Positions 1 through 64,000 of a stretch of 64,000 nt of DNA are shown piece after piece. The stretch is from Chiridota heheva (taxonomy: Eukaryota; Echinodermata; Holothuroidea; Apodida; Chiridotidae). The notes beneath the pieces are model-generated. The model was not told the origin of the DNA. It saw only the letters and a program-made list of their open reading frames with translations, and did not search any database. Numbering within the stretch: position 1 is the stretch's first letter; each line of letters starts with the position of its first letter. The DNA lies in the NCBI GenBank assembly GCA_020152595.1, contig JAIGNY010002010.1:143501-207500 (forward strand), in the 5' to 3' direction. Position numbers and translations under genes: made by a program.

Positions 1-40
1 ACTAGTTATCAAAGGCCGTGGCTGTCTTGATATAATGTCC
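1..40 (+). repeat. SINE fragment (3' body), truncated by window edge
   Basis: The first bases match the body of the tRNA-derived SINE seen complete at 12129-12405: the shared block reads GTTATCAAAGGCCGTGG. The similarity then fades, with what looks like a deletion before ATGTCC. Only about 20 bases match well, so the assignment is tentative. Confidence 0.4.
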
Positions 41-600
41 AGCACTGGATGCTTTCAGGATGTCAAACCTTGCTATGCTATGCTATGCTATATGTCTTTA
101 AAGTACCAAGCTAATATAAAACCATGTTAAGCACATTTTACTTCCTTCAAGGCACACTGCAAGATAACACATATAAAAGCACTTATCTACATGAGTTGAG
201 AAACGTCAATCCTGGATCGCTTCTAGCGTCACTCTGCTCCTTTCTAGTTCCTTGAGGTGATGCAATCATTTTTTTGCATGCACTATTCCCACGAGGCACA
301 AAAAGTCAAAGTACTGTTGCATTAATGAAAAATTCACTCTTTGAGTTCATAAAAAGTTCCAAGTGTTTGCCTTAACATCCAAAGTTTCTTTACATCCATT
401 TTCAGATGGAAAAATGTTATTATCATTTCACAGAATGAATCAAATGAAAAAAACATCTTTATATTATTTTAAAATTAATTATCACTTTCTTGCAATTTAG
501 GAAAGAACAGTACTTAACAAGATTTAACATTAAAACAAATCATAATTCCACAGGTACAGTGATGAGCAAGTGAGAATATAATTATTCAACCATTATTCAA
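41..600. other. No gene seen; AT-rich intronic or intergenic DNA
   Basis: This stretch lies downstream of the carrier exon at 1970-2119 in transcript direction. I see no conserved reading frame or recognisable repeat, apart from a short TGCTA tandem at 71-94. Confidence 0.6.
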
Positions 601-1930
601 CCAAAAAAAGGTTTTGTGGTTCCGATGCTTTTTCATAAGCTGATTGATTTGCAAAATTTACATTGACTGTCACGTCATTTCATATCATAAAATATTTGTT
701 CCATGATATTTATTCATGTAGATGTTGACAACATTAGCATTTGCAGAATAATTAACAACATCATTAAAAAGTACTGTAAAAACGATTGCTCATTTATCTA
801 ATTTCAAGAAATTGTCAATAAACCCTACCTACGCCTACTCATTAGCATTCATGACATCATAACAACATCAGAACATACATACAGACCATGACCCATCTGT
901 GTACCACATATAGCATAAATCTGATATACCGTTTGTGTTTACATCATTTAGCACTTTGACATTAAGACACGGCCACCATGAATATTATGATATCTGTTAA
1001 TAACATAAGCATGTACATAATAACCAACAAAATTATCATACCCAATATGATGCAAAATGGACAAACAGTTGCTCATTTATCACTTTTTCAAAAGTTTCAC
1101 TTTAAGCCCCGCCCACTTATTAATTTGCATGAATCACCACCACAAACATTAGGTCACATCTGAAGATCATGAGCTATCTGTGTACCACACATGATGTGAA
1201 TCCAGTTTACCATTCTTGAGATATCGTGTTTACTTGTGCTTTTTATTTACAAAATCATATTAAGCCCCGCCCACTATGCATATTAATGAAATTCAACATT
1301 TTTATACCATGAAAACACACACTAGCAAACATCATTATTATAACAAACATTAAACAAAACAGACATGTTAAAAACAAACATTTCAAGATTTTGACTTTAA
1401 GTCCCACCTACTCATTAATATGCATAACATCATCATGAAAAAACAATAAGGCAATCTACAGACCATGGACTATCTGTGTACCACATATGACATGAATCCA
1501 GTTTACAATTCTTGAGATACTGTGTTTACAAGCTCTTCAGCAAAATCATATTAAGTCCCGCCCACTATGCATACTAATGATATTCAACGTTTTTACATCA
1601 TGAACATGTACATACTGTACCAGTGAACAACATACACATACAGTGTATGAAACAAAACAGACATGTGGTTGTTAAAATTGGACATTTCAAGATTTTTACA
1701 TTAAGCCCTGCCTATTCATTAATATGCAAGACATCACCATCAAAAACAATAGGGCACATCTACGGACCATGGGTTCCCTGTGTACCAAATATGACATGAA
1801 TTCAGTTCTTGAGATATCGCGTTTACAAGCTGGTCATCACAAACATGTACACACACATACACACAAACACACGCCATCATGACCGCATAGGTTCCTAATG
1901 CCATCGCATGCTATCGCATCAGAACCAAAA
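601..1930. mobile_element. Family F repeat, copy 1 (~1.33 kb, non-autonomous)
   Basis: The segment matches 46967-48300 from end to end, beginning with GGTTTTGTGGTTCCGATGC and ending with a block around GCATCAGAACCAAAA. The two ends are partly inverted relative to each other (TTTTGTGGTTCCGATGC against TTTTTTGGTTCTGATGC). The interior holds about six diverged ~150-160-bp units, each with a TTAAGCCCCGCCCACT-like block, an ATTAATATGCAT block and an ACCATGGACTATCTGTGTA block. It codes for nothing. It is best read as a non-autonomous DNA element with an internal tandem core; the superfamily is not resolved. Confidence 0.7.
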
Positions 1931-1969
1931 AAGGGTACAAAATTGTTTCAGATAAATAAATGTACTAAC

Positions 1970-2119
1970 CCATCTTCCTTTCTCAGCAAGTACCTAAAGA
2001 GGTCATTACCGACAAGCTTGAGAGATTTCTCCGGGGTTATAAGTGCAACATTGACTCCATAACCAGAGTATAAGCCTCTCAGTCCTTCTGCCCTGAGTAC
2101 TTTGAAGAAACAGTCAAAT
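1970..2119 (-). CDS. SLC25A22: Mitochondrial glutamate carrier, exon coding transmembrane helix 2 (150 nt)
   Basis: This is an internal exon of an SLC25-family inner-membrane carrier. The acceptor (CTAG) ends at 2120 and the donor GTTAGT starts at 1969. The first base completes an Ile codon split across the upstream intron, and the last two bases (GG) begin a Gly codon finished in an exon outside the window. The peptide has the matrix-helix start FDCFFKVLRAEGLRGLYSGY, which carries the carrier EGxxxxY.G motif, then helix 2 with TPEKSLKL and NDLFRYLL. The TPEK(A/S)(I/L)KL block with N-V-x-L before it is typical of SLC25A22/A18 glutamate/proton symporters and separates them from aspartate/glutamate carriers. 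These proteins import glutamate with a proton into the matrix. A nearby start-to-stop frame is only the exon read into intron sequence. Confidence 0.9.
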
Positions 2120-2959
2120 CTAGGACAAAGAAGAAAAGGCACATGTCACCGCATCAACAGAGTGAATATACCATATTCTACACAGTACCTGAAACATGAT
2201 TCTAAAGGAGAGGTGGGGACTTTAGCTAATATACCTCCCACAGAAGAGACACCTTATTGACAACCAAACAAACAAAAACATGCTCTACTACTCAAAGCTA
2301 GCATAAACAATGGACCATTTTGGGTGAAACTTATTTTAAATTATATGAGCTTTTGAAGGATGCACTTACTTTTCTCCTTTCAGATTTTCACATTTTACTG
2401 CAAGCCTCAAAATATCTTTGATGTCAGACAAGGTTATACTACCTCACCCAGTAACTTGAAATCTTTATAAATAGAAAACCTCTTTTCATTATATCCATTG
2501 AGTCACAAAGAAAGGAAAGATCCATGACTTGCCCATGTCAATGAAATATGAAAATATTAACAATGTATCCTTGCAGCATAATGCAATTATTTGTTATTTT
2601 TCCAGTCATTTACTAACCTTACTACCCTCTTTATTTATCTTAAAGGATTAGTTCAGTGGTCAAGTTAATTCACCTTAGATGAAAGAGGACTAAGAAAGAA
2701 ACAAACAAAATGGTCAAGGAAGCATCCTAAAATATTAATCCATTTAGCAGATATTCAAGTCAAAAAGGTTTTCTCATTTGTTTAGAAACAATTGAAATCT
2801 GACTATAGTTATGACATCACATCTGATATCCTGAGTCTTTATGTAGTCTTTCATATTTTTCTCTGTGATTTTAGGGATTAAAACTATATTTTATGCCAGG
2901 AAAATACTTGAAAAAATATAGTTAAGGGTAATTATAATTTACCTGCTGTAAAGTTGAGG
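2120..2959. other. Intron sequence without recognised features
   Basis: The sequence is AT-rich with no conserved frame. I see only scattered A- and T-runs. Confidence 0.55.
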
Positions 2960-3610
2960 GAAATTGTTATGTAAATAACCTAATTAATATGCACATTACA
3001 CCTCACCATTGAGTGTAGACAATGTGCAAACAAAATCCCCACATCCACTGTAATTTAAGTGATATCATAGAAACAAATATTTTCATTGTTATGCAAATAA
3101 GCTAATTAGTATCCACACACAACCCCTAATCATGCTCACTTAAACAGTACCCCTATGCCACACAACCCCTAATCATGTTCACTCGAACAGTACCCCTATG
3201 CCAAGTTACATAAATGAACACCATAACTTAATTATGAAAACTTTAACCAAAATCTTTAACCAAAACTTTAAGCTGACAAATATTTCCATTGTTATGCACA
3301 TAAGCTAATTAGTATGCACACACAACTCCCCAACCATGCTGATTTGAACAGTACCCATTTCCTCTACCCTTATGCCAAATCACATAAATGTACATCATTA
3401 ATAAGTTATGGAAACTTTAACCAAAACTTTAACCTGACAAATATTTTCATTGTTATGCAAATAAGCTAATCAGTATGCACACACAATCCTCCAATCATGC
3501 TAATTTGATCAGTACCCCTATTATCCCTATACCAAGTCACATGAATGTACACCATTTATAATCTAAGTAAATCAAAACTTTAACCAAAACATTTTAACTG
3601 GATGATCTAA
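2960..3610. mobile_element. Helentron-like non-autonomous element, copy 1 (partial)
   Basis: Four or so diverged units of roughly 130-190 bp repeat in tandem. Each contains GCAAATAAGCTAATTAGTAT, then ACACACAACCCC, CAGTACCCCTATGCCAA, a coastal CATGAATGTACACCATT block and runs of AACTTTAACCAAAA. The same units, in the same order, occur at 43560-44560. This copy lacks the terminal hairpin seen at the right end of the other copy. Tandem ~150-bp cores are characteristic of Helentron-derived elements (DINE-1 and bivalve pearl types). The assignment to that class is inference. Confidence 0.6.
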
Positions 3611-3953
3611 AAATGATGGTCACTTAATAATAGTTGTTATGTTAGATCAAATATCATTCTGTCATTGCTCATTAAAAGACTGTCAATCTACAATTGCACT
3701 CTTCACACTTCACAGAATAATCAATGTTTAAAAAATTGATCAGAAAACAGAAGGTGCTTTTATCAGCAATTATGAAAACTACCACCATCTTGTATGTCTG
3801 ATTATCTGTACAAAAGTACTGAATAACAGTATTATTCTAAGGGCACTGTTATCTTTCCTGATCCTTAATGTACTGCAACTTCTGGTCAGGATAATCTAAG
3901 TCCTGACTGCATTTTACTCTGTATTCAAACCATTTTTTGGCTTCAGGCATTTT

Positions 3954-4527
3954 TGAAGGAATACTCCCATGTTTTTTTTTTTGTAACATTTTATAAGAAA
4001 GAGAACAATTTTAGAAAATATTAAGTATAACAATCATGTTGATATGTTATTCCTACCAGGAGATAATCAAATTTTAAGGTTCACAAAAAATGCCAATAAA
4101 TGAATAGGCTCAGTATGACATCACAGCAACACATTCTCCCACAAAGTTTGTATTTCATTCAAATCTATCTTCCTTTTTTATAAGTAAAACCTGCTAGAAA
4201 AATCATTTGATGAAAGTTAGGTGTTTATATACATTGCCAAATATACCCTACTTTAACAACTTTTAGAAAATTGTTTATAATCATACAGAAACAACCGATT
4301 AATGTTCAAAGAAATACATAAACATTTAAAATGGAATTGCCTCTATGACATCATCAAACACGAATTCATCATACTGTACAAAAACTTTCAAATACAATTG
4401 GAAAATATTAAAAATTCATATCTCCTGAACGGAATATGATATAAACCTGATTTTTGTACCAAATTGGCTATAGCAGTAAGTTCTTTCAAATAAAATTTTA
4501 CAAAACAACAATGGGAATATTTCTTAA
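3954..4527. mobile_element. Family A MITE, copy 1 (574 bp)
   Basis: The ends are inverted: GAAGGAATACTCCCATG at the left and CAATGGGAATATTTCTT at the right. The right subterminal region carries a CTGAACGGAATATGATATAAA block also seen in the copies ending at 34247 and 40668. Length agrees with the 572 bp of copy 3. It is non-coding. Confidence 0.65.
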
Positions 4528-5570
4528 ACATATTTGCATGTAACCAGATAAAACACACACACTAAAACATAATTAAATTGCACTAGCATCCATGTAGGGT
4601 CTCTATAACCAACATTTTTAACTGGTTAATAACACAGCTAGAAATGTCTTGATTGAATAGTCCAGCAGGAATTTTGTTGGGATGCCAAACCTTAAACCAA
4701 ATGAAAGCAAACTTAATTAATCAATCTACTCCAATTAAGCAATACTTGCCCCATCTAAAACTAATGTATGTCCATAAGACGTAGGTGTAATGAAATCTTA
4801 AACCACATCTTCCAACAGTATAAACAAAACTAAAGATTCTATACAGAGAAATCCTACTTACTTCTGACAATATTAAAAAGGTATTAGATTTTCATTTAAT
4901 AAGTTTTCAAAGGTTAATGAGTTTACCCTTGGGCATTTAATGATACAGATTGAATGGTAATATTTACAGTTTCCCTTAACATACAATTAATCATCCTCCA
5001 TGGCATACGTCAGGAGAGAGATTAGTAGAAGCAGCTTTGTATTTTAAATGAGTCATGTGTCATGTACCAGCGGTAAATGCAATCTCCCAAGGGATAGTGT
5101 CAATCTATTTTCATCTTGCAGCCATCTTCAAGATTAAAATACATGCAGGTTGACCAAGAGTGGGCGTTAAGTGCTGCTAAATTAATATTGAATGCCGGTA
5201 TTGACTACAAATTTGTTGATTCAAGTGGTATAGTTACATACTGTTCAACAATGATGTCACAGTACTGTATTACCGAGAAATATCAGTTTGAAGGAGAGAG
5301 AATGAAGCATTGGAGTTTTCCCTTCTGTTTCTAGATTTTGGAAAAACAAGATTGAAGAGCTCATTTTTAAGTTTAGTTCTAAAAATCTAGCAACTTAGTT
5401 TGAAAAGAACAGATATATACTAGCTTGCAGCAAGCTTGTGATAAGCTATTAATTTTTAGCTTGTGGCAAGATAATTTGCAGAAAGCTATCATTTGGAACA
5501 AATACAAGCTTGTTAGCAAACTAACATTAGCATGCACACAAGCTGCTGCAACAACCTTACACAATATTTT
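4528..5570. other. Intron sequence; one unassigned open frame
   Basis: A 72-codon plus-strand frame (5116-5334) follows an acceptor-like TTTTCATCTTGCAG. I recognise no protein in it, and there is no obvious donor before its stop. The bases 5390-5570 contain inverted AGCTTG/CAAGCT motifs leading into the minisatellite. Confidence 0.4.
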
Positions 5571-5730
5571 TACTAGCTTGTGCACACGAATGCTAGCTTG
5601 TGCACACTAATGCTAGCTTGTGCACACTAATGCTAGCTTGTGTACACTAATGCTAGCTTGTGCACACTAATGCTAGCTTGTGCACACTAATGCTAGCTTG
5701 CGCACACTAATGCTAGCTTGTGTAAGCTAG
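5571..5730. repeat. 20-bp minisatellite, 8 units
   Basis: The unit TGCTAGCTTGTGCACACTAA repeats eight times with a strict 20-bp period and few substitutions. Inverted copies of the same motif (GCATGCACACAAGCT) lie just upstream at about 5530, so the array looks like an expanded arm of a small foldback sequence. Confidence 0.9.
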
Positions 5731-8571
5731 CAACCATGCTTGCAGTAAGCTTGATTTTTCTGTAAGGGAAGCCAACGTGAAGGATGATCAACTGAACAAC
5801 AGAACGTTCACAAGTGCTGTGTAAACACATACAAAAATTGAGAACCTACATGTAATTTCAAAAGTGTCATCGCCATTATAAATCTACCTCAGAAAAAAAA
5901 TCTTACGAACAAATTTCATCAATTTTCTGGTATCATTTGAAAAAGGTTGAATAGTTCTTTTAGAAAATGTAACTTTTTTGATTGGGGTTATGTTGAAGAT
6001 TTTTGGAGGAAAATGGGATTGAAATAAAGAAAATTTGAAATGCAAAAAATAATGAAAAAACATTTTTTGCAAAGACTTACTTGCCATACTTCCAGCTTTT
6101 GCCTGAAAAGCCGTGTACAACTGTCAAAGACAATGCATCCAATTCCAGTTAAATTTTACTGCCCCTATTATCAATATGTTTTTTTGACAAAAGTTGTGAA
6201 AAATAACATAATTTTTAGCCTTTTTAAGACCAAAATTTGACAAAAATCAGTTTCTGATTGCAATAGAACTACAAAAAAAAGTGTTGGTGAGCTTACATAA
6301 CATATTTTCAATTAATAACACAAAGAGCAACTACCCCCTCTTTTTTCATACCATAATTTAAGTAGGAAAAGAAATCCACACACTAAAACATACCCACTGT
6401 GGTCTAGCAGTTAGTGCCCGAGAATGCACTGTGCATGCACGGCTTTGTTTTTCCGCGAGTAATGTCGTAATTATTTTTTAATTCATTTTCATTCTTTTTG
6501 CATGTTCAGCTTTAAAAATAAAAAAAAAAATTAAACTGGTATTGATGAAAAGGAAATTTCACAAACAATCTAGATATGTAAAAAAAATCATCATTCTCAT
6601 TACTCACAAGAAATGATATAAGCTTAAAAAAAAAAAAAAAAAAACTTTTGACTTAAATTTGCCTAATTTTTGTCGATATTTTCTTAATTTTTGAATTTTT
6701 TATTGAAAAGTTTATTGTCTTAGCATTCATTTAAACCAAACTTGTAGTGATAGAAAACAAAAGAAAAGTTATGAAATTTAATTTTGAAAGAAAAAAAAAG
6801 GTCAGAAAAATTGCAGTCACGTTTTGAACACGCTGGGGATTTAAGGGTTAAGATCCTTTCTACTACCTGCTCATAAACTTTTGAAGATCAAAGCAGCTGT
6901 AAATTTAAAGATCAATGGACATACCTTCCCTTCAAAGCAATTGAGCAAATGTTGCCTCTTTAAGCCCATATACTGTACCTTTAACTTATTATTATTTTTT
7001 CTTAATCAAGCATATGTTACATATACTGAAGTGAAATTTAACAGTGAAAGTTTCTTACATATCAATAATAATAATGATAATAATTTTCATGATATTTATG
7101 TTCCAACCTTTACAACTATGTACTCTTCCTTGGTAAACACATAAAAAGAAAGAATAACAAAAATAATTATTTAAAGTTTGTTTATATTTTCAGTCTGAAT
7201 CAACATCAGATCTCACTGCATTCTCATCACTGCTCAGGTTCAGTATGGCAGACAAATTAATACCTGCACTTCCAACACTTTATCTCAATAAGGATCAACT
7301 GCAGAAATAACAGCTGCATTTTATTCAAACAATGATTTGGCAACAGGCCTGAAAATCTATTTTGGGAATTTTTTTACAGTGTCTTATCTGTTACTCAGGG
7401 AGTTGTTCTTGCAATTTTCCATTCCTATCACTGTTATCTACAAGAACTGTGACAATCATACATAGATATGATAACTGTTGTCATTTCAAGTAGAAATTAT
7501 GCTAAACATATTGACATGAAATATAATTGCCATGTTTACCAACACCCTCCCAACCCATTTTCATTTCTGCAAATTAAAATACAATTTTGGTGGTACAAAC
7601 AAACAACATGGTAAACAAAGGATTCAAAAATTATCTTCTGTTAATGAAATAATCAGATTTAAATGTCTTCACATTATGAATACAAGGAGACAACAATCAG
7701 GATAAAAGTCATGGCACTTTTTCCCTTCCACCCCTATTCAATGTTGATATGCGATGTCCATGAAAAGGTTTTGGTAATATATCTGCAACATTAAAGAGGG
7801 GTAAGAAAAAATGTACTAAGTACTTTTGTCTGTGATTATAAAATAAGATCACAACCTAATATATTCCTCTTAAAGTCGTAAGAGGAATAAAGTCTTAAAG
7901 TCTGGTTAAATAAAGTCTTAAAGTCTTATAAAGTCCTTGAGTAGTTATGAAATGTTTTTGATTTGATTTTGTGACTTAATGAGCCATGGAACCAGCCTCA
8001 TTGCCAGGACAGTACTAAAGCACAGTTTTGTGCTCTGATTGTATAGTTTTTCTCTTGGAAGAAAGTTACAAAAGACAAATTAAATCAAATTAATGACTGG
8101 ATTTTTGAATCAAATACATTTAAGCATGCTACAGTAGTTTAGTGTTATGAAAGTGAGGACTGTGCGACTTTCTTCAGAAGTCATTTAGTCAAATAAGAAG
8201 CTTGTCTAGTTACTGATAAGACCTGAACATCTTCAGATTGCAAACCTCATACAGTAGTCACAAATGTGTTTATGATTATTCATGAGTGTAAACATCATTC
8301 AAAAAGTTTGTACTCAGTGACTGTACAGATAATTAAAATCAGTCTGTCTAGGGAGTTGTAAAAATCAGTCTGTCTAGGAAGTTGCAACTTTATATGCCTG
8401 TGGATAATCTGGGAGATGCTATTTTAAGAGCAACTCTTGCCTCTCAGTACTCCAAGGTCATATTCTCATTTATCTTTAGAGCAGGATCAGAGGATCATGT
8501 ATTTATCTCTGGATCATGATCCTCCAAAAAAAAACCAGCTTGATGATTGTAGAAAAATTAATATCATGTAT
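5731..8571. other. AT-rich intron sequence, no gene seen
   Basis: The frames here are short and made of low-complexity AT-rich codons. At about 6398 there is GTGGTCTAGCAGTTAGTGC, which fits a tRNA A-box, but no B-box follows, so it is at most a SINE stub. Bases 7873-7935 hold a short degenerate AAAGTCTTAAAGTC repeat. Confidence 0.5.
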
Positions 8572-9108
8572 TCCCACTTGAGTGCGAGCTGGTGATCCGA
8601 CCCACTGCAGATCATCTGATCACAAGGGATGTGTAAAGCACACGTCTAAAGGTGGGTTGTTAAAAAACACGCTAAAAGCCTGCTCAGGATAATGATCCTA
8701 CTACCCTTGACCAGGATCAAGATCGCAGTCTGGTGAGTGTTCTCACAGTAAAATATCAGCGGATCTGATTGCCTGTAGTGGGTCTGATTGCCTCTGGGTT
8801 TAAATGCCTTGCCTGCAGTGGGTCTCGCCTGAGTGGGTCTTGCTGATCGCCTGCAGCCTACAGTGGGTCTGATCGCCTGCAGTGGATCTGATCGCCTGCA
8901 CTGGATCGCCTGCAGTGGGTCTGATCGCCTGCAGTGGGTCTGATCGCCTGCAGTGGGTCTGATTGCCTGCAGTGGGTCTGATCGCCTGCAGTGGGTCTGA
9001 TTGCCTGCAGTGGGTCTGATAGCCTGCAGTGGGTCTGATTGCCTGCAGTGGGTCTGATTGCCTGCAGTGGGTCTGATTGGGAGCTCATACCCAAGTGAGA
9101 ACACGCTT
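8572..9108. mobile_element. MITE with internally expanded terminal repeat
   Basis: The left end (TCCCACTTGAGTGCGAGCTG, then GATCCGACCCACTGCAG) is inverted relative to the right end (CTGCAGTGGGTCTGATTGGG, then CTCATACCCAAGTGAGA). The minisatellite inside is built from this same CAGTGGGTCTGATC block. Frames that read through it on the minus strand are translations of the repeat, not genes. Confidence 0.65.
8763..9078. repeat. 19-bp minisatellite (GCCTGCAGTGGGTCTGATC)
   Basis: About 15 units run nearly uninterrupted, most differing only at C/T in GAT(C/T). Some units are truncated around 8820-8910. The unit equals the subterminal inverted repeat of the surrounding MITE. Confidence 0.9.
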
Positions 9109-9280
9109 CATTTGAAGCATTGAGGTACAAAGAAGGTAAAATGATTTTATGACAAACATCCAATTTCCTAATAATAAATTTAATGAATCCATTTTTGTAC
9201 AAATAGACACACAATACCAGTGTTCACATTAAGGTGCAATATTGCAGCATACCATACTACCAAATTCCGCTCAAAAATAA

Positions 9281-10439
9281 TTAATGGGGCAGGGGGAATT
9301 TCCGCAATTTTTTGCCGAAAATGCAAATGTGACAATTTTCCAGCAAAATTTGGGCATTTTGACCTTTTTGAGGGGGTTTTTTTCCAAAAAGAAGTTCTTT
9401 TTTTACCCCCCTCCCCAAGAAAATTACACAAGGGGGAAAATCCCCCCAAAAAATTACACAAGAAAATCCCACACCTGCCACCCCTGCTCAAAAAAAAAAA
9501 AAAAAAAAACCCCCCACCCCTGCTCAAAAAAAAAAAAAAAAGAATCAGTGTGAAACAGTGTGCAATTATTTGATGAAATAAACAACAGAAAAAAATGATA
9601 AGTTGATCAATTCTAATGATTTCTACTTTCACGAGCACATATGTATTTGATGCTGCATCCACCTCAATCAAGAAAAGCGAGCTTTTAAATCTCAGTCATT
9701 TTGCTTGAATAAATTAAATCCATCTATGAAAATAAGTGTGTTGGATCCAAAATCTAATCTTTGAAACCTAGATTCTAATCTAAAATGTAATATGGATTGT
9801 TCAGTCTTTGAGAAAAATCTTGATGTTGTTACTGCAAATTAGGGTACTGACAGCAGATATAAATCAGCAATAAGGGAGATTGTTTGAGGTCATCAACCTC
9901 AGATATGTGTTACAACGTATGACAAGTTTACAGCTGCTGCTGCAGTGTTGCCTTAAAATCATTTTTATACTTGACATCTATGGAAGAGTAAAAAAATTAC
10001 TATTAGAGGATTTAGCCACCGATTTGATCATTTTCATTTCAAACATGTACTGCACATTTCAAATGCCTGTAACCAAGGTTGACCAGAGGCAGAAATCCCT
10101 AGTAGTTCCAATGCTAATTTTGGATTAGAAGAGGTTATTTTATTTTTTATTGTATAATCTTTAAATGTTGTTTTCTTACACGTTTAGTTATGAAATGTTA
10201 TTTATCATACAAGAACATGAAATTTGTGTATATATTTTTGCATGTTTAAGTGTTAAAGTTTTGCCTTAAGCTATATCCACAATCACAACCAATGAACAAT
10301 TTGGCTCCACCTGACATGAGCAATGATGAATTAAACATTCTATGGGATCCTGTATCATCTTGCATTTATCAACAGCATCAAACCAAGTTGATTTAAATCT
10401 GACATGGATTGTGGAAAGATGAACAGAAACAGAATTTCA
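9281..10439. other. Homopolymer-rich segment followed by unremarkable intron DNA
   Basis: Bases 9380-9541 carry runs of G, C and A, including two A-runs of 15-20 each preceded by CCCCTGCTC. These runs make frames on both strands that I do not believe. Beyond 9541 I see nothing but a low-complexity 82-codon frame (9880-10128). Confidence 0.55.
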
Positions 10440-11040
10440 CAGTTAGTCCCACCGATCTCATTAATATTTATTAATATTTATGACATCAGCACCAAAAACA
10501 ATAGGGATCATCTGCAGACCACAACACACCCATATACCAATTATGGCATATATCCACCTTAATGATCTTTAGATATTATGTTTACAAGCCTGTTAACAGA
10601 ATTTTACATTTAGCTCCGCCTACTAATTAATATTTATAACATCAGCAACAAACACAATAGGGATCAGATCTACAGTTCACAACACATCCATATACCAAGT
10701 ATGACATAAATTCACAGTACAGTTCTTGAGATATCATGTTTATTTACAAGCTTGTTAACATAATTATACATTTAGCCCTGCCTACTAATTAATAATCATG
10801 ACATCAGCATCAAAGTAATAGGGCTCATCTACAGACCACAGCACATCCATATACCACATATAACACATATCAACTGCACAATTCTTGAAATATCGTGTTT
10901 ACAAGCTTGTTAACAGAATTTTACATTTAGCACTGCTCACTAATTAATATTCATGACATCAGCACCAAAAACAATAGGATCATCTACAGACCACAATACA
11001 TCCATACATCACGTATAACACACATCTACTGCACTGTTCT
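10440..11040. repeat. Family F core repeats, partial copy (four ~156-bp units)
   Basis: Units begin near 10441, 10605, 10762 and 10917. Each has a TTTAGCYCYGCCTACTAATT block, a CATCAGCAMCAAAAACAATA block, an ATCCATATACCA block and a CTTGAGATATC block. The layout matches the core units in 601-1930 and 46967-48300, but the family F ends are absent. Confidence 0.65.
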
Positions 11041-11485
11041 TTAAATAAAATTGTCTCAACTTAGCTCTTTTACTTTCCTATCATTCTAAACACATGCAAG
11101 GATTAAGTTAGAAACTTATTTTGGCATTTGCGTAACATTTTGTTCATAAAAGATCATTTCTTGGGAGAAGCGTATTTTAAGTGGAAAATCCTGTTCAACT
11201 ATGATATTTTTTAAGTGGGCCTATTCTATTAAAAATGAGCATTTTTCTTTAATATTGGATACATTTCATATCTATTAAATATGGTCAATAAGATTGAAAT
11301 ATCTATCACATTTTAGATACCCCCCCTTCCTTCAATTTTCTTTTCATTGTTAATTTCAGATGCACTACACATGGTGTAGCATGAGTTACCGAGAGATGCA
11401 TGATTTAGTTTAATTACAAATTGTTTGCAATTTAATTGATGCCACTAATTATTTTTCTTCTATTTATATAGTGCCTTATGTTTGT

Positions 11486-11575
11486 TTGTTTGTTTGATGA
11501 GGGCTTAACAGCACCACGACAACGAGGGTCAAATTGTGCCTGAGAGGTCAGATCATTCTAGAGGTAGGAAGGAGC
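11486..11575 (-). mobile_element. 3' end of an RNase H-type LINE
   Basis: On the minus strand the segment ends in a (CAAA)n tail. It matches the 3' end of the large LINE at 58580-60739: both contain GGCACCACGACAACG-type sequence, CAAATTGTGCCTGAGAGGTC and AGATCATT. Only the tail is present, as expected for a heavily 5'-truncated copy. Confidence 0.65.
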
Positions 11576-11642
11576 TTAAGTATAAATAAGAATTTCAATT
11601 ATAAACACTATTCACCACCTAATAATGACCATTTGAAAACTG

Positions 11643-11765
11643 TGGCACAAGTTACCAGTAGCACGAATAACCAGTAGCACGCATTACCAATGTAGCACGA
11701 GCCACCAATGTAGCACGATCGAGTTACCAATGTAGCACGAGTTACCAATGTACAGTAGCACGAAT
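11643..11765. repeat. ~18-bp minisatellite (GTTACCAATGTAGCACGA)
   Basis: Six or seven imperfect units. Motifs of the same type (GAGTTACCGTAGCACGA) recur at 16940-17035, 5.2 kb away in the same intron. Confidence 0.75.
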
Positions 11766-12128
11766 ACCATAGTCCTCTTTCCCCTACCAGCAAAGGATAC
11801 ACAGTTATTGCAAACCTCACTTAGCTACTATAAAGAGCTATCTAATGCAGATATGAATAAGCATTTATGTGATCATGTAAGCAACTTTCTAGTGATGCCT
11901 GAGACATGTGATAGGCATGTGATAGGCATGTAATAGGCACAACTTCAGATGTGACATTGACACATATGAAAAGTAAAGTGATGCATATTATCCACTACAG
12001 CTATTCCAGCTTTTACAATCCAACCAAAGAAAAGGTAAAGTTGCTGTTTTTCTACTCTTTATATTAATATTATGCAATAAGCAATTATTTTTTTGTTTAA
12101 ATGACAATAGATTTGTGAAAATTGGTTA

Positions 12129-12405
12129 TCTACCTACTGTGGTGTAGCGGTTATCATACCTGTCTACAGACCACGAGGCCCTGGGTTCAAGCCTGGGTTG
12201 GGTAGACATGCCAGTGTACCACAACTGGTTATCAAAGGCCGTGGACATTGACTTGGTTGTCGATGTTATGTCTGTCCGCACGTCGTCATTGACCTGTGTT
12301 TCGTCTGGGTCGATTTAGCGTTTAAGTAATAGCATTACTATCATAACCGACACGCAGGCTTAATGAACCCGTCATTGTAATTGTGTGTTCACTCGTCGTC
12401 GTCGT
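12129..12405 (+). mobile_element. tRNA-derived SINE, full-length copy (277 bp)
   Basis: The 5' part has RNA polymerase III promoter boxes: A-box TGGTGTAGCGG and B-box GGTTCAAGCCT, about 40 bases apart. The tRNA-unrelated body follows, ending in a short GTC-rich tail. It is flanked by a probable target duplication, AAATTGGTTA (12119-12128) and AAATTGCTTA (12406-12415), with one mismatch. The same family occurs at 48722-49000 and, truncated, at 51493-51690. It is not a functional tRNA gene: no cloverleaf can be drawn. Confidence 0.85.
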
Positions 12406-13159
12406 AAATTGCTTAAATGTTGCTGAGCAGTTATGTAATGAAGAGAGTCATACATGATAGTACACAATGCAGTACTTGGTTTGGCTCATTGACATATAGT
12501 GTATGTACTAAGTATTGTGCCTGCAAACTTGAACTTTAATATTATTGAACTATTGCTATATTGTTATCTTGATCTGTGTTTCTATGAGAGTTAAAGGTCT
12601 TGGGTTGTTTGGTTTTGCTGGGAATGGTGGGGGAGGGGGGGGAGTGGTGGGGAGTGGGTCAACTTAATGTTTTATGTTCTAAACTTTCTGTAAGCAAATA
12701 CTGACAAAATTGAGGCAGCAGCAACATTGCTAAAGGAATATTCCCATGTATATGCATTCATTCATATATAATATAGACCATTTTAAAAACAAATTATTGG
12801 TAACAAATTATGAAAATATCATATTTTATTCAAAAGTTACACCAATTTAAAAGTAGCAACATTTTTTTTTAAATGCACTTAACAGGAAATGACCTACAGT
12901 ATAGCTTGATGGTGACAGGGACACAATTCAGCAAAATTCTTATGTATTTCTTATATATTCTAATTACATTTTTATCTTATCAAAAGAACATTTTGGAGGT
13001 TCTTGTTTAGTTCGGTTTGTAACACCGATCGGGGGACTCAGTAAGTACCCCGATCGAGAGACTCAAGCATGTGCACTAAGCCTACAGTGATATATAAGCT
13101 GCCATTTTTATTGTAAAGTTTCAGTCATAGACGTTTATCGAACGTTTCATTCAACGTTT

Positions 13160-14205
13160 TGTAACTGTCACGATCCAACCGGGTCCAATGAAATGCTCAG
13201 GGTCCTTGGTCCAGCCTCTTAGCCAGATTTTACTTCAGGGCGCCTATCGCTTCTTCTCCGGACCTAGTTGAATACGCTTTAATTTGCTGCCACCAGCGAA
13301 TGTCCTGACCAATCAAATCCCAGAACACTCGACTTTCAGAAATTGTGATGTATACACAGAAATGTGAATAGTTCCGTCAACAATAAAACACTAACTCAAC
13401 TTTGTATGTTCTATGACTATATTATTCTGGATACTCCTCACGATAATAACGGATAGAAAATACATGTATATAGACGATATTTCCTACAACAAGATGCAAG
13501 TAAAATACTTCACTATTCTTTAATATGAAGGATTACACTGTGTAATAACTACAATATTACAGGAGTAAATCTTCTAACTCCTGGAGTCAAACTGTCCCAA
13601 ATATTCTATCTCAATATACGATTGAGAACCAAGGAGTATAACTTCACTCAATAGAATACAAACAAATCCCTCTAAACTTCGCAAAGTTGTTGACAAGATT
13701 TCGATATACTTTGGTGACTAGTTTCAGACTGAATTTACCATCCTCTGTTTGAGGTATTTATAATAATCCACTCTTATGTTTTCTCTACATTAAAACAATT
13801 AAACTTTCCTGTCCTAACTACTTCCTCTCTTAACTTCCTCTCTTAACTTCCTGCCTAACTTCCTGTCTGACTTCCTGTCTGACTTCCTGCCTGACTTCCT
13901 GCCTGACTTCCTGCCTGACTTCCTGCCTAACTTCCTGCCTAACTTCCTGCCTGACTTCCTGCCTAACTTCCTGCCTAACTTCCTGCCTAACTTCCTGCCT
14001 GACTTCCTGTCTGACTTCCTGCAACCTTGATACAACTTCCTGCAAGATCACCGAGAAAACCTCTAGACACAGCAAGGTCAACTCTTGAAAACACTGCTTG
14101 CAAACACCCCCCAGAATCACAGCATGTACACGTTCCTGTCTTAAGGACACCCATCCCCAACAAAACATGGATCAAAGCGACATGTAAAACCTCCTGACAG
14201 TAACA
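13160..14205 (-). mobile_element. Solo-LTR-like insertion (1046 bp)
   Basis: The termini are TGTAACTGTCA at the left and TGACAGTAACA at the right, giving the TG...CA form of an LTR with an 11-bp imperfect inverted repeat. The related family B copy at 19257 lacks this block, which confirms an insertion. Flanks ACGTTT and AAGTTT are a possible 6-bp duplication with one mismatch. On the minus strand there is a TATA-like TTATTATAAATACC near 13760. No coding part or second LTR is present. A TGGTGGCAGCA motif inside could be a primer-binding site, in which case the LTR would be shorter and part of the leader present. A non-LTR origin is not excluded. Confidence 0.55.
13817..14034. repeat. 12-bp minisatellite (ACTTCCTGCCTG)
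   Basis: About 18 units alternate between CTGCCTGA, CTGCCTAA and CTGTCTGA variants, inside the U3-like part of the solo LTR. Minus-strand frames such as repeated RKLG or RQEV are translations of this array. Confidence 0.9.
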
Positions 14206-14950
14206 AAGTTTGCTTTGTTCATGTTCATGTTCAATTTTGCGAAAGTAAAACAACTTCGTTACTATCACGCACGTATTGCTAAATGATTTTTTCAAATCCT
14301 CAAGTTATTTCTCATAATTTCAGAAAACCTTGTTAAAGCGCGCGACTGCCTTACGGTAAGACATAATAAGAATTCATCACTTTTCTTCAAATTTCTTAAA
14401 AACTGCACAGTGAATTCTAAAAGCGCACGATGAAAAGATAATTTGTATGCCCCTATTTCAAATCGTGAAGAAAAATTTGACCCCTTCACAGTGGTTGAGT
14501 TTCCTGCGCTCAAAATGTGTCTGATTCTGATGTTATTCCTATACAAACTTTAAATTTTGATAGATGCATTGTGGGATACTTCTGTAAAGGATCTCCTGAT
14601 CGGGAAAACAAAACTGTTCTCCCAATCGGAGGTACAAACCGGACTGTTATTAGTATAGTGGGGAAGGGGGGGAGGGGGGAGGGGGATATGGATAACTAAA
14701 TAATAAGCATATACTTGTTTTCATCTTCATTAATAATTTCAGTAGAAAAAAAGTCCAATTTTTATTTTAAAGAAAAACAACAGATTTCCTTGAAAGTTTC
14801 GATTTTTCCATTTACTGTGTTTTTACTTAATGAAAATTAAATCTTTAATAAAATTTAAATTAAAAAAAAAAAAAAGGTATTAAAGTTTCTTTCACCAATC
14901 TTGTTTTTAGTATTTCTGTAATTTTAAAAATCACGGGAATATTCCTTTAA

Positions 14951-15239
14951 AATAGGACAGTTCACAAGAGCACCCTTGTAATTTTTTATTTACTTCTATG
15001 ATTTTTCTAAATAATAGAAGTAATAATAATAATAATGATAATCAATCTATAATGATAATAATAATAACAAAACAACAATATGATACTGATGGTGTAAACA
15101 AAATGATAATCAAAATTTAAAATCAAAATTGAGTCATGAAAGTTTTCTATTATTATAGTTATATTTCACTATTATTTTTTTCATTATTCATGATTAATAT
15201 TATTGATAATTGATAAAGTTACATAATTGTTTCTTTATT
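14951..15239. other. AT-rich spacer with ATA/TAA microsatellite
   Basis: Short (TAA)n and (ATA)n runs lie at 15017-15068. Nothing else is recognised. Confidence 0.5.
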
Positions 15240-16050
15240 ACAGAAAAATAACTGACTCCAGCAGAGAAGCAAAAGCGGTATCGAGAAAAGAAGAAAGCTT
15301 TATGAAGATATGATGAATACAAAAACGCAATGCATCACATTCTAGAAAATATCGTGGCAAGAAAAAGAATGAAATAAATAAAATATCTACTTCAACAAAA
15401 AAGGAAGAGAAACTTGCTGAAATAAGAAATAAGACCACACAACGCACAAAAAAAGTGCCGCAATGTGAAGAAACAAAGAAAAGCAGAAGCTGCAGGAAGT
15501 GAAAAACTCCAAAGTGAATTTTGTGCAAGAGTGGAATATTAAACAAGGCTCTCCCTGAAACCCCTCTCAGACGGCGCAAAATTGGCCAAAATCTGTTTAA
15601 TGAATTTTGTGGTGGAACTCCCTCCCCTGTAAAGACCACCCACCCAGTACCTAATGTATTAAGTGATAAGACTGTTCAGTTAGAGAAAAACTTTCATCAA
15701 TGAGACCACATTAATTGGCAAGCACCACGCAGAAAGGATTATGTAACAATCCACAGTGAGAAAGGTGTGAGAAAAAAGGTAAATGACCTCTTCAATTCTT
15801 GAAACATCAAAATTGTTTTGTGGTGAATATCCAGTGGCCAAAGTTGGCAAAAATAAATTTACAGAACTGCGTCCCAAACATATGTTACTTAGTTGTAAAC
15901 TTCATCACAATGTGTGTCTCTGCAAGTACCACAAAAACTTTATATTTGCTGTTGAAGCTTTTCACAAAGCAAATCCCAGTTTCCTACTTACACCCATGAG
16001 TTGCCTGAAATGGTTCTTTGTACCTCCCCTACAAGAAAGTGTTGGTTGAA
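15240..16050 (+). pseudogene. Broken copy of a multi-copy uncharacterised protein family (LRPKH / HNVCLCKYH type)
   Basis: Conserved peptides appear in the right order but in different frames. First is a basic stretch AEKQKRYREKKKA (about 15260-15300). Next is a lysine-rich segment, then NKALPETPLRRRKIGQNLF (about 15545-15600). Last is NKFTELRPKHMLL followed by HNVCLCKYHKNFIF (15855-15955), ending near FVPPLQES. Several frameshifts and stops separate the blocks, so the copy is dead. I recall this architecture from many aquatic invertebrate and fish genomes, where it is multi-copy and unnamed. The Cys/His-rich CxCxxH block suggests a zinc site. Its function is unknown and I assign none. I found no terminal repeats around it. 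Confidence 0.55.
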
Positions 16051-16919
16051 TTTGTGTGAAAAAGTCCCAAAATCCACAGGGATTGAAGAATAGATAGTTT
16101 TGAAGATGCCAGTGAAGCATCAAACACCCAGTATACATTATAGGTTTCATGAACAAATTTAGGTAAAACAAGCACATGTCTCCTATCAACTGTTGAATGT
16201 TCAAGTTACCTGTTGTAATTAAGCCTTAATATGAATTGGTGTTGTTTGTACATAGATTTAATCAATTCATCAGCATGCTGTGTAAATATCATTACTACAA
16301 TTTATCAAAATATCTGCCGTAGGCGGATTTACATCTGCCGTAGGCGGATTTTAGAAAGCTTAATCTTGCTGCATGTCAAAAAATACAATCATTTGTGTGA
16401 TACTAGCTCTGTCTAAACTTTCCGCTCCACTGATTCAATGAAAGGATCTATTGTTAACCAGCAAGTGCAGTGTATTTGCTTGTCTTATTAGTTCAGGGTG
16501 ATGAAGCAGAAAGCTCACTGAGCAACAATAGTTGGCTGTTTAAAATATTTAGAGCTAAATGATTCGTCTGCAGAGAGCATGCATGACTAACTTTAATTGA
16601 AATTTTTGAAGAAATATTTTCAGCACAGAGCCTAACGGCCTTTACTCCTCATGAGTTATTTGGGAATTGTTATCAAGAAAATTTGATATTTACATGAAGT
16701 AGAACAACACCATGAATTTAAAAGAACTAAACAGGATGGTAACAATGCATTGTGTACTATGCATGTAGGGCCTACATGATACATGCACTATTTTGATGTT
16801 ATTTGTTTAAGATTGAGTTATTTCATCATTTTACCAGTTGTTTGAATAAATAAAATAGAAATACCATTCTGCATACGACCAAACAAACCAAGAAACATTG
16901 ACATGTGGTAGAACTATAC
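16051..16919. other. Intron sequence, one 20-bp tandem duplication
   Basis: Bases 16314-16352 contain ATCTGCCGTAGGCGGATTT twice in tandem. Nothing else is recognised. Confidence 0.55.
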
Positions 16920-16939
16920 CATTCGACTTATGGCAGAAC

Positions 16940-17035
16940 AAACCATAGTTACAGCGGGCACGAAGTTACCAATTACCGTGGAGTTACCATGGAGTTACCG
17001 TAGCACGAAAGTTACCGTAGCACAAGTTACTATGT
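16940..17035. repeat. Degenerate minisatellite (GAGTTACCGTAGCACGA)
   Basis: Four or five imperfect units related to the array at 11643-11765. The sequence between this and the exon at 17634 is ordinary intron. Confidence 0.6.
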
Positions 17036-17633
17036 TTTTTTTAAAGCCAATGTAAAACTATGAGGGACAAATGTTATTAATTATTTTCCCTCAAAGTTTC
17101 TTCAGGTGGTATAATATAAATACCTTTCCTGATTCAGATTTACTACTTTTTTGACATATCCCATGGTTTTTAAGACACAAAATCGCAGGACAAAGTATGA
17201 CAGAATACATAAAGACTGAGGAATCTGAGACTATGACATCACAGCTAGTCTGATTTCAGTCATTTCTACACAAATGATACCAAACTTTAAACTTAGATAC
17301 TCCTTAAGGGAATAAGATTTTTGAATGTTTTCTTCACTATAATTGTTTTTTTTGTTTTTGTTTTTTTTAAGCCCTCTTTCATATAAGATAGACTTGCTTG
17401 ACCCTTGAACTAATCCTTTAAGTAATGTTGAATTCAATTTCAAATGTTGTAAATGAGACCAGACAGTACACAGTGCACTTGCCATATTTCCAATATCTTC
17501 AAAAACTAATCAACTTAAATTCTATAAAATAAAATTTCTGACAATTGATTATCCTCATATGCTCTGTGTGTGAGACACTTAAATATAGTAAAGCTCCAAA
17601 AAAATAACATCACAAGAATATTTGTTTACTTAC

Positions 17634-17765
17634 ATATTTTTGTACATACGCCTCCCATCAATAATCTGCTGGTTCTGTAGTCTTGTTTTGACCAGATCTA
17701 TCGGGAATATACATGTAACTCCAGCTATCCCAGCTACTGCACCATTTACTATTTTGGATGGCAAA
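17634..17765 (-). CDS. SLC25A22: Mitochondrial glutamate carrier, exon coding transmembrane helix 1 (132 nt)
   Basis: The acceptor CTTTCACAG ends at 17766 and the donor GTAAGT begins at 17633. One base completes a codon from an upstream exon, 43 codons follow, and the final AT joins the A of the exon at 2119. The peptide begins [18 protein letters not shown], a glycine-rich first helix. It continues into the mitochondrial carrier signature PIDLVKTR (PX[D/E]XX[K/R]X[K/R]) and [15 protein letters not shown] in the first matrix loop. LPxKxxNGxxAG followed by TC(V/I)[13 protein letters not shown] is characteristic of SLC25A22/A18. The start codon exon (a few residues in this family) was not found. 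A 35-bp satellite array begins about 63 bp upstream of this acceptor. Confidence 0.93.
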
Positions 17766-17828
17766 CTGTGAAAGAAAACGTTGACAATTGATGTTAATTT
17801 CTGAAATGATACACAAATGAAGGGTTTA

Positions 17829-19197
17829 GAAGCTAGAGGAATTGATCCTAGATGAAGAAAGGGGTAATCGGAGGAATGGATCCTAGATGAAGAAAAGGGT
17901 AATCGGAGGAATTAATCCTAGATGAAGAAAGGGGTACTCGGAGGAATTGATCCTAGATTAAGAAAGGGGTAATCAAAGGAATTGATCCTAGATTAGAAAA
18001 GGGGTAATCGGAGAAATTGATCCTAGATAAGGAAAGGGGTAATTGGAGGAATTGATCCTAGATTAAGAAAGGGGTAATCAAAGGAATTGATCCTAGATTA
18101 AGAAAGGGGTAATCGGAGGAATTGATCCTAGATAAAGAAAAGAGTAATCGGATAAATTGATCCTAGATTAAGAAAGGGGTAATCGGAGGAATTGATTCTA
18201 GATGAAGAAAGGGGTTATCAGAGGAATTGATCCTAGATGTAGAAAGAGGTAATCAGAAGAATTGATCCTAGATGAAGAAAGGAGTAATCGGAGGAATTAA
18301 TCCTAGATGAAGAAAGCGGTAATCGGGGGAATTGATCCTAGATGAAGAAAGCGGTAATCGGAGAAATTGATCCTAGATTAAGAAAGGGGTTATCAGAGGA
18401 ATTGATCCTAGATGTAGAAAGGGGTAATCGGAGGAATTGATCCTAGATGAAGAAAGTGGTAATCGGAGGAATTGATCCTAGATGAAGAAAGCGGTAATCG
18501 GAGGAATTGATCCTAGATTAAGAAAGGGGTAATCAAAGGAATTGATCCTAGATTAAGAAAGGGGTAATCGGAGGAATTGATCCTAGATAAAGAAAAGAGT
18601 AATCGGATAAATTGATCCTAGATTAAGAAAGGGGTAATCGGAGGAATTGATTCTAGATGAAGAAAGGGGTTATCAGAGGAATTGATCCTAGATGTAGAAA
18701 GAGGTAATCAGAGGAATTGATCCTAGATGAAGAAAGGGGTAATCGGAGGAATTGATCCTAGATGAAGAAAGCGGTAATCGGAGGAATTGATCCTAGATTA
18801 AGAAAGGGGTTATCAGAGGAATTGATCCTAGATGTAGAAAGGGGTAATCGGAGGAATTGATCCTAGATTAAGAAAGGGGTTATCAGAGGAATTGATCCTA
18901 GATGTAGAAAGGGATAATTGGAGGAATTGATCCAAGATGAAGAAAGTGGTAATCGGAGAAATTGATCCTAGATTAAGAAAGGGGTAATCAAAGGAATTGA
19001 TCCTAGATTAAGAAAGGGGTAATCGGAGGAATTGATCCTAGATAAAGAAAAGAGTAATCAGATAAATTGATCCTAGATTAAGAAAGGGGTAATCGGAGGA
19101 ATTGATCCTAGATGAAGAAAGGGGTAATCAGAGGAATCGATCCTAGATGAAGAAAGGGGTAATCAGAGGAATTGATCCTAGATGAAAGGGGTAATCG
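17829..19197. repeat. 35-bp satellite array, ~39 units, with 455-bp higher-order period
   Basis: The monomer starts GGAATTGATCCTAGATGAAG and continues AAAGGGGTAATCGGA. Variants (GATTAAG, GATGTAG, GATAAAG; GGGGTAATC, GGGGTTATC, AGAGTAATC) occur in a fixed order. The variant GATAAAGAAAAGAGTAATC begins at 18131, 18586 and 19041. Both intervals are exactly 455 bp, that is 13 monomers. The array lies in the intron immediately upstream of the carrier exon at 17634-17765. Confidence 0.95.
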
Positions 19198-19256
19198 GGG
19201 ACACCTTGAGCTTCTTTGAAGGTGCATCTTACAGTATGACTTAAAATGTATTAGAC

Positions 19257-19854
19257 CAGTCTGGTTCATACTCCTGATTGATCAGAGAACAGTTTTGGTC
19301 TCCCGATCAGGAGATACTTACGTAAGTATCCCACAATGCATCTATCCACATTCAAATTTGTATAGAAATCATATAAGAGTCAGACAAATTTTGAGCGCGG
19401 GGAACGTAACCACTACACAGGGTTCAAATTTTTTTCTCCGTATAAAATAATGGCATATGAATTATCTTTTCACTGTGCGCTTTTAAAATATATCGTGGAA
19501 TATTCAAGAAATTTGAAGAAAAGTGTTAACTTCTTAGGTGTTACCATTAGGCAGTCACGCTTTAACGGGATTTTCTGTTTGAAGTTGGGTTCGGAAATTA
19601 TTTTTACTTACATGTAATAAATATTACAAGAATCAAATAACACTTTCGAATTTTCATTTCATTTTAACAAAGTGTAGATTTAGGTAATAATACACACATA
19701 AACCTACTATGCTAAAGACTATGACGAAGCTTTATTATTGAATAGACTCATACTGCACATGTCCCGATTTAGATCTCCTCAGCCTGATCAGGAGTACTGC
19801 ACATGTCCCGATCTCCCAAACTATGAGATCTGATCAGGAGTACGAACCATACTG
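19257..19854 (+). mobile_element. Family B MITE, copy 2 (598 bp)
   Basis: The ends CAGTCTGGTTCATACTCCTG and, on the other strand, CAGTATGGTTCGTACTCCTG form terminal inverted repeats. A perfect 5-bp target duplication TAGAC flanks it (19252-19256 and 19855-19859). Further GATCAGGAG motifs repeat in both orientations near each end. It is non-coding. Confidence 0.85.
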
Positions 19855-19920
19855 TAGACCATGGAGTTTCACATCTTCTATGGCCACCTACACAATGCTT
19901 AATATTTATCTATATATATT

Positions 19921-20050
<130 letters not shown>

Positions 20051-20092
20051 AAAACAAATTTATATATATATATATATATTAAAAAAAAAAAT

Positions 20093-20646
20093 TTGGTGAT
20101 GTTCTTTGCTTCATTTCAATCAGCTAAAAAGTAAACTTATCTACATACATATTGTTACTGTAGAATAGTATGGCAAAATCTGTTCCCCCTTTAAAGAATT
20201 GTAGGAGCTAATCATGTGAAAAGCAATGGATTTACACAAAACACTACAATAGAGGGTACAAGATGTTCATTCATAACGTAACACAAATTGACATACAAAT
20301 TTGTGCCACAAATTTAATCCTGAAAATTCATAAAAGCTGTAAAATTGCCACTTACAGTATTTATATGTACAGAGACGCTGGTGAGATTTTTTTCTGTCAT
20401 TTGTTTTTAACAAATTTAAAGCAATTTAGCCCAATTGTACAATTTTTAAGCAAATTTTCCAACTCAGAAATTTCTAAGCTTATAAAATGCATCATCCTTT
20501 TAGTGCATGGTTAACTTTTTCACTGTGTACATTAAATTTCACACTCAAGTATCAATACATGGTAATATGGTAATGTGATGAAATGTTTTTGAAAATGTGT
20601 CAGAAAATGCAGATTTTTATCTCCATGGTCAGAAGCATCAACCTGC
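20093..20646. other. No gene seen
   Basis: AT-rich sequence. An 83-codon frame (20263-20514) resembles nothing I know. Confidence 0.5.
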
Positions 20647-21131
20647 CAGTCCGGAAGCATGCCTATTAATAGGAACATTTATAACACTCGAGAATATTGA
20701 AGTCATGCAGTCATATTGTTCAGATGTTGCGATAAAAAGTTTTTAATTCATGTACTTGGAGTATTAAAAATCAAAATGTTGAAAAACATATGAATTTTCA
20801 TAATGGCCGTTTCATGCCTAAAATCTAGCTCTATTGTCTATTGCATCTAATATTTCAAAAACGGTGTGGTAAATATATCAAATGGGAATGGAAAAGTTAT
20901 AGCCATGACAGTACTGAAGGTATTTTCATAATTTTAATTTCCCACTAACAAAGATATTTTTCCCAGACGTATTTCAAATTTGAAAAATGTAACATTGCAT
21001 AAGGCTTTAACGTTAGGATACATGTAGCAATGGATCATGGGAAATATCACAAAATGGTGGTTTCCATGTAGCAAAATGTTCCCATCAATAGGAACATTTA
21101 TATTCTCATTAACAGGCATGCTACCGGACTG
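20647..21131. mobile_element. Family D MITE (485 bp)
   Basis: The terminal inverted repeats are CAGTCCGGAAGCATGCCTAT at the left and, on the opposite strand, CAGTCCGGTAGCATGCCTGT at the right. A perfect 5-bp target duplication CCTGC lies at 20642-20646 and 21132-21136. The next inner block, AATAGGAACATTTATA, is also inverted between the arms. The terminal CAGTCCGG and the duplication length are shared with family B. Confidence 0.85.
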
Positions 21132-21843
21132 CCTGCAGGCCATCATTAAAAAGTTGTTCATTTTGAGTACATGCAACCGAACAAAATTGCTACATGTACC
21201 AATTGCACTGGAATAATTTTTTGTCAATTTAATCTAAAATAATAGCACTTCAATGTATAAAGGTAATAAAACATTGGAATTTGGTCAAAAAACAAATGAT
21301 TGCTTACCTACTGACCCACTTTTTCAGAACAAGATAATTTACTTTAATACTCAAAACATTTTTATTTTTTTTTGTTTAAGCCTGGTCCCACATTCTGCAG
21401 CTGAAACTTTGGTACAATTACAAAGAAACAGTAATCACTTATACAATACGTGTAAAACCCAAATATCATATTACACACAAGCAGACTGCTGGGAGCTGCC
21501 ATATTTTTTTAAATAGCAACTACTGTACCTGTACATTCCAAAGGCTAAATGTTCTTAGAAATACCATGGATTTTTTTTTTTTGTGGAGAAATTCTTCCAT
21601 ACTGTACATATTACATGTTTCCTATTCACAATCAGTTCTTTAGCTACCGACATTTGCAATCCATAAAATTGATTAGATATTGATTACTGTGTGTGGTTAA
21701 ACAATGTTTAATTTGATTTATTAATGAATTGAAAAATCTGTAGCTGAACAATGTACAGTAGTTGTTTACATCAACTGAACATCGATGGGAGGGTTGAAAA
21801 AATACAATGTGATAAAATATAGGGCTCACCTGAAACTCGATTT
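21132..21843. other. No gene seen
   Basis: AT-rich, with short homopolymers. The frames present are unremarkable. Confidence 0.5.
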
Positions 21844-22372
21844 ATAGGGGCACTTAAGGTCAATGGGAGCAAACAACAATTGGTTGGTTTGTTGATGTTT
21901 AATGGCACAGCGACAGTCAGAGTCAAATGAGCCAAATTCTGGAGGGAAAAAAGGCTCATAACCTCAGCTGAAAACTCCCAGAAATGTAATTATGATCCAA
22001 TTTGTAATAGGCCTACTATTTCACAAAAAACAACAACTAAATTTTGCACCCTGGGATGGCTGGAAACGATTAAAAAACACAGTTTTTTGCGCAGTCCGTC
22101 ACACTATAATAGTACCTATTACGCAAAAATATCATTTCTTCGTAATACTGTAGGTACTTTCATAGTGTAACGTTTAAGGCCTAAATTTTTCCACAAAAAC
22201 ACCTCGTTTTCAGCCATTCCAGGGTGGGGATTTGTTTTGTTTTCTGATATATCATGACAAAACCGACAGTTAGATTTCTGGGAGTTTTTAGTTGAGGTGC
22301 GCAATTTCGGTTGAAATCATGAAAAATGGTGTTTTCTCCCATGCATTGTCCGTAATGATAAGTGCCCCTATT
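21844..22372. mobile_element. Foldback element with long inverted arms
   Basis: The left arm starts ATAGGGGCACTTA and the right arm, read in reverse, starts ATAGGGGCACTTA too. Inward, the blocks AAAACTCCCAGAAAT and CACCCTGGGATGGCTGGAAA recur inverted in the other arm (ACCCTGGAATGGCTGAAAAC). The centre is a near-palindrome at 22098-22170 (CACACTATA... against ...TATGAAAGT). Nearly the whole element could fold into one hairpin. The left arm is longer because a LINE tail is inserted in it. Confidence 0.7.
21880..21956 (-). mobile_element. LINE 3' tail inserted into the foldback arm
   Basis: The segment has the GGTTGGTTTGTTGATGTTTA and GGCACAGCGACAGTCAGAGT pattern, like the LINE 3' ends at 11486 and 58580 on the minus strand. 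It has no counterpart in the opposite arm of the foldback element. Confidence 0.5.
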
Positions 22373-23174
22373 GTTTCCAAGCCTCAAGAATGACCTAGAA
22401 TAACTTCAAACAAGTTTCAAAAGGGCGCATCCAGGATCCAGACTGGTCCAAATGCAACTTTTAAAATGGCACCTCCTTCCCTCATCTGCACAATTTTAAA
22501 GGGGCACCCTCTGCCCCCTTACTCTTGGGCCAGGGGAAATGAAACAAATTACCTCAAAATTGGCCAACAAATTTCTGAAAACGAGCAAAATTATCGGAAA
22601 ATAAGCATTTTCTGGAAATTAGAAAATAGTAGGTCTACCCAAAAATGAAAGTAATTGTCACAAAAATGTTTTGAAAATCAGAGAAAATTGTCCAGAACTG
22701 AAGGAAATTACTCTAAAATTGGCCAAAAAGTTCCCCCAAAAAAGCATTTTTTTTTTTAAATGAGCAAAATTTCATGAAAATGTTCTGAAAATCAAAGAAA
22801 ATTGTCCAGAAATAAAGCAAAATTTCTGAATTGAAAGCAAAAATTTACTGGGGGAACAGATGGAGCATATAACAAGTCAAAAATTCCCCCTTCCTCCCCC
22901 TCCCCCTACCCACCTTTAAGAATTTCTTTGTAAAGGCACTGGATTTATGCATAAGTTACAGTCTTTATATATAGCCTTGCAAACAAAAAACAAGTTATTG
23001 TGGATAAGATTACTGCAAGCCAGGTTATGGGTCTAATTCGACAGGGGACTCGTGCTGAGTTTCAAAGGTGTTTTTTATCAGAGTTATAAACCCTTTAATT
23101 TTCCAGCCAGAGATTTAATAGCATTATATGCATAAAATAACATATTTAAGCTATTTAGCCATTCTTAATAAGCT
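22373..23174. other. Degenerate low-complexity segment
   Basis: Bases 22540-22870 repeat loosely the words AAAATTGGCC, GAAAATTGTCC and AAGCATTTT. The style resembles 9290-9380 (CCGAAAATGC). Nothing codes. Confidence 0.45.
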
Positions 23175-23446
23175 TTTAATAGGTTTTTTTCAAACCCAAT
23201 TAAGAGCCCAAATGAGCTATCAAGTATAAACGTTATACCCCAATTGGACTACACATTGGGAGAAATCCAAAACGGGATATCAAGCTTGATTAGCATATGT
23301 GCCAGACGGTTTTAATAGGTTTTTTTAAAACACAATTTGTAGCCCAAATGAGCTATCAAGTACAAACGTTTTACCCCAATTGGACTACACATTGGGAGAA
23401 ATCCAAAATGGGATATCAAGCTTGATTAGCATATAAGCCAGACGGT
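23175..23446. repeat. 136-bp tandem duplication
   Basis: Two adjacent units (23175-23310 and 23311-23446) share TTTAATAGGTTTTTT, GCCCAAATGAGCTATCAAGT, CCCCAATTGGACTACACATT and CTTGATTAGCATAT. They differ at only a few positions. Confidence 0.9.
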
Positions 23447-24363
23447 ATTTGATGCTCCAGCTAATGAAAATATAGCTTTATTTTAATGGGAGATATTCGG
23501 TGGTATTTACCGAGCCAATGTTATTATATATGCTAAATTTCTTCGGATTGCGCCGAGTGAAATTTGAGTATTTCAAACATTTTTAGTGAATTTTGGAATG
23601 CAGAATTCGTTAAAACTAGGCTACGCAACAATATGAACTGTTAATTTATCAACATTTCAATCTATTTAATGCAAACATAGCAACACAGTAAAATATCCAA
23701 AAAACGCTTAGGATATGATAAACACTGCAAAAATCCGAACATATCCGAGTCGAGCTAAAAATTGTTGATGAAATTAATTTTGTCTAAATTCCCACAAAAT
23801 CTTGACTTGGGTACCATAGATTTTCTAAACTCCCATCAGTAAAACAAAATAAAACTTTTAATAAGGTATAATTATAGGTAATTATAATTTTACACTTGAA
23901 GAAAATTTGTGGAAAAAAATTCATAAGAAAATTTCAATTAATTTTCTTTAAAATATATTAAGGTTAAGAAAGGGAGGATGAGATGTTAACCTTCCACAGT
24001 ATTCATACTAATCATATCTACATATACAGTATACAACAAAACTGTAACAGAACATCAATAATTTCTTTACAATTTTGCTACTGTATTTCATAATTTGCTT
24101 GATCACTGAAATGACTCATAGTTGAAATAAAATAAGGCATACATACATGCAGCAAAAGAATTGAGGTATAAAGAAGGTAAAAAGACTTTTATGACTAATA
24201 ATGTCAACACTTTAAAGGAGACATAAAGTTTGATATCATTATTATTACATATGATAGAGGATACAAAGCTTAACCAACTGCCAAAAACAGCATGTCAAAA
24301 TCTTATTCCTATCTCAAGTTATTCATGTTTGAAGTCGACGCATGAAGGCTGCCATTTTCTTTA
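23447..24363. other. No gene seen
   Basis: AT-rich spacer left of the large transposon. It contains no recognised repeat or frame. Confidence 0.5.
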
Positions 24364-24529
24364 TAGTCTGGTTGCAAATAGCAAAAAGATGCTTCTAAAT
24401 CGATTTGCTAAACATTTTGGGTACAAGCTGGAAACAGGTCCATATAGATAAAATAGGTATAGGAGATAACAAAAATACCTGTTTCCAATTTTTCTTTTTT
24501 TTTTGGCGCCATTTTGAATTTCAAAATGG
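24364..24529 (+). repeat. Left terminal inverted repeat of the 6.8-kb element
   Basis: About 160 bp pair with 31041-31196, roughly 70% alike by eye, with gaps. The most conserved blocks are CTAAACATTTTGGGTACAAG and GGCGCCATTT. Confidence 0.65.
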
Positions 24530-25630
24530 TCGCTTTATTGAACATAGTATATATAAATTATCTCAACTTTTATGTTAGATACAGGACTATTGTAGGTATT
24601 ATGTTAGCTTTTTATGGTAGATGACTTTATAAGACAATTTTAGATGTTTCTCATTTATCTAAAAATGGCAATCAGCTAAAAAACAAAATGGCGATTAAGA
24701 AAATCAAAATGGCCGCTATAATAAATTGTCAAAAATAATATATTTTTAAATTTTACTTCTAGCTGAACAATTTTGCAAACAATTTGATTAACTCCTAAGT
24801 TTGCAACATTTTGATAGTTTTATATCAGATGCATCTGGCAACCATGTGACAGAAATTTTAGCACTGCTGCAGTAATATATGTCACACGCATGTGCTCTCA
24901 AGATTAATGCAAAATAGAGGTAAGATATCTGCATTTTTAAAGATAGGTGCAAGGCTAGGTTTATTAAACATGTCAAATGAATATAGAAAATATGTGCTAT
25001 ATATGTTCAGATCGAAATTATCCGCTAACAAGGTAAAACATCATGTTCAGTGTTACTGTTGTACCTACATATATCAGTTCTACGACAAATGTAAAATACT
25101 TAAGAATATAATTGTATTCATATAAATTTGCATTAAGTAGAGATTACCATCAAATGCATGCCTGACGTTACCTTAAGATAATAATCCGAGACCTAACTAC
25201 AATTCAATTCAATCTGACAATGTTAGATTTACTAGCAAACTTCCAGCAATGAGTATACACCTTAGAAATTGTACATGGCCGTTTGTTTGAACATGTTTTC
25301 AAAATACCTGACATTTGGTTAGTATCATTACTTTAACAAAGGCTTCATGGAGGGAAGGACTGAGTGTATGTTATAGATAGAGGTGCGACTGGGCAATAAC
25401 AACTTGTATTTGTCTGAAATTTGTATCCCTGTCCTCCTTTTAATTTTTGTTCTAATGAGCTTTTCAAAATCCTTTTAATACCACTCAATTTTGTATTGGT
25501 TTAACCCATGGACCAGTGCCTTGTTAAATCTTATGATTGCATATATATCCTACATTTGACAAAATACATCAGTTTGGTTTCTTACAAAGGAGTAAAACAT
25601 CTTTTAACTTTCCCTCCAAGATTATCAAGA

Positions 25631-26352
25631 TGGAGTCTGCAGCTTTAATCAGAAAAAGAGTGACAGAGTCTGAAATTGAGTGGGAAATTGCATCTTGTGT
25701 CAAGAGGTTAGGTTCCCTAAGAAAAACATCTTTTGTCGTCGGCTACACCAGAAGGAATTGCCCGAGTAATTGAAAGTGCCCTGGAAAAGAGAAATACAAT
25801 GACACTAAGTTTATAGGACGCACTAGACCGTTTGAAAATAGTCAACCCACGGGAAACTGACAAAAATGTTCTTTGGCATAGACCCTGCTATAGCGTATTT
25901 ACAAACCAAGCTCACATAAATCGTCTCAAAAGCAAAGGTCAGCGAAATATTACCATTTCATCTAGAGAGTCAACTCCCCTGGAAGATGAAACTAATCTGA
26001 AAAATTCATCAAGATCGAGAAGATCATCGCTGCCTTCGGTAGACTGGAACAAGTGCATGTACTGCCAGGATGATATACCTTACTCTCATTTACGTCAAGT
26101 TCAGACTTTCCCAACATCAGAAAAAGTCCTGACCCTCGCTCAGTTTGATAGCGTAATGAGACACAGATTAGCTGGAGTACATGATCTTATAGCTGCAGAG
26201 ACCAAGTATCATTTGAAATGTTATACATGTTTTTTGAAGAAGTACAGTAAGCTTAAAGAAAACCAAGATAACATTCCAGAAACAATTTGCTTTGAAAATG
26301 TAATGGCTGATCTTGAAAAAGGTGTTGCTGAGATGGACACATTTATACATTA
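25631..26352 (+). pseudogene. N-terminal zinc-binding part of the FEN1/XPG-like element protein
   Basis: The reading starts MESAALIRKRVTESEIEWEI. It shifts by one frame near 25735 and reads on through a TAG at 25814 into WHRPCYSVFT and SVDWNKCMYCQDDIP. It continues with LAGVHDLIAAETKYHLKCYT. The C-x2-C at CMYC with the later H-x3-C at YHLKCY looks like one zinc site, and HRPCY a second. The DL(I/V)AAE.(K/H)YH..CY block is a hallmark of the family as I know it. The TAG and frameshift show that this copy is dead. A stop follows EMDTFIH at 26351. Confidence 0.65.
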
Positions 26353-26379
26353 ACAAGCATTTGGGAACAATATTCTAAT

Positions 26380-28424
26380 ATGCTTCTCACAGATTTTGCG
26401 ATGGTTTCAGGGGTTTACAGAAGTAATAGGTTCAAGGAGAAAATACAGAGGTATCTTGGTGATAATGTGATTTTTGTTCAACCCTTGTGTACTACAGATC
26501 CAGCTAGTATGTCCTTCTGTGGCTCAAGATATGGCTATGGAAAAATTTGTAGAAGATATGACAGAGGTGCAAGGAATAGATATTTGTGAGGCTTCTATGA
26601 GTAACCAAGTAGAAAATGACGACACTGATATTTTAAGCGGGATTTTTAAAGTGGCTGTAAAACTACGTCGGGACATTGAAGCTACAGCTAGTCATGACCG
26701 TTGGAGGAATTGATGAGGAACATGCGCAGATGGTAGTGCCAGATAATCTTTACTTTCTTATTCGTCTTCTCTGCAATGAAGATGTATTTGATGTTGAAAA
26801 TGAGAGTCAAAAGGAGAATGCTCTTAGAACGAAAATTCTCAGTATTTGTCAAGACATCATTTTTCTTGCTTCTGGAGGGCAGAAACTAACACCAAAGCAT
26901 ATTGGTCTTGGCGTTACTATTCACCAGGCCACGAGGTCAAAAGGGCTCATAAAACTTCTCCATGCAGCAGGTCATTCTATCAGCTATGAGCATGTTATTC
27001 AGATTGACAAAGCCATTGCCGATGATGCTCTTCAGCGTTACAATGACCATGGAAAAGTGATGATACCACGTAATTTTACCACTTGGGAAAATTGTGGATA
27101 TGTCCGTTATGCAGACGACAATATCGATATCAATGAAGAAACACTCAGTGGTATGGACACTTTTCATGCAACACAATATGTGGCTCTTCTAAAAAAAGCA
27201 CCAAATGAGCCAAAAAGAGAAATAAATGTTAAGCTAAGATCCAACAGATCCAAAACAAGTCTTCCATCAGAAATGAGTGAGCTTCAAAACTCAAACATGC
27301 TTGCAGCCAAACTAGAACCAGTGATGCGAAAGATGTACAGCTCACTTGGTACGACCCAGACAAGGAAATGATAGCCAAAGCATTCTGCATGGACATGACA
27401 TGGATTCTTTTTGCGACAAGAAAATCAGGAAAACCAACAAGTACCTGCCTGGAGTGGATTCAACCAGAAAGTGTCAAAGAATGATTTGCCACAAACTGAA
27501 GTTGGGCCTTTTCCAATAATCAATGCTCCTGCTCATGATTATGACACGATTTGGACAGTGATGAAAAATTGTCAAGCAATGACAAAGAAGCTAAATGCAA
27601 CATACACAGTAATTACCTTTGATGAAGCACTCTACAACAAAGCTAAAATGCTTCAATGGGAGAAGTTGGAAGATTGCAAAGATTTTGTTATCATGTTAGG
27701 AGGCTTCCACACACAGATGAATTTTTCAAAAGTGATTGGTCAGTTCATGCAAGGAGCTGGTCTCAATGATATATGGGTAGAGAGTGGAGTATTTGGAGAA
27801 AACACAGCAGAGAATATTCTCAAAGGAAAGGTGTGGAACAAAGTTACACGTGCACATAAACTTACACTTGAAGCACTTTGGACAATTCTTTGGCCAAAGT
27901 TTATTGTTTGGGCACAAGAGACTGAGAAGGAGTTAGGAAGCAAGTTGAGAGAAACAGCAGGGGGAAGATTATTGAAGGGTTTTCCAAAGATGATGATGAG
28001 CAGATAGAATCGACACTGGCATTATTCATTGAAGATATTGTACCCATATTAACACTTCTTGATGAATTTGATGCTGACCACAAGGACCTAACAACATTCC
28101 AATTTTGGAGGAAGTATATGCATCTTGTTACTATTCTTCTGAGATTTACCCGTGCTCTTGAGATGGAGACTGGGCGCTGTACCTTTCGTGTCGCTAGCTG
28201 AAATGTTACCCTGGTTTGCTCTCTTTGACCATGTTAATTACACCAGGTGGGGTATAATTTTTCTAGCAGATATGAAGATGCTACAGGAGACAGCACCAGA
28301 GGTTTACCAAGGCTTTGCAGATGGTGACTTGGTACTAAAGAAACTTCACAAAGATTCAATCAAATCCCTGATGACCAAGCACTTGAGCATATCAACAAAG
28401 CGGGGCAAAGTTGCGGTGGTTTAG
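26380..28424 (+). pseudogene. Central region of the FEN1/XPG-like element protein
   Basis: Family-typical blocks continue in shifting frames: VYRSNRFKEKIQRYLGD, VPDNLYFLIRLLCNEDVF, ICQDIIFLASGGQKLTPKHI, LLHAAGHSISYEHVIQIDKA and NLPQTEVG-like sequence. Then come FPIINAPAHDYDTIWTVMK, YTVITFDEALYNKAKMLQWE, FVIMLGGFHTQMNFSKVIGQ and ESGVFGENTAENILKGK. The last is LPWFALFDHVNYTRWG. Frameshifts lie near 26470, 26690, 27370-27410, 27990 and 28190. I know of no assigned function for this part. It may be a large helical scaffold joining the zinc and nuclease regions. Confidence 0.6.
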
Positions 28425-28533
28425 TTGGCATTACCGCACAGAATCAGCACGCGAACGTTGGTGTCTTACATACAACGACGGGCTCAGCTCGCCAAGACAC
28501 AAAGAAAATGTATCATGTGACGAGTGAGCGGAT

Positions 28534-30333
28534 TTGCAACATAAAGATCTGGGACCTAAGCGAATGGAAAGAGATCAGAAAGATATCACAAAACTTGTTC
28601 AAGAATTTGAGCGCTTTGATGTATTTTCCAATGATCCGTCAGACCTGATATCAATCACCACAGGAGATGTTGCTAGTACTGATGTGAAGAATGACTTTGT
28701 GAAAGCAGAGAAAACAGGAAAGAAGTTAATACACGACTTTGTGAATGACAGACTCATTAAAAAGACAACAAAGTTCCATGATAAAATCAAAAGACAGAAA
28801 CTTAACACGTTTGGTACAATGTACAGTCATACTGTAAATGTGGATAAAGTAAAAACAACCACTACCAAGGCACGCATCAATCTTTTACGTCAAGTGATTG
28901 TTGCATTAGATGCTGGACGTGAAGTTGATATAGATGGGTTGCTGGAACGTGAACTCTCACCTGTGCCTTTATCAATAGCAACTGTTGATGAAAAGCTGAG
29001 ATATCCATCAAGTAAATCAGATTTAGGCAAAATTCTAGATCAAGGTAAAGCACAGAATCTACCACCAGTCAGCAACAGTCCTACATGTACTATTGTGGAT
29101 GCTATGGCAGTAATTCAGTCTCTTGGCAATCATATAGGAGCAAAAACCTTTGGTGAATGGTGTGACAACTTTCAAAAGTCAATTTACAAACATTTTTCTG
29201 AGACATGCAACAGGGTGGACATTGTTTTTGATCAATATCTGGACAACTCCATTAAAGGTGGTACACGAAACAAGCGTGCAAGTGGAAAAAAACAAGGGGA
29301 TAGAAACCAGAGTAACCAGTAGAGATCAGAAAATTGGCAGCTGGGAAAGATTCATTACACTAGGGAAAAACAAAGAAAGTCTAGCAAACTTTCTCTGCAC
29401 ACAAATGATAAATCATCCCTGTGAAGATCCTAACAAGGAGCTGGTTCTTGGCGGTGGTTTCTCAAACTCAGATGAGGCATGGTCTTCGTCTGGCAGAGAT
29501 GTGTCAAATCTGCGATCAAACCACGAGGAGGCTGACACGCGTATCCTACTTCATGCTCAAGATGCAAAGAACTCAGGATTTCAACTACTTAATATTGTAT
29601 GCCGTGATACTGATGTGTTGGTGCTTCTTGTATATCATATGCCCAACCTATGTCAACAAGTGTGGATGCAAGGAGGGACAGCAAAAAAACAATCTTTCAT
29701 TCCTGTTCATCATATCCAAATTGATGACAAGGCAAGAGCATCATTGCTTGCATTTCATGCCCTTACAGGCAGTGACACAACAAGCCAATTTGCTGGAATA
29801 GGCAAAAAATCGGCGTGGAAGGAATTTGTAAAGCACCCACAACTGCTTGAGCGGTTAGGTGAAGCTCAAGTTCCTGATAAAAAGGCTATGTCTGATGCGG
29901 AAGCATTTGTTTGCAAATTGTATGATCCATCTACTGAATCAAGTAAAATACAAGAAATCAGAAGTGCATTTTTTCACAAGGTGAAAACAAATGTTGAGAC
30001 ACTACCACCTACTGCAGATGCTCTACATCTGCACATTAGAAGAGCCCATTACCAGACATGTGTATGGAAGATGGCTCTTGAACAAAATCCATCACTACCA
30101 TCTCCAGAGGAGAGCGGCTGGTTTCTTAGTACAGATGGAATCCTGAAACCGCGCCTTCTCACAGTGGACTCAATGCTAGAAACGTGGCCAGAACTTATAG
30201 CATGCAGTTGTCCTCTCCAGGGTTTGCGGTGTGCAACACGCAGATGCAAGTGTACTTCCATGAAAGTTCCTGCACTCGAGGATGTTCATGCACAGAGTAC
30301 TGCCGAAATCCACAATCTTTGCCTTTTAATATA
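28534..30333 (+). pseudogene. FEN1/XPG-like 5'-nuclease and CXC region of the element protein
   Basis: What is seen, in order: CTIVDAMAVIQSL (Asp codon 29098), DIVFDQYLDNSIK with Arg/Lys following (Asp 29230), HEEADTRILLHA (acids 29525, 29528, 29534), CRDTDVLVLLV (Asp 29606 and 29612), then HALTGSDTTSQFAGIGKKSA (Asp 29774). This is the order and approximate spacing of the FEN1/XPG active site (D34, D86, E158/E160, D179/D181, D233), followed by its helix-turn GIGxKxA. About 130 residues later a cysteine cluster ACSCPLQGLRCATRRCKCTS resembles a TSO1-type CXC motif. One frameshift lies in the A-run at 29286-29292. Another near 30268 is implied because the next frame continues CTRGCSCTEYC. The nuclease reading is my inference from motif order. 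Confidence 0.65.
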
Positions 30334-30479
30334 CTATGATGCAGTCATTTCTCAAATATACCTTGTATGAGTTTTTGTTTTCATATCGTAGCAAGCTATG
30401 TTTTCCTTTAAATAATCTCAAGTTGAAACAGTTGAAGTCAGCTTCCAGCAATGGTGTTTGGGAAATAATTTATGAAAGC

Positions 30480-30905
30480 TATCCATTTCAAAATCAAATA
30501 TGGCCGCCATTCCGCCATTTTGGAACTAAAAATGGCCACCAACATCAAATTTATCCAAATAATTAAATCACCAGGTTTTATTTTACTTTGAATCAAATTT
30601 ACATACACCCACCTTAATTTTCTTTCAATATACTGAGAAGTGCAAGATATACTGAATGGAACAACTTTTTGATGTTTTGTCTAAAGTTCGAAGTAGAAAC
30701 AAACCTTTGGGGGCCATTTTGAAAACAAAGATGACGAGGTTTCCAAAAAAATTCTGAATGATACACGCTCTATATTTTATTTCAGTAACAGCTGTGAATG
30801 AACTATTATCTATCATCATCTTTAAACTTAAAAGTTACTGTGAAAATATGTTCTGTTTAAATTATCTGGAAAATGGCGGCCATTTTGAATTTCAAGATGG
30901 CTGCC
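30480..30905. repeat. Subterminal ATGGCCGCCATTTT motifs of the 6.8-kb element
   Basis: ATGGCCGCCATTCCGCCATTTT at about 30500, GGGGGCCATTTTGAAAAC at 30709 and AATGGCGGCCATTTTGAATT at 30871 resemble inverted motifs at 24665-24720 on the left. Clusters of this kind are plausible binding sites for the element's own protein. Confidence 0.5.
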
Positions 30906-31040
30906 AACTGCTGAACATATATATTCTTGTTAAGACTTTTTATTCTATATAAGATCAACATTTCTACCAGTTATTCAATGTGAACCTTACCTAAAACATG
31001 CCAAAATACTCATATTTCTATAAAATATGCTCTATTTGTG

Positions 31041-31196
31041 CCATTTTGAAATTAGAAATGGCGCCACCTCAATATTTTTTTGGTGGAAACAGGTTTTTAG
31101 ACTCTTATACACCTAAACTATTAATTAAAATCATTTCCCGACTTGTACCCAAAATGTTTAGCACTTGTCATTTTTTGGCCATTTGCAACCAGACTA
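31041..31196 (-). repeat. Right terminal inverted repeat of the 6.8-kb element
   Basis: It pairs with 24364-24529. The outermost shared block reads TAGTCTGGTTGCAAAT on the minus strand. Confidence 0.65.
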
Positions 31197-31199
31197 TTA

Positions 31200-33010
31200 A
31201 TCCTGTATTGCAATATTGTGCATGCCAAAATTTCCCCAATAAGGGTAATTCAGCTGATGTCACGAGGTCACGTGACTTTGTTTACATCAGCATTTTGTGG
31301 ATCAAAACCACTGTCCATGAAGCAATATCTTTCATACGGTGAAATGGTCAGTCAATTATTCACAGTTAATGCACATTATTACCTTAGGCATTATGATACA
31401 CAGCTATTTTCATAACCAGTTTGAAAACAAATTCCTCCCACTAAAACACCTAACACGGATGAGTGATTTCAATCACAAAAGGGCCTTGATTATTCAGCTC
31501 TGGCTTTGTGTAATCTTATACACAAATAACCTTGGACTACTTGGCTGTGGTGTGCATGGGAATGGCAGATAAACAATCATTGTTTAAAGCGGACACACAA
31601 TATACACTGAACAGGAAGTCGGGTTGGTAATTGTCATACCCGACTTTTCAGGATTAACTCAGATGTCGGGTGCGGGTAGGCTTAAAGAGAAAGTTTTTGG
31701 CATGTCGTCTGCTGTACACTTAGTTAGACTTACATACATTTGCATGTTATTATATCAGATTATTTTTGTAAGATAATTATGCTGGAATCTTGCTGTGCCG
31801 TTGGTTGCACTAAAAAGTGTGTAAGATTGCTAAGGGAGTTATGAAACTTGATCAGTACATTTGTTATTTTCAATTCTATTATATGAAATAAGGATTATGC
31901 CAGACTTGATGTCTCCTTTACGATTTGATCAGGAACCTAAAATGACAGATCCCTGCATTGATAACCATGTAACATTATCCTCGCATTTCCTGCTATTCTC
32001 CCTTGGGATTATATACAAGTATCATACAGTTGGACTATACAGCACAGTAGCACGAATCTTTATGCCCTAATCATGTAGTTCCCCAATTTTCTGGATTAGG
32101 GCATGGAAGTATTTACATTGAAAATCATGTATCACACAATAAAGAAAAAGTCAAAATTGTTTTTGATATCAAAACTTTATTTATTTATTTAATCTAAACA
32201 ATTGATACAGCAGTAGCCAAACTTGTCTACTAGTGTTCCACAAAGAATAAAATATCAGAAATCTTCCATAACATCATGAAACTTTCCCTCTAAAAAACAG
32301 AAAATGAGCTCTAAATGATGCGCATCATTCAAATTGATTTAATCCTAATAATGCATCACAACGCAAACGTACAACGTGATTGCCTGCATCCTTCTTCGGG
32401 CTCACGCGACAGAGCGTATGAATTTCACTCGAGCATGTTTGAATTACGCACTCAGCATACCTAACTACCATTCCATTTCTGAAGCCGTAAACAACCAAAT
32501 AAAGTAGCAAAGTAAGTGTGGAAAAAGGCTCATTTCCTCAGGAATTTCGCTTTGTAAACTGTAATGAATACGGTACACGTAATTGCTTTCTCAGACTAAC
32601 CGAGTTGCTTTCTTGTAAACATTAGGTTTTAAAATTTTAAGGTGTATAAATTTTCGCTTAGAAGAAAATGGTGTCGCTCCAACAAAGCAGTGTACTTGTT
32701 TTTTACATAGAAATGCATAGTGAGTCGTTCTCACTAACAGTACAGTGGATTACAGCATGTACTTGACCTTGACCAATTTTTTTTCTTCTTTATATTGTAC
32801 AGTATTGCGCACTAAGGCTTAGTAATCAAAATAATTTTACAGGATGCCCCTCCCCACCCCCTCACAACACACATTAGGCCCCAGAGAAATCTAATTGCTG
32901 CCTACTGTACATGATACAAACTGATTTTAATCAAAAAAGCATCTTGTTGCATATGCAAACAAAAAATGGGAAATACACTACTGTAAATCAAATCCACACT
33001 TGAGGCTGAG
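31200..33010. other. Spacer with several perfect inverted repeats, no gene
   Basis: Perfect short palindromes are present: AAGTCGGGT...ACCCGACTT (31616-31646), ATGCCCTAATC...GATTAGGGCAT (32062-32104) and AATGATGCGCATCATT (32314-32329). A 20-residue frame from 31779 (MLESCCAVGCTKK) resembles the start of a THAP zinc finger but ends at once. No gene is supported. Confidence 0.5.
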
Positions 33011-33020
33011 CCATAGTGAC

Positions 33021-33360
33021 CCATCAGACCAGTGCTTGACCCATCAGGCCAGTGCTTGACCCATCAGACCAGTGCTTGACCCATCAGGCCAGTGCTTGAC
33101 CCATCAGGCCAGTACTTTACCCATCAGGCCAGTGCTTGACCCATCAGGCCAGTGCTTGACCCATCAGGCCAGTGCTTGACCCATCAGGCCAGTGCTTGAC
33201 CCATCAGGCCAGTGCTTGACCCATCAGGCCAGTGCTTGACCCATCAGGCCAGTGCTTGACCCATCAGGCCAGTGCTTGACCCATCAGGCCAGTGCTTGAC
33301 CCATCAGGCCAGTGCTTGACCCATCAGACCAGTGCTTGACCCATCAGGCCAGTGCTTATC
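33021..33360. repeat. 20-bp minisatellite, 17 units
   Basis: The unit CCATCAGGCCAGTGCTTGAC repeats with an exact 20-bp period. Substitutions are few (GGCC/GACC, one TACTTTAC). Such homogeneity suggests recent expansion. Confidence 0.95.
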
Positions 33361-33399
33361 CCCGGTTTGGCGTTTTATTTGATGTAAGCTGATGATGAG

Positions 33400-33600
33400 G
33401 GCACATGGCTCCCTCAGGATGGGACAGTCTGTTGCATGCAGTACATGCTGATCCTCACTTACAGCTGAGTGAACTGCAGCGAGTAAAGTGTCTTGCTCAA
33501 GGTCATAAATGCAGCACTTGTAAAAGGAGTCCAAACGGGCATTTTTTGCATACAAGCATGACTCCTTACCCATGAGCAACTGCACCTCTCACCCAGTACT
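33400..33600. repeat. Dispersed repeat remnant with AAGTGTCTTGCTCAAGG core
   Basis: The block AGTAAAGTGTCTTGCTCAAG, followed by a segment ending ACTGCACCTCTCACCC, is of a type common in LINE/SINE-derived repeats of aquatic animals. The class is not determined, and a minus-strand 93-codon frame across it is not credible. Confidence 0.4.
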
Positions 33601-33675
33601 GCACATACAGATACTGTACTTGTATCTGTATGTCAAAAACCAGATCCTTTTTGAACAGATATACATTAGTACTTT

Positions 33676-34247
33676 CAGGGAATTTCATTTTTTTCTTATA
33701 TGATAAGAAATAATTTGTAGAAACAAAATGGTGAAAAAACTGTTTATATCTTATTCCGTTTAGAAGTTATAACAATTTATAGAAAAGAAAAAAGTTCTTA
33801 AAAACACCTCGTACAGTATACATGTTATGTCCTTCAGCTTGGTAATGTCATCAAGGCAATTCCAGCACAATTCTTATATATTTCTTATAAATTTAATCAC
33901 ACTTCTTTTTACATTATCGAACAGCATTTTAGGTTCATTATAGAGACAGGGTGGAATATATAATTTACAAGAAAGCATTTTGTTTTTTTCTTGGTGTACA
34001 TCACATTTTGAATGAGAAAGAAATCCATATCATTTCTAGGTAAATACTAAAGACATTCTGTTGAAATTGTCTCTATGACATCACAGATGTTGCCATTTAG
34101 TTACTTTTGTCCAAATTCACAAATACTTTAAAATTTTGTAACTTCTAAATGGAATAAGATATTAACATAAGTTTTTTCACAACTTTGTTTCTAAAAAATT
34201 TCTGTATCATATATGAAAAAATGAAAATCCATGGGAATATTCCTTTA
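33676..34247. mobile_element. Family A MITE, copy 3 (572 bp)
   Basis: The right end CATGGGAATATTCCTTTAAA is intact; the left end is eroded (TTCAGGGAATTTC). The arms are inverted over more than 90 bp, including GTGAAAAAAC, ATATCTTATTCCGTTTAGAA and its partner TTCTAAATGGAATAAGATAT. Confidence 0.65.
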
Positions 34248-34723
34248 AAAAAGGTTGTCCATTGTGTGTGTACAGTGTGAGTTACTGCTGTCTTGAGCAG
34301 TAGACGACTGATCTACTGTACAGTAGTACATGTAGGCCTATGCAATACGGTGCTACAAGATTAAAATAATAGGCATATATTAAGGTTATTTTAATGCAAC
34401 CACCATACTGTAACGTTTAGGATTTATACAGTATAATTATAAGCCAATGTAGCCTATGTGGGAGACCATCAGTCAAGGCCAATTCTCCAATACCTTATAC
34501 TGTATATGTAACAAGAGTTTGGAATGACTCAATAAAGTAAGGACTTATGAAACTCTTGTAAATTCTTGATTTATTGCAAATAAATTCTAAGTAGAAATCT
34601 TCAAAAAAAAATTCAAACAATTTAATGATTGGCAAGTAGTACATTTGAACAAGTTTTTACAATATTTATGTTTTGCATACATTCAACCTTTTTTATTAAT
34701 TAAATAATAGCTTATCAAACTTC

Positions 34724-34843
34724 CATTTATTAAACATACTGTATGCACAATTTGTGATTCTTGAAGCAGATTTAACAAGAGGTGATAGATCTAAATGGAA
34801 ATTTATGCACATTTATTAAACATACTGTGCGCACAATTTGTGA
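34724..34843. repeat. 34-bp direct repeat flanking a 52-bp inverted insertion
   Basis: CATTTATTAAACATACTG...CAATTTGTGA occurs at 34724-34757 and 34810-34843 with two differences. The bases between, 34756-34805, are the reverse complement of 35085-35134 at 47 of 50 positions. The layout reads as a templated insertion with a long flanking duplication. Confidence 0.85.
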
Positions 34844-35084
34844 CATAGTTGCAAGCAGCCCAAAGATACTAGTTGTATCATATCTTTACAAGCAAATTCT
34901 GGTCTTTAAAATTCAGCCTAAAAAAAGTCTTTCACAGCTAAGTCAGCAACCCCCTGGTAAAATGTACATGGCATGATTATTATCGAGATGTTCCATATTC
35001 CACTGGCAATTGCTACTATGTCTGATTACAATCTCAACACATACTGTTGTGTGATATAGAGTCAACTACAGATACAAAAGCTTG

Positions 35085-35134
35085 TAAATCTGCATTTAGA
35101 TCTATCACCTCTTGTTAAATCTGCTTCAAGAATT
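35085..35134 (-). repeat. Source-like inverted copy of 34756-34805
   Basis: The minus strand reads TTCTTGAAGCAGATTTAACA onward, matching the insert 330 bp to the left. Which copy is the source cannot be told from this window alone, but the insert is the one bounded by direct repeats. Confidence 0.85.
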
Positions 35135-35509
35135 TGAAAACATTTTGCTCTATAATTTTGAGAAAGACAACCATACTTGGGAAATTTTGTGATCGTCATC
35201 ACTTTCCCTGGCTCTTGATATGTTCTGCAGTATTCATCGTCATGGCAATGAAGAGGTGTGAGATTACGTAAATGTACAATATCATGCAAGTAAATATAAC
35301 ATAACCTGAAGGTGCATTTTTGATAAAATCACAAAATGGCTTTCAATCTGCAGTGGGTTGTACAGTGTGTGAAGTATTGCACAGTGCTGCAGCACATACA
35401 TACTATGCACATGCATCTACTAAATTAAATTGAGTTCTCTGATGATACAGGTAACACGGGTGCATTTTTCTTCATATTCTATCAAATACAGACACTGCAC
35501 ACTTTTAAT

Positions 35510-35653
35510 CAGGGTTTGAAAAACCACTCGCCCGCTCGCCACAGGCGAGTAAAAAAAAAAAAATTGAAATATTATAATATACTATAGGCTTACACACTTA
35601 AGTAAGCCTCACCAAGTTTGGCAAGTAACTTTTTTTGTATTTTTCCAACCCTG
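35510..35653. mobile_element. Family H MITE, copy 1 (144 bp, hAT-like ends)
   Basis: The left end is CAGGGTTTGAAAAACCACTC, and the right end on the opposite strand is CAGGGTTGGAAAAATACAAA. The interior ATTATAATATACTA block is shared with 56681-56846. CAGGG termini are usual in hAT elements. No clear 8-bp duplication survives here. Confidence 0.75.
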
Positions 35654-36959
35654 ATCATACCTTAGATAAACATTAAAACCATCATCCTGAAAAAATACTG
35701 CTCTTGCAATTCAGATAGACTCTACTATTCATCAAAAGCAAAACTAAAACAGGCAAATTTAACAAAAAGTAAAGTATAAATTATTGTATGTTTGTTTCAA
35801 TGAAATTAACTACAAAACCTACAAGCAATCGGTAGTTTTTTTCATTATACTGCATCTCAAATTTCTAAATTACAACCCATGTAGCAAAAAGAAACAACTT
35901 TTTAGCTCAGGATAGAGTGTAAAACTACAACAAGATTAGCATCTAATCTATAATAAATTCATATGTTCAGTATCTCTGATAAAATTTCTTGACAAATCTT
36001 TCTGACCATCTGACAAATTGCCACTTTGAAGCCTTGGAGCAGTCAGGTGAAATTGTATCCAAATATCGAGTATATATCTCTGGTCTCAAGGAATTTTTAA
36101 AGATTCTTGTTTTCTTATGTACAGTGGATTATACCTAAGGGTGTAACCTTACAGTACGTCCAGAAGAATAACAAAGAATTGTAAATCTGAACTTAATTAT
36201 TGCCATTTTTCATTCTGGGGTGATGACATACTGTACACTGTAATTGAAACTCACCAAACACTAGGTATATTTGCATCATGTTAGTCTACAGTGCTTGTCT
36301 TTAAACACTGAAAATATTTAGAAGAAAACAATTTAGTTATTCCTGCATCAATCTAGAATTTATAAATAGTTCAAAAATGAATCGTTTCGGGATTGAAAGA
36401 TAATTATATTGAAATTTTGAGTTTTCTATACCAATTGACCATGAACTAACCTCGTTATGTATAATTTTGTACACAAAAAAACGTAATTATTAAGATGAAT
36501 TACTATGAAGAATCTTAAGGGTAGTACTCGGGGTTTATAAAACAACAGCAAGATCAATTTTGTCTCAACATTTATCATAAATTATTACAAAAGCTATGTA
36601 TATTATAAAAAATGTACTGTATGTCTTTTTAGGGTAGAATAGAGAGCGCCTGGTCAACACCCAAAACAATAATAAAAAGTTATAAAATGAAAGAAAACTA
36701 CTTCGTTCTTGAAGGAATTTAACATTCAAAGCACTGTAGACCACTCCAAAGAGGGTAAGGCTTTAGTTTGACATGACCTGGTGATCATAACCAGTGTCTG
36801 TTTGATCCACAAGTGAGAATGTTGATCAAGAGTGGATGAACATTCTTTTTATCCTGATCTTTTAAAAAAATAATCAGAGACCCAGGTAGGAGGGTGATGA
36901 TCCCTATAGTCAGGATTGCCATTTACCATTTGACCCTTACAGAAATCACATATATTGCT
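35654..36959. other. No gene; fragment related to the 8.6-kb MITE
   Basis: Bases 36770-36925 carry TGGTGATCATAACC, CCACAAGTGAGAATGTTGAT and ATGATCCCTATAGTCAGGAT, the same kind of GATC/CAGGATC wording as 8480-8750. The rest is AT-rich and unassigned. Confidence 0.45.
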
Positions 36960-38395
36960 TCCTATCTGGCATATATCAAGGTGTATAGGGGTGTATAGGG
37001 CTTTATATAGCCATATAAAATTTGATATGATTCCATATATAAGGAAATTTTATTTATATCTCAAGTTTTATGGTAAGGTTTGGTTTAATGGGGTTTAACG
37101 GCATTGTGACAGAGTCAAGCGTGCCAAGAGGGTGTTTAAATAATTAAGATGCAAAGGTTAGGAAAGAGATGCATTGGAAGAGGAAAGGATGGAGAGGAGT
37201 GAAAATATTAGAGGAAATAACTTGTAGATGGAAAGGTGGTAAGAAGGAGAGAGGGGGAGGGCAGTCAGATATATTATATACAGAAGGAATATTTTATTTG
37301 AAATAAAAACTTTATACATTCTGTATAAAGCCAGATAAAGTACATGTATATACAGATGGTATATTTTATATGTATACAGATTTATATGGCTGTATAAAGA
37401 ATGATATACAGTACCTTAGTAGATATATAAAGTTTATATACATATAAGGATGTATACAACTATATAAAGTCAGATATAGCATATACAGAGGGCATGTTTT
37501 ATTGTGCATATACAGATTTATATGGCTTTATAAAGCATGATATACCTATACAAAATTTATATACAAATAAGGATTATACAAGTGTATAAAGCCAGATATA
37601 AGTATATACAGATGGCTTATTTTATATTCATATACAGATATAAATGGCTTTATATATCTTAGTAGATATATGTTTATATACATATATGGAGATTTATATA
37701 TACAAAGGGCGTATTTTATAATATATACAGATTTAAATGGCTATATAAAGCATGATATACCTTTAAGAAGATATATAACGTTTATATGCATATATGGATG
37801 TATACAACTATATAAAGCCAGATATATTGACTTATTTTGTAATTTATTCAGATTTAAATGGGATGATATACATATAACGTTTGTATATAAATGTCTATGA
37901 GAGCCAGATAAAGTTTATACAGAGGGCTTATTTTATATGTATATACAGATTTATATGGCTTTATAAAGCATGATACACCATAGTAGATATAAAAGTTTAT
38001 ATACATATAAGGATGTATACAATTATATAAAGCCAGATATAGTATATACAGAGGCTTATTTCATATGTATATACCTTAATAGATATATACAATTCATATG
38101 CATATATGGATAAGTATACAACTATATAAAGCCATATATAGTATATACAGAGGGCTTATTTTATAATATATACAGATTTAAATGGCTATATAAAGCATGA
38201 TATACCATATAGTACATACATTTTATATACATATAAGGATGTATACAACTATATAAAGTCAGATATAGTTGATACAGAGGGCTTATTTTATATGTTTATA
38301 CAGATTTATATGGCTTTATAAAGCATGATATATTTAAGGAGATAAATAAAGTTTATGAAAAAATATGGATGAATGCAACCTTATGAAGCTGCATA
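36960..38395. repeat. TATA-rich degenerate tandem array (~95-130-bp units)
   Basis: About ten units each contain GGATGTATACAACTATATAA, AGCCAGATATAG, CAGAGGGCTTATTTTATATG, CAGATTTATATGGCTTTATA and AAGCATGATATACC. Unit length varies from about 95 to 131 bp. The array runs directly into the (AT)n block at 38406. A related array in the opposite orientation lies at 45655-46430. Confidence 0.85.
37077..37140 (-). mobile_element. Possible LINE 3' tail
   Basis: GGTTTGGTTTAATGGGGTTT and ACGGCATTGTGACAGAGTCA resemble the minus-strand LINE 3' ends at 11486 and 58580. A purine-rich stretch (37141-37270) follows, as it does beside the 58580 copy. Confidence 0.45.
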
Positions 38396-38403
38396 TAGTA
38401 TGC

Positions 38404-39425
<1,022 letters not shown>

Positions 39426-39984
39426 CACTCTTAGAAAAAGGTTCTTTAAGGTCCCCAGTGGAACCCTAAGGTTCATTACAGAACCTAGAGGTTTTTTGAG
39501 AGGTAGAAGGGTTCTTTCTGGTTGGTCAGGGTTCATTTTGGGACCTTATTCCTTCAGTTTGTAAAAATTCTTTACAATTTTCTATAATTTTCAGAAAAGC
39601 ATCAGACATAATTGACAAATTATTTCTTGAATGTTTAGACCTTAGGAGCAGAGAAATCACTTAAAATACTATTTCAAATATACAATTGTTTCGATAAATA
39701 ATTAGTTTGTGATAATGAAAATGCAGTATTTTCAGATCAATTTATTGACTATAGACTAATGATGTTTGATCCCGTAAATCACAAAAATAAAACAAATGCA
39801 TTCTTAAAACATAGGATACCTACCTTGTAGAAATTTAGAATATAATTTTAGCCAAATCCAATATCAAGGAAAAAATTATGATCTACAAATTTGGAGAAAA
39901 CTTGGGTTGGAATTCAACTTTCTAACACAAACTTTTCACATAATGCCACTTACATTAAACAATGTTAAGATGATTAGAATATCA

Positions 39985-40060
39985 GCCAATCAATGCCAAT
40001 TTCCACTAACGTCCGCAAAATAGATATATAAAGGAGTTGAGGCTGCGCGCGGTGGGCATT
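39985..40060 (+). promoter_or_regulatory. Possible TATA-type promoter
   Basis: A CCAAT-like AGCCAATCAATG (39986) is followed 37 bases on by GATATATAAAGGAG (40023) and a GC-rich GGCTGCGCGCGGTGGG. The spacing fits a core promoter, but no reading frame or clear donor follows, so use is unproven. Confidence 0.3.
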
Positions 40061-40192
40061 TTTCAATGAGATATCAGCGTAAATTCTATCGCACTCAATT
40101 AAGCTGTACTATACTGTCAACATTAGCAGATTAGACAGGCTCAAAGGATATCGTCATATTGAAAGAGTGAGTTGCGAGTTTTGGTTTAACTT

Positions 40193-40668
40193 GAAAGGAA
40201 TAATCTCGTGAAATTTTAATGTATGTGATAGGCCTAGGGGACAATAATTAAAAAAATACACACTGGGAAAAACTATGTTGATATCTTATTCTGATTCGGC
40301 GATATTGCACTTCAACTGTTCAAAGATTTCACCAGTGTATTAAAAAGTCACCTTGTGGTGTAAAGTGTATTGTCATAATTTTACATTCACGACAATTTTT
40401 ACATATTTCTTTCAACATGAATTACTTCTTTCTAAATAATTGGAAATTTTTGTTCAATTATTGAGTATGCACTTTACTCGAACATATGCTTTTTCCCAGA
40501 TCTGCCTATGACATGTGCCTTACACAGTTTAAAGAAAAGAAGTATTTTTTGTTGAAGTTAAGAATTATCTAGGCTCTATAACGGAATAAGATATCAACAT
40601 AGGTTTTTCACCAAATTGTTTCTTCACTTATCCTCTATGTATGAAAATTCACGGGAATATTCCTTTAA
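40193..40668. mobile_element. Family A MITE, copy 4, inside the family C element
   Basis: The right end is CACGGGAATATTCCTTTAAT. The left end GAAAGGAATAATCTCGTGAA is diverged. The inverted subterminal ATATCTTATTCTGATTCGGC and AACGGAATAAGATATCAACA blocks confirm the pairing. Confidence 0.6.
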
Positions 40669-40898
40669 TTATGGTAAAAATCGTACCTCGCCTTAACACA
40701 TGATGGATGGAAATTGCTTCAGTCCCGTTATTTTAAATATAAAACACATATGAATATTATAAACATATATATAAAGAACCCCTATAGGTTCCACCTATAA
40801 CCTTATTTCATAAAGTTTTGAGGTTCATGGGGAACCTACTATATATAGATGGTTCCTTGAAGAACCTCAGTGGTTTCCAAATATGTGACAAGCTATAG

Positions 40899-42113
40899 AA
40901 CCTTAAAAGGTTCCATGGAGAACCTTAAAAGGTTCCACGGAGAACCTTAAAAAGGTTCCACGGAGAACCTTAAAAGGTTCCACGGAGAACCCTAAAAGGT
41001 TCCACGGAGAACCCTAAAAGGTTCCACGGAGAACCCTAAAAGGTTCCACGGAGAACCCTAAAAGGTTCCACGGAGAACCCTAAAAGGTTCCACGGAGAAC
41101 CCTAAAAGGTTCCACGGAGAACCCTAAAAGGTTCCACGGAGAACCTAAAAGGTTCCACGGAGAACCCTAAAAGGTTCCACGGAGAACCCTAAAAGGTTCC
41201 ACGGAGAACCCTAAAAGGTTCCACGGAGAACCTAAAAGGTTCCACGGAGAACCCTAAAAAGGTTCCACGGAGAACCCTAAAAGGTTCCACGGAGAACCTA
41301 AAAGGTTCCACGGAGAACCCTAAAAGGTTCCACGGAGAACCCTAAAAAGGTTCCACGGAGAACCCTAAAAGGTTCCACGGAGAACCCTAAAAGGTTCCAC
41401 GGAGAACCCTAAAAGGTTCCACGGAGAACCTTAAAAGGTTCCACGGAGAAACTTAAAAGGTTCCACGGAGAACCTTAAAAGGTTCCACGGAGAACCTTAA
41501 AGGTTCCACGGAGAACCTTAAAAGGTTCCACGGAGAACCTTAAAAGGTTCCACGGAGAACCTTAAAAGGTTCCACGGAGAACCTTAAAAGGTTCCACGGA
41601 GAACCTTAAAAGGTTCCACGGAGAACCTTAAAAGGTTCCACGGAGAACCTTAAAAGGTTCCACGGAGAACCTTAAAAGGTTCCACGGAGAACCTTAAACG
41701 GTTCCACGGAGAACCTTAAACGGTTCCACGGAGAACCTTAAACGGTTCCACGGAGAACCTTAAACGGTTCCACGGAGAACCTTAAAAGGTTCCACGGAGA
41801 ACCTTAAAAGGTTCCACGGAGAACCTTAAAAGGTTCCACGGAGAACCTTAAAAGGTTCCACGGAGAACCTTAAAAGGTTCCACGGAGAACCTTAAAAGGT
41901 TCCACGGAGAACCTTAAAAGGTTCCACGGAGAACCTTAAAAGGTTCCACGGAGAACCTTAAAAGGTTCCACGGAGAACCTTAAAAGGTTCCACGGAGAAC
42001 CTTAAAAGGTTCCACGGAGAACCTTAAAAGGTTCCACGGAGAACCTTAAAAGGTTCCACGGAGAACCTTAAAAGGTTCCACGGAGAACCTTAAAAGGTTC
42101 CATGGAGAACCTT
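40899..42113. repeat. 22-bp palindromic minisatellite, ~55 units
   Basis: Each unit contains AAGGTTCCACGGAGAACCTT, a perfect 7-bp inverted repeat (AAGGTTC/GAACCTT) around CACGGA. The next two bases complete the 22-bp period. Variant blocks are regional: ACCCTAAAAGG dominates 40980-41400, ACCTTAAAAGG the rest, and four consecutive AAACGG units lie at 41695-41768. The unit matches GGTTC/GAACC words in the ends of the host MITE. Confidence 0.97.
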
Positions 42114-42236
42114 GGATGCGGTGAGTCTGAGGTTCCATGGGGAACCCATATCTACCCTTGAAGAACCATATTGGGTTCCAAATATGTGACAAGCTATAGA
42201 AGCGTAAAAGGTTCCAAGGTTTTTTCTAAGAGTGTA

Positions 42237-43136
42237 AGATGAAGAAAACCAGTGGAAAATGTGTAACTTTTTACAATAATTCAGCAACATTTCCTGAAAA
42301 TGAAAGATAAATGATAGAAACTGAAGAATTTGTACCAAAATTTAAAGAAAATTTACATTTTTTCTCTTGCAGGAGGGGGTGAGAGTTAAGCGGGGTAGAG
42401 AGGAAAGCAAGAATTGAAGTTCAAACTTCCCCACCCCCCCCCCAACCCCCCAAAAAAAAAGAAAATATGCTCAAAAATAAAGGAAGTTGAATTTTTTCAT
42501 AAAGAGATCCTTATGGAAGCAAACCAATGTAGGCCTAAATATTTTTCTTTTTGCGGAATTAAAAACTATTTGTCCCCACGTTTTGCAGTTTAGTACCAAT
42601 CTAAAAGAGCCTAAAAACTTGAGTATTGTAACGGTGTATGTTTATCATCTTGAACTTGAACAACTTGCAACTTTTATTTCAATCTCTGTCGACCCCTTCC
42701 AGGATGTGAGAGATACAGTAGCTGTGAGCCCTTTAATAGTACGCATATTAGTATTGTAAAACCTCACACAGCTTAAGACTGTAACATAGATTCTGTCTGA
42801 ATTCAAAATTGAGCAGACTGACACTGGCAGACAACAGTCACTTTCTGTTATTAGATCAGAGTCATCTTTACAACCACATGGTGAGTTTTATGATGTAAAT
42901 TTGAAAGTTCTTTTCAAGATTACCATTGTTTGGCTCACTCATGACCAGTATCTGTAAAGACATATCCACTGATTTTTAAATTCCATTTATTTTGATGCAA
43001 AATATGACTTAGAGCCTAGTGTTATATAATGATCTTATTACAAACTAGTACTAACGTTAGTTCTTACAGTTTGAGCATCATTCAGATTGGGCAGAACTTT
43101 CCAGAAAATATGTGCACATGAGGGTGGGTTAGTGAC

Positions 43137-43178
<42 letters not shown>

Positions 43179-43559
43179 GGTGGCGATTTGGGATTCGGAG
43201 ATTGGTTGGTCCATGATTTGGGATGGGGGGGGCATGATTTTGGATTTGGGGGAGGGAGTAGTAGGGCCTAATTGCAGAATACCCTGCATTAGTTGCTAAG
43301 TAGGCCTAATCCACATAGCAGTTAGCCAGCTTCGTGCCCCATGGACTTTTGGAATTAATCTATGTTGAGGAATATTTAAGTCAAGCAGACATTCCCTATT
43401 TTGCATCCACGGCTCCACAGACTTTTTGAATGAAATTTACCCAATAAAATACCCCCTGGTTCGGCTCTGTGGCTCCCCGGACGTATAAGATGAAATAATG
43501 CTTGCGATGGGAAATGTTCATAATCTCATACTTACACCCTGGAGCAGTTCCAGTTCTCC
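42237..43559. other. No gene; homopolymer runs
   Basis: A C-run (42433-42444) and a T-run (43141-43173) are the main features. A 90-codon frame (42487-42759) has no recognisable homology. Confidence 0.5.
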
Positions 43560-44560
43560 CAAATAACCTAATCAATATGTACATTACACCTCACCATTAG
43601 GTGTAGACAATGCTCCTTATCATTTGTGTAAACAAAATCCCCACAAACGCTTTAATTTAAGAGAAATCATAGATACAAATATTTTCATGCAAATAAGCTA
43701 ATTAGTATGCACACACAACCCCCCAATCATGCTTATTTGAACAGTACCCATGTCCTCTACACTGTGCCAAGTTACATGAATGTACACCATTCATAACTTA
43801 AGTTATGACCTCATGTTAAACATTTGTGGACGCTGCCGCCGATGATATGACAGGATGATCCCTGTCTCTTCATCCTGCTTCAAGGCGAGACAATAAATAA
43901 CATTGTCTTGCATCTACAATTGTGAAATCATAACTTAAGTTATGCGCTCATGAATGTTAAACCTTTTGTCCAAGTTTATTATTATGCAAATAACCTAATT
44001 AATATGCACACTTCAACTCACCATTAAGTGTAGACAATGCTCTTCACATACAGTATCTGATCATTTGAGAAAACAAAATCCCCACATCCACTTTAACAGA
44101 TATCATAGATACAAATATCTTCATTATGCAAATAAGCTAATTAGTATGCACACACATACCCTAATCATGCTCACTTGAAAAGTACCCCTATGCCAACTTA
44201 CATAAATGTACACTGTTCATAACTTAAGTTATAAGACTTTAACCAAAAACTTTAACTACACCTATGCCAAGTCACATGAATGTACACCATTCATAAGAAA
44301 AACTTTAACCAAAACTTTAAACAAAACTTGAACCTGACAAATATTTGTATTGTTATGCAAATGAGATAATTAGTATGCACACACAACCCTCCAATCATGC
44401 CCATTTGATCAGTACCCATGTCCTCTACCCATATGCCAAGTCACATGAATGTACACCACTCATACACACCTTAAGTTCTGAAAACTTCAACCAAAACTTT
44501 AACCGGACACCGACGGTAGTAGAATAGCTCTACTATTCTTTGAATAGTTGAGCTAAAAAC
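43560..44560 (+). mobile_element. Helentron-like non-autonomous element, copy 2, with terminal hairpin
   Basis: Five or so tandem core units share GCAAATAAGCTAATTAGTAT, ACACACAACCC and CAGTACCCATGTCCTCTAC with copy 1 at 2960-3610. The right end reads ACCGGACACCGACGGTAGTA, followed by a hairpin CTATTC-TTTG-GAATAG (44531-44546) and then GTTGAGCTAA. A short hairpin just inside the 3' end with CTRR-type bases fits Helitron/Helentron ends. No Rep/helicase is encoded. Confidence 0.65.
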
Positions 44561-44690
44561 TGGAGTATTATAAGCAGGAGCTTATCTCATCAAGGGAGGA
44601 AGCAGTCCCAACCCAAAAAACACACACAGACACACCAAAGGAGCTGTTCAAGTTCAAAGTGCTAAACAAAAGACTTCAGGATCTTAGGAT
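44554..44690 (+). CDS. Possible exon of an unrecognised gene
   Basis: An open stretch reads through EEAVPTQKTHTDTPKELFKF and KVLNKRLQDLRIM, then meets a donor-like ATG|GTACGT near 44695. Its composition is that of a real polar, helical protein rather than repeat DNA. The upstream border is unclear: a weak AAGCAG could be the acceptor and a TAA lies at 44551. If spliced to 45141-45184 the frame stays open. I cannot name the protein. Confidence 0.3.
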
Positions 44691-45140
44691 CATGGTACGT
44701 TAAACTGCCTCTCGTCATATCATGTTATTCCATGGAGCTTTATGGGCAAAGAATGCTTACAATGAGACATAACAAAATTGTCCTGCATTGGTCTTGCTGT
44801 AAATGTTGTGTACAAGTGAATGCTTATTGCTACTTAAATGTTGACATTTTTTCAACTTGATATATTTTAGCTACTTGAATACATCACTTAGCTGACTGCA
44901 CTACAAGAAATTAATACCTCTGAAGGTATTTTTGTTTTAATCTGGTGGGCAAAAAATGAGGGTGTTGTTTTTTACACTTTTCCACAAAAAATATACAGCT
45001 ATCAAATAATTGTAATGTATTTGTCATGCTCCTATCCCCATGCAGAATGGATAGGCGTGGGTGGTGCTAATTACCAAGATGATAACCATACAGCCACACT
45101 CCTGGAAATTTCACTGTACTTCTTTTTTCTCTGTTTTTGC

Positions 45141-45184
45141 AGGTTGCTTTGCTTTCATCTCGAGGAGACTTGCCCAAAGTAAAT
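45141..45184 (+). CDS. Possible second exon of the unrecognised gene
   Basis: A good acceptor (CTCTGTTTTTGCAG) precedes 44 bases coding VALLSSRGDLPKVN. A donor GTGAGC follows directly. Phase is compatible with the candidate exon ending near 44694. The downstream Lys/Glu-rich frame (45183-45467) is probably intron read-through of a purine-rich minisatellite. Confidence 0.3.
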
Positions 45185-45284
45185 GGTGAGCAGCGGAGCT
45201 TCCAAATTCAACAAATATGAAAGTGAAAAGGTACAGCTTATTCAGCGATGTAAGAAGAAAGATGGAGCAGAAAAAGAAAGGAGT

Positions 45285-45400
45285 AGAAAAAGAGAAAGGA
45301 GCAGGAAGGGGGAAAGGAGCAACAAAGGGGAAAGGAGCAGGAAGGGTAAAAGGAGCAAGAATAGAGAAGGAAGAGCAGAAAATGAAAATAAAAAAAGGTC
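45285..45400. repeat. Purine-rich degenerate repeat (GGAGCAGGAAGGGGGAAA)
   Basis: About six imperfect ~18-bp units of AAAGGAGCA-type sequence. They give Lys/Arg/Glu-rich translations on the plus strand and Leu/Phe/Ser on the minus strand. Confidence 0.7.
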
Positions 45401-45654
45401 AAAACATTTCTGGCATAGGATAAGAAAATATTGCCATACCCAAGAGTACATATCTTTTAATTCGTAGTCTGATGTATATGTAAAAAAAAATTTTTTTTAC
45501 TTTGCCTTGTAGTAAAGTGAGTTATTACATGTGTAGTTGTAAGTTTTTATCAGATTATATTTCTAGGTCGTAGATAATATTTTCTTAAGGTTGAAAGAAA
45601 GGTTCTTGCCTAGTTGTGCTCTATTTCTGAAGTGCGATAGAAAAAGGCTTATTT

Positions 45655-46430
45655 TTATATACAGTAGCCATATAAAGCCATGTAAAGATGAATTGGCCAT
45701 ATACTGTTTGTTAATCAAATTTTATATAGCCATATAATGCCACATCTGTAAATCAAATTGTTTACAGCCATTTGAAGATTTATATGGATTGTATAAAAAA
45801 GGCTCATTTTTTATAGCCATATAAATCCATATAAAGAATTGGCCATATACCTGTGTGTTAATCAACTTTTATATACCCATATAAAGCCACATCTGTATAT
45901 CAAATTGTTTACAGCCCTATAAAGATTTATATGGATTACATAAAAAGGCATATTTTATATAGCCATATAAACCCATATAAAGAATTGATCATATATGTAC
46001 ATCAAATTTTATATACCCATATAAAGCCATATCTGTAAATCAAATTGTTTACAGCCATATAAAGATTTATATGGAATATATAGAAAAGGCTTTAATTTAT
46101 ACAGCCATAAAATGAAATGGCCATATATGTGAATCAAACTTTATATAGCCATATAAAATTTTATATGAAAAATTTCAGCACAACTTGTATGTATACAGAC
46201 TTATATGGCCCGTATAAAAGTTCAAATTTTTATAAATATACAGTATCTAGCCATATCATTTTTGTATCTATATCTGGCCATATAAAACTGTATTATCTAC
46301 AGTATATGGCCAATTCTTTATATGGCATATATCTGAATTCATATCAATCCCATATATGGCCCATATATGATATTCATATCTGGGCAATATAAAAAAAAAT
46401 TATCTGGCGCATATATGGGATTACGGTAAG
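45655..46430. repeat. TATA-rich degenerate tandem array, inverted relative to 36960-38395
   Basis: Repeated words are AGCCATATAAAGATTTATAT, AAAGCCATATCTGTAAATCA and AATTGTTTACAGCC, with units near 130-150 bp. The reverse complement of ATTTATATGGCTTTATA in the 37-kb array is the AGCCATATAAA word here. Confidence 0.75.
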
Positions 46431-46966
46431 AAAAAGACAGTGAGCGTCACTCAACCAATGGCCACTTTTCCAAAGGCTGAGCCCCGGGTAAGAAGGTGGG
46501 ATGCATACAGTATGACCAATCTCTACGCTTGGTTCTGCATATCTCAGGTAAAACCCAAAGCAGTATTAGACTGAAACCTAGAAGTTGGAACGGCCAGCAG
46601 CTCAGTTGTACTCAAATAGCTGGCTGGATATACTGTACTGTACGGTGTGGATATACCTGTACTGTAAGGTGATGAGGCCATAGCAAGGTATGTGGTGGTC
46701 AACATCCAAACAAATTGCACAAATAAAAGAAATTTAGACAAGGTGCTGTAGTCTCAAAAGATTGATACAGTATGCGGGATGTAGAAGCCTAAAACAGACC
46801 TTGTTAAATATAAATAAACAATTATTGTCATACAGTATATCATTTGAGTATTTGAAAAGAAATGTTATACTTACTATACCAGTGCCCTAGCTTTGTTGTT
46901 TCAGAGGGGCGACCTGCCCCACCCCTCCCCACACCCTTGTGGTCAGCTCCACTTATCAGAAAATCA
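46431..46966. other. No gene seen
   Basis: Contains a short TACTGTACTGTACGG-type repeat near 46630-46665. Frames on both strands are unremarkable. Confidence 0.5.
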
Positions 46967-48300
46967 GAACCAAAAGGTTTTGTGGTTCCGATGCTTCTTT
47001 TTCATAAGCTGATTGATTTGCAAAATTTGTATTTACTGCCATGTCATTGCACATCATGAAATATTTGTTCCAGGATATTTATTCATAAACCACACCCACC
47101 ATGCATATCAATAAATTATCATAGCAAGTATGATGCAAAAACGGTTGCTCATTTATCCTATTTAAATTTGTCAGTAAACCCCGCCTACTCATTTATATTC
47201 ATGAAATCACTACCACAACATTAGAACATATGTACAGACCATGACCCATCCGTGTACCTAATATAGCATAAATCTAATGTATCATTCATGGGGTACAATA
47301 TGATGTTTACATCATTTAGCACTTCCACAGTGAGCCACACTTACCATGCATATTAATGACATCTGCTGATAACATGAGCATGTACACAATAAGCAACAAA
47401 ATTATATGTGAAACAGACATACAGTACAGAACTTTTGCTTATTTACCATTTTCAAAATTTTTACTTTAAGCCCCGCCCACTTATTGATGTGCATGATATC
47501 GCCACCCAAAAAAATAGAGCACTCTGCAGACCATGGACTATCTGTGCACCAAATATGACACAAATCTAGTTTACCATTCTTGAGATATCATCCTTAGTTG
47601 TGCTTTTTGTTTGTGTTTACAAGCTCTTTTCAGCAAAATCATATTAAGCCCCGCCCAATATACATATATTAGTGAAAATCAACGTTTTTACATCATGAAC
47701 ATGCACATACTAGCTAACATCATGATTATACCAAATATGAAACAAAACAGACAAGGGGTTGTTTAAATATGAATATTTCAAGTTTTTTAGATTAAGCCCT
47801 GCCTACTTATTAATAAGCATATTACCACCTAAAATAATAGGGTGCATCTACACACCATGGGCTATCTGTGTACCAAATATGACATGAAAACACTTTACTG
47901 TTCTTAAGATACCATGTTTACAAGCTCTTTTCAGCAAAATAATATTAAGCCGCGCCCACTTTGCATATCAATGAAATTCAACGTTTTTACATCATGAACA
48001 TATACACATTAGCTAACATCATAATTACAACAAATATGAAAAACAGACATGTGGTTGTTAAAATATGAACATTTCAAGATTTTTACATTAAGCCCTTCCT
48101 ACTCATTAATATAAATGACATCACCTTTAAAAACAATAGGGCACATCTACAAACCATGGGCTATCTGTGTACCACATATGACATGTATCCAGTGTATTGT
48201 TCTTGAGATAATGCATTATTGAGCTGGACATCACAAACATACATACACACACACCATCATGACCGCGTAGATTCCTGATGCTATCGTATCAGAACCAAAG
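46967..48300. mobile_element. Family F repeat, copy 2 (~1.33 kb)
   Basis: It aligns along its length with 601-1930. The left border is AGAACCAAAAGGTTTTGTGG and the right border ATCGTATCAGAACCAAAGG. The core units are near 47173, 47464, 47645, 47793, 47947 and 48089. Confidence 0.75.
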
Positions 48301-48721
48301 GAAAACAAGTATGTATATCTAAAAATATTCTTTAATTACAACTCATAAATGAAATACCTTACATAACAGAGAATAATAGCATAGTAAGAAATTGTCCTGT
48401 TTGGCTTATATGAGTCAGAACAGTTTTATTCTGAGGTATGATTACAAGTAAAATCCCATTTCTCCAGAGACTTAAGCATTAAGGGGGGTCCCTGGGACCA
48501 CGCAAAAATGTGCAGCGCTTCCCACACTCATTAAAGTGCCCCTCAACAAATATAGCACCCTACCCCTTTTTAAATCAAGCTAGGAGGTCTGCTGTACATA
48601 AAAGTAAGTCACGACTAGGGCCGTTATTCCTGGGGGACAACAATTCCTGGGGGAAAACAGAGACATTTCCCCCTCCCTTTCAGCAGAATTAAAAAACATA
48701 CATAAGCTTTGAAAAACAGTA
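48301..48721. other. No gene seen
   Basis: A 60-codon frame at 48510-48692 has no recognisable features. Confidence 0.5.
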
Positions 48722-49000
48722 TCTACCTACTGTGGTGTAGCGGTTATCATACATGTCTACATACCACGAGGTCCTGGGTTCAAGCCTGGGTTGGGTAGAC
48801 ACGCCAGTGCACCACAACTGGTTATCAAAGGTAGTGGACATAGACTTGGTTGTCGATGTTATGTCTGTCCATACGTCGTACCTGTGTTCTCGTCCGAGTC
48901 GTATTAAGCGTTTCGTGATAGCATTGTTTCTATCATAACCGATTACGCAGGTGACGACCCCGTCATTGTAATTGTGTGTTCACTCGTCCCTCGTCCCCGT
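48722..49000 (+). mobile_element. tRNA-derived SINE, second copy
   Basis: The A-box TGGTGTAGCGG and B-box GGTTCAAGCCT are intact. The body matches 12129-12405, including GACTTGGTTGTCGATGTTAT and the CGTCATTGTAATTGTGTGTT end. The tail is (TCGTCCC)-like instead of (GTC)n. I could not see a convincing target duplication. Confidence 0.85.
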
Positions 49001-49654
49001 ACTTTGTGGAGAGGAAAATTATGAGCCCCATGCCCTCACCTCCACATTTTGAAGAATGACAGCCCTGTTCACAACTATCAGGGGGTGGAGTTTCTTATTA
49101 ACTACAGTATACCTCCCAAACTATCACTGTAAACAAAAGGGTGAATTTCTGATAAATTATTTAGAAACAATTCAAAAGTATGAATACACACCTAAGTTCA
49201 GACATATCTTTGTAGAAATTCCTCTGCAAATCTGTCTCCTTGGGCTGAATGCTGCTGATGGTAAAAAACTGCTGTTTACAAATGTCAAATGGTGAAAATC
49301 GCTGTGTGCTTCTCAGCAATCAATATGTCTTCTTTAGGAATGCAATCTCTGAATCACATCAAACATTATATAAGTACCATGGAATAATCAAGATCCGAAC
49401 CTCCCTAGCTTGCAATCTAATCAAAGTTTGGCAAAATGGATTAGCAACAGATTAACTCTCCTCCAGATATTAAGTGCTTTTCAAGGCATCTGCATAGATG
49501 TGGCAAGGTACACATGATCATTTGAAAGACTCAATCTTGAGGGAATTGTATATGCGTGGGGGTGTGGCTTTTATCCCTGGAAATTCATCTCTGAAAAGTC
49601 TGAAAAAATGGAAAAAAATGTGAAAATATACAGGTACATAGGGAATATATTCTG
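49001..49654. other. No gene seen
   Basis: Two overlapping short frames (49056-49295, 49249-49455) have ordinary composition and no recognised motif. Confidence 0.45.
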
Positions 49655-50730
49655 TTTTCTCTTCAGATTACATTCATACAAGATAATGTAGAGACCAAAA
49701 TTAGATTAAAAGTTTTGTCAAAAGCTGTTGAAATCTTGGTCTGCTTTCAGTGGAAGATCTAATACAGTAACTTGGTGAACTAATCAGCCTAATAAAGTAA
49801 TGATGAAGTTGTGAAGAAAGGCATTTTGTAATTCTAATGTTTTAATTTGTGCAAGTAATGCATTGGCATACATATATCTGGGACACAAATAACACTTTTT
49901 GTTTGTTTATTTGGTGATTAGTTTCAATAATTTAGTAGCAAAACTAAACGTGCATGTACAGTAGTATCAAAAATTAAGAATTGGAAAACAATATTAGGAC
50001 ATTCGAAGAGATAAACATAAATAAACATATATAAAATAGAGTGAAAATGACAAGTTAGTGCTGGAAGACTACATTGGTAACCTAACATCTTGAAAACCTG
50101 TGTAATTGTAGTATATGGGAGATAGTTCAAATTTTAAACTTCAAAATCAATAACAAGTGAACAAACACAGAATCCAAAAACAGTGTCCGCCCAATGGTCC
50201 GAAGGCACATTAGTCTAAAGCTTCATTAAACCGAAATAAAGGCCCACAAGTCTGAGGTTCAATAATCTGAGAGAAAAGGCCCACTAGTCCAAAGGTCTGA
50301 TAATCCGAAGGTTCACTAGTCCGAAGGCCCAAAAGCCCAAAGGATAGAGTTAGGGTATATCTTTGGACCTTTGGACTATTGAGCCTTCAGACTATCAGGC
50401 TTTAGGATCAGTGAACCTTCTGACTGGTGAGCCTTCGGACTATCAGACTAGTGGGCCATTTCTTTTGGACTAGTGAACCTTCGGACTATTGGGCCTTCAG
50501 ACCAGCGGGCTGACACCCCAAAAACAGGTTTAGATGAGAGAACATACAGGCTTCTGTAATGATATTTGTCTATTTTCGATGTCAATTTCTGAAAATTGAT
50601 GTAACTTTGTAACAAAAATTACAATTTCTTAAACCATAGTTTCAAAGAAAAAATCAACACTGCTCTTAATATCTCAACAATTATTTAACACAAACATTGT
50701 ACAAAAACCCCAGTACCTCAATTTTCTATT
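49655..50730. repeat. Segmental tandem duplication, unit 1
   Basis: It matches 50731-51485 in order: TTCTCTTCAGATTA, GAAGAAAGGCATT, TAATTCTAATGTTT, TGCATTGGCATACA, CTTCAAAATCAAT, GAGAGAACATACAGGCTT and CACTGCTCTTAATATCTCAA. Unit 1 is longer mainly because a MITE is inserted at 50184-50517. Confidence 0.85.
50184..50517. mobile_element. Foldback MITE of GTCCGAAGGCC repeats with 8-10-bp target duplication
   Basis: The left half repeats (A)GTCCGAAGGCCCA-type words; the right half carries their reverse complements (CCTTCGGACTAGTGGGCC). The centre is near 50345. The ends are TGTCCGCCC and, inverted, TGTCAGCCC. CCAAAAACAG flanks both sides (50174-50183; 50518-50527). It occurs once, uninterrupted, at the matching point of unit 2 (about 51313), which proves the insertion. 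The duplication length fits hAT (8) or Mutator-like (9-10) elements. Confidence 0.9.
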
Positions 50731-51485
50731 CAGATTAAACTTGTTTCTTCAAGTTAATTTCAAAAACAAAAATTAGACTGAAAATTTTGAAAAAACATGA
50801 AATTCTCTGCTTTCAATAGAAGATCTACATAACTCTGAACTATAGTCAGCCAAAGAAACTAATGATGTATGAAGTTATGAAGAAAGGCATTCTATAATTC
50901 TAATGTTTAATTTCATGCATTGTAATGTATTGCATTGGCATACACCTTAGACACTCATATCACTAAGGGTTTTTTGTGCATTTGGTGATCAACCAATGAG
51001 TAGCAAAACAGATATGCGTTTCAAAAATGAGGAAATAATAAGTAAAGGCATTCAAAGCAATACTTGGAATAATTTATTACACTACAACATAGATAGCCTA
51101 CAATCTTAAAAACCAAGAAAAGAAAGAACTGTTACGTGTATATCAAACATATGCAAGACAGCTCAAATTTTGAATTTCAAAATCAATTTTTGAACTTCAA
51201 AATCAATTTTGAACTTCAAAATCAATTTTTGAACTTCAAAATCAATTTTTGAACTTCAAAATCAATTTTTGAACTTCAAAATCAATGAAATATTAACAAA
51301 CACCAACATTTCCAAAAACAGGTTAATGAGAGAACATGCAGGCTTATTTTGTCTATCTTTGATATCAATTGCTGAAATCGGATATGAAACTCTGTACAAA
51401 ATTATTGATCTTACACCTAGTCTTCAAAAGAATTAACACTGCTCTTAATATCTCAACAATTAATTCAAACAAATGGTAGAAAAAC
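50731..51485. repeat. Segmental tandem duplication, unit 2
   Basis: This unit lacks the MITE of unit 1 and instead has a local 20-bp expansion (51165-51286). Its right end is separated from its continuation at 51691 by a SINE. Confidence 0.85.
51165..51286. repeat. ~20-bp tandem repeat (TTTTTGAACTTCAAAATCAA), 6 units
   Basis: Units vary between 19 and 21 bp in T-run length. Unit 1 of the duplication has a single copy of the motif at about 50130-50150, so the expansion postdates the duplication. Confidence 0.9.
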
Positions 51486-51492
51486 CTCAATA

Positions 51493-51690
51493 TGCGCCAG
51501 TGCACCACAACTGGTTATCAAAGGCCGTGGAATTGACTTGGTTGTCGATGTTATGTCTGTCCGTACGTCGTACCTGTGTTCTCGTCCGGGTCGTATTAAG
51601 CGTTTCGTGATAGCATTTGTACTATCATAACTGAATACGCAGGCGACGACCCCGTCATTGTAATTGTGTGTTCAACTCTCTCTCTCTTTT
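51493..51690 (+). mobile_element. 5'-truncated SINE with perfect 12-bp target duplication
   Basis: The body from CACCACAACTGGTTATCAAA to GTCATTGTAATTGTGTGTTC matches the full SINE, with a (TC)n-T tail. AAAAACCTCAAT flanks it exactly at 51481-51492 and 51691-51702. The Pol III boxes are missing. Confidence 0.93.
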
Positions 51691-51739
51691 AAAAACCTCA
51701 ATGCCCAAATAAGATTATAGAAATATACATATACTGTAG

Positions 51740-54160
<2,421 letters not shown>

Positions 54161-56548
54161 TGGGTTATTCCATGTCAAATCACCCAAAAAAAATGAAGAT
54201 AAATACACCACCATCTCAGAATTTGTTCAAAACTGGTATATGTACATGTAATGTTTATCACCAAAAAAAAGCAAACAGTTCAATTTCTAAAGAAATCGGA
54301 CCTACGGATCAAAAGTTACGGACCAACGAATATGGCAGAAAATCATACAAATGGGCCGGGCCCACAAACTTTAAATACCCATAACTCAAAAAATGGAGGT
54401 CTAATTTTGATGGGAAAGGTGTCATTGTAAAGGTAATGAAATAGGGATTCTGATTTTATTGTCATGTTACAAGTAGGCAACATAAATAAATGATTGATCA
54501 TTTGACTTTACTTTGACCTTGTGGAACCATTTTGTTTTGTTCAAAATTTCAAATTCTTTGATATCTTGCCTATAGCTTGTAAGAAATGTTAGGTTGTGTT
54601 TTTGCTTTGCATCTTTGTGACAGGCCCTGGACAATAGTCATTTCAGCAATTATATACAATTGTAATGTAAAATAGACACTGAGTTATATTGAAGTGCATA
54701 GGCCACACTTGAAATGGCCTTAATCAAAAATGAAATTCCAGTTGTTTTTAATTACCAAGATCAAGTTATTAACATTTGATCATGAACAAATTTAAAATTT
54801 GGGATGAAATTACTCTTCCAAAAATATACTGACTATTATTTTGTCATTTATTAATTACTTATGTCAATGAATTTGATAGAGGCTGCAATCAAACGGCTGT
54901 TTTAAATCCAAACATGGCTCTGAAAATTGCTTTAAATTTCCCAGATTTTTCACCAAAGGAAGAGAGTTTTTCAATTTCTTGTGCAGGGAATGGATGCTAA
55001 CAAATTTACACACACTAACACACTTGTCTTAGAGAACGCAGAATGAAACACCGAGACACGTGGATAAAAAGCTACAGAACTTTTATTCTGGTTCTGGTAT
55101 GCTGCAGTACTATAATAAGCAAACGGATGAATAAAAGTAAGTAATATCTATTGGCTCTGTACAGCTATAACTGTTACACCTTGGTTCTCGTGAGTAATAA
55201 TCACTGATAACGAGTAACTGCTCAGGAGTAAAAATCACTACTCACGAGTAAACTGCTCGTGAGTAAAGAAAACTTGCTCACAAGTAAACTGCTCGTGAGT
55301 AAGAAAAGCTGCTCACGTGTAAAACTTCTCGTGAGTACAAACCCCTGCTCGTGAGTAACTTTGGTTGACTCACGAGTCACCACCAAATCCCCAAGCTAAT
55401 ATTTTACTTGTAATTCCACGGATAAATTTTTGGGCATTTCCAGATAATCTTTGATAAATTAATTTGCTTTACATGGTTTTAAGTCGAATAGACATTATTT
55501 TCCATATTTGGTTACCCAGTGTTCCAATTTTCTTCAGGCCTCCCTTGTAAGTTCTATAATTCACCCATAGAAATAATAAATACTACACTTACAAGAATAT
55601 CTCTAGAATACAAATTTTTTCTTGGATACTGAATAACAACTCTTCTAACAAATCTGGTTTTCTCTCCAAGTCTTCCAAGGACTTTAATACATTCTTAATA
55701 TTTACTGAATTATTCCCGCCCCTTAGTGAATCAATAACTCTGATTGGACCAAAGTGGCACATGTCACTACCCTTAAGAGCTAGACGAAGGCGGTACCCTA
55801 CTTTATCCCAAATGGCACCACCAAATTAAAACAGATGTACCAACTAATGACAAATGATACCCAATACTACCATTACTGAGATACCTATACTATAGCTAAA
55901 ACAAATCCTGGTCAGGCTCTTTCATACTTAAACACCTACGTAAGTGACTCTTACAACATGGACCAAAATAGGATTTCTTATCAACATTATTCAATACACA
56001 ATGAATATAGAGGTCAAGCAGTGATAAAGGTGGTCACAAATTTTCTTTACAGTATTTTGCATTGTGATTGTAGAAATTGCTGAAATGACTATTTTCAAGG
56101 GCCTGTTACACAAAGATTCAAAGCAAAAACACAACCTAGACTTTTCTTACAAGCTATAGGCAAGATATCAAAGAATTAAAAATGTGAAATTTTGAACAAA
56201 ACAAAATGGTTCCACAAGGTCATTTCCAAGGTCAAAGTAAAGGTCAAATGATCAATCATTTATTTATGTTGACTACATGTACTTGTAATCTGACAATGGA
56301 TTCTTAATCCTATTTTATTACCTTTACAATGATAACTTTCCCATCAAAATTGGACCTTCATATTTCAAGTGATAGGTCTCTAAAGTTTGTGTGCCCGGCC
56401 CATTTGTATGAATTTCCGCAATATTCGACCATAACTTTTGATCCATAGTTCAATTTCGCTCAAAATTAAAATTTGGCCATTTTTGGTTGAACAAATTCTG
56501 AGATGGTGGTGTATTTTCCATTGGGTGATCTGTCATGGAATGACCCCA
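54161..56548. mobile_element. 2.4-kb element with ~500-bp terminal inverted repeats
   Basis: The left arm (54161-54670) and the reverse of the right arm (56040-56548) align throughout. Shared blocks are TATTCCATG, ACACCACCATCTCAGAATTT, GATCAAAAGTTA, CATACAAATGGGCCGGGC, TTTTGATGGGAAAG, AAATGATTGATCATTTGACC, TGGAACCATTTTGTTTTGTT and ATCTTGCCTATAGCTTGTAA. The middle is non-coding. Long inverted arms of this size are seen in Mutator-like and foldback elements. No target duplication is clear, so the class is open. Confidence 0.85.
55183..55378. repeat. Array of inverted ACTCGTGAGTA / TACTCACGAGT motifs
   Basis: About fourteen copies of CTCGTGAGTAA and CTCACGAGTAA, alternating orientation and spaced 12-20 bases apart, lie in the middle of the 2.4-kb element. 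Each CTCNYGAG core is itself near-palindromic. Confidence 0.8.
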
Positions 56549-56680
56549 TTCTTTTCATTTTTTTTTTAATAAAAAACAAACCACTTGAGATAAGACATTT
56601 TCAAAGCGTTCAATTCATGTTCTACTAATCTTCTTAGTATCCTATAACATTTTCCATTGTGTTCAATACTTAGGTTTTGT

Positions 56681-56846
56681 CAGGGTTGGAAAAACCACTC
56701 TCCTACTCGCCATCCTATAGGCGAGAATTTTTTTTGTGGTGAGTAGAAATATTATAATATACTGTGGTACTCGCCACACATAATTAAACCTGACCAAGTT
56801 GTATAAAGGATTGGCAAGTAACTTTATTTGTATTTTTCCAACCCTG
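56681..56846. mobile_element. Family H MITE, copy 2 (166 bp, hAT-like)
   Basis: The ends CAGGGTTGGAAAAACCACTC and, inverted, CAGGGTTGGAAAAATACAAA match the copy at 35510-35653. Flanks GGTTTTGT and GGTTCCGT may be an 8-bp duplication with two changes. Confidence 0.8.
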
Positions 56847-57939
56847 GGTTCCGTTCTTTAAAATAGTTGCATTCATTGTTCATGAAACAAAACATACAGT
56901 ACATGTACATCAAAATATTAAGGACAGCATGGTGGAATTCTTATATAAATGTACGTAAAATATTTCCCTTGGATCTTCAGTAAATGATTCATGTCATAAT
57001 TGATATGATTTCACAATTCATCACATTAAGATCTACTATTATTTACTTTATCATTTTATTTTTTAATGATTTACTTGCACCATTATTGTAATGTTTATAG
57101 GACTTGTTTCATTCCCAAAGACACATTTTTGCAGAGCTTCTGAGGAATTTTGACCCCTGCAGGGCCCCATACCAGGGCCCCGCCCTTGAGCCCACCGGCT
57201 CCCTAAAGTTGACCCCTGGACTCCATGCTGACATTGTAGCACTTCATGCTCCATATGTTGACTTCATTTGGCAACTCTTGCTCTTTCTTCATTGATTGAA
57301 CATTTTTTTATCTCGTTTTTGATACAGATTTACATCACTAGACCAGTCCCTTTTTCAGAGTCAATTACAAGTACTGCCAATAATAGGGCTACCGTACAGT
57401 GTACAAACTGATAAAATATCATAATTTTCAATTCAAACAGTACAAATATTTGGATTATATATGAAGAGGGGGTCATGAAGGTAAAGTCTAGTATACTGTA
57501 GGTTAACAGAAGGGGCAAGCAAGGTTTCACCAGGAATTTTCATATCATAAATTGGCAAAGTGATAAAAATGTCAAGCAGCAAGATCAGAAAAATATTCTG
57601 ATAAACAGCAGGTGTGTGTTGTGGAAGTGTGCATTACTTGGTTCACTGGTCAGATAGTTAAAATTGACTTGCAAGTTACATGCACTGCACATCTTTCACT
57701 CCCTAACGAATGTCCAGCAGTTTCAAATTGCACTTTATCTTTCCGCAAGAGACTTTTATTCCATTTTCAGTAGTAAAGAAAGTATGGTTAGAAATGTGCT
57801 TAGTAGCGCTAAGGTAGGGTGAAATAAGTATGGTTAAAAATGTGCTACTGTAAGTAGTGGTAAGGTAGGGTAAGGTAGGGTGCTACTGTAAATAGTGGTA
57901 AGGTAGGGTAAGGTAGGGTGTAATCATCATGACCTCATT
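56847..57939. other. No gene; short minisatellite
   Basis: Bases 57838-57922 contain two copies of a ~43-bp unit built of GGTAAGGTAGGGTAAGGTAG. The rest shows nothing recognisable. Confidence 0.5.
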
Positions 57940-57975
57940 AGTTTTAAACTGTATTGTTTCACAAAGGTTTTTATA

Positions 57976-58566
57976 GCTAATAAACTGGTTTTAGATTTTA
58001 AGAATGCTGACTTTGCTGCACTTCAGGATAATTTGTCATTCGATTTGACTTCTTTGCTATGCGACTTGGATCCTTCTAAATCATGGGATGTTTTTTGAAC
58101 CAAAGTTTGGAGAGTGTGAACAGCTTTGTCCCATTAAAAAAAGTGCGTAGGCGTAATCGGCCAGTGTGGATGTCTCGGGAGATTTTGCAGGCTGTTTGGA
58201 AAAAGAAGAAGTTGTGGCATTGTTAAAAACGTGGTGAGTGGGTGTCCTGCGGAGCTTGCTAGGTATAAGGATCATGAAAAGTTCACAAAGGGTTTGATAA
58301 GAGATAATAAAGTGCTTTTTAAAAAACTTTTGTCCAAAGAGGTTAAGATTAATCCTAAGTCATTTCACTCTTATGTTCGTTCAAAGCAAAAAATCAAGGT
58401 TGTTGGTCCCCTTCAGGGTAATGATGGTGTTACTATCAATAGTGGCTGAGGTTTTGAATGACTACTTTGTGTCTGTTTTTACTAAGGAGTCCCTTGCTGA
58501 TGATGTTGTGGATTATCTTAGTGTGCACTCTCCTGTATCCATTAAGAATGTTGAGTTTTCAGTTTA
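57976..58566 (+). pseudogene. CR1/Jockey-type LINE ORF2 fragment (endonuclease-RT linker)
   Basis: Typical linker blocks of CR1-like reverse transcriptases are seen in order: NADFAALQDNLSFDL, RRRNRPVWMSREILQAVWKK, then KVLFKKLLSKEVKINPKSFH, SYVRSKQKIKVVGPL and LNDYFVSVFTKES. In this family they correspond to the segment just before the RT fingers. At least three frameshifts or stops (near 58098, 58225 and 58446) break the frame. The fragment ends where the opposite-strand LINE begins, so that insertion may have cut it. Confidence 0.7.
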
Positions 58567-58579
58567 ATCTGTGTCAAAG

Positions 58580-60739
58580 TTTGTTTGATAAAGTCTTAAC
58601 GGCACCACGACAACGTAGGTCAAATTGTGCCTGAGAGGTCAGATCATTTTGGAGGTAGGAAGGAAAGAAACCAGGGGGAGAATGAGAGAAATTCAAGAAC
58701 AAAAGCCAGAAAGCTGTGATCGAGAGAGGAGGTGCATGGGTAAAACAAAAACAAAGTAGAGAGGGGGTGGAAGAGGAGAATTAAATATGGTTGTAGAGGG
58801 ATGCATGATAAAGGAAGGAGATTATTTTATCCGGAGGATTTTTCTGGAAGAACTCAGCAATTGAGTTGTGGGGAGCGAGGGAAGCTCTGGGAAGGTTGTA
58901 CAGGGGGCAAGCAAGGAGAACGTGTCGGATTGTGAGGATGCAGTGGCAATTGTTACAGAGGGGTTGGGGGGAACCAATAAGGAGGTGGGAGTGTGTGAGG
59001 TGGGTGTGACCAATTCTAAGACGGGTAATATGAACGTTGTCGATACGAGAAAGGTTGTTGATGGTGGATTCGATCGGGATTGTGGGCTGGATGACATGGA
59101 GTTTGTTATCAATTTGGGAGTTCCATGAGGTTTGCCAGCGGTCACGAACAAGGGAAGCGATAAGCGGTTTGATGTCAGAGAGGGTTTTGGGAAAAGGGGA
59201 AGGGAGGAGGTTAAGGGCAAGCTTAGCGGCTGTATCAGCCCTGTCATTGCCAGGGATGCCAACATGGCTGGGTATCCAGAAGAAAAGTACACTTTTCCTG
59301 CAGAGGGTGGGAAAAAAGAGTTCCCGGAGGAGGAGGTGGCAGGTGAGGTTATCCCATTTAAGATTGAGTAATGAAGTAAGAACAGCCTTTGAGTCAGAGA
59401 AAATGGCAAAGTGACTAAGAGGAGAGTACTCAATAAAGTTGAGGGCGAGGAGAATGGCCTTAGCCTCGGCTGAAAAGATGGATGAGTAGTCAGGAAGTCT
59501 GCTACTGAGGGTGATGTCTTGGATGATGGCAGCAGCAGCTGTCTTGTTGCCTTCCTTGGAGCCATCAGTATAGATGGAGGTGTAATTTGAGAGTTGGTCT
59601 TTGATTTGGTTGTGGAGATTGATGAAGAGGTTAGGGTGCGTTTGAGTTTTGTGATAAGTGTAGAGGTCTAGGTGGACAGAAGGGAGGGGGGTGGCCCAAG
59701 GAGGAAAAGTGGGCCAGGAGTAGGTGCCGAGAGTGGCGGGGTTGATGCCAAGATGGAAGAGGTCTGATTTAATGCGTAAGCTGAAGGGAGGGGATAGGGT
59801 TATAGTCCTATCAAAGAGGGAGGAGAAATTGGGGTACCTAATGAGGTTGTAAACAGGGTTCTGGGTGTTGGTGAGGACTCTAAAAGCATAGGAAAGGCTA
59901 AGCCTTTTACATCTAAGTAGGAAGGGGGGTTCGTTGGCTTCAACATAAAGGCTAGTGATTGGGGAGGTCCTGTAGGCTCCTAGACAAAGCCTGAGGGCTT
60001 TATTTTGGATGGTGTTAATGTGGTTGAGGTATGAGTTGTGAGCGACACAGTAGACAATATTGCCATAGTCAAGCTTAACACGAATGGTGAGCCTGAAAAT
60101 TTTGAGGAGAGCATAGTGGTTCGCTCCCCAAGTGGTGTTGGAGAGCAGTCGGAGGAGGTTGAGGGAGCTATTGTATTTTAGTTTCAGGCTGGTGATGTGT
60201 GGCTTGTAGGTGAGCTTGGGGTCTAGAGTTAGACCAAGAAACTTTGTGTTTTCAACTTTAGGGATGCGATTCCCATTGAGCACAAAGTTCGAGTTGGGGT
60301 GGAGGTTGTTGAAATGACAAAAGTGCATGCAGACTGTCTGGTCTTTGGAGAATTTAAAACCGTTATTGTTGCTCCAGACTTGCAGCTGGTTGAGGCTGGT
60401 TTGGAGCCTATTTTCAACAATAGGAAAGCTAGGGGAGGAGTAGAAGATGGTGAAGTCATCCACGTAGAGGGTACGTTTGATGCTGGGGCCAAGGTTATTC
60501 GCGATGTCATTAATGCTCAGGTTGAAGAGAGTGGGGGAGAGGATGCTGCCTTGGGGGACGCCCTCTTCTTGGGGGTACAGGTTGGAGAGGGTGTGGCCAA
60601 TACGAACTTGGAACTGCCTGGGTGAGAGGAAGTTTTGAATAAAGATGGGGAGGTGGCCTCTGAGGCCAATGGTGTGAAGTTTTCGGGTAATGCCGTATTT
60701 CCAAGTAGTGTCAAAAGCTTTCTCGAGGTCAAAAAAGCT
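58580..60739 (-). mobile_element. RNase H-bearing non-LTR retrotransposon (I/Nimb-like), 5'-truncated
   Basis: The 3' end has a purine-rich UTR (58640-58800 as seen on the plus strand) and ends in GTTAAGACTTTATCAAAC on the minus strand, with the (CAAA) style tail also seen at 11486. The coding region is open to the truncation point. 5' truncation is the usual outcome of target-primed reverse transcription. Confidence 0.8.
58781..60739 (-). CDS. Reverse transcriptase-RNase H polyprotein, C-terminal 652 codons, intact
   Basis: One uninterrupted frame runs from the truncation point to a stop at 58781. RT motifs: FFDLEKAFDTTW (palm Asp, motif A), EEGVPQGSILSPTLF (motif B), YVDDFTIFYSS (YVDD, motif C), FLGLTLDPKL. 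A connection follows with VKLDYGNIVY and EANEPPFLLR. RNase H motifs: YTDGSKEGN, FSAEAKAILLAL, FSDSKAVL and WIPSHVGIPGNDRADTAAK, supplying the D-E-D-D set plus the usual His. The C-terminus has CNNC...H....C (LCNNCHCILTIRHVLLACPL), a zinc knuckle usual in this clade. The apurinic endonuclease and first RT fingers are missing. The absence of any stop suggests a young insertion. Exact clade (I, Nimb, Outcast) is not settled. Confidence 0.88.
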   Translation of the reverse strand, partial: SFFDLEKAFDTTWKYGITRKLHTIGLRGHLPIFIQNFLSPRQFQVRIGHTLSNLYPQEEGVPQGSILSPTLFNLSINDIANNLGPSIKRTLYVDDFTIFYSSPSFPIVENRLQTSLNQLQVWSNNNGFKFSKDQTVCMHFCHFNNLHPNSNFVLNGNRIPKVENTKFLGLTLDPKLTYKPHITSLKLKYNSSLNLLRLLSNTTWGANHYALLKIFRLTIRVKLDYGNIVYCVAHNSYLNHINTIQNKALRLCLGAYRTSPITSLYVEANEPPFLLRCKRLSLSYAFRVLTNTQNPVYNLIRYPNFSSLFDRTITLSPPFSLRIKSDLFHLGINPATLGTYSWPTFPPWATPLPSVHLDLYTYHKTQTHPNLFINLHNQIKDQLSNYTSIYTDGSKEGNKTAAAAIIQDITLSSRLPDYSSIFSAEAKAILLALNFIEYSPLSHFAIFSDSKAVLTSLLNLKWDNLTCHLLLRELFFPTLCRKSVLFFWIPSHVGIPGNDRADTAAKLALNLLPSPFPKTLSDIKPLIASLVRDRWQTSWNSQIDNKLHVIQPTIPIESTINNLSRIDNVHITRLRIGHTHLTHSHLLIGSPQPLCNNCHCILTIRHVLLACPLYNLPRASLAPHNSIAEFFQKNPPDKIISFLYHASLYNHI

Positions 60740-60884
60740 TCAATTTTGTTCACAATTTCAAAGTCAACATTGATAAGTTCTTACTAACTCTGTGCGTCTG
60801 TGGTGGTGGTGTTAGTTTGGGATTTTTATGGGGTACATGACTCACCCTTCTTAGCCTGTCATCTTGTTATGTAAGTTTGCTTCA

Positions 60885-61100
60885 ATTATTATGATTAAAT
60901 CATGTTTATATAGCACTTATTCTAAAAGAAAGCTCTAAGTGCTTTACAAGAGCATGAAAAGAGCAATCTACTCAGCTGTAAATGACTTGTGATACGACTG
61001 GTGTCCTGTCCAGAAACGGTCATTGAATCTTAATCTTTTGGAAGAAGGAAACTGGGGATATAGTGGCATTGATCTTATGGGCCTTCAGGCTATCAAGTGG
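60885..61100 (-). mobile_element. 3' end of an L2/CR1-like LINE or its SINE
   Basis: On the minus strand there is a terminal hairpin, AGCACTTA...TAAGTGCT (60912-60943), followed by TATATAAACATGATTTAAT. This is the usual 3' form of these elements; compare the GGCGCATTA hairpin at 61990. Confidence 0.5.
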
Positions 61101-61474
61101 GTTTAACAAAACTTACAGCACTCCTCCCAAACGTAATTGAAACAACACAAATAAAAAATAATTCAAATGGGAAGATATATACAGTATTGCATAATCAATG
61201 TAATTTCCTCACATGCTAAATTTCCTAATGGTGTATTTATCAATCAAAACTATTAAAATTTTCCCCAACACACTTTTCAGCAGTGAATGATTTATGGTCT
61301 ATAAGTGTGCAGCTGGCAGCAGGTGGTGCTGTCTCATAGAAAGAAAAGAAGATATACAGTTTATAGGGTTATAAGGGTTTATCTCCTTGTGGAATATCCA
61401 ATCCAAGAGAATATCTTACTCAATACCAGGTATTTTATGAAAACTATGAACTGCAAATCTCACTTATTAAGCAC

Positions 61475-62035
61475 CTAAGGTGCCAGGTGTTACAGTGAAA
61501 AACTTGCAGCATGTTCAGAATTATGCTGCAAGGCTCATCACAAGAAGCAGCCGTTTCACTCCATCACTTTATCTACTGCAAAATCTTCATTGGCTACCTG
61601 TCTCATATAGAATTAAATTTAAAATTTTAATACTTATTTTCAAATCCCTTCATAACATGGCCCTGTTATATCTGACAGAAATGTTTCATTATATACAAAC
61701 TACTTACCGCCTTCGCTCTCAAAACCACCTCATCCTTTATGTTCCAAAAAGTAAACTTACATATGGCAATCGCTTTCTGCAAATATTTGGCCCAAATTTT
61801 TGGAATGACTTACCTCTTTCAATCAAATCTGCTCAATCCCTTAAATAATTCCACACCTTGCTTAAGACTCACTTATTTAATTGTGCTTTCAAGTCCTCTT
61901 CATAATTTTCTTGTTCTTTGTTTTCTTTATATTTCATGCTCATCTTTTTACACATTTGTAATTATTTTCTTTATATACATATTTTGTAAGGCGCATTAGA
62001 ATAAGTTATTTAGATAATGCGCCATATAAGTGTAA
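61475..62035 (+). pseudogene. L2/CR1-type LINE: end of ORF2 plus 3' UTR and terminal hairpin
   Basis: The peptide LQHVQNYAARLITRSSRFTP, then LQNLHWLPVSYRIKFKILIL, then KSLHNMALLYLTEMF and FGPNFWNDLPLSIKSAQSLK is the well-known C-terminal RT thumb region of these LINEs. A TAA at 61846 ends the frame early; the family continues F...LKTHLFNCAF, and HTLLKTHLFNCAFKSS is indeed legible next. The 3' UTR ends in a perfect 9-bp hairpin GGCGCATTA/TAATGCGCC (61990-62023) and TGTAATAAACTTAAACTTAA. Confidence 0.85.
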
Positions 62036-64000
62036 TAAACTTAAACTTAAGTCCATAGTTAAATTATGATTTTAGGGATAAAGGAGGGAGGGGGGGGAGT
62101 AGAAAATTATTAATACAAATTATTTCATAATCCAGTAAATTATTGCATTATTTTTTACTAGAAAAAATTAAGTCACATGTATTCACTTTGAAGCATACTG
62201 TATTCTCAATAGTTGCTGTTATAATAAAAAAATTATACATAATTTTTTTTTAAATATAAACTGATATGATACAAGTAAGTTCAAAATCTATGGGATTAAT
62301 CCCACCTTTCTGAATGTTATGTACATGTACCATCTATGGCAAACATACATTACTGTACTGTCTAAAGTCAATACTGTAGGTCATGAAGTGAAAGTACCAA
62401 ACATGAACTAACAGAACTGAAACCATAAAACAAACAAATTAATAATAAAAGTAGACAAAAAAGAGAGCAAATTGTAGAGGATTATTTATCCCTTGGATGA
62501 GTGTACCTGTTTTCAATGTTTGAAATACCTTTCTTTATTTAACATAACCTCTGAAACATTGAAGGATTCATATTTCAAAAGCCGTTTCCAACGTAGGAAA
62601 CATTGATCATAGAATGTGTACACACACACACGTCAATCTCAGCATCAATAAGACATCAGCAGTTTTATCCAATCCCAATTTAATTTTAATTAGGACATCA
62701 ATATGCGCAGCAAACAGGCCATACAAAATTAAGTTTCCTTCAATAAGTGTACGGTCATTAAAACTAAACTTGTAGTTGTCGAATCACTCAACAAAAAATA
62801 TGCCTTTAAGAAATCAATTTTCGTACTGTAGCTCGCTGCATGAAAAACATTTACACCTGAAAGACGTCTTCGAAGGTTGTTTTCAGTCTTAATTTAGAGC
62901 GAAAAATCAATCACACACAAATCTTCAAGCCAAGTGGGACATGGAGCAAATTTAGAAAAAGCAATTAGTATTTGCATCTGTGGGGTCTGACACACAGGCG
63001 GGTTGGACAAATCAGGGAGATGTGATTGGGAAAATTGACGATCAGTTCCGTCTCCAATATGTGTAGTCATCCACACTATGAGATGGCCAGTTGACAAAAA
63101 CTGCTCAGACATGTAAGCAACCACCTCACATAAAAAAAAAAAAGGTGTGTGCTTCGAGATGATATAGAGAGAAACCTGTGCAGATACACAAGTTCTGCCA
63201 GATGTGTAGAAGTACCCCTTATTGGATTCCTCTAGCAAAAGGTCAAAAACAGTTAGCAACAAAAGCAGAATTTTTAATTTACAAGCAACAAACTTTCACT
63301 TTTCACAGCAATAACTTAACATTTGAATATAACAAGCTGAACTTAAAGAGGATGCACATACTGTATGTCACCGTCATTGCAACTTCACTTTTAAGCTATT
63401 TCTGTATACTACATTATTATCTCATCACCCACATATACATACATATATGTGGGGATAAGATATTGTAGTCACTTTGCGGTATGGGCAAAGAACTGCCTGT
63501 ACCTCCTACACTACATGGCCACCCCCCTTGATATTAGAGGGCTGGTGGGGCCAACCAGGGGTCTCATATGATGACCTCATATTAGGGGTTAGGGGTCATA
63601 AGTTTTACAAATGGAAGCAAATTTGGTGATTTTTGCCTCTGTCCGTGGGTTAGGGTGTGTGTATATGTGTTATAGTGGGTGTGGGTGTGTGCGTATGCAA
63701 CAATTAATTTTGTGTCGCTTATAACTCAAAAACTGTAATACACACATGAACCAAAATTGGTGGACGGGTACTCCTGGCCCGTAACTTTTGTCTCCAATGT
63801 TTTGAGGTACAAAGGTTAAAGGCCACAGGTCAAATGAGACCAGTTTTGCAAAGGTGGGTTGGGTTTAACATTCTAACAAAATTTTAAAATAATTGGAGGT
63901 CAAAGGTCAAATAAGTGCTTTTTATGCAAAATTTTGCAGATTCGTAATCTCAAAAAGTACAAACCTATGCCACGCCTATGGTGTTAAATAATACATTGGG
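62036..64000. other. No gene supported
   Basis: A minus-strand 122-codon frame (62894-63262) has ordinary composition but no recognised domain. Bases 63560-63960 carry AGGTCAAAGGTCA-type words common in intergenic DNA of marine animals. The first exon of the carrier gene could lie here or beyond, but I cannot point to it. Confidence 0.5.

Follow-up and report, generated by a model that had tools for sequence, protein, structure and literature searches.

The window analysed here (64,000 nucleotides of the genome of the holothurian Chiridota heheva) contains a discrete element of 6,833 bp at positions 24364-31196, which, judging from its architecture, is very probably a DNA transposon of the AcademX lineage of the Academ superfamily, and a new member of a kind of element already known. 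It is a recently active, cut-and-paste element, and its FEN1/XPG-like nuclease is most plausibly an accessory domain within this known kind of transposon. Under the same explanation, the window copy entered an older repeat recently and is now dead.

Bounds, copies and relatives of the element

The features of the window copy, including its target site duplications (TSDs) and terminal inverted repeats (TIRs), are the following:
24361-24363, no strand: left TSD TTA, from comparison of the joined flanks with unfilled sites
24364-24558, plus strand: left TIR, starting with TAGTCTGGTTGCAAAT, imperfect, about 195 bp; the left 197 bp has 40 scored matches in the genome
25630-30339, plus strand: decayed coding region from the start MESAALIRKR to the stop after ..SLPFNIL; bounds from copies L016 and L010
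25680-26250 (approximate, by eye), plus strand: N-terminal zinc-binding-like part with two CxxC..HxxxC units, from the L016 frame
27114-27128, plus strand: DDNID with the first candidate catalytic Asp, invariant in 4 of the 4 families covering this position
27380-28480 (approximate), plus strand: match to DUF6589 (PF20231), about residues 385-751 of the L011 frame, E = 7.2e-7
27615-27623, plus strand: TFD of VITFDEALY with the second candidate catalytic Asp, invariant in all 5 families
29060-29850, plus strand: FEN1/XPG-like part with VDAM, VFDQY..K..R, HEEADTR, DTDV and GSDTTSQFAGIGKKSAW, from motifs and alignments
30200-30325 (approximate), plus strand: C-terminal CXC (tesmin/TSO1-like) cysteine cluster, from the PF03638 score of relative L096
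31014-31196, minus strand: right TIR, from terminus matches and alignment of the ends
31197-31199, no strand: right TSD TTA, from comparison of the joined flanks with unfilled sites

The 16-bp terminus TAGTCTGGTTGCAAAT is found with 0 mismatches at 24364-24379 (plus strand) and at 31181-31196 (minus strand), and 0.08 matches per window are expected when up to two mismatches are allowed. By local alignment of both ends, the TIRs are imperfect and gapped, with 195 bp on the left against 183 bp on the right, so that the inverted ends of about 160 bp described in an earlier sequence-only reading were a fair estimate. The element has TTA on each flank, and when the flanks are joined with a single TTA, 38 of 46 matches cross the junction and represent unfilled copies of the target site. 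Three such sites were read base by base, and in all three the junction is free of gaps against the joined flanks with one TTA.

The family occupies about 40 places in the 1.1-Gb genome. Copies with both ends found number 17 (L016, L017 and L018, where the right end was not found, and L027, where the left end was not found, are outside this count), and TSDs of 3 bp are present in 16 of them, the window TTA included, or in 15 of the 16 fetched copies. The TSD sequences are varied across the fetched copies (CTA, ATA, TGT, AAG, TAC and others). From 158 candidate left ends 40 were scored; 39 of these have a coding match on the same strand at 2.8-4.8 kb, and the one without such a match, on C45, is placed at the end of its contig. 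Inverted ends occurring apart from the gene, which would have spoken against a mobile element, are therefore not what was found, and the proposal of a multi-copy mobile TIR element is borne out by its many places, TIRs, TSDs and unfilled sites.

Variants were counted in the 17 both-ended copies over codons 1-1,100 of the L011 frame, only codons with a single change being used. Variants common to at least two copies include 27 synonymous and 29 nonsynonymous changes and 2 stops, and singletons include 64, 160 and 20, respectively. The difference between these ratios indicates purifying selection on the frame prior to insertion.

Related elements were also found. In family B (L093 and L094), the nuclease part is 31 and 30% identical to that of the window family, and the order of domains is the same. 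Its termini are near-perfect over 20 bp, TAGTGGGG..CCCCACTA, L093 being 5,395 bp long, and both of its two TSDs are of 3 bp (CAA and AAT). Ends were looked for in families B, C and D; the 6-kb pieces of C and D, in which the copies are alike over nearly their whole length, yielded none. A tblastn search of phages with the L011 frame found no relatives, nor did six peptide patterns and two degenerate patterns in viral contigs or a single degenerate pattern in those of prokaryotes. Three viral contigs with EEADTR (L082-L084) were rejected as they encode short, apparently unrelated proteins.

Protein layout and the central part

Frameshifts and stops interrupt the coding region of the window copy. 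Over 25817-30370 this copy has ten frames of 80 aa or more on the plus strand, some of which overlap and not all of which are coding. Thus, the single coding block reported earlier is not a single open frame in this copy, but other copies do carry single long frames of 1,212 aa (L011), 991 aa (L010, a copy without about 225 bp) and 613 aa (L016), which jointly span the protein. The full protein would be about 1,570 aa, one per element.

All the motifs listed in the sequence-only reading (VDAMA, VFDQY..K, EEAD, DTDV, GSDTT, GIGKKSA and the cysteine cluster) are present in the translated frames, and the zinc-binding-like N-terminus and the C-terminal CXC cluster were likewise recovered there. 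The N-terminal part has no Pfam match. Relative L096 matches PF03638 with E = 4e-4 and 21.0 bits, below the cut-off of 23.5, and the window family reaches only 9.3 bits (E = 1.8). No helicase is among the Pfam matches of the proteins of the window element.

The central part matches DUF6589 with 28.7 bits at a cut-off of 27, over profile positions 20-385 of 410. DUF6589 is a Pfam name listed without function, for which the element suggests the role of a transposase core. In the centre, the invariant Asp motifs across the aligned families are DNxD and [FLV]D[EQ], and the third acid may be the E of ESG (4 of 5 families) or an acid in or after FDH. In our opinion, the central part may be read as a DDE/D transposase core, and DUF6589 is probably the transposase core of Academ. 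The earlier statement that the element has no DDE transposase consequently loses its ground, since a match above the cut-off is joined here by Asp residues that would suit such a core. A PDB search with a profile of the centre found no transposase. According to PMC9587614, Kolobok, hAT, P, MuDR and Dada have a C/DxxH motif between the second D and the last E; in the element this motif is absent and G[GA][FL]H stands there instead (read by eye, the position of the last E being loose).

The FEN1/XPG-like part

Acids stand at all seven FEN1/XPG catalytic positions and are conserved in five divergent families, together with a GxGK motif, so that the earlier observation of FEN1/XPG-type acids in order has stood. 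In this comparison the L098 row has lost the reading frame at DTD, and the positions were matched using the catalytic residue numbers of FEN1. In the window copy the reading frame shifts near 29300, inside this part. The D-D-E-D-D spacings in L010 are 44, 98, 27 and 56 residues; the values of 44, 26 and 56 given previously are close to three of these, but the 98 was left out. The element resembles FEN1/XPG/EXO1 (PF00752, PF00867) in the order of acid blocks, in the K and R that follow the second Asp and in GSD..GIGxK. It differs from FEN1 in having Asp at the place of E160 and 98 residues from the second Asp to the E block, and from all three in that its nuclease part is fused to a transposon protein and has no sequence match in Pfam or PDB.

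Comparison of profiles (HMM against HMM, columns 11-300 of alignment A2 against archaeal FEN1) gave P = 0.0027, yet the HHalign probability was 4.5%. In the column-shuffle control, the score was reached by 2 of 200 shuffles in global and 3 of 200 in local mode; one shuffle gave an odd score of 131.6. The global alignment paired four blocks exactly, and the E158/E160 block was about 1 residue off. Statistical support for putative XPG homology is thus modest.

Other comparisons were negative. In the Pfam scans, which included PF00752, no protein of the element matched an XPG model (XPG_N or XPG_I) at E values of 10 or less. Genome-wide, PF00867 was found in 5 places, none in the window family. 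Searches of PDB with phmmer and with a profile gave no XPG match to the element proteins. A sequence HMM of 49 archaeal FEN1 proteins scored 8.1 bits (E = 0.062) on the L010 frame, with the best stretch outside the nuclease, and 1.1 bits (E = 8.7) on the nuclease part, where 5 of 1,000 shuffles scored higher. Ungapped blocks scored 12.4 against the 49 proteins, in the wrong places (422 of 3,000 shuffles as high), partly because the archaeal loop from the last Asp to GIG is one residue longer. The Smith-Waterman score against these proteins was 52, with shuffles at a mean of 38.5, sd 4.5 and a maximum of 57 (n = 300), and the alignment to the top-scoring FEN1 lay outside the motifs.

It is unlikely that the C-terminal part is another metal-dependent domain, of PIN/NYN type and not XPG, an identity with which the Academ name would still be compatible. 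The lack of a Pfam XPG match is in its favour, as is a weak, not significant match (E = 0.43) of the nuclease-part profile, over the first acid block, to PDB 5mq9 (YacP), which is PIN/NYN-like. The order of the five acid blocks with GSD..GIGK fits FEN1, however, as does the pairing of blocks in the profile alignment.

Classification and significance

The nuclease of AcademX is of the XPG type. The Academ assignment, made by architecture and by this nuclease type, is very probably correct, as a likeness to description rather than to compared reference sequences. The lineage is reportedly that of Kojima 2020, Mob DNA 11:15. In the literature searched, no paper was found with both Academ and XPG as whole words. 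According to PMC10045372, AcademX has TSDs of 3 or 4 bp and a nuclease, and AcademH has TSDs of 9 or 10 bp and a helicase, in contrast to the 3 bp seen here. AcademX and the window element share TIRs and 3-bp TSDs, and the putative transposase core and nuclease of the window element, together in one several-kb element, would also fit that lineage. The window element, at 6,833 bp, may be compared with a mean of 5,565 bp for 100 curated bivalve Academ elements (PMC10294476).

It is highly improbable that the FEN-like nuclease itself is the mobility enzyme and acts without a DDE transposase, even though FEN-like acids are kept in five families, the element encodes a single protein and the PDB search with the centre profile was negative. 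TIRs with fixed-length TSDs are the usual trace of DDE transposases, and the element has TIRs with fixed 3-bp TSDs, as well as a centre matching DUF6589 with invariant Asp residues. Moreover, Academ is listed among DDD/E superfamilies in PMC9587614 and AcademX already encodes a nuclease, which speaks against the new kind of mobility enzyme suggested at first. Unlikely, too, is an obligatory FEN-like part, with two nuclease folds for excision, or a DUF6589 that is not DDE, the FEN-like activity moving the element. Kolobok elements have the TSD TTAA, whereas the TSDs here are of 3 bp and varied in sequence. This argues against another or unnamed DDE superfamily (KDZ-like, Kolobok-like or new) having gained a PIN/FEN-like nuclease independently of Academ, which is decidedly unlikely, although the Academ likeness comes from description and not from sequence comparison, and Kolobok lineages carry other nucleases (PMC9587614).

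For an AcademX element, the following course may be proposed. The zinc-finger-like N-terminus and the C-terminal CXC cluster would probably bind DNA at the ends, and the DUF6589 core, probably an RNase H-fold DDE/D transposase, would cut the TIR ends. The cut ends would be joined to a 3-bp staggered target, of which the TSD is the observed trace. The FEN1/XPG-like part would probably trim or open flap- or hairpin-like intermediates in excision or gap repair.

Summarizing, a multi-copy family that had seemed unknown can be recognised as an Academ-like, recently active transposon, and DUF6589 gains a likely meaning as a transposase core. Five divergent families in one genome provide material for studying the role of the XPG-like nuclease in transposition.

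Insertion and copies of the element

Window 24364-31196: the element, with exact inverted ends and TTA on its left and right

The sequence TAGTCTGGTTGCAAAT is present at both ends of the element, in inverted orientation and without mismatches (0.08 matches are expected from shuffled sequences), and these exact termini lie within imperfect inverted repeats of 195 and 183 bp. Among 20 copies fetched for comparison from the Chiridota heheva genome (1.10 Gb, 3,744 contigs), both ends were located in 16, and identical 3-bp flanks of varied sequence were found in 15 of these, the exception being copy L014. With the window included, a 3-bp target site duplication (TSD) accompanies 16 of the 17 copies having both ends, the chance of such a match being about 1 in 64 per copy.

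Unfilled sites were searched with the two window flanks fused by a single TTA. At least 46 genome matches were obtained (40 of 4,740 candidates scored): 38 cross the junction, 2 correspond to the flanks of the window copy itself, and the remaining 6 are fragments. Five of the junction-crossing matches equal the query in length, 13 are three bases longer and the others differ by -12 to +8 bases. Three unfilled sites were fetched to locate the three extra bases relative to the junction, which is gap-free in all three alignments; in sites L102 and L103 the extra bases are found on the right of the junction, at a distance of about 20 bases or more. Insertion of the element between 24363 and 31197 thus duplicated 3 bp. 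The insertion sits inside an older repeat (window 24213-24363 and 31197-31920), which itself has inverted ends, with arms 24213-24258 and 31875-31920 showing 80% complementarity.

A search with 1,751 bp from the coding part gave at least 42 matches of 93-100% identity (40 of 78 candidates scored), corresponding to at least 40 places, the window itself counted. The left 197 bp of the element gave at least 40 matches (40 of 158 candidates scored), and for 39 of the 40 scored left ends a same-strand coding match lies 2.8-4.8 kb away; the remaining one is at a contig end. The association of inverted ends with the gene, supposed in the sequence-only reading, is therefore confirmed.

Units similar to GGCCATTTTGAATTTCAAAATGGC occur in several direct and inverted copies near both ends (window 24504-24725 and 30483-31066), and are possible candidates for transposase binding sites. 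Elsewhere in the window, the following features were observed:

Window 58784-60739, minus strand: open frame of 652 aa containing motifs of reverse transcriptase (YVDDF) and RNase H (YTDGS), judged by eye to be a non-LTR retrotransposon fragment
Window 61471-61845, plus strand: 125-aa frame that by eye resembles the terminal portion of a further non-LTR reverse transcriptase
Window 38337-38846 and 51693-52534: long tracts of AT-rich simple repeats, open in several frames

The encoded protein and related families

The coding part of the window copy is broken. Other copies retain frames of 1,212 aa (L011, out of frame at its last residues), 991 aa (L010), 721 aa (L009) and 613 aa (L016). Their overlaps suggest an intact protein of about 1,570 aa that starts with MESAALIRKR and ends with SLPFNIL.

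Parts of the protein
N-terminus: two CxxC..HxxxC units, recognized by eye
Centre, residues 385-751 of the L011 frame: DUF6589 (PF20231), E = 7.2e-7, 28.7 bits, cut-off 27
C-terminus: CXC cluster

The N-terminal units have no match in Pfam. The CXC model (PF03638) gave E = 4e-4 and 21.0 bits for a relative, below the cut-off of 23.5, and 9.3 bits for the window family.

Variants common to at least two of 17 copies comprise 27 synonymous and 29 nonsynonymous changes and 2 stops, and singleton variants are in the ratio 64:160:20, the neutral expectation being 27:70:4 per cent. Singletons are near this expectation except for an excess of stops, and the synonymous share is higher among shared variants. 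It follows from the two spectra that selection acted on the protein during the spread of the family and that copies decayed after landing.

By profile search, DUF6589 was detected in none of 14 control genomes and has 34 matches at E <= 0.01 in the Chiridota heheva genome, 26 of them above the cut-off; at least 14 of these lie, judging by position relative to the matches of the protein search below, within copies of the window family. Two DUF6589 matches, C1581:927313-928386 and C3232:753606-754685, are found within single frames of 1,774 and 1,831 aa and possibly represent intact relatives. A protein search of the same genome gave at least 157 matches at E <= 1e-3 (150 of 763 candidates scored), many of those outside the window family being 27-36% identical. 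Eight fetched relatives constitute four more families, B (L093, L094), C (L095, L097), D (L096, L098, L099) and E (L100). Nine frames from L093, L095, L096, L098 and L100 have no Pfam match above the cut-off, DUF6589 included, so the DUF6589 label, given to the window family by Pfam, is extended to the others putatively, by alignment.

Among these four, own ends were demonstrated for family B only: TAGTGGGGCGGATATG and its inverse are at L093 positions 412 and 5806, with TSDs of CAA on both sides in L093 and AAT in L094. Its subterminal units resemble the GGCCATTTTGAATTTCAAAATGGC-like ones. Ends of families C and D were not found within the 6-kb pieces, and inverted repeats occupy 681-825 and 4093-4236 of L100. 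Family D copies carry a long self-complementary simple repeat 3' of the coding part (L096:703-1014, L098:695-970, L099:5145-5486).

Nuclease and transposase

The sequence-only reading likened the C-terminal part to FEN1/XPG-type nucleases. In the alignment of nuclease parts, the acids of VDAM, FDQY, EEAD, DTD and GSD are kept in all five families, apart from the L098 row, which is in the wrong frame at DTD, and a single piece of L100 that is misaligned; the order of the motifs agrees with FEN1. Neither Pfam nor PDB sequence and profile searches gave an XPG match to the element proteins, the XPG_I model found five places in the genome, none in the window family, and single-sequence tests against archaeal FEN1 (53 loci collected, 49 proteins used) revealed nothing significant at the motifs. 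Comparison of the family profile with a FEN1 profile gave P = 0.0027 (global) and 0.017 (local); the corresponding HHalign probabilities are low, 4.5 and 2.7 per cent. Equally high scores appeared in 2 of 200 (global) and 3 of 200 (local) column shuffles, and reversed profiles reached 6.4 and 14.1 against real scores of 17.0 and 25.0. By reading of the global alignment, D34, D86, D179, D181 and D233 of FEN1 coincide with conserved acids of the element, and the GIG..K turn coincides with its GIG.., the E158/E160 block being about one residue out of register. An XPG-like C-terminal part is likely rather than proved: acids, motif order and the global P value speak for the assignment, whereas the missing Pfam and PDB matches and the low probability speak against it.

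The view that a DDE transposase is lacking arose from the unassigned centre and is not supported, as the centre is a DUF6589 match with invariant Asp residues. In the alignment of central parts, the Asp of DNxD is invariant in all four families covering the site and that of [FLV]D[EQ] in all five; the His residues of T[TF]H and G[GA][FL]H are, by reading, invariant too. The position of the third catalytic acid is uncertain, the candidates being the Glu of ESG (four of five families) and an acid in or shortly after FDHxxYxRW. The profile of the centre found no transposase in PDB. Conservation, terminal inverted repeats, TSDs and the literature together suggest that the centre is a DDE core.

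Relation to Academ transposons

The nuclease of AcademX is of the XPG type. According to published work, TSDs are 3 or 4 bp in AcademX and 9 or 10 bp in AcademH, the difference being tied to the encoded nuclease or helicase (PMC10045372); Academ is counted among DDD/E superfamilies and a C/DxxH motif is described for other superfamilies (PMC9587614). In addition, RecQ helicase is mentioned for Academ (PMC3627910), AcademH in fungi is discussed (PMC10799480), and an expansion of Academ in bivalves is reported, together with a bivalve library that holds 100 curated Academ elements of mean length 5,565 bp (PMC10294476). In the literature searched, most subscription journals being outside its reach, no paper joins the whole words Academ and XPG, and DUF6589 is not mentioned.

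Summarizing these data, the parts of the element were correctly seen from the sequence, and the conclusion drawn from them, a new kind of mobility enzyme, was too novel. The element is real and recently active, and very probably belongs to AcademX.
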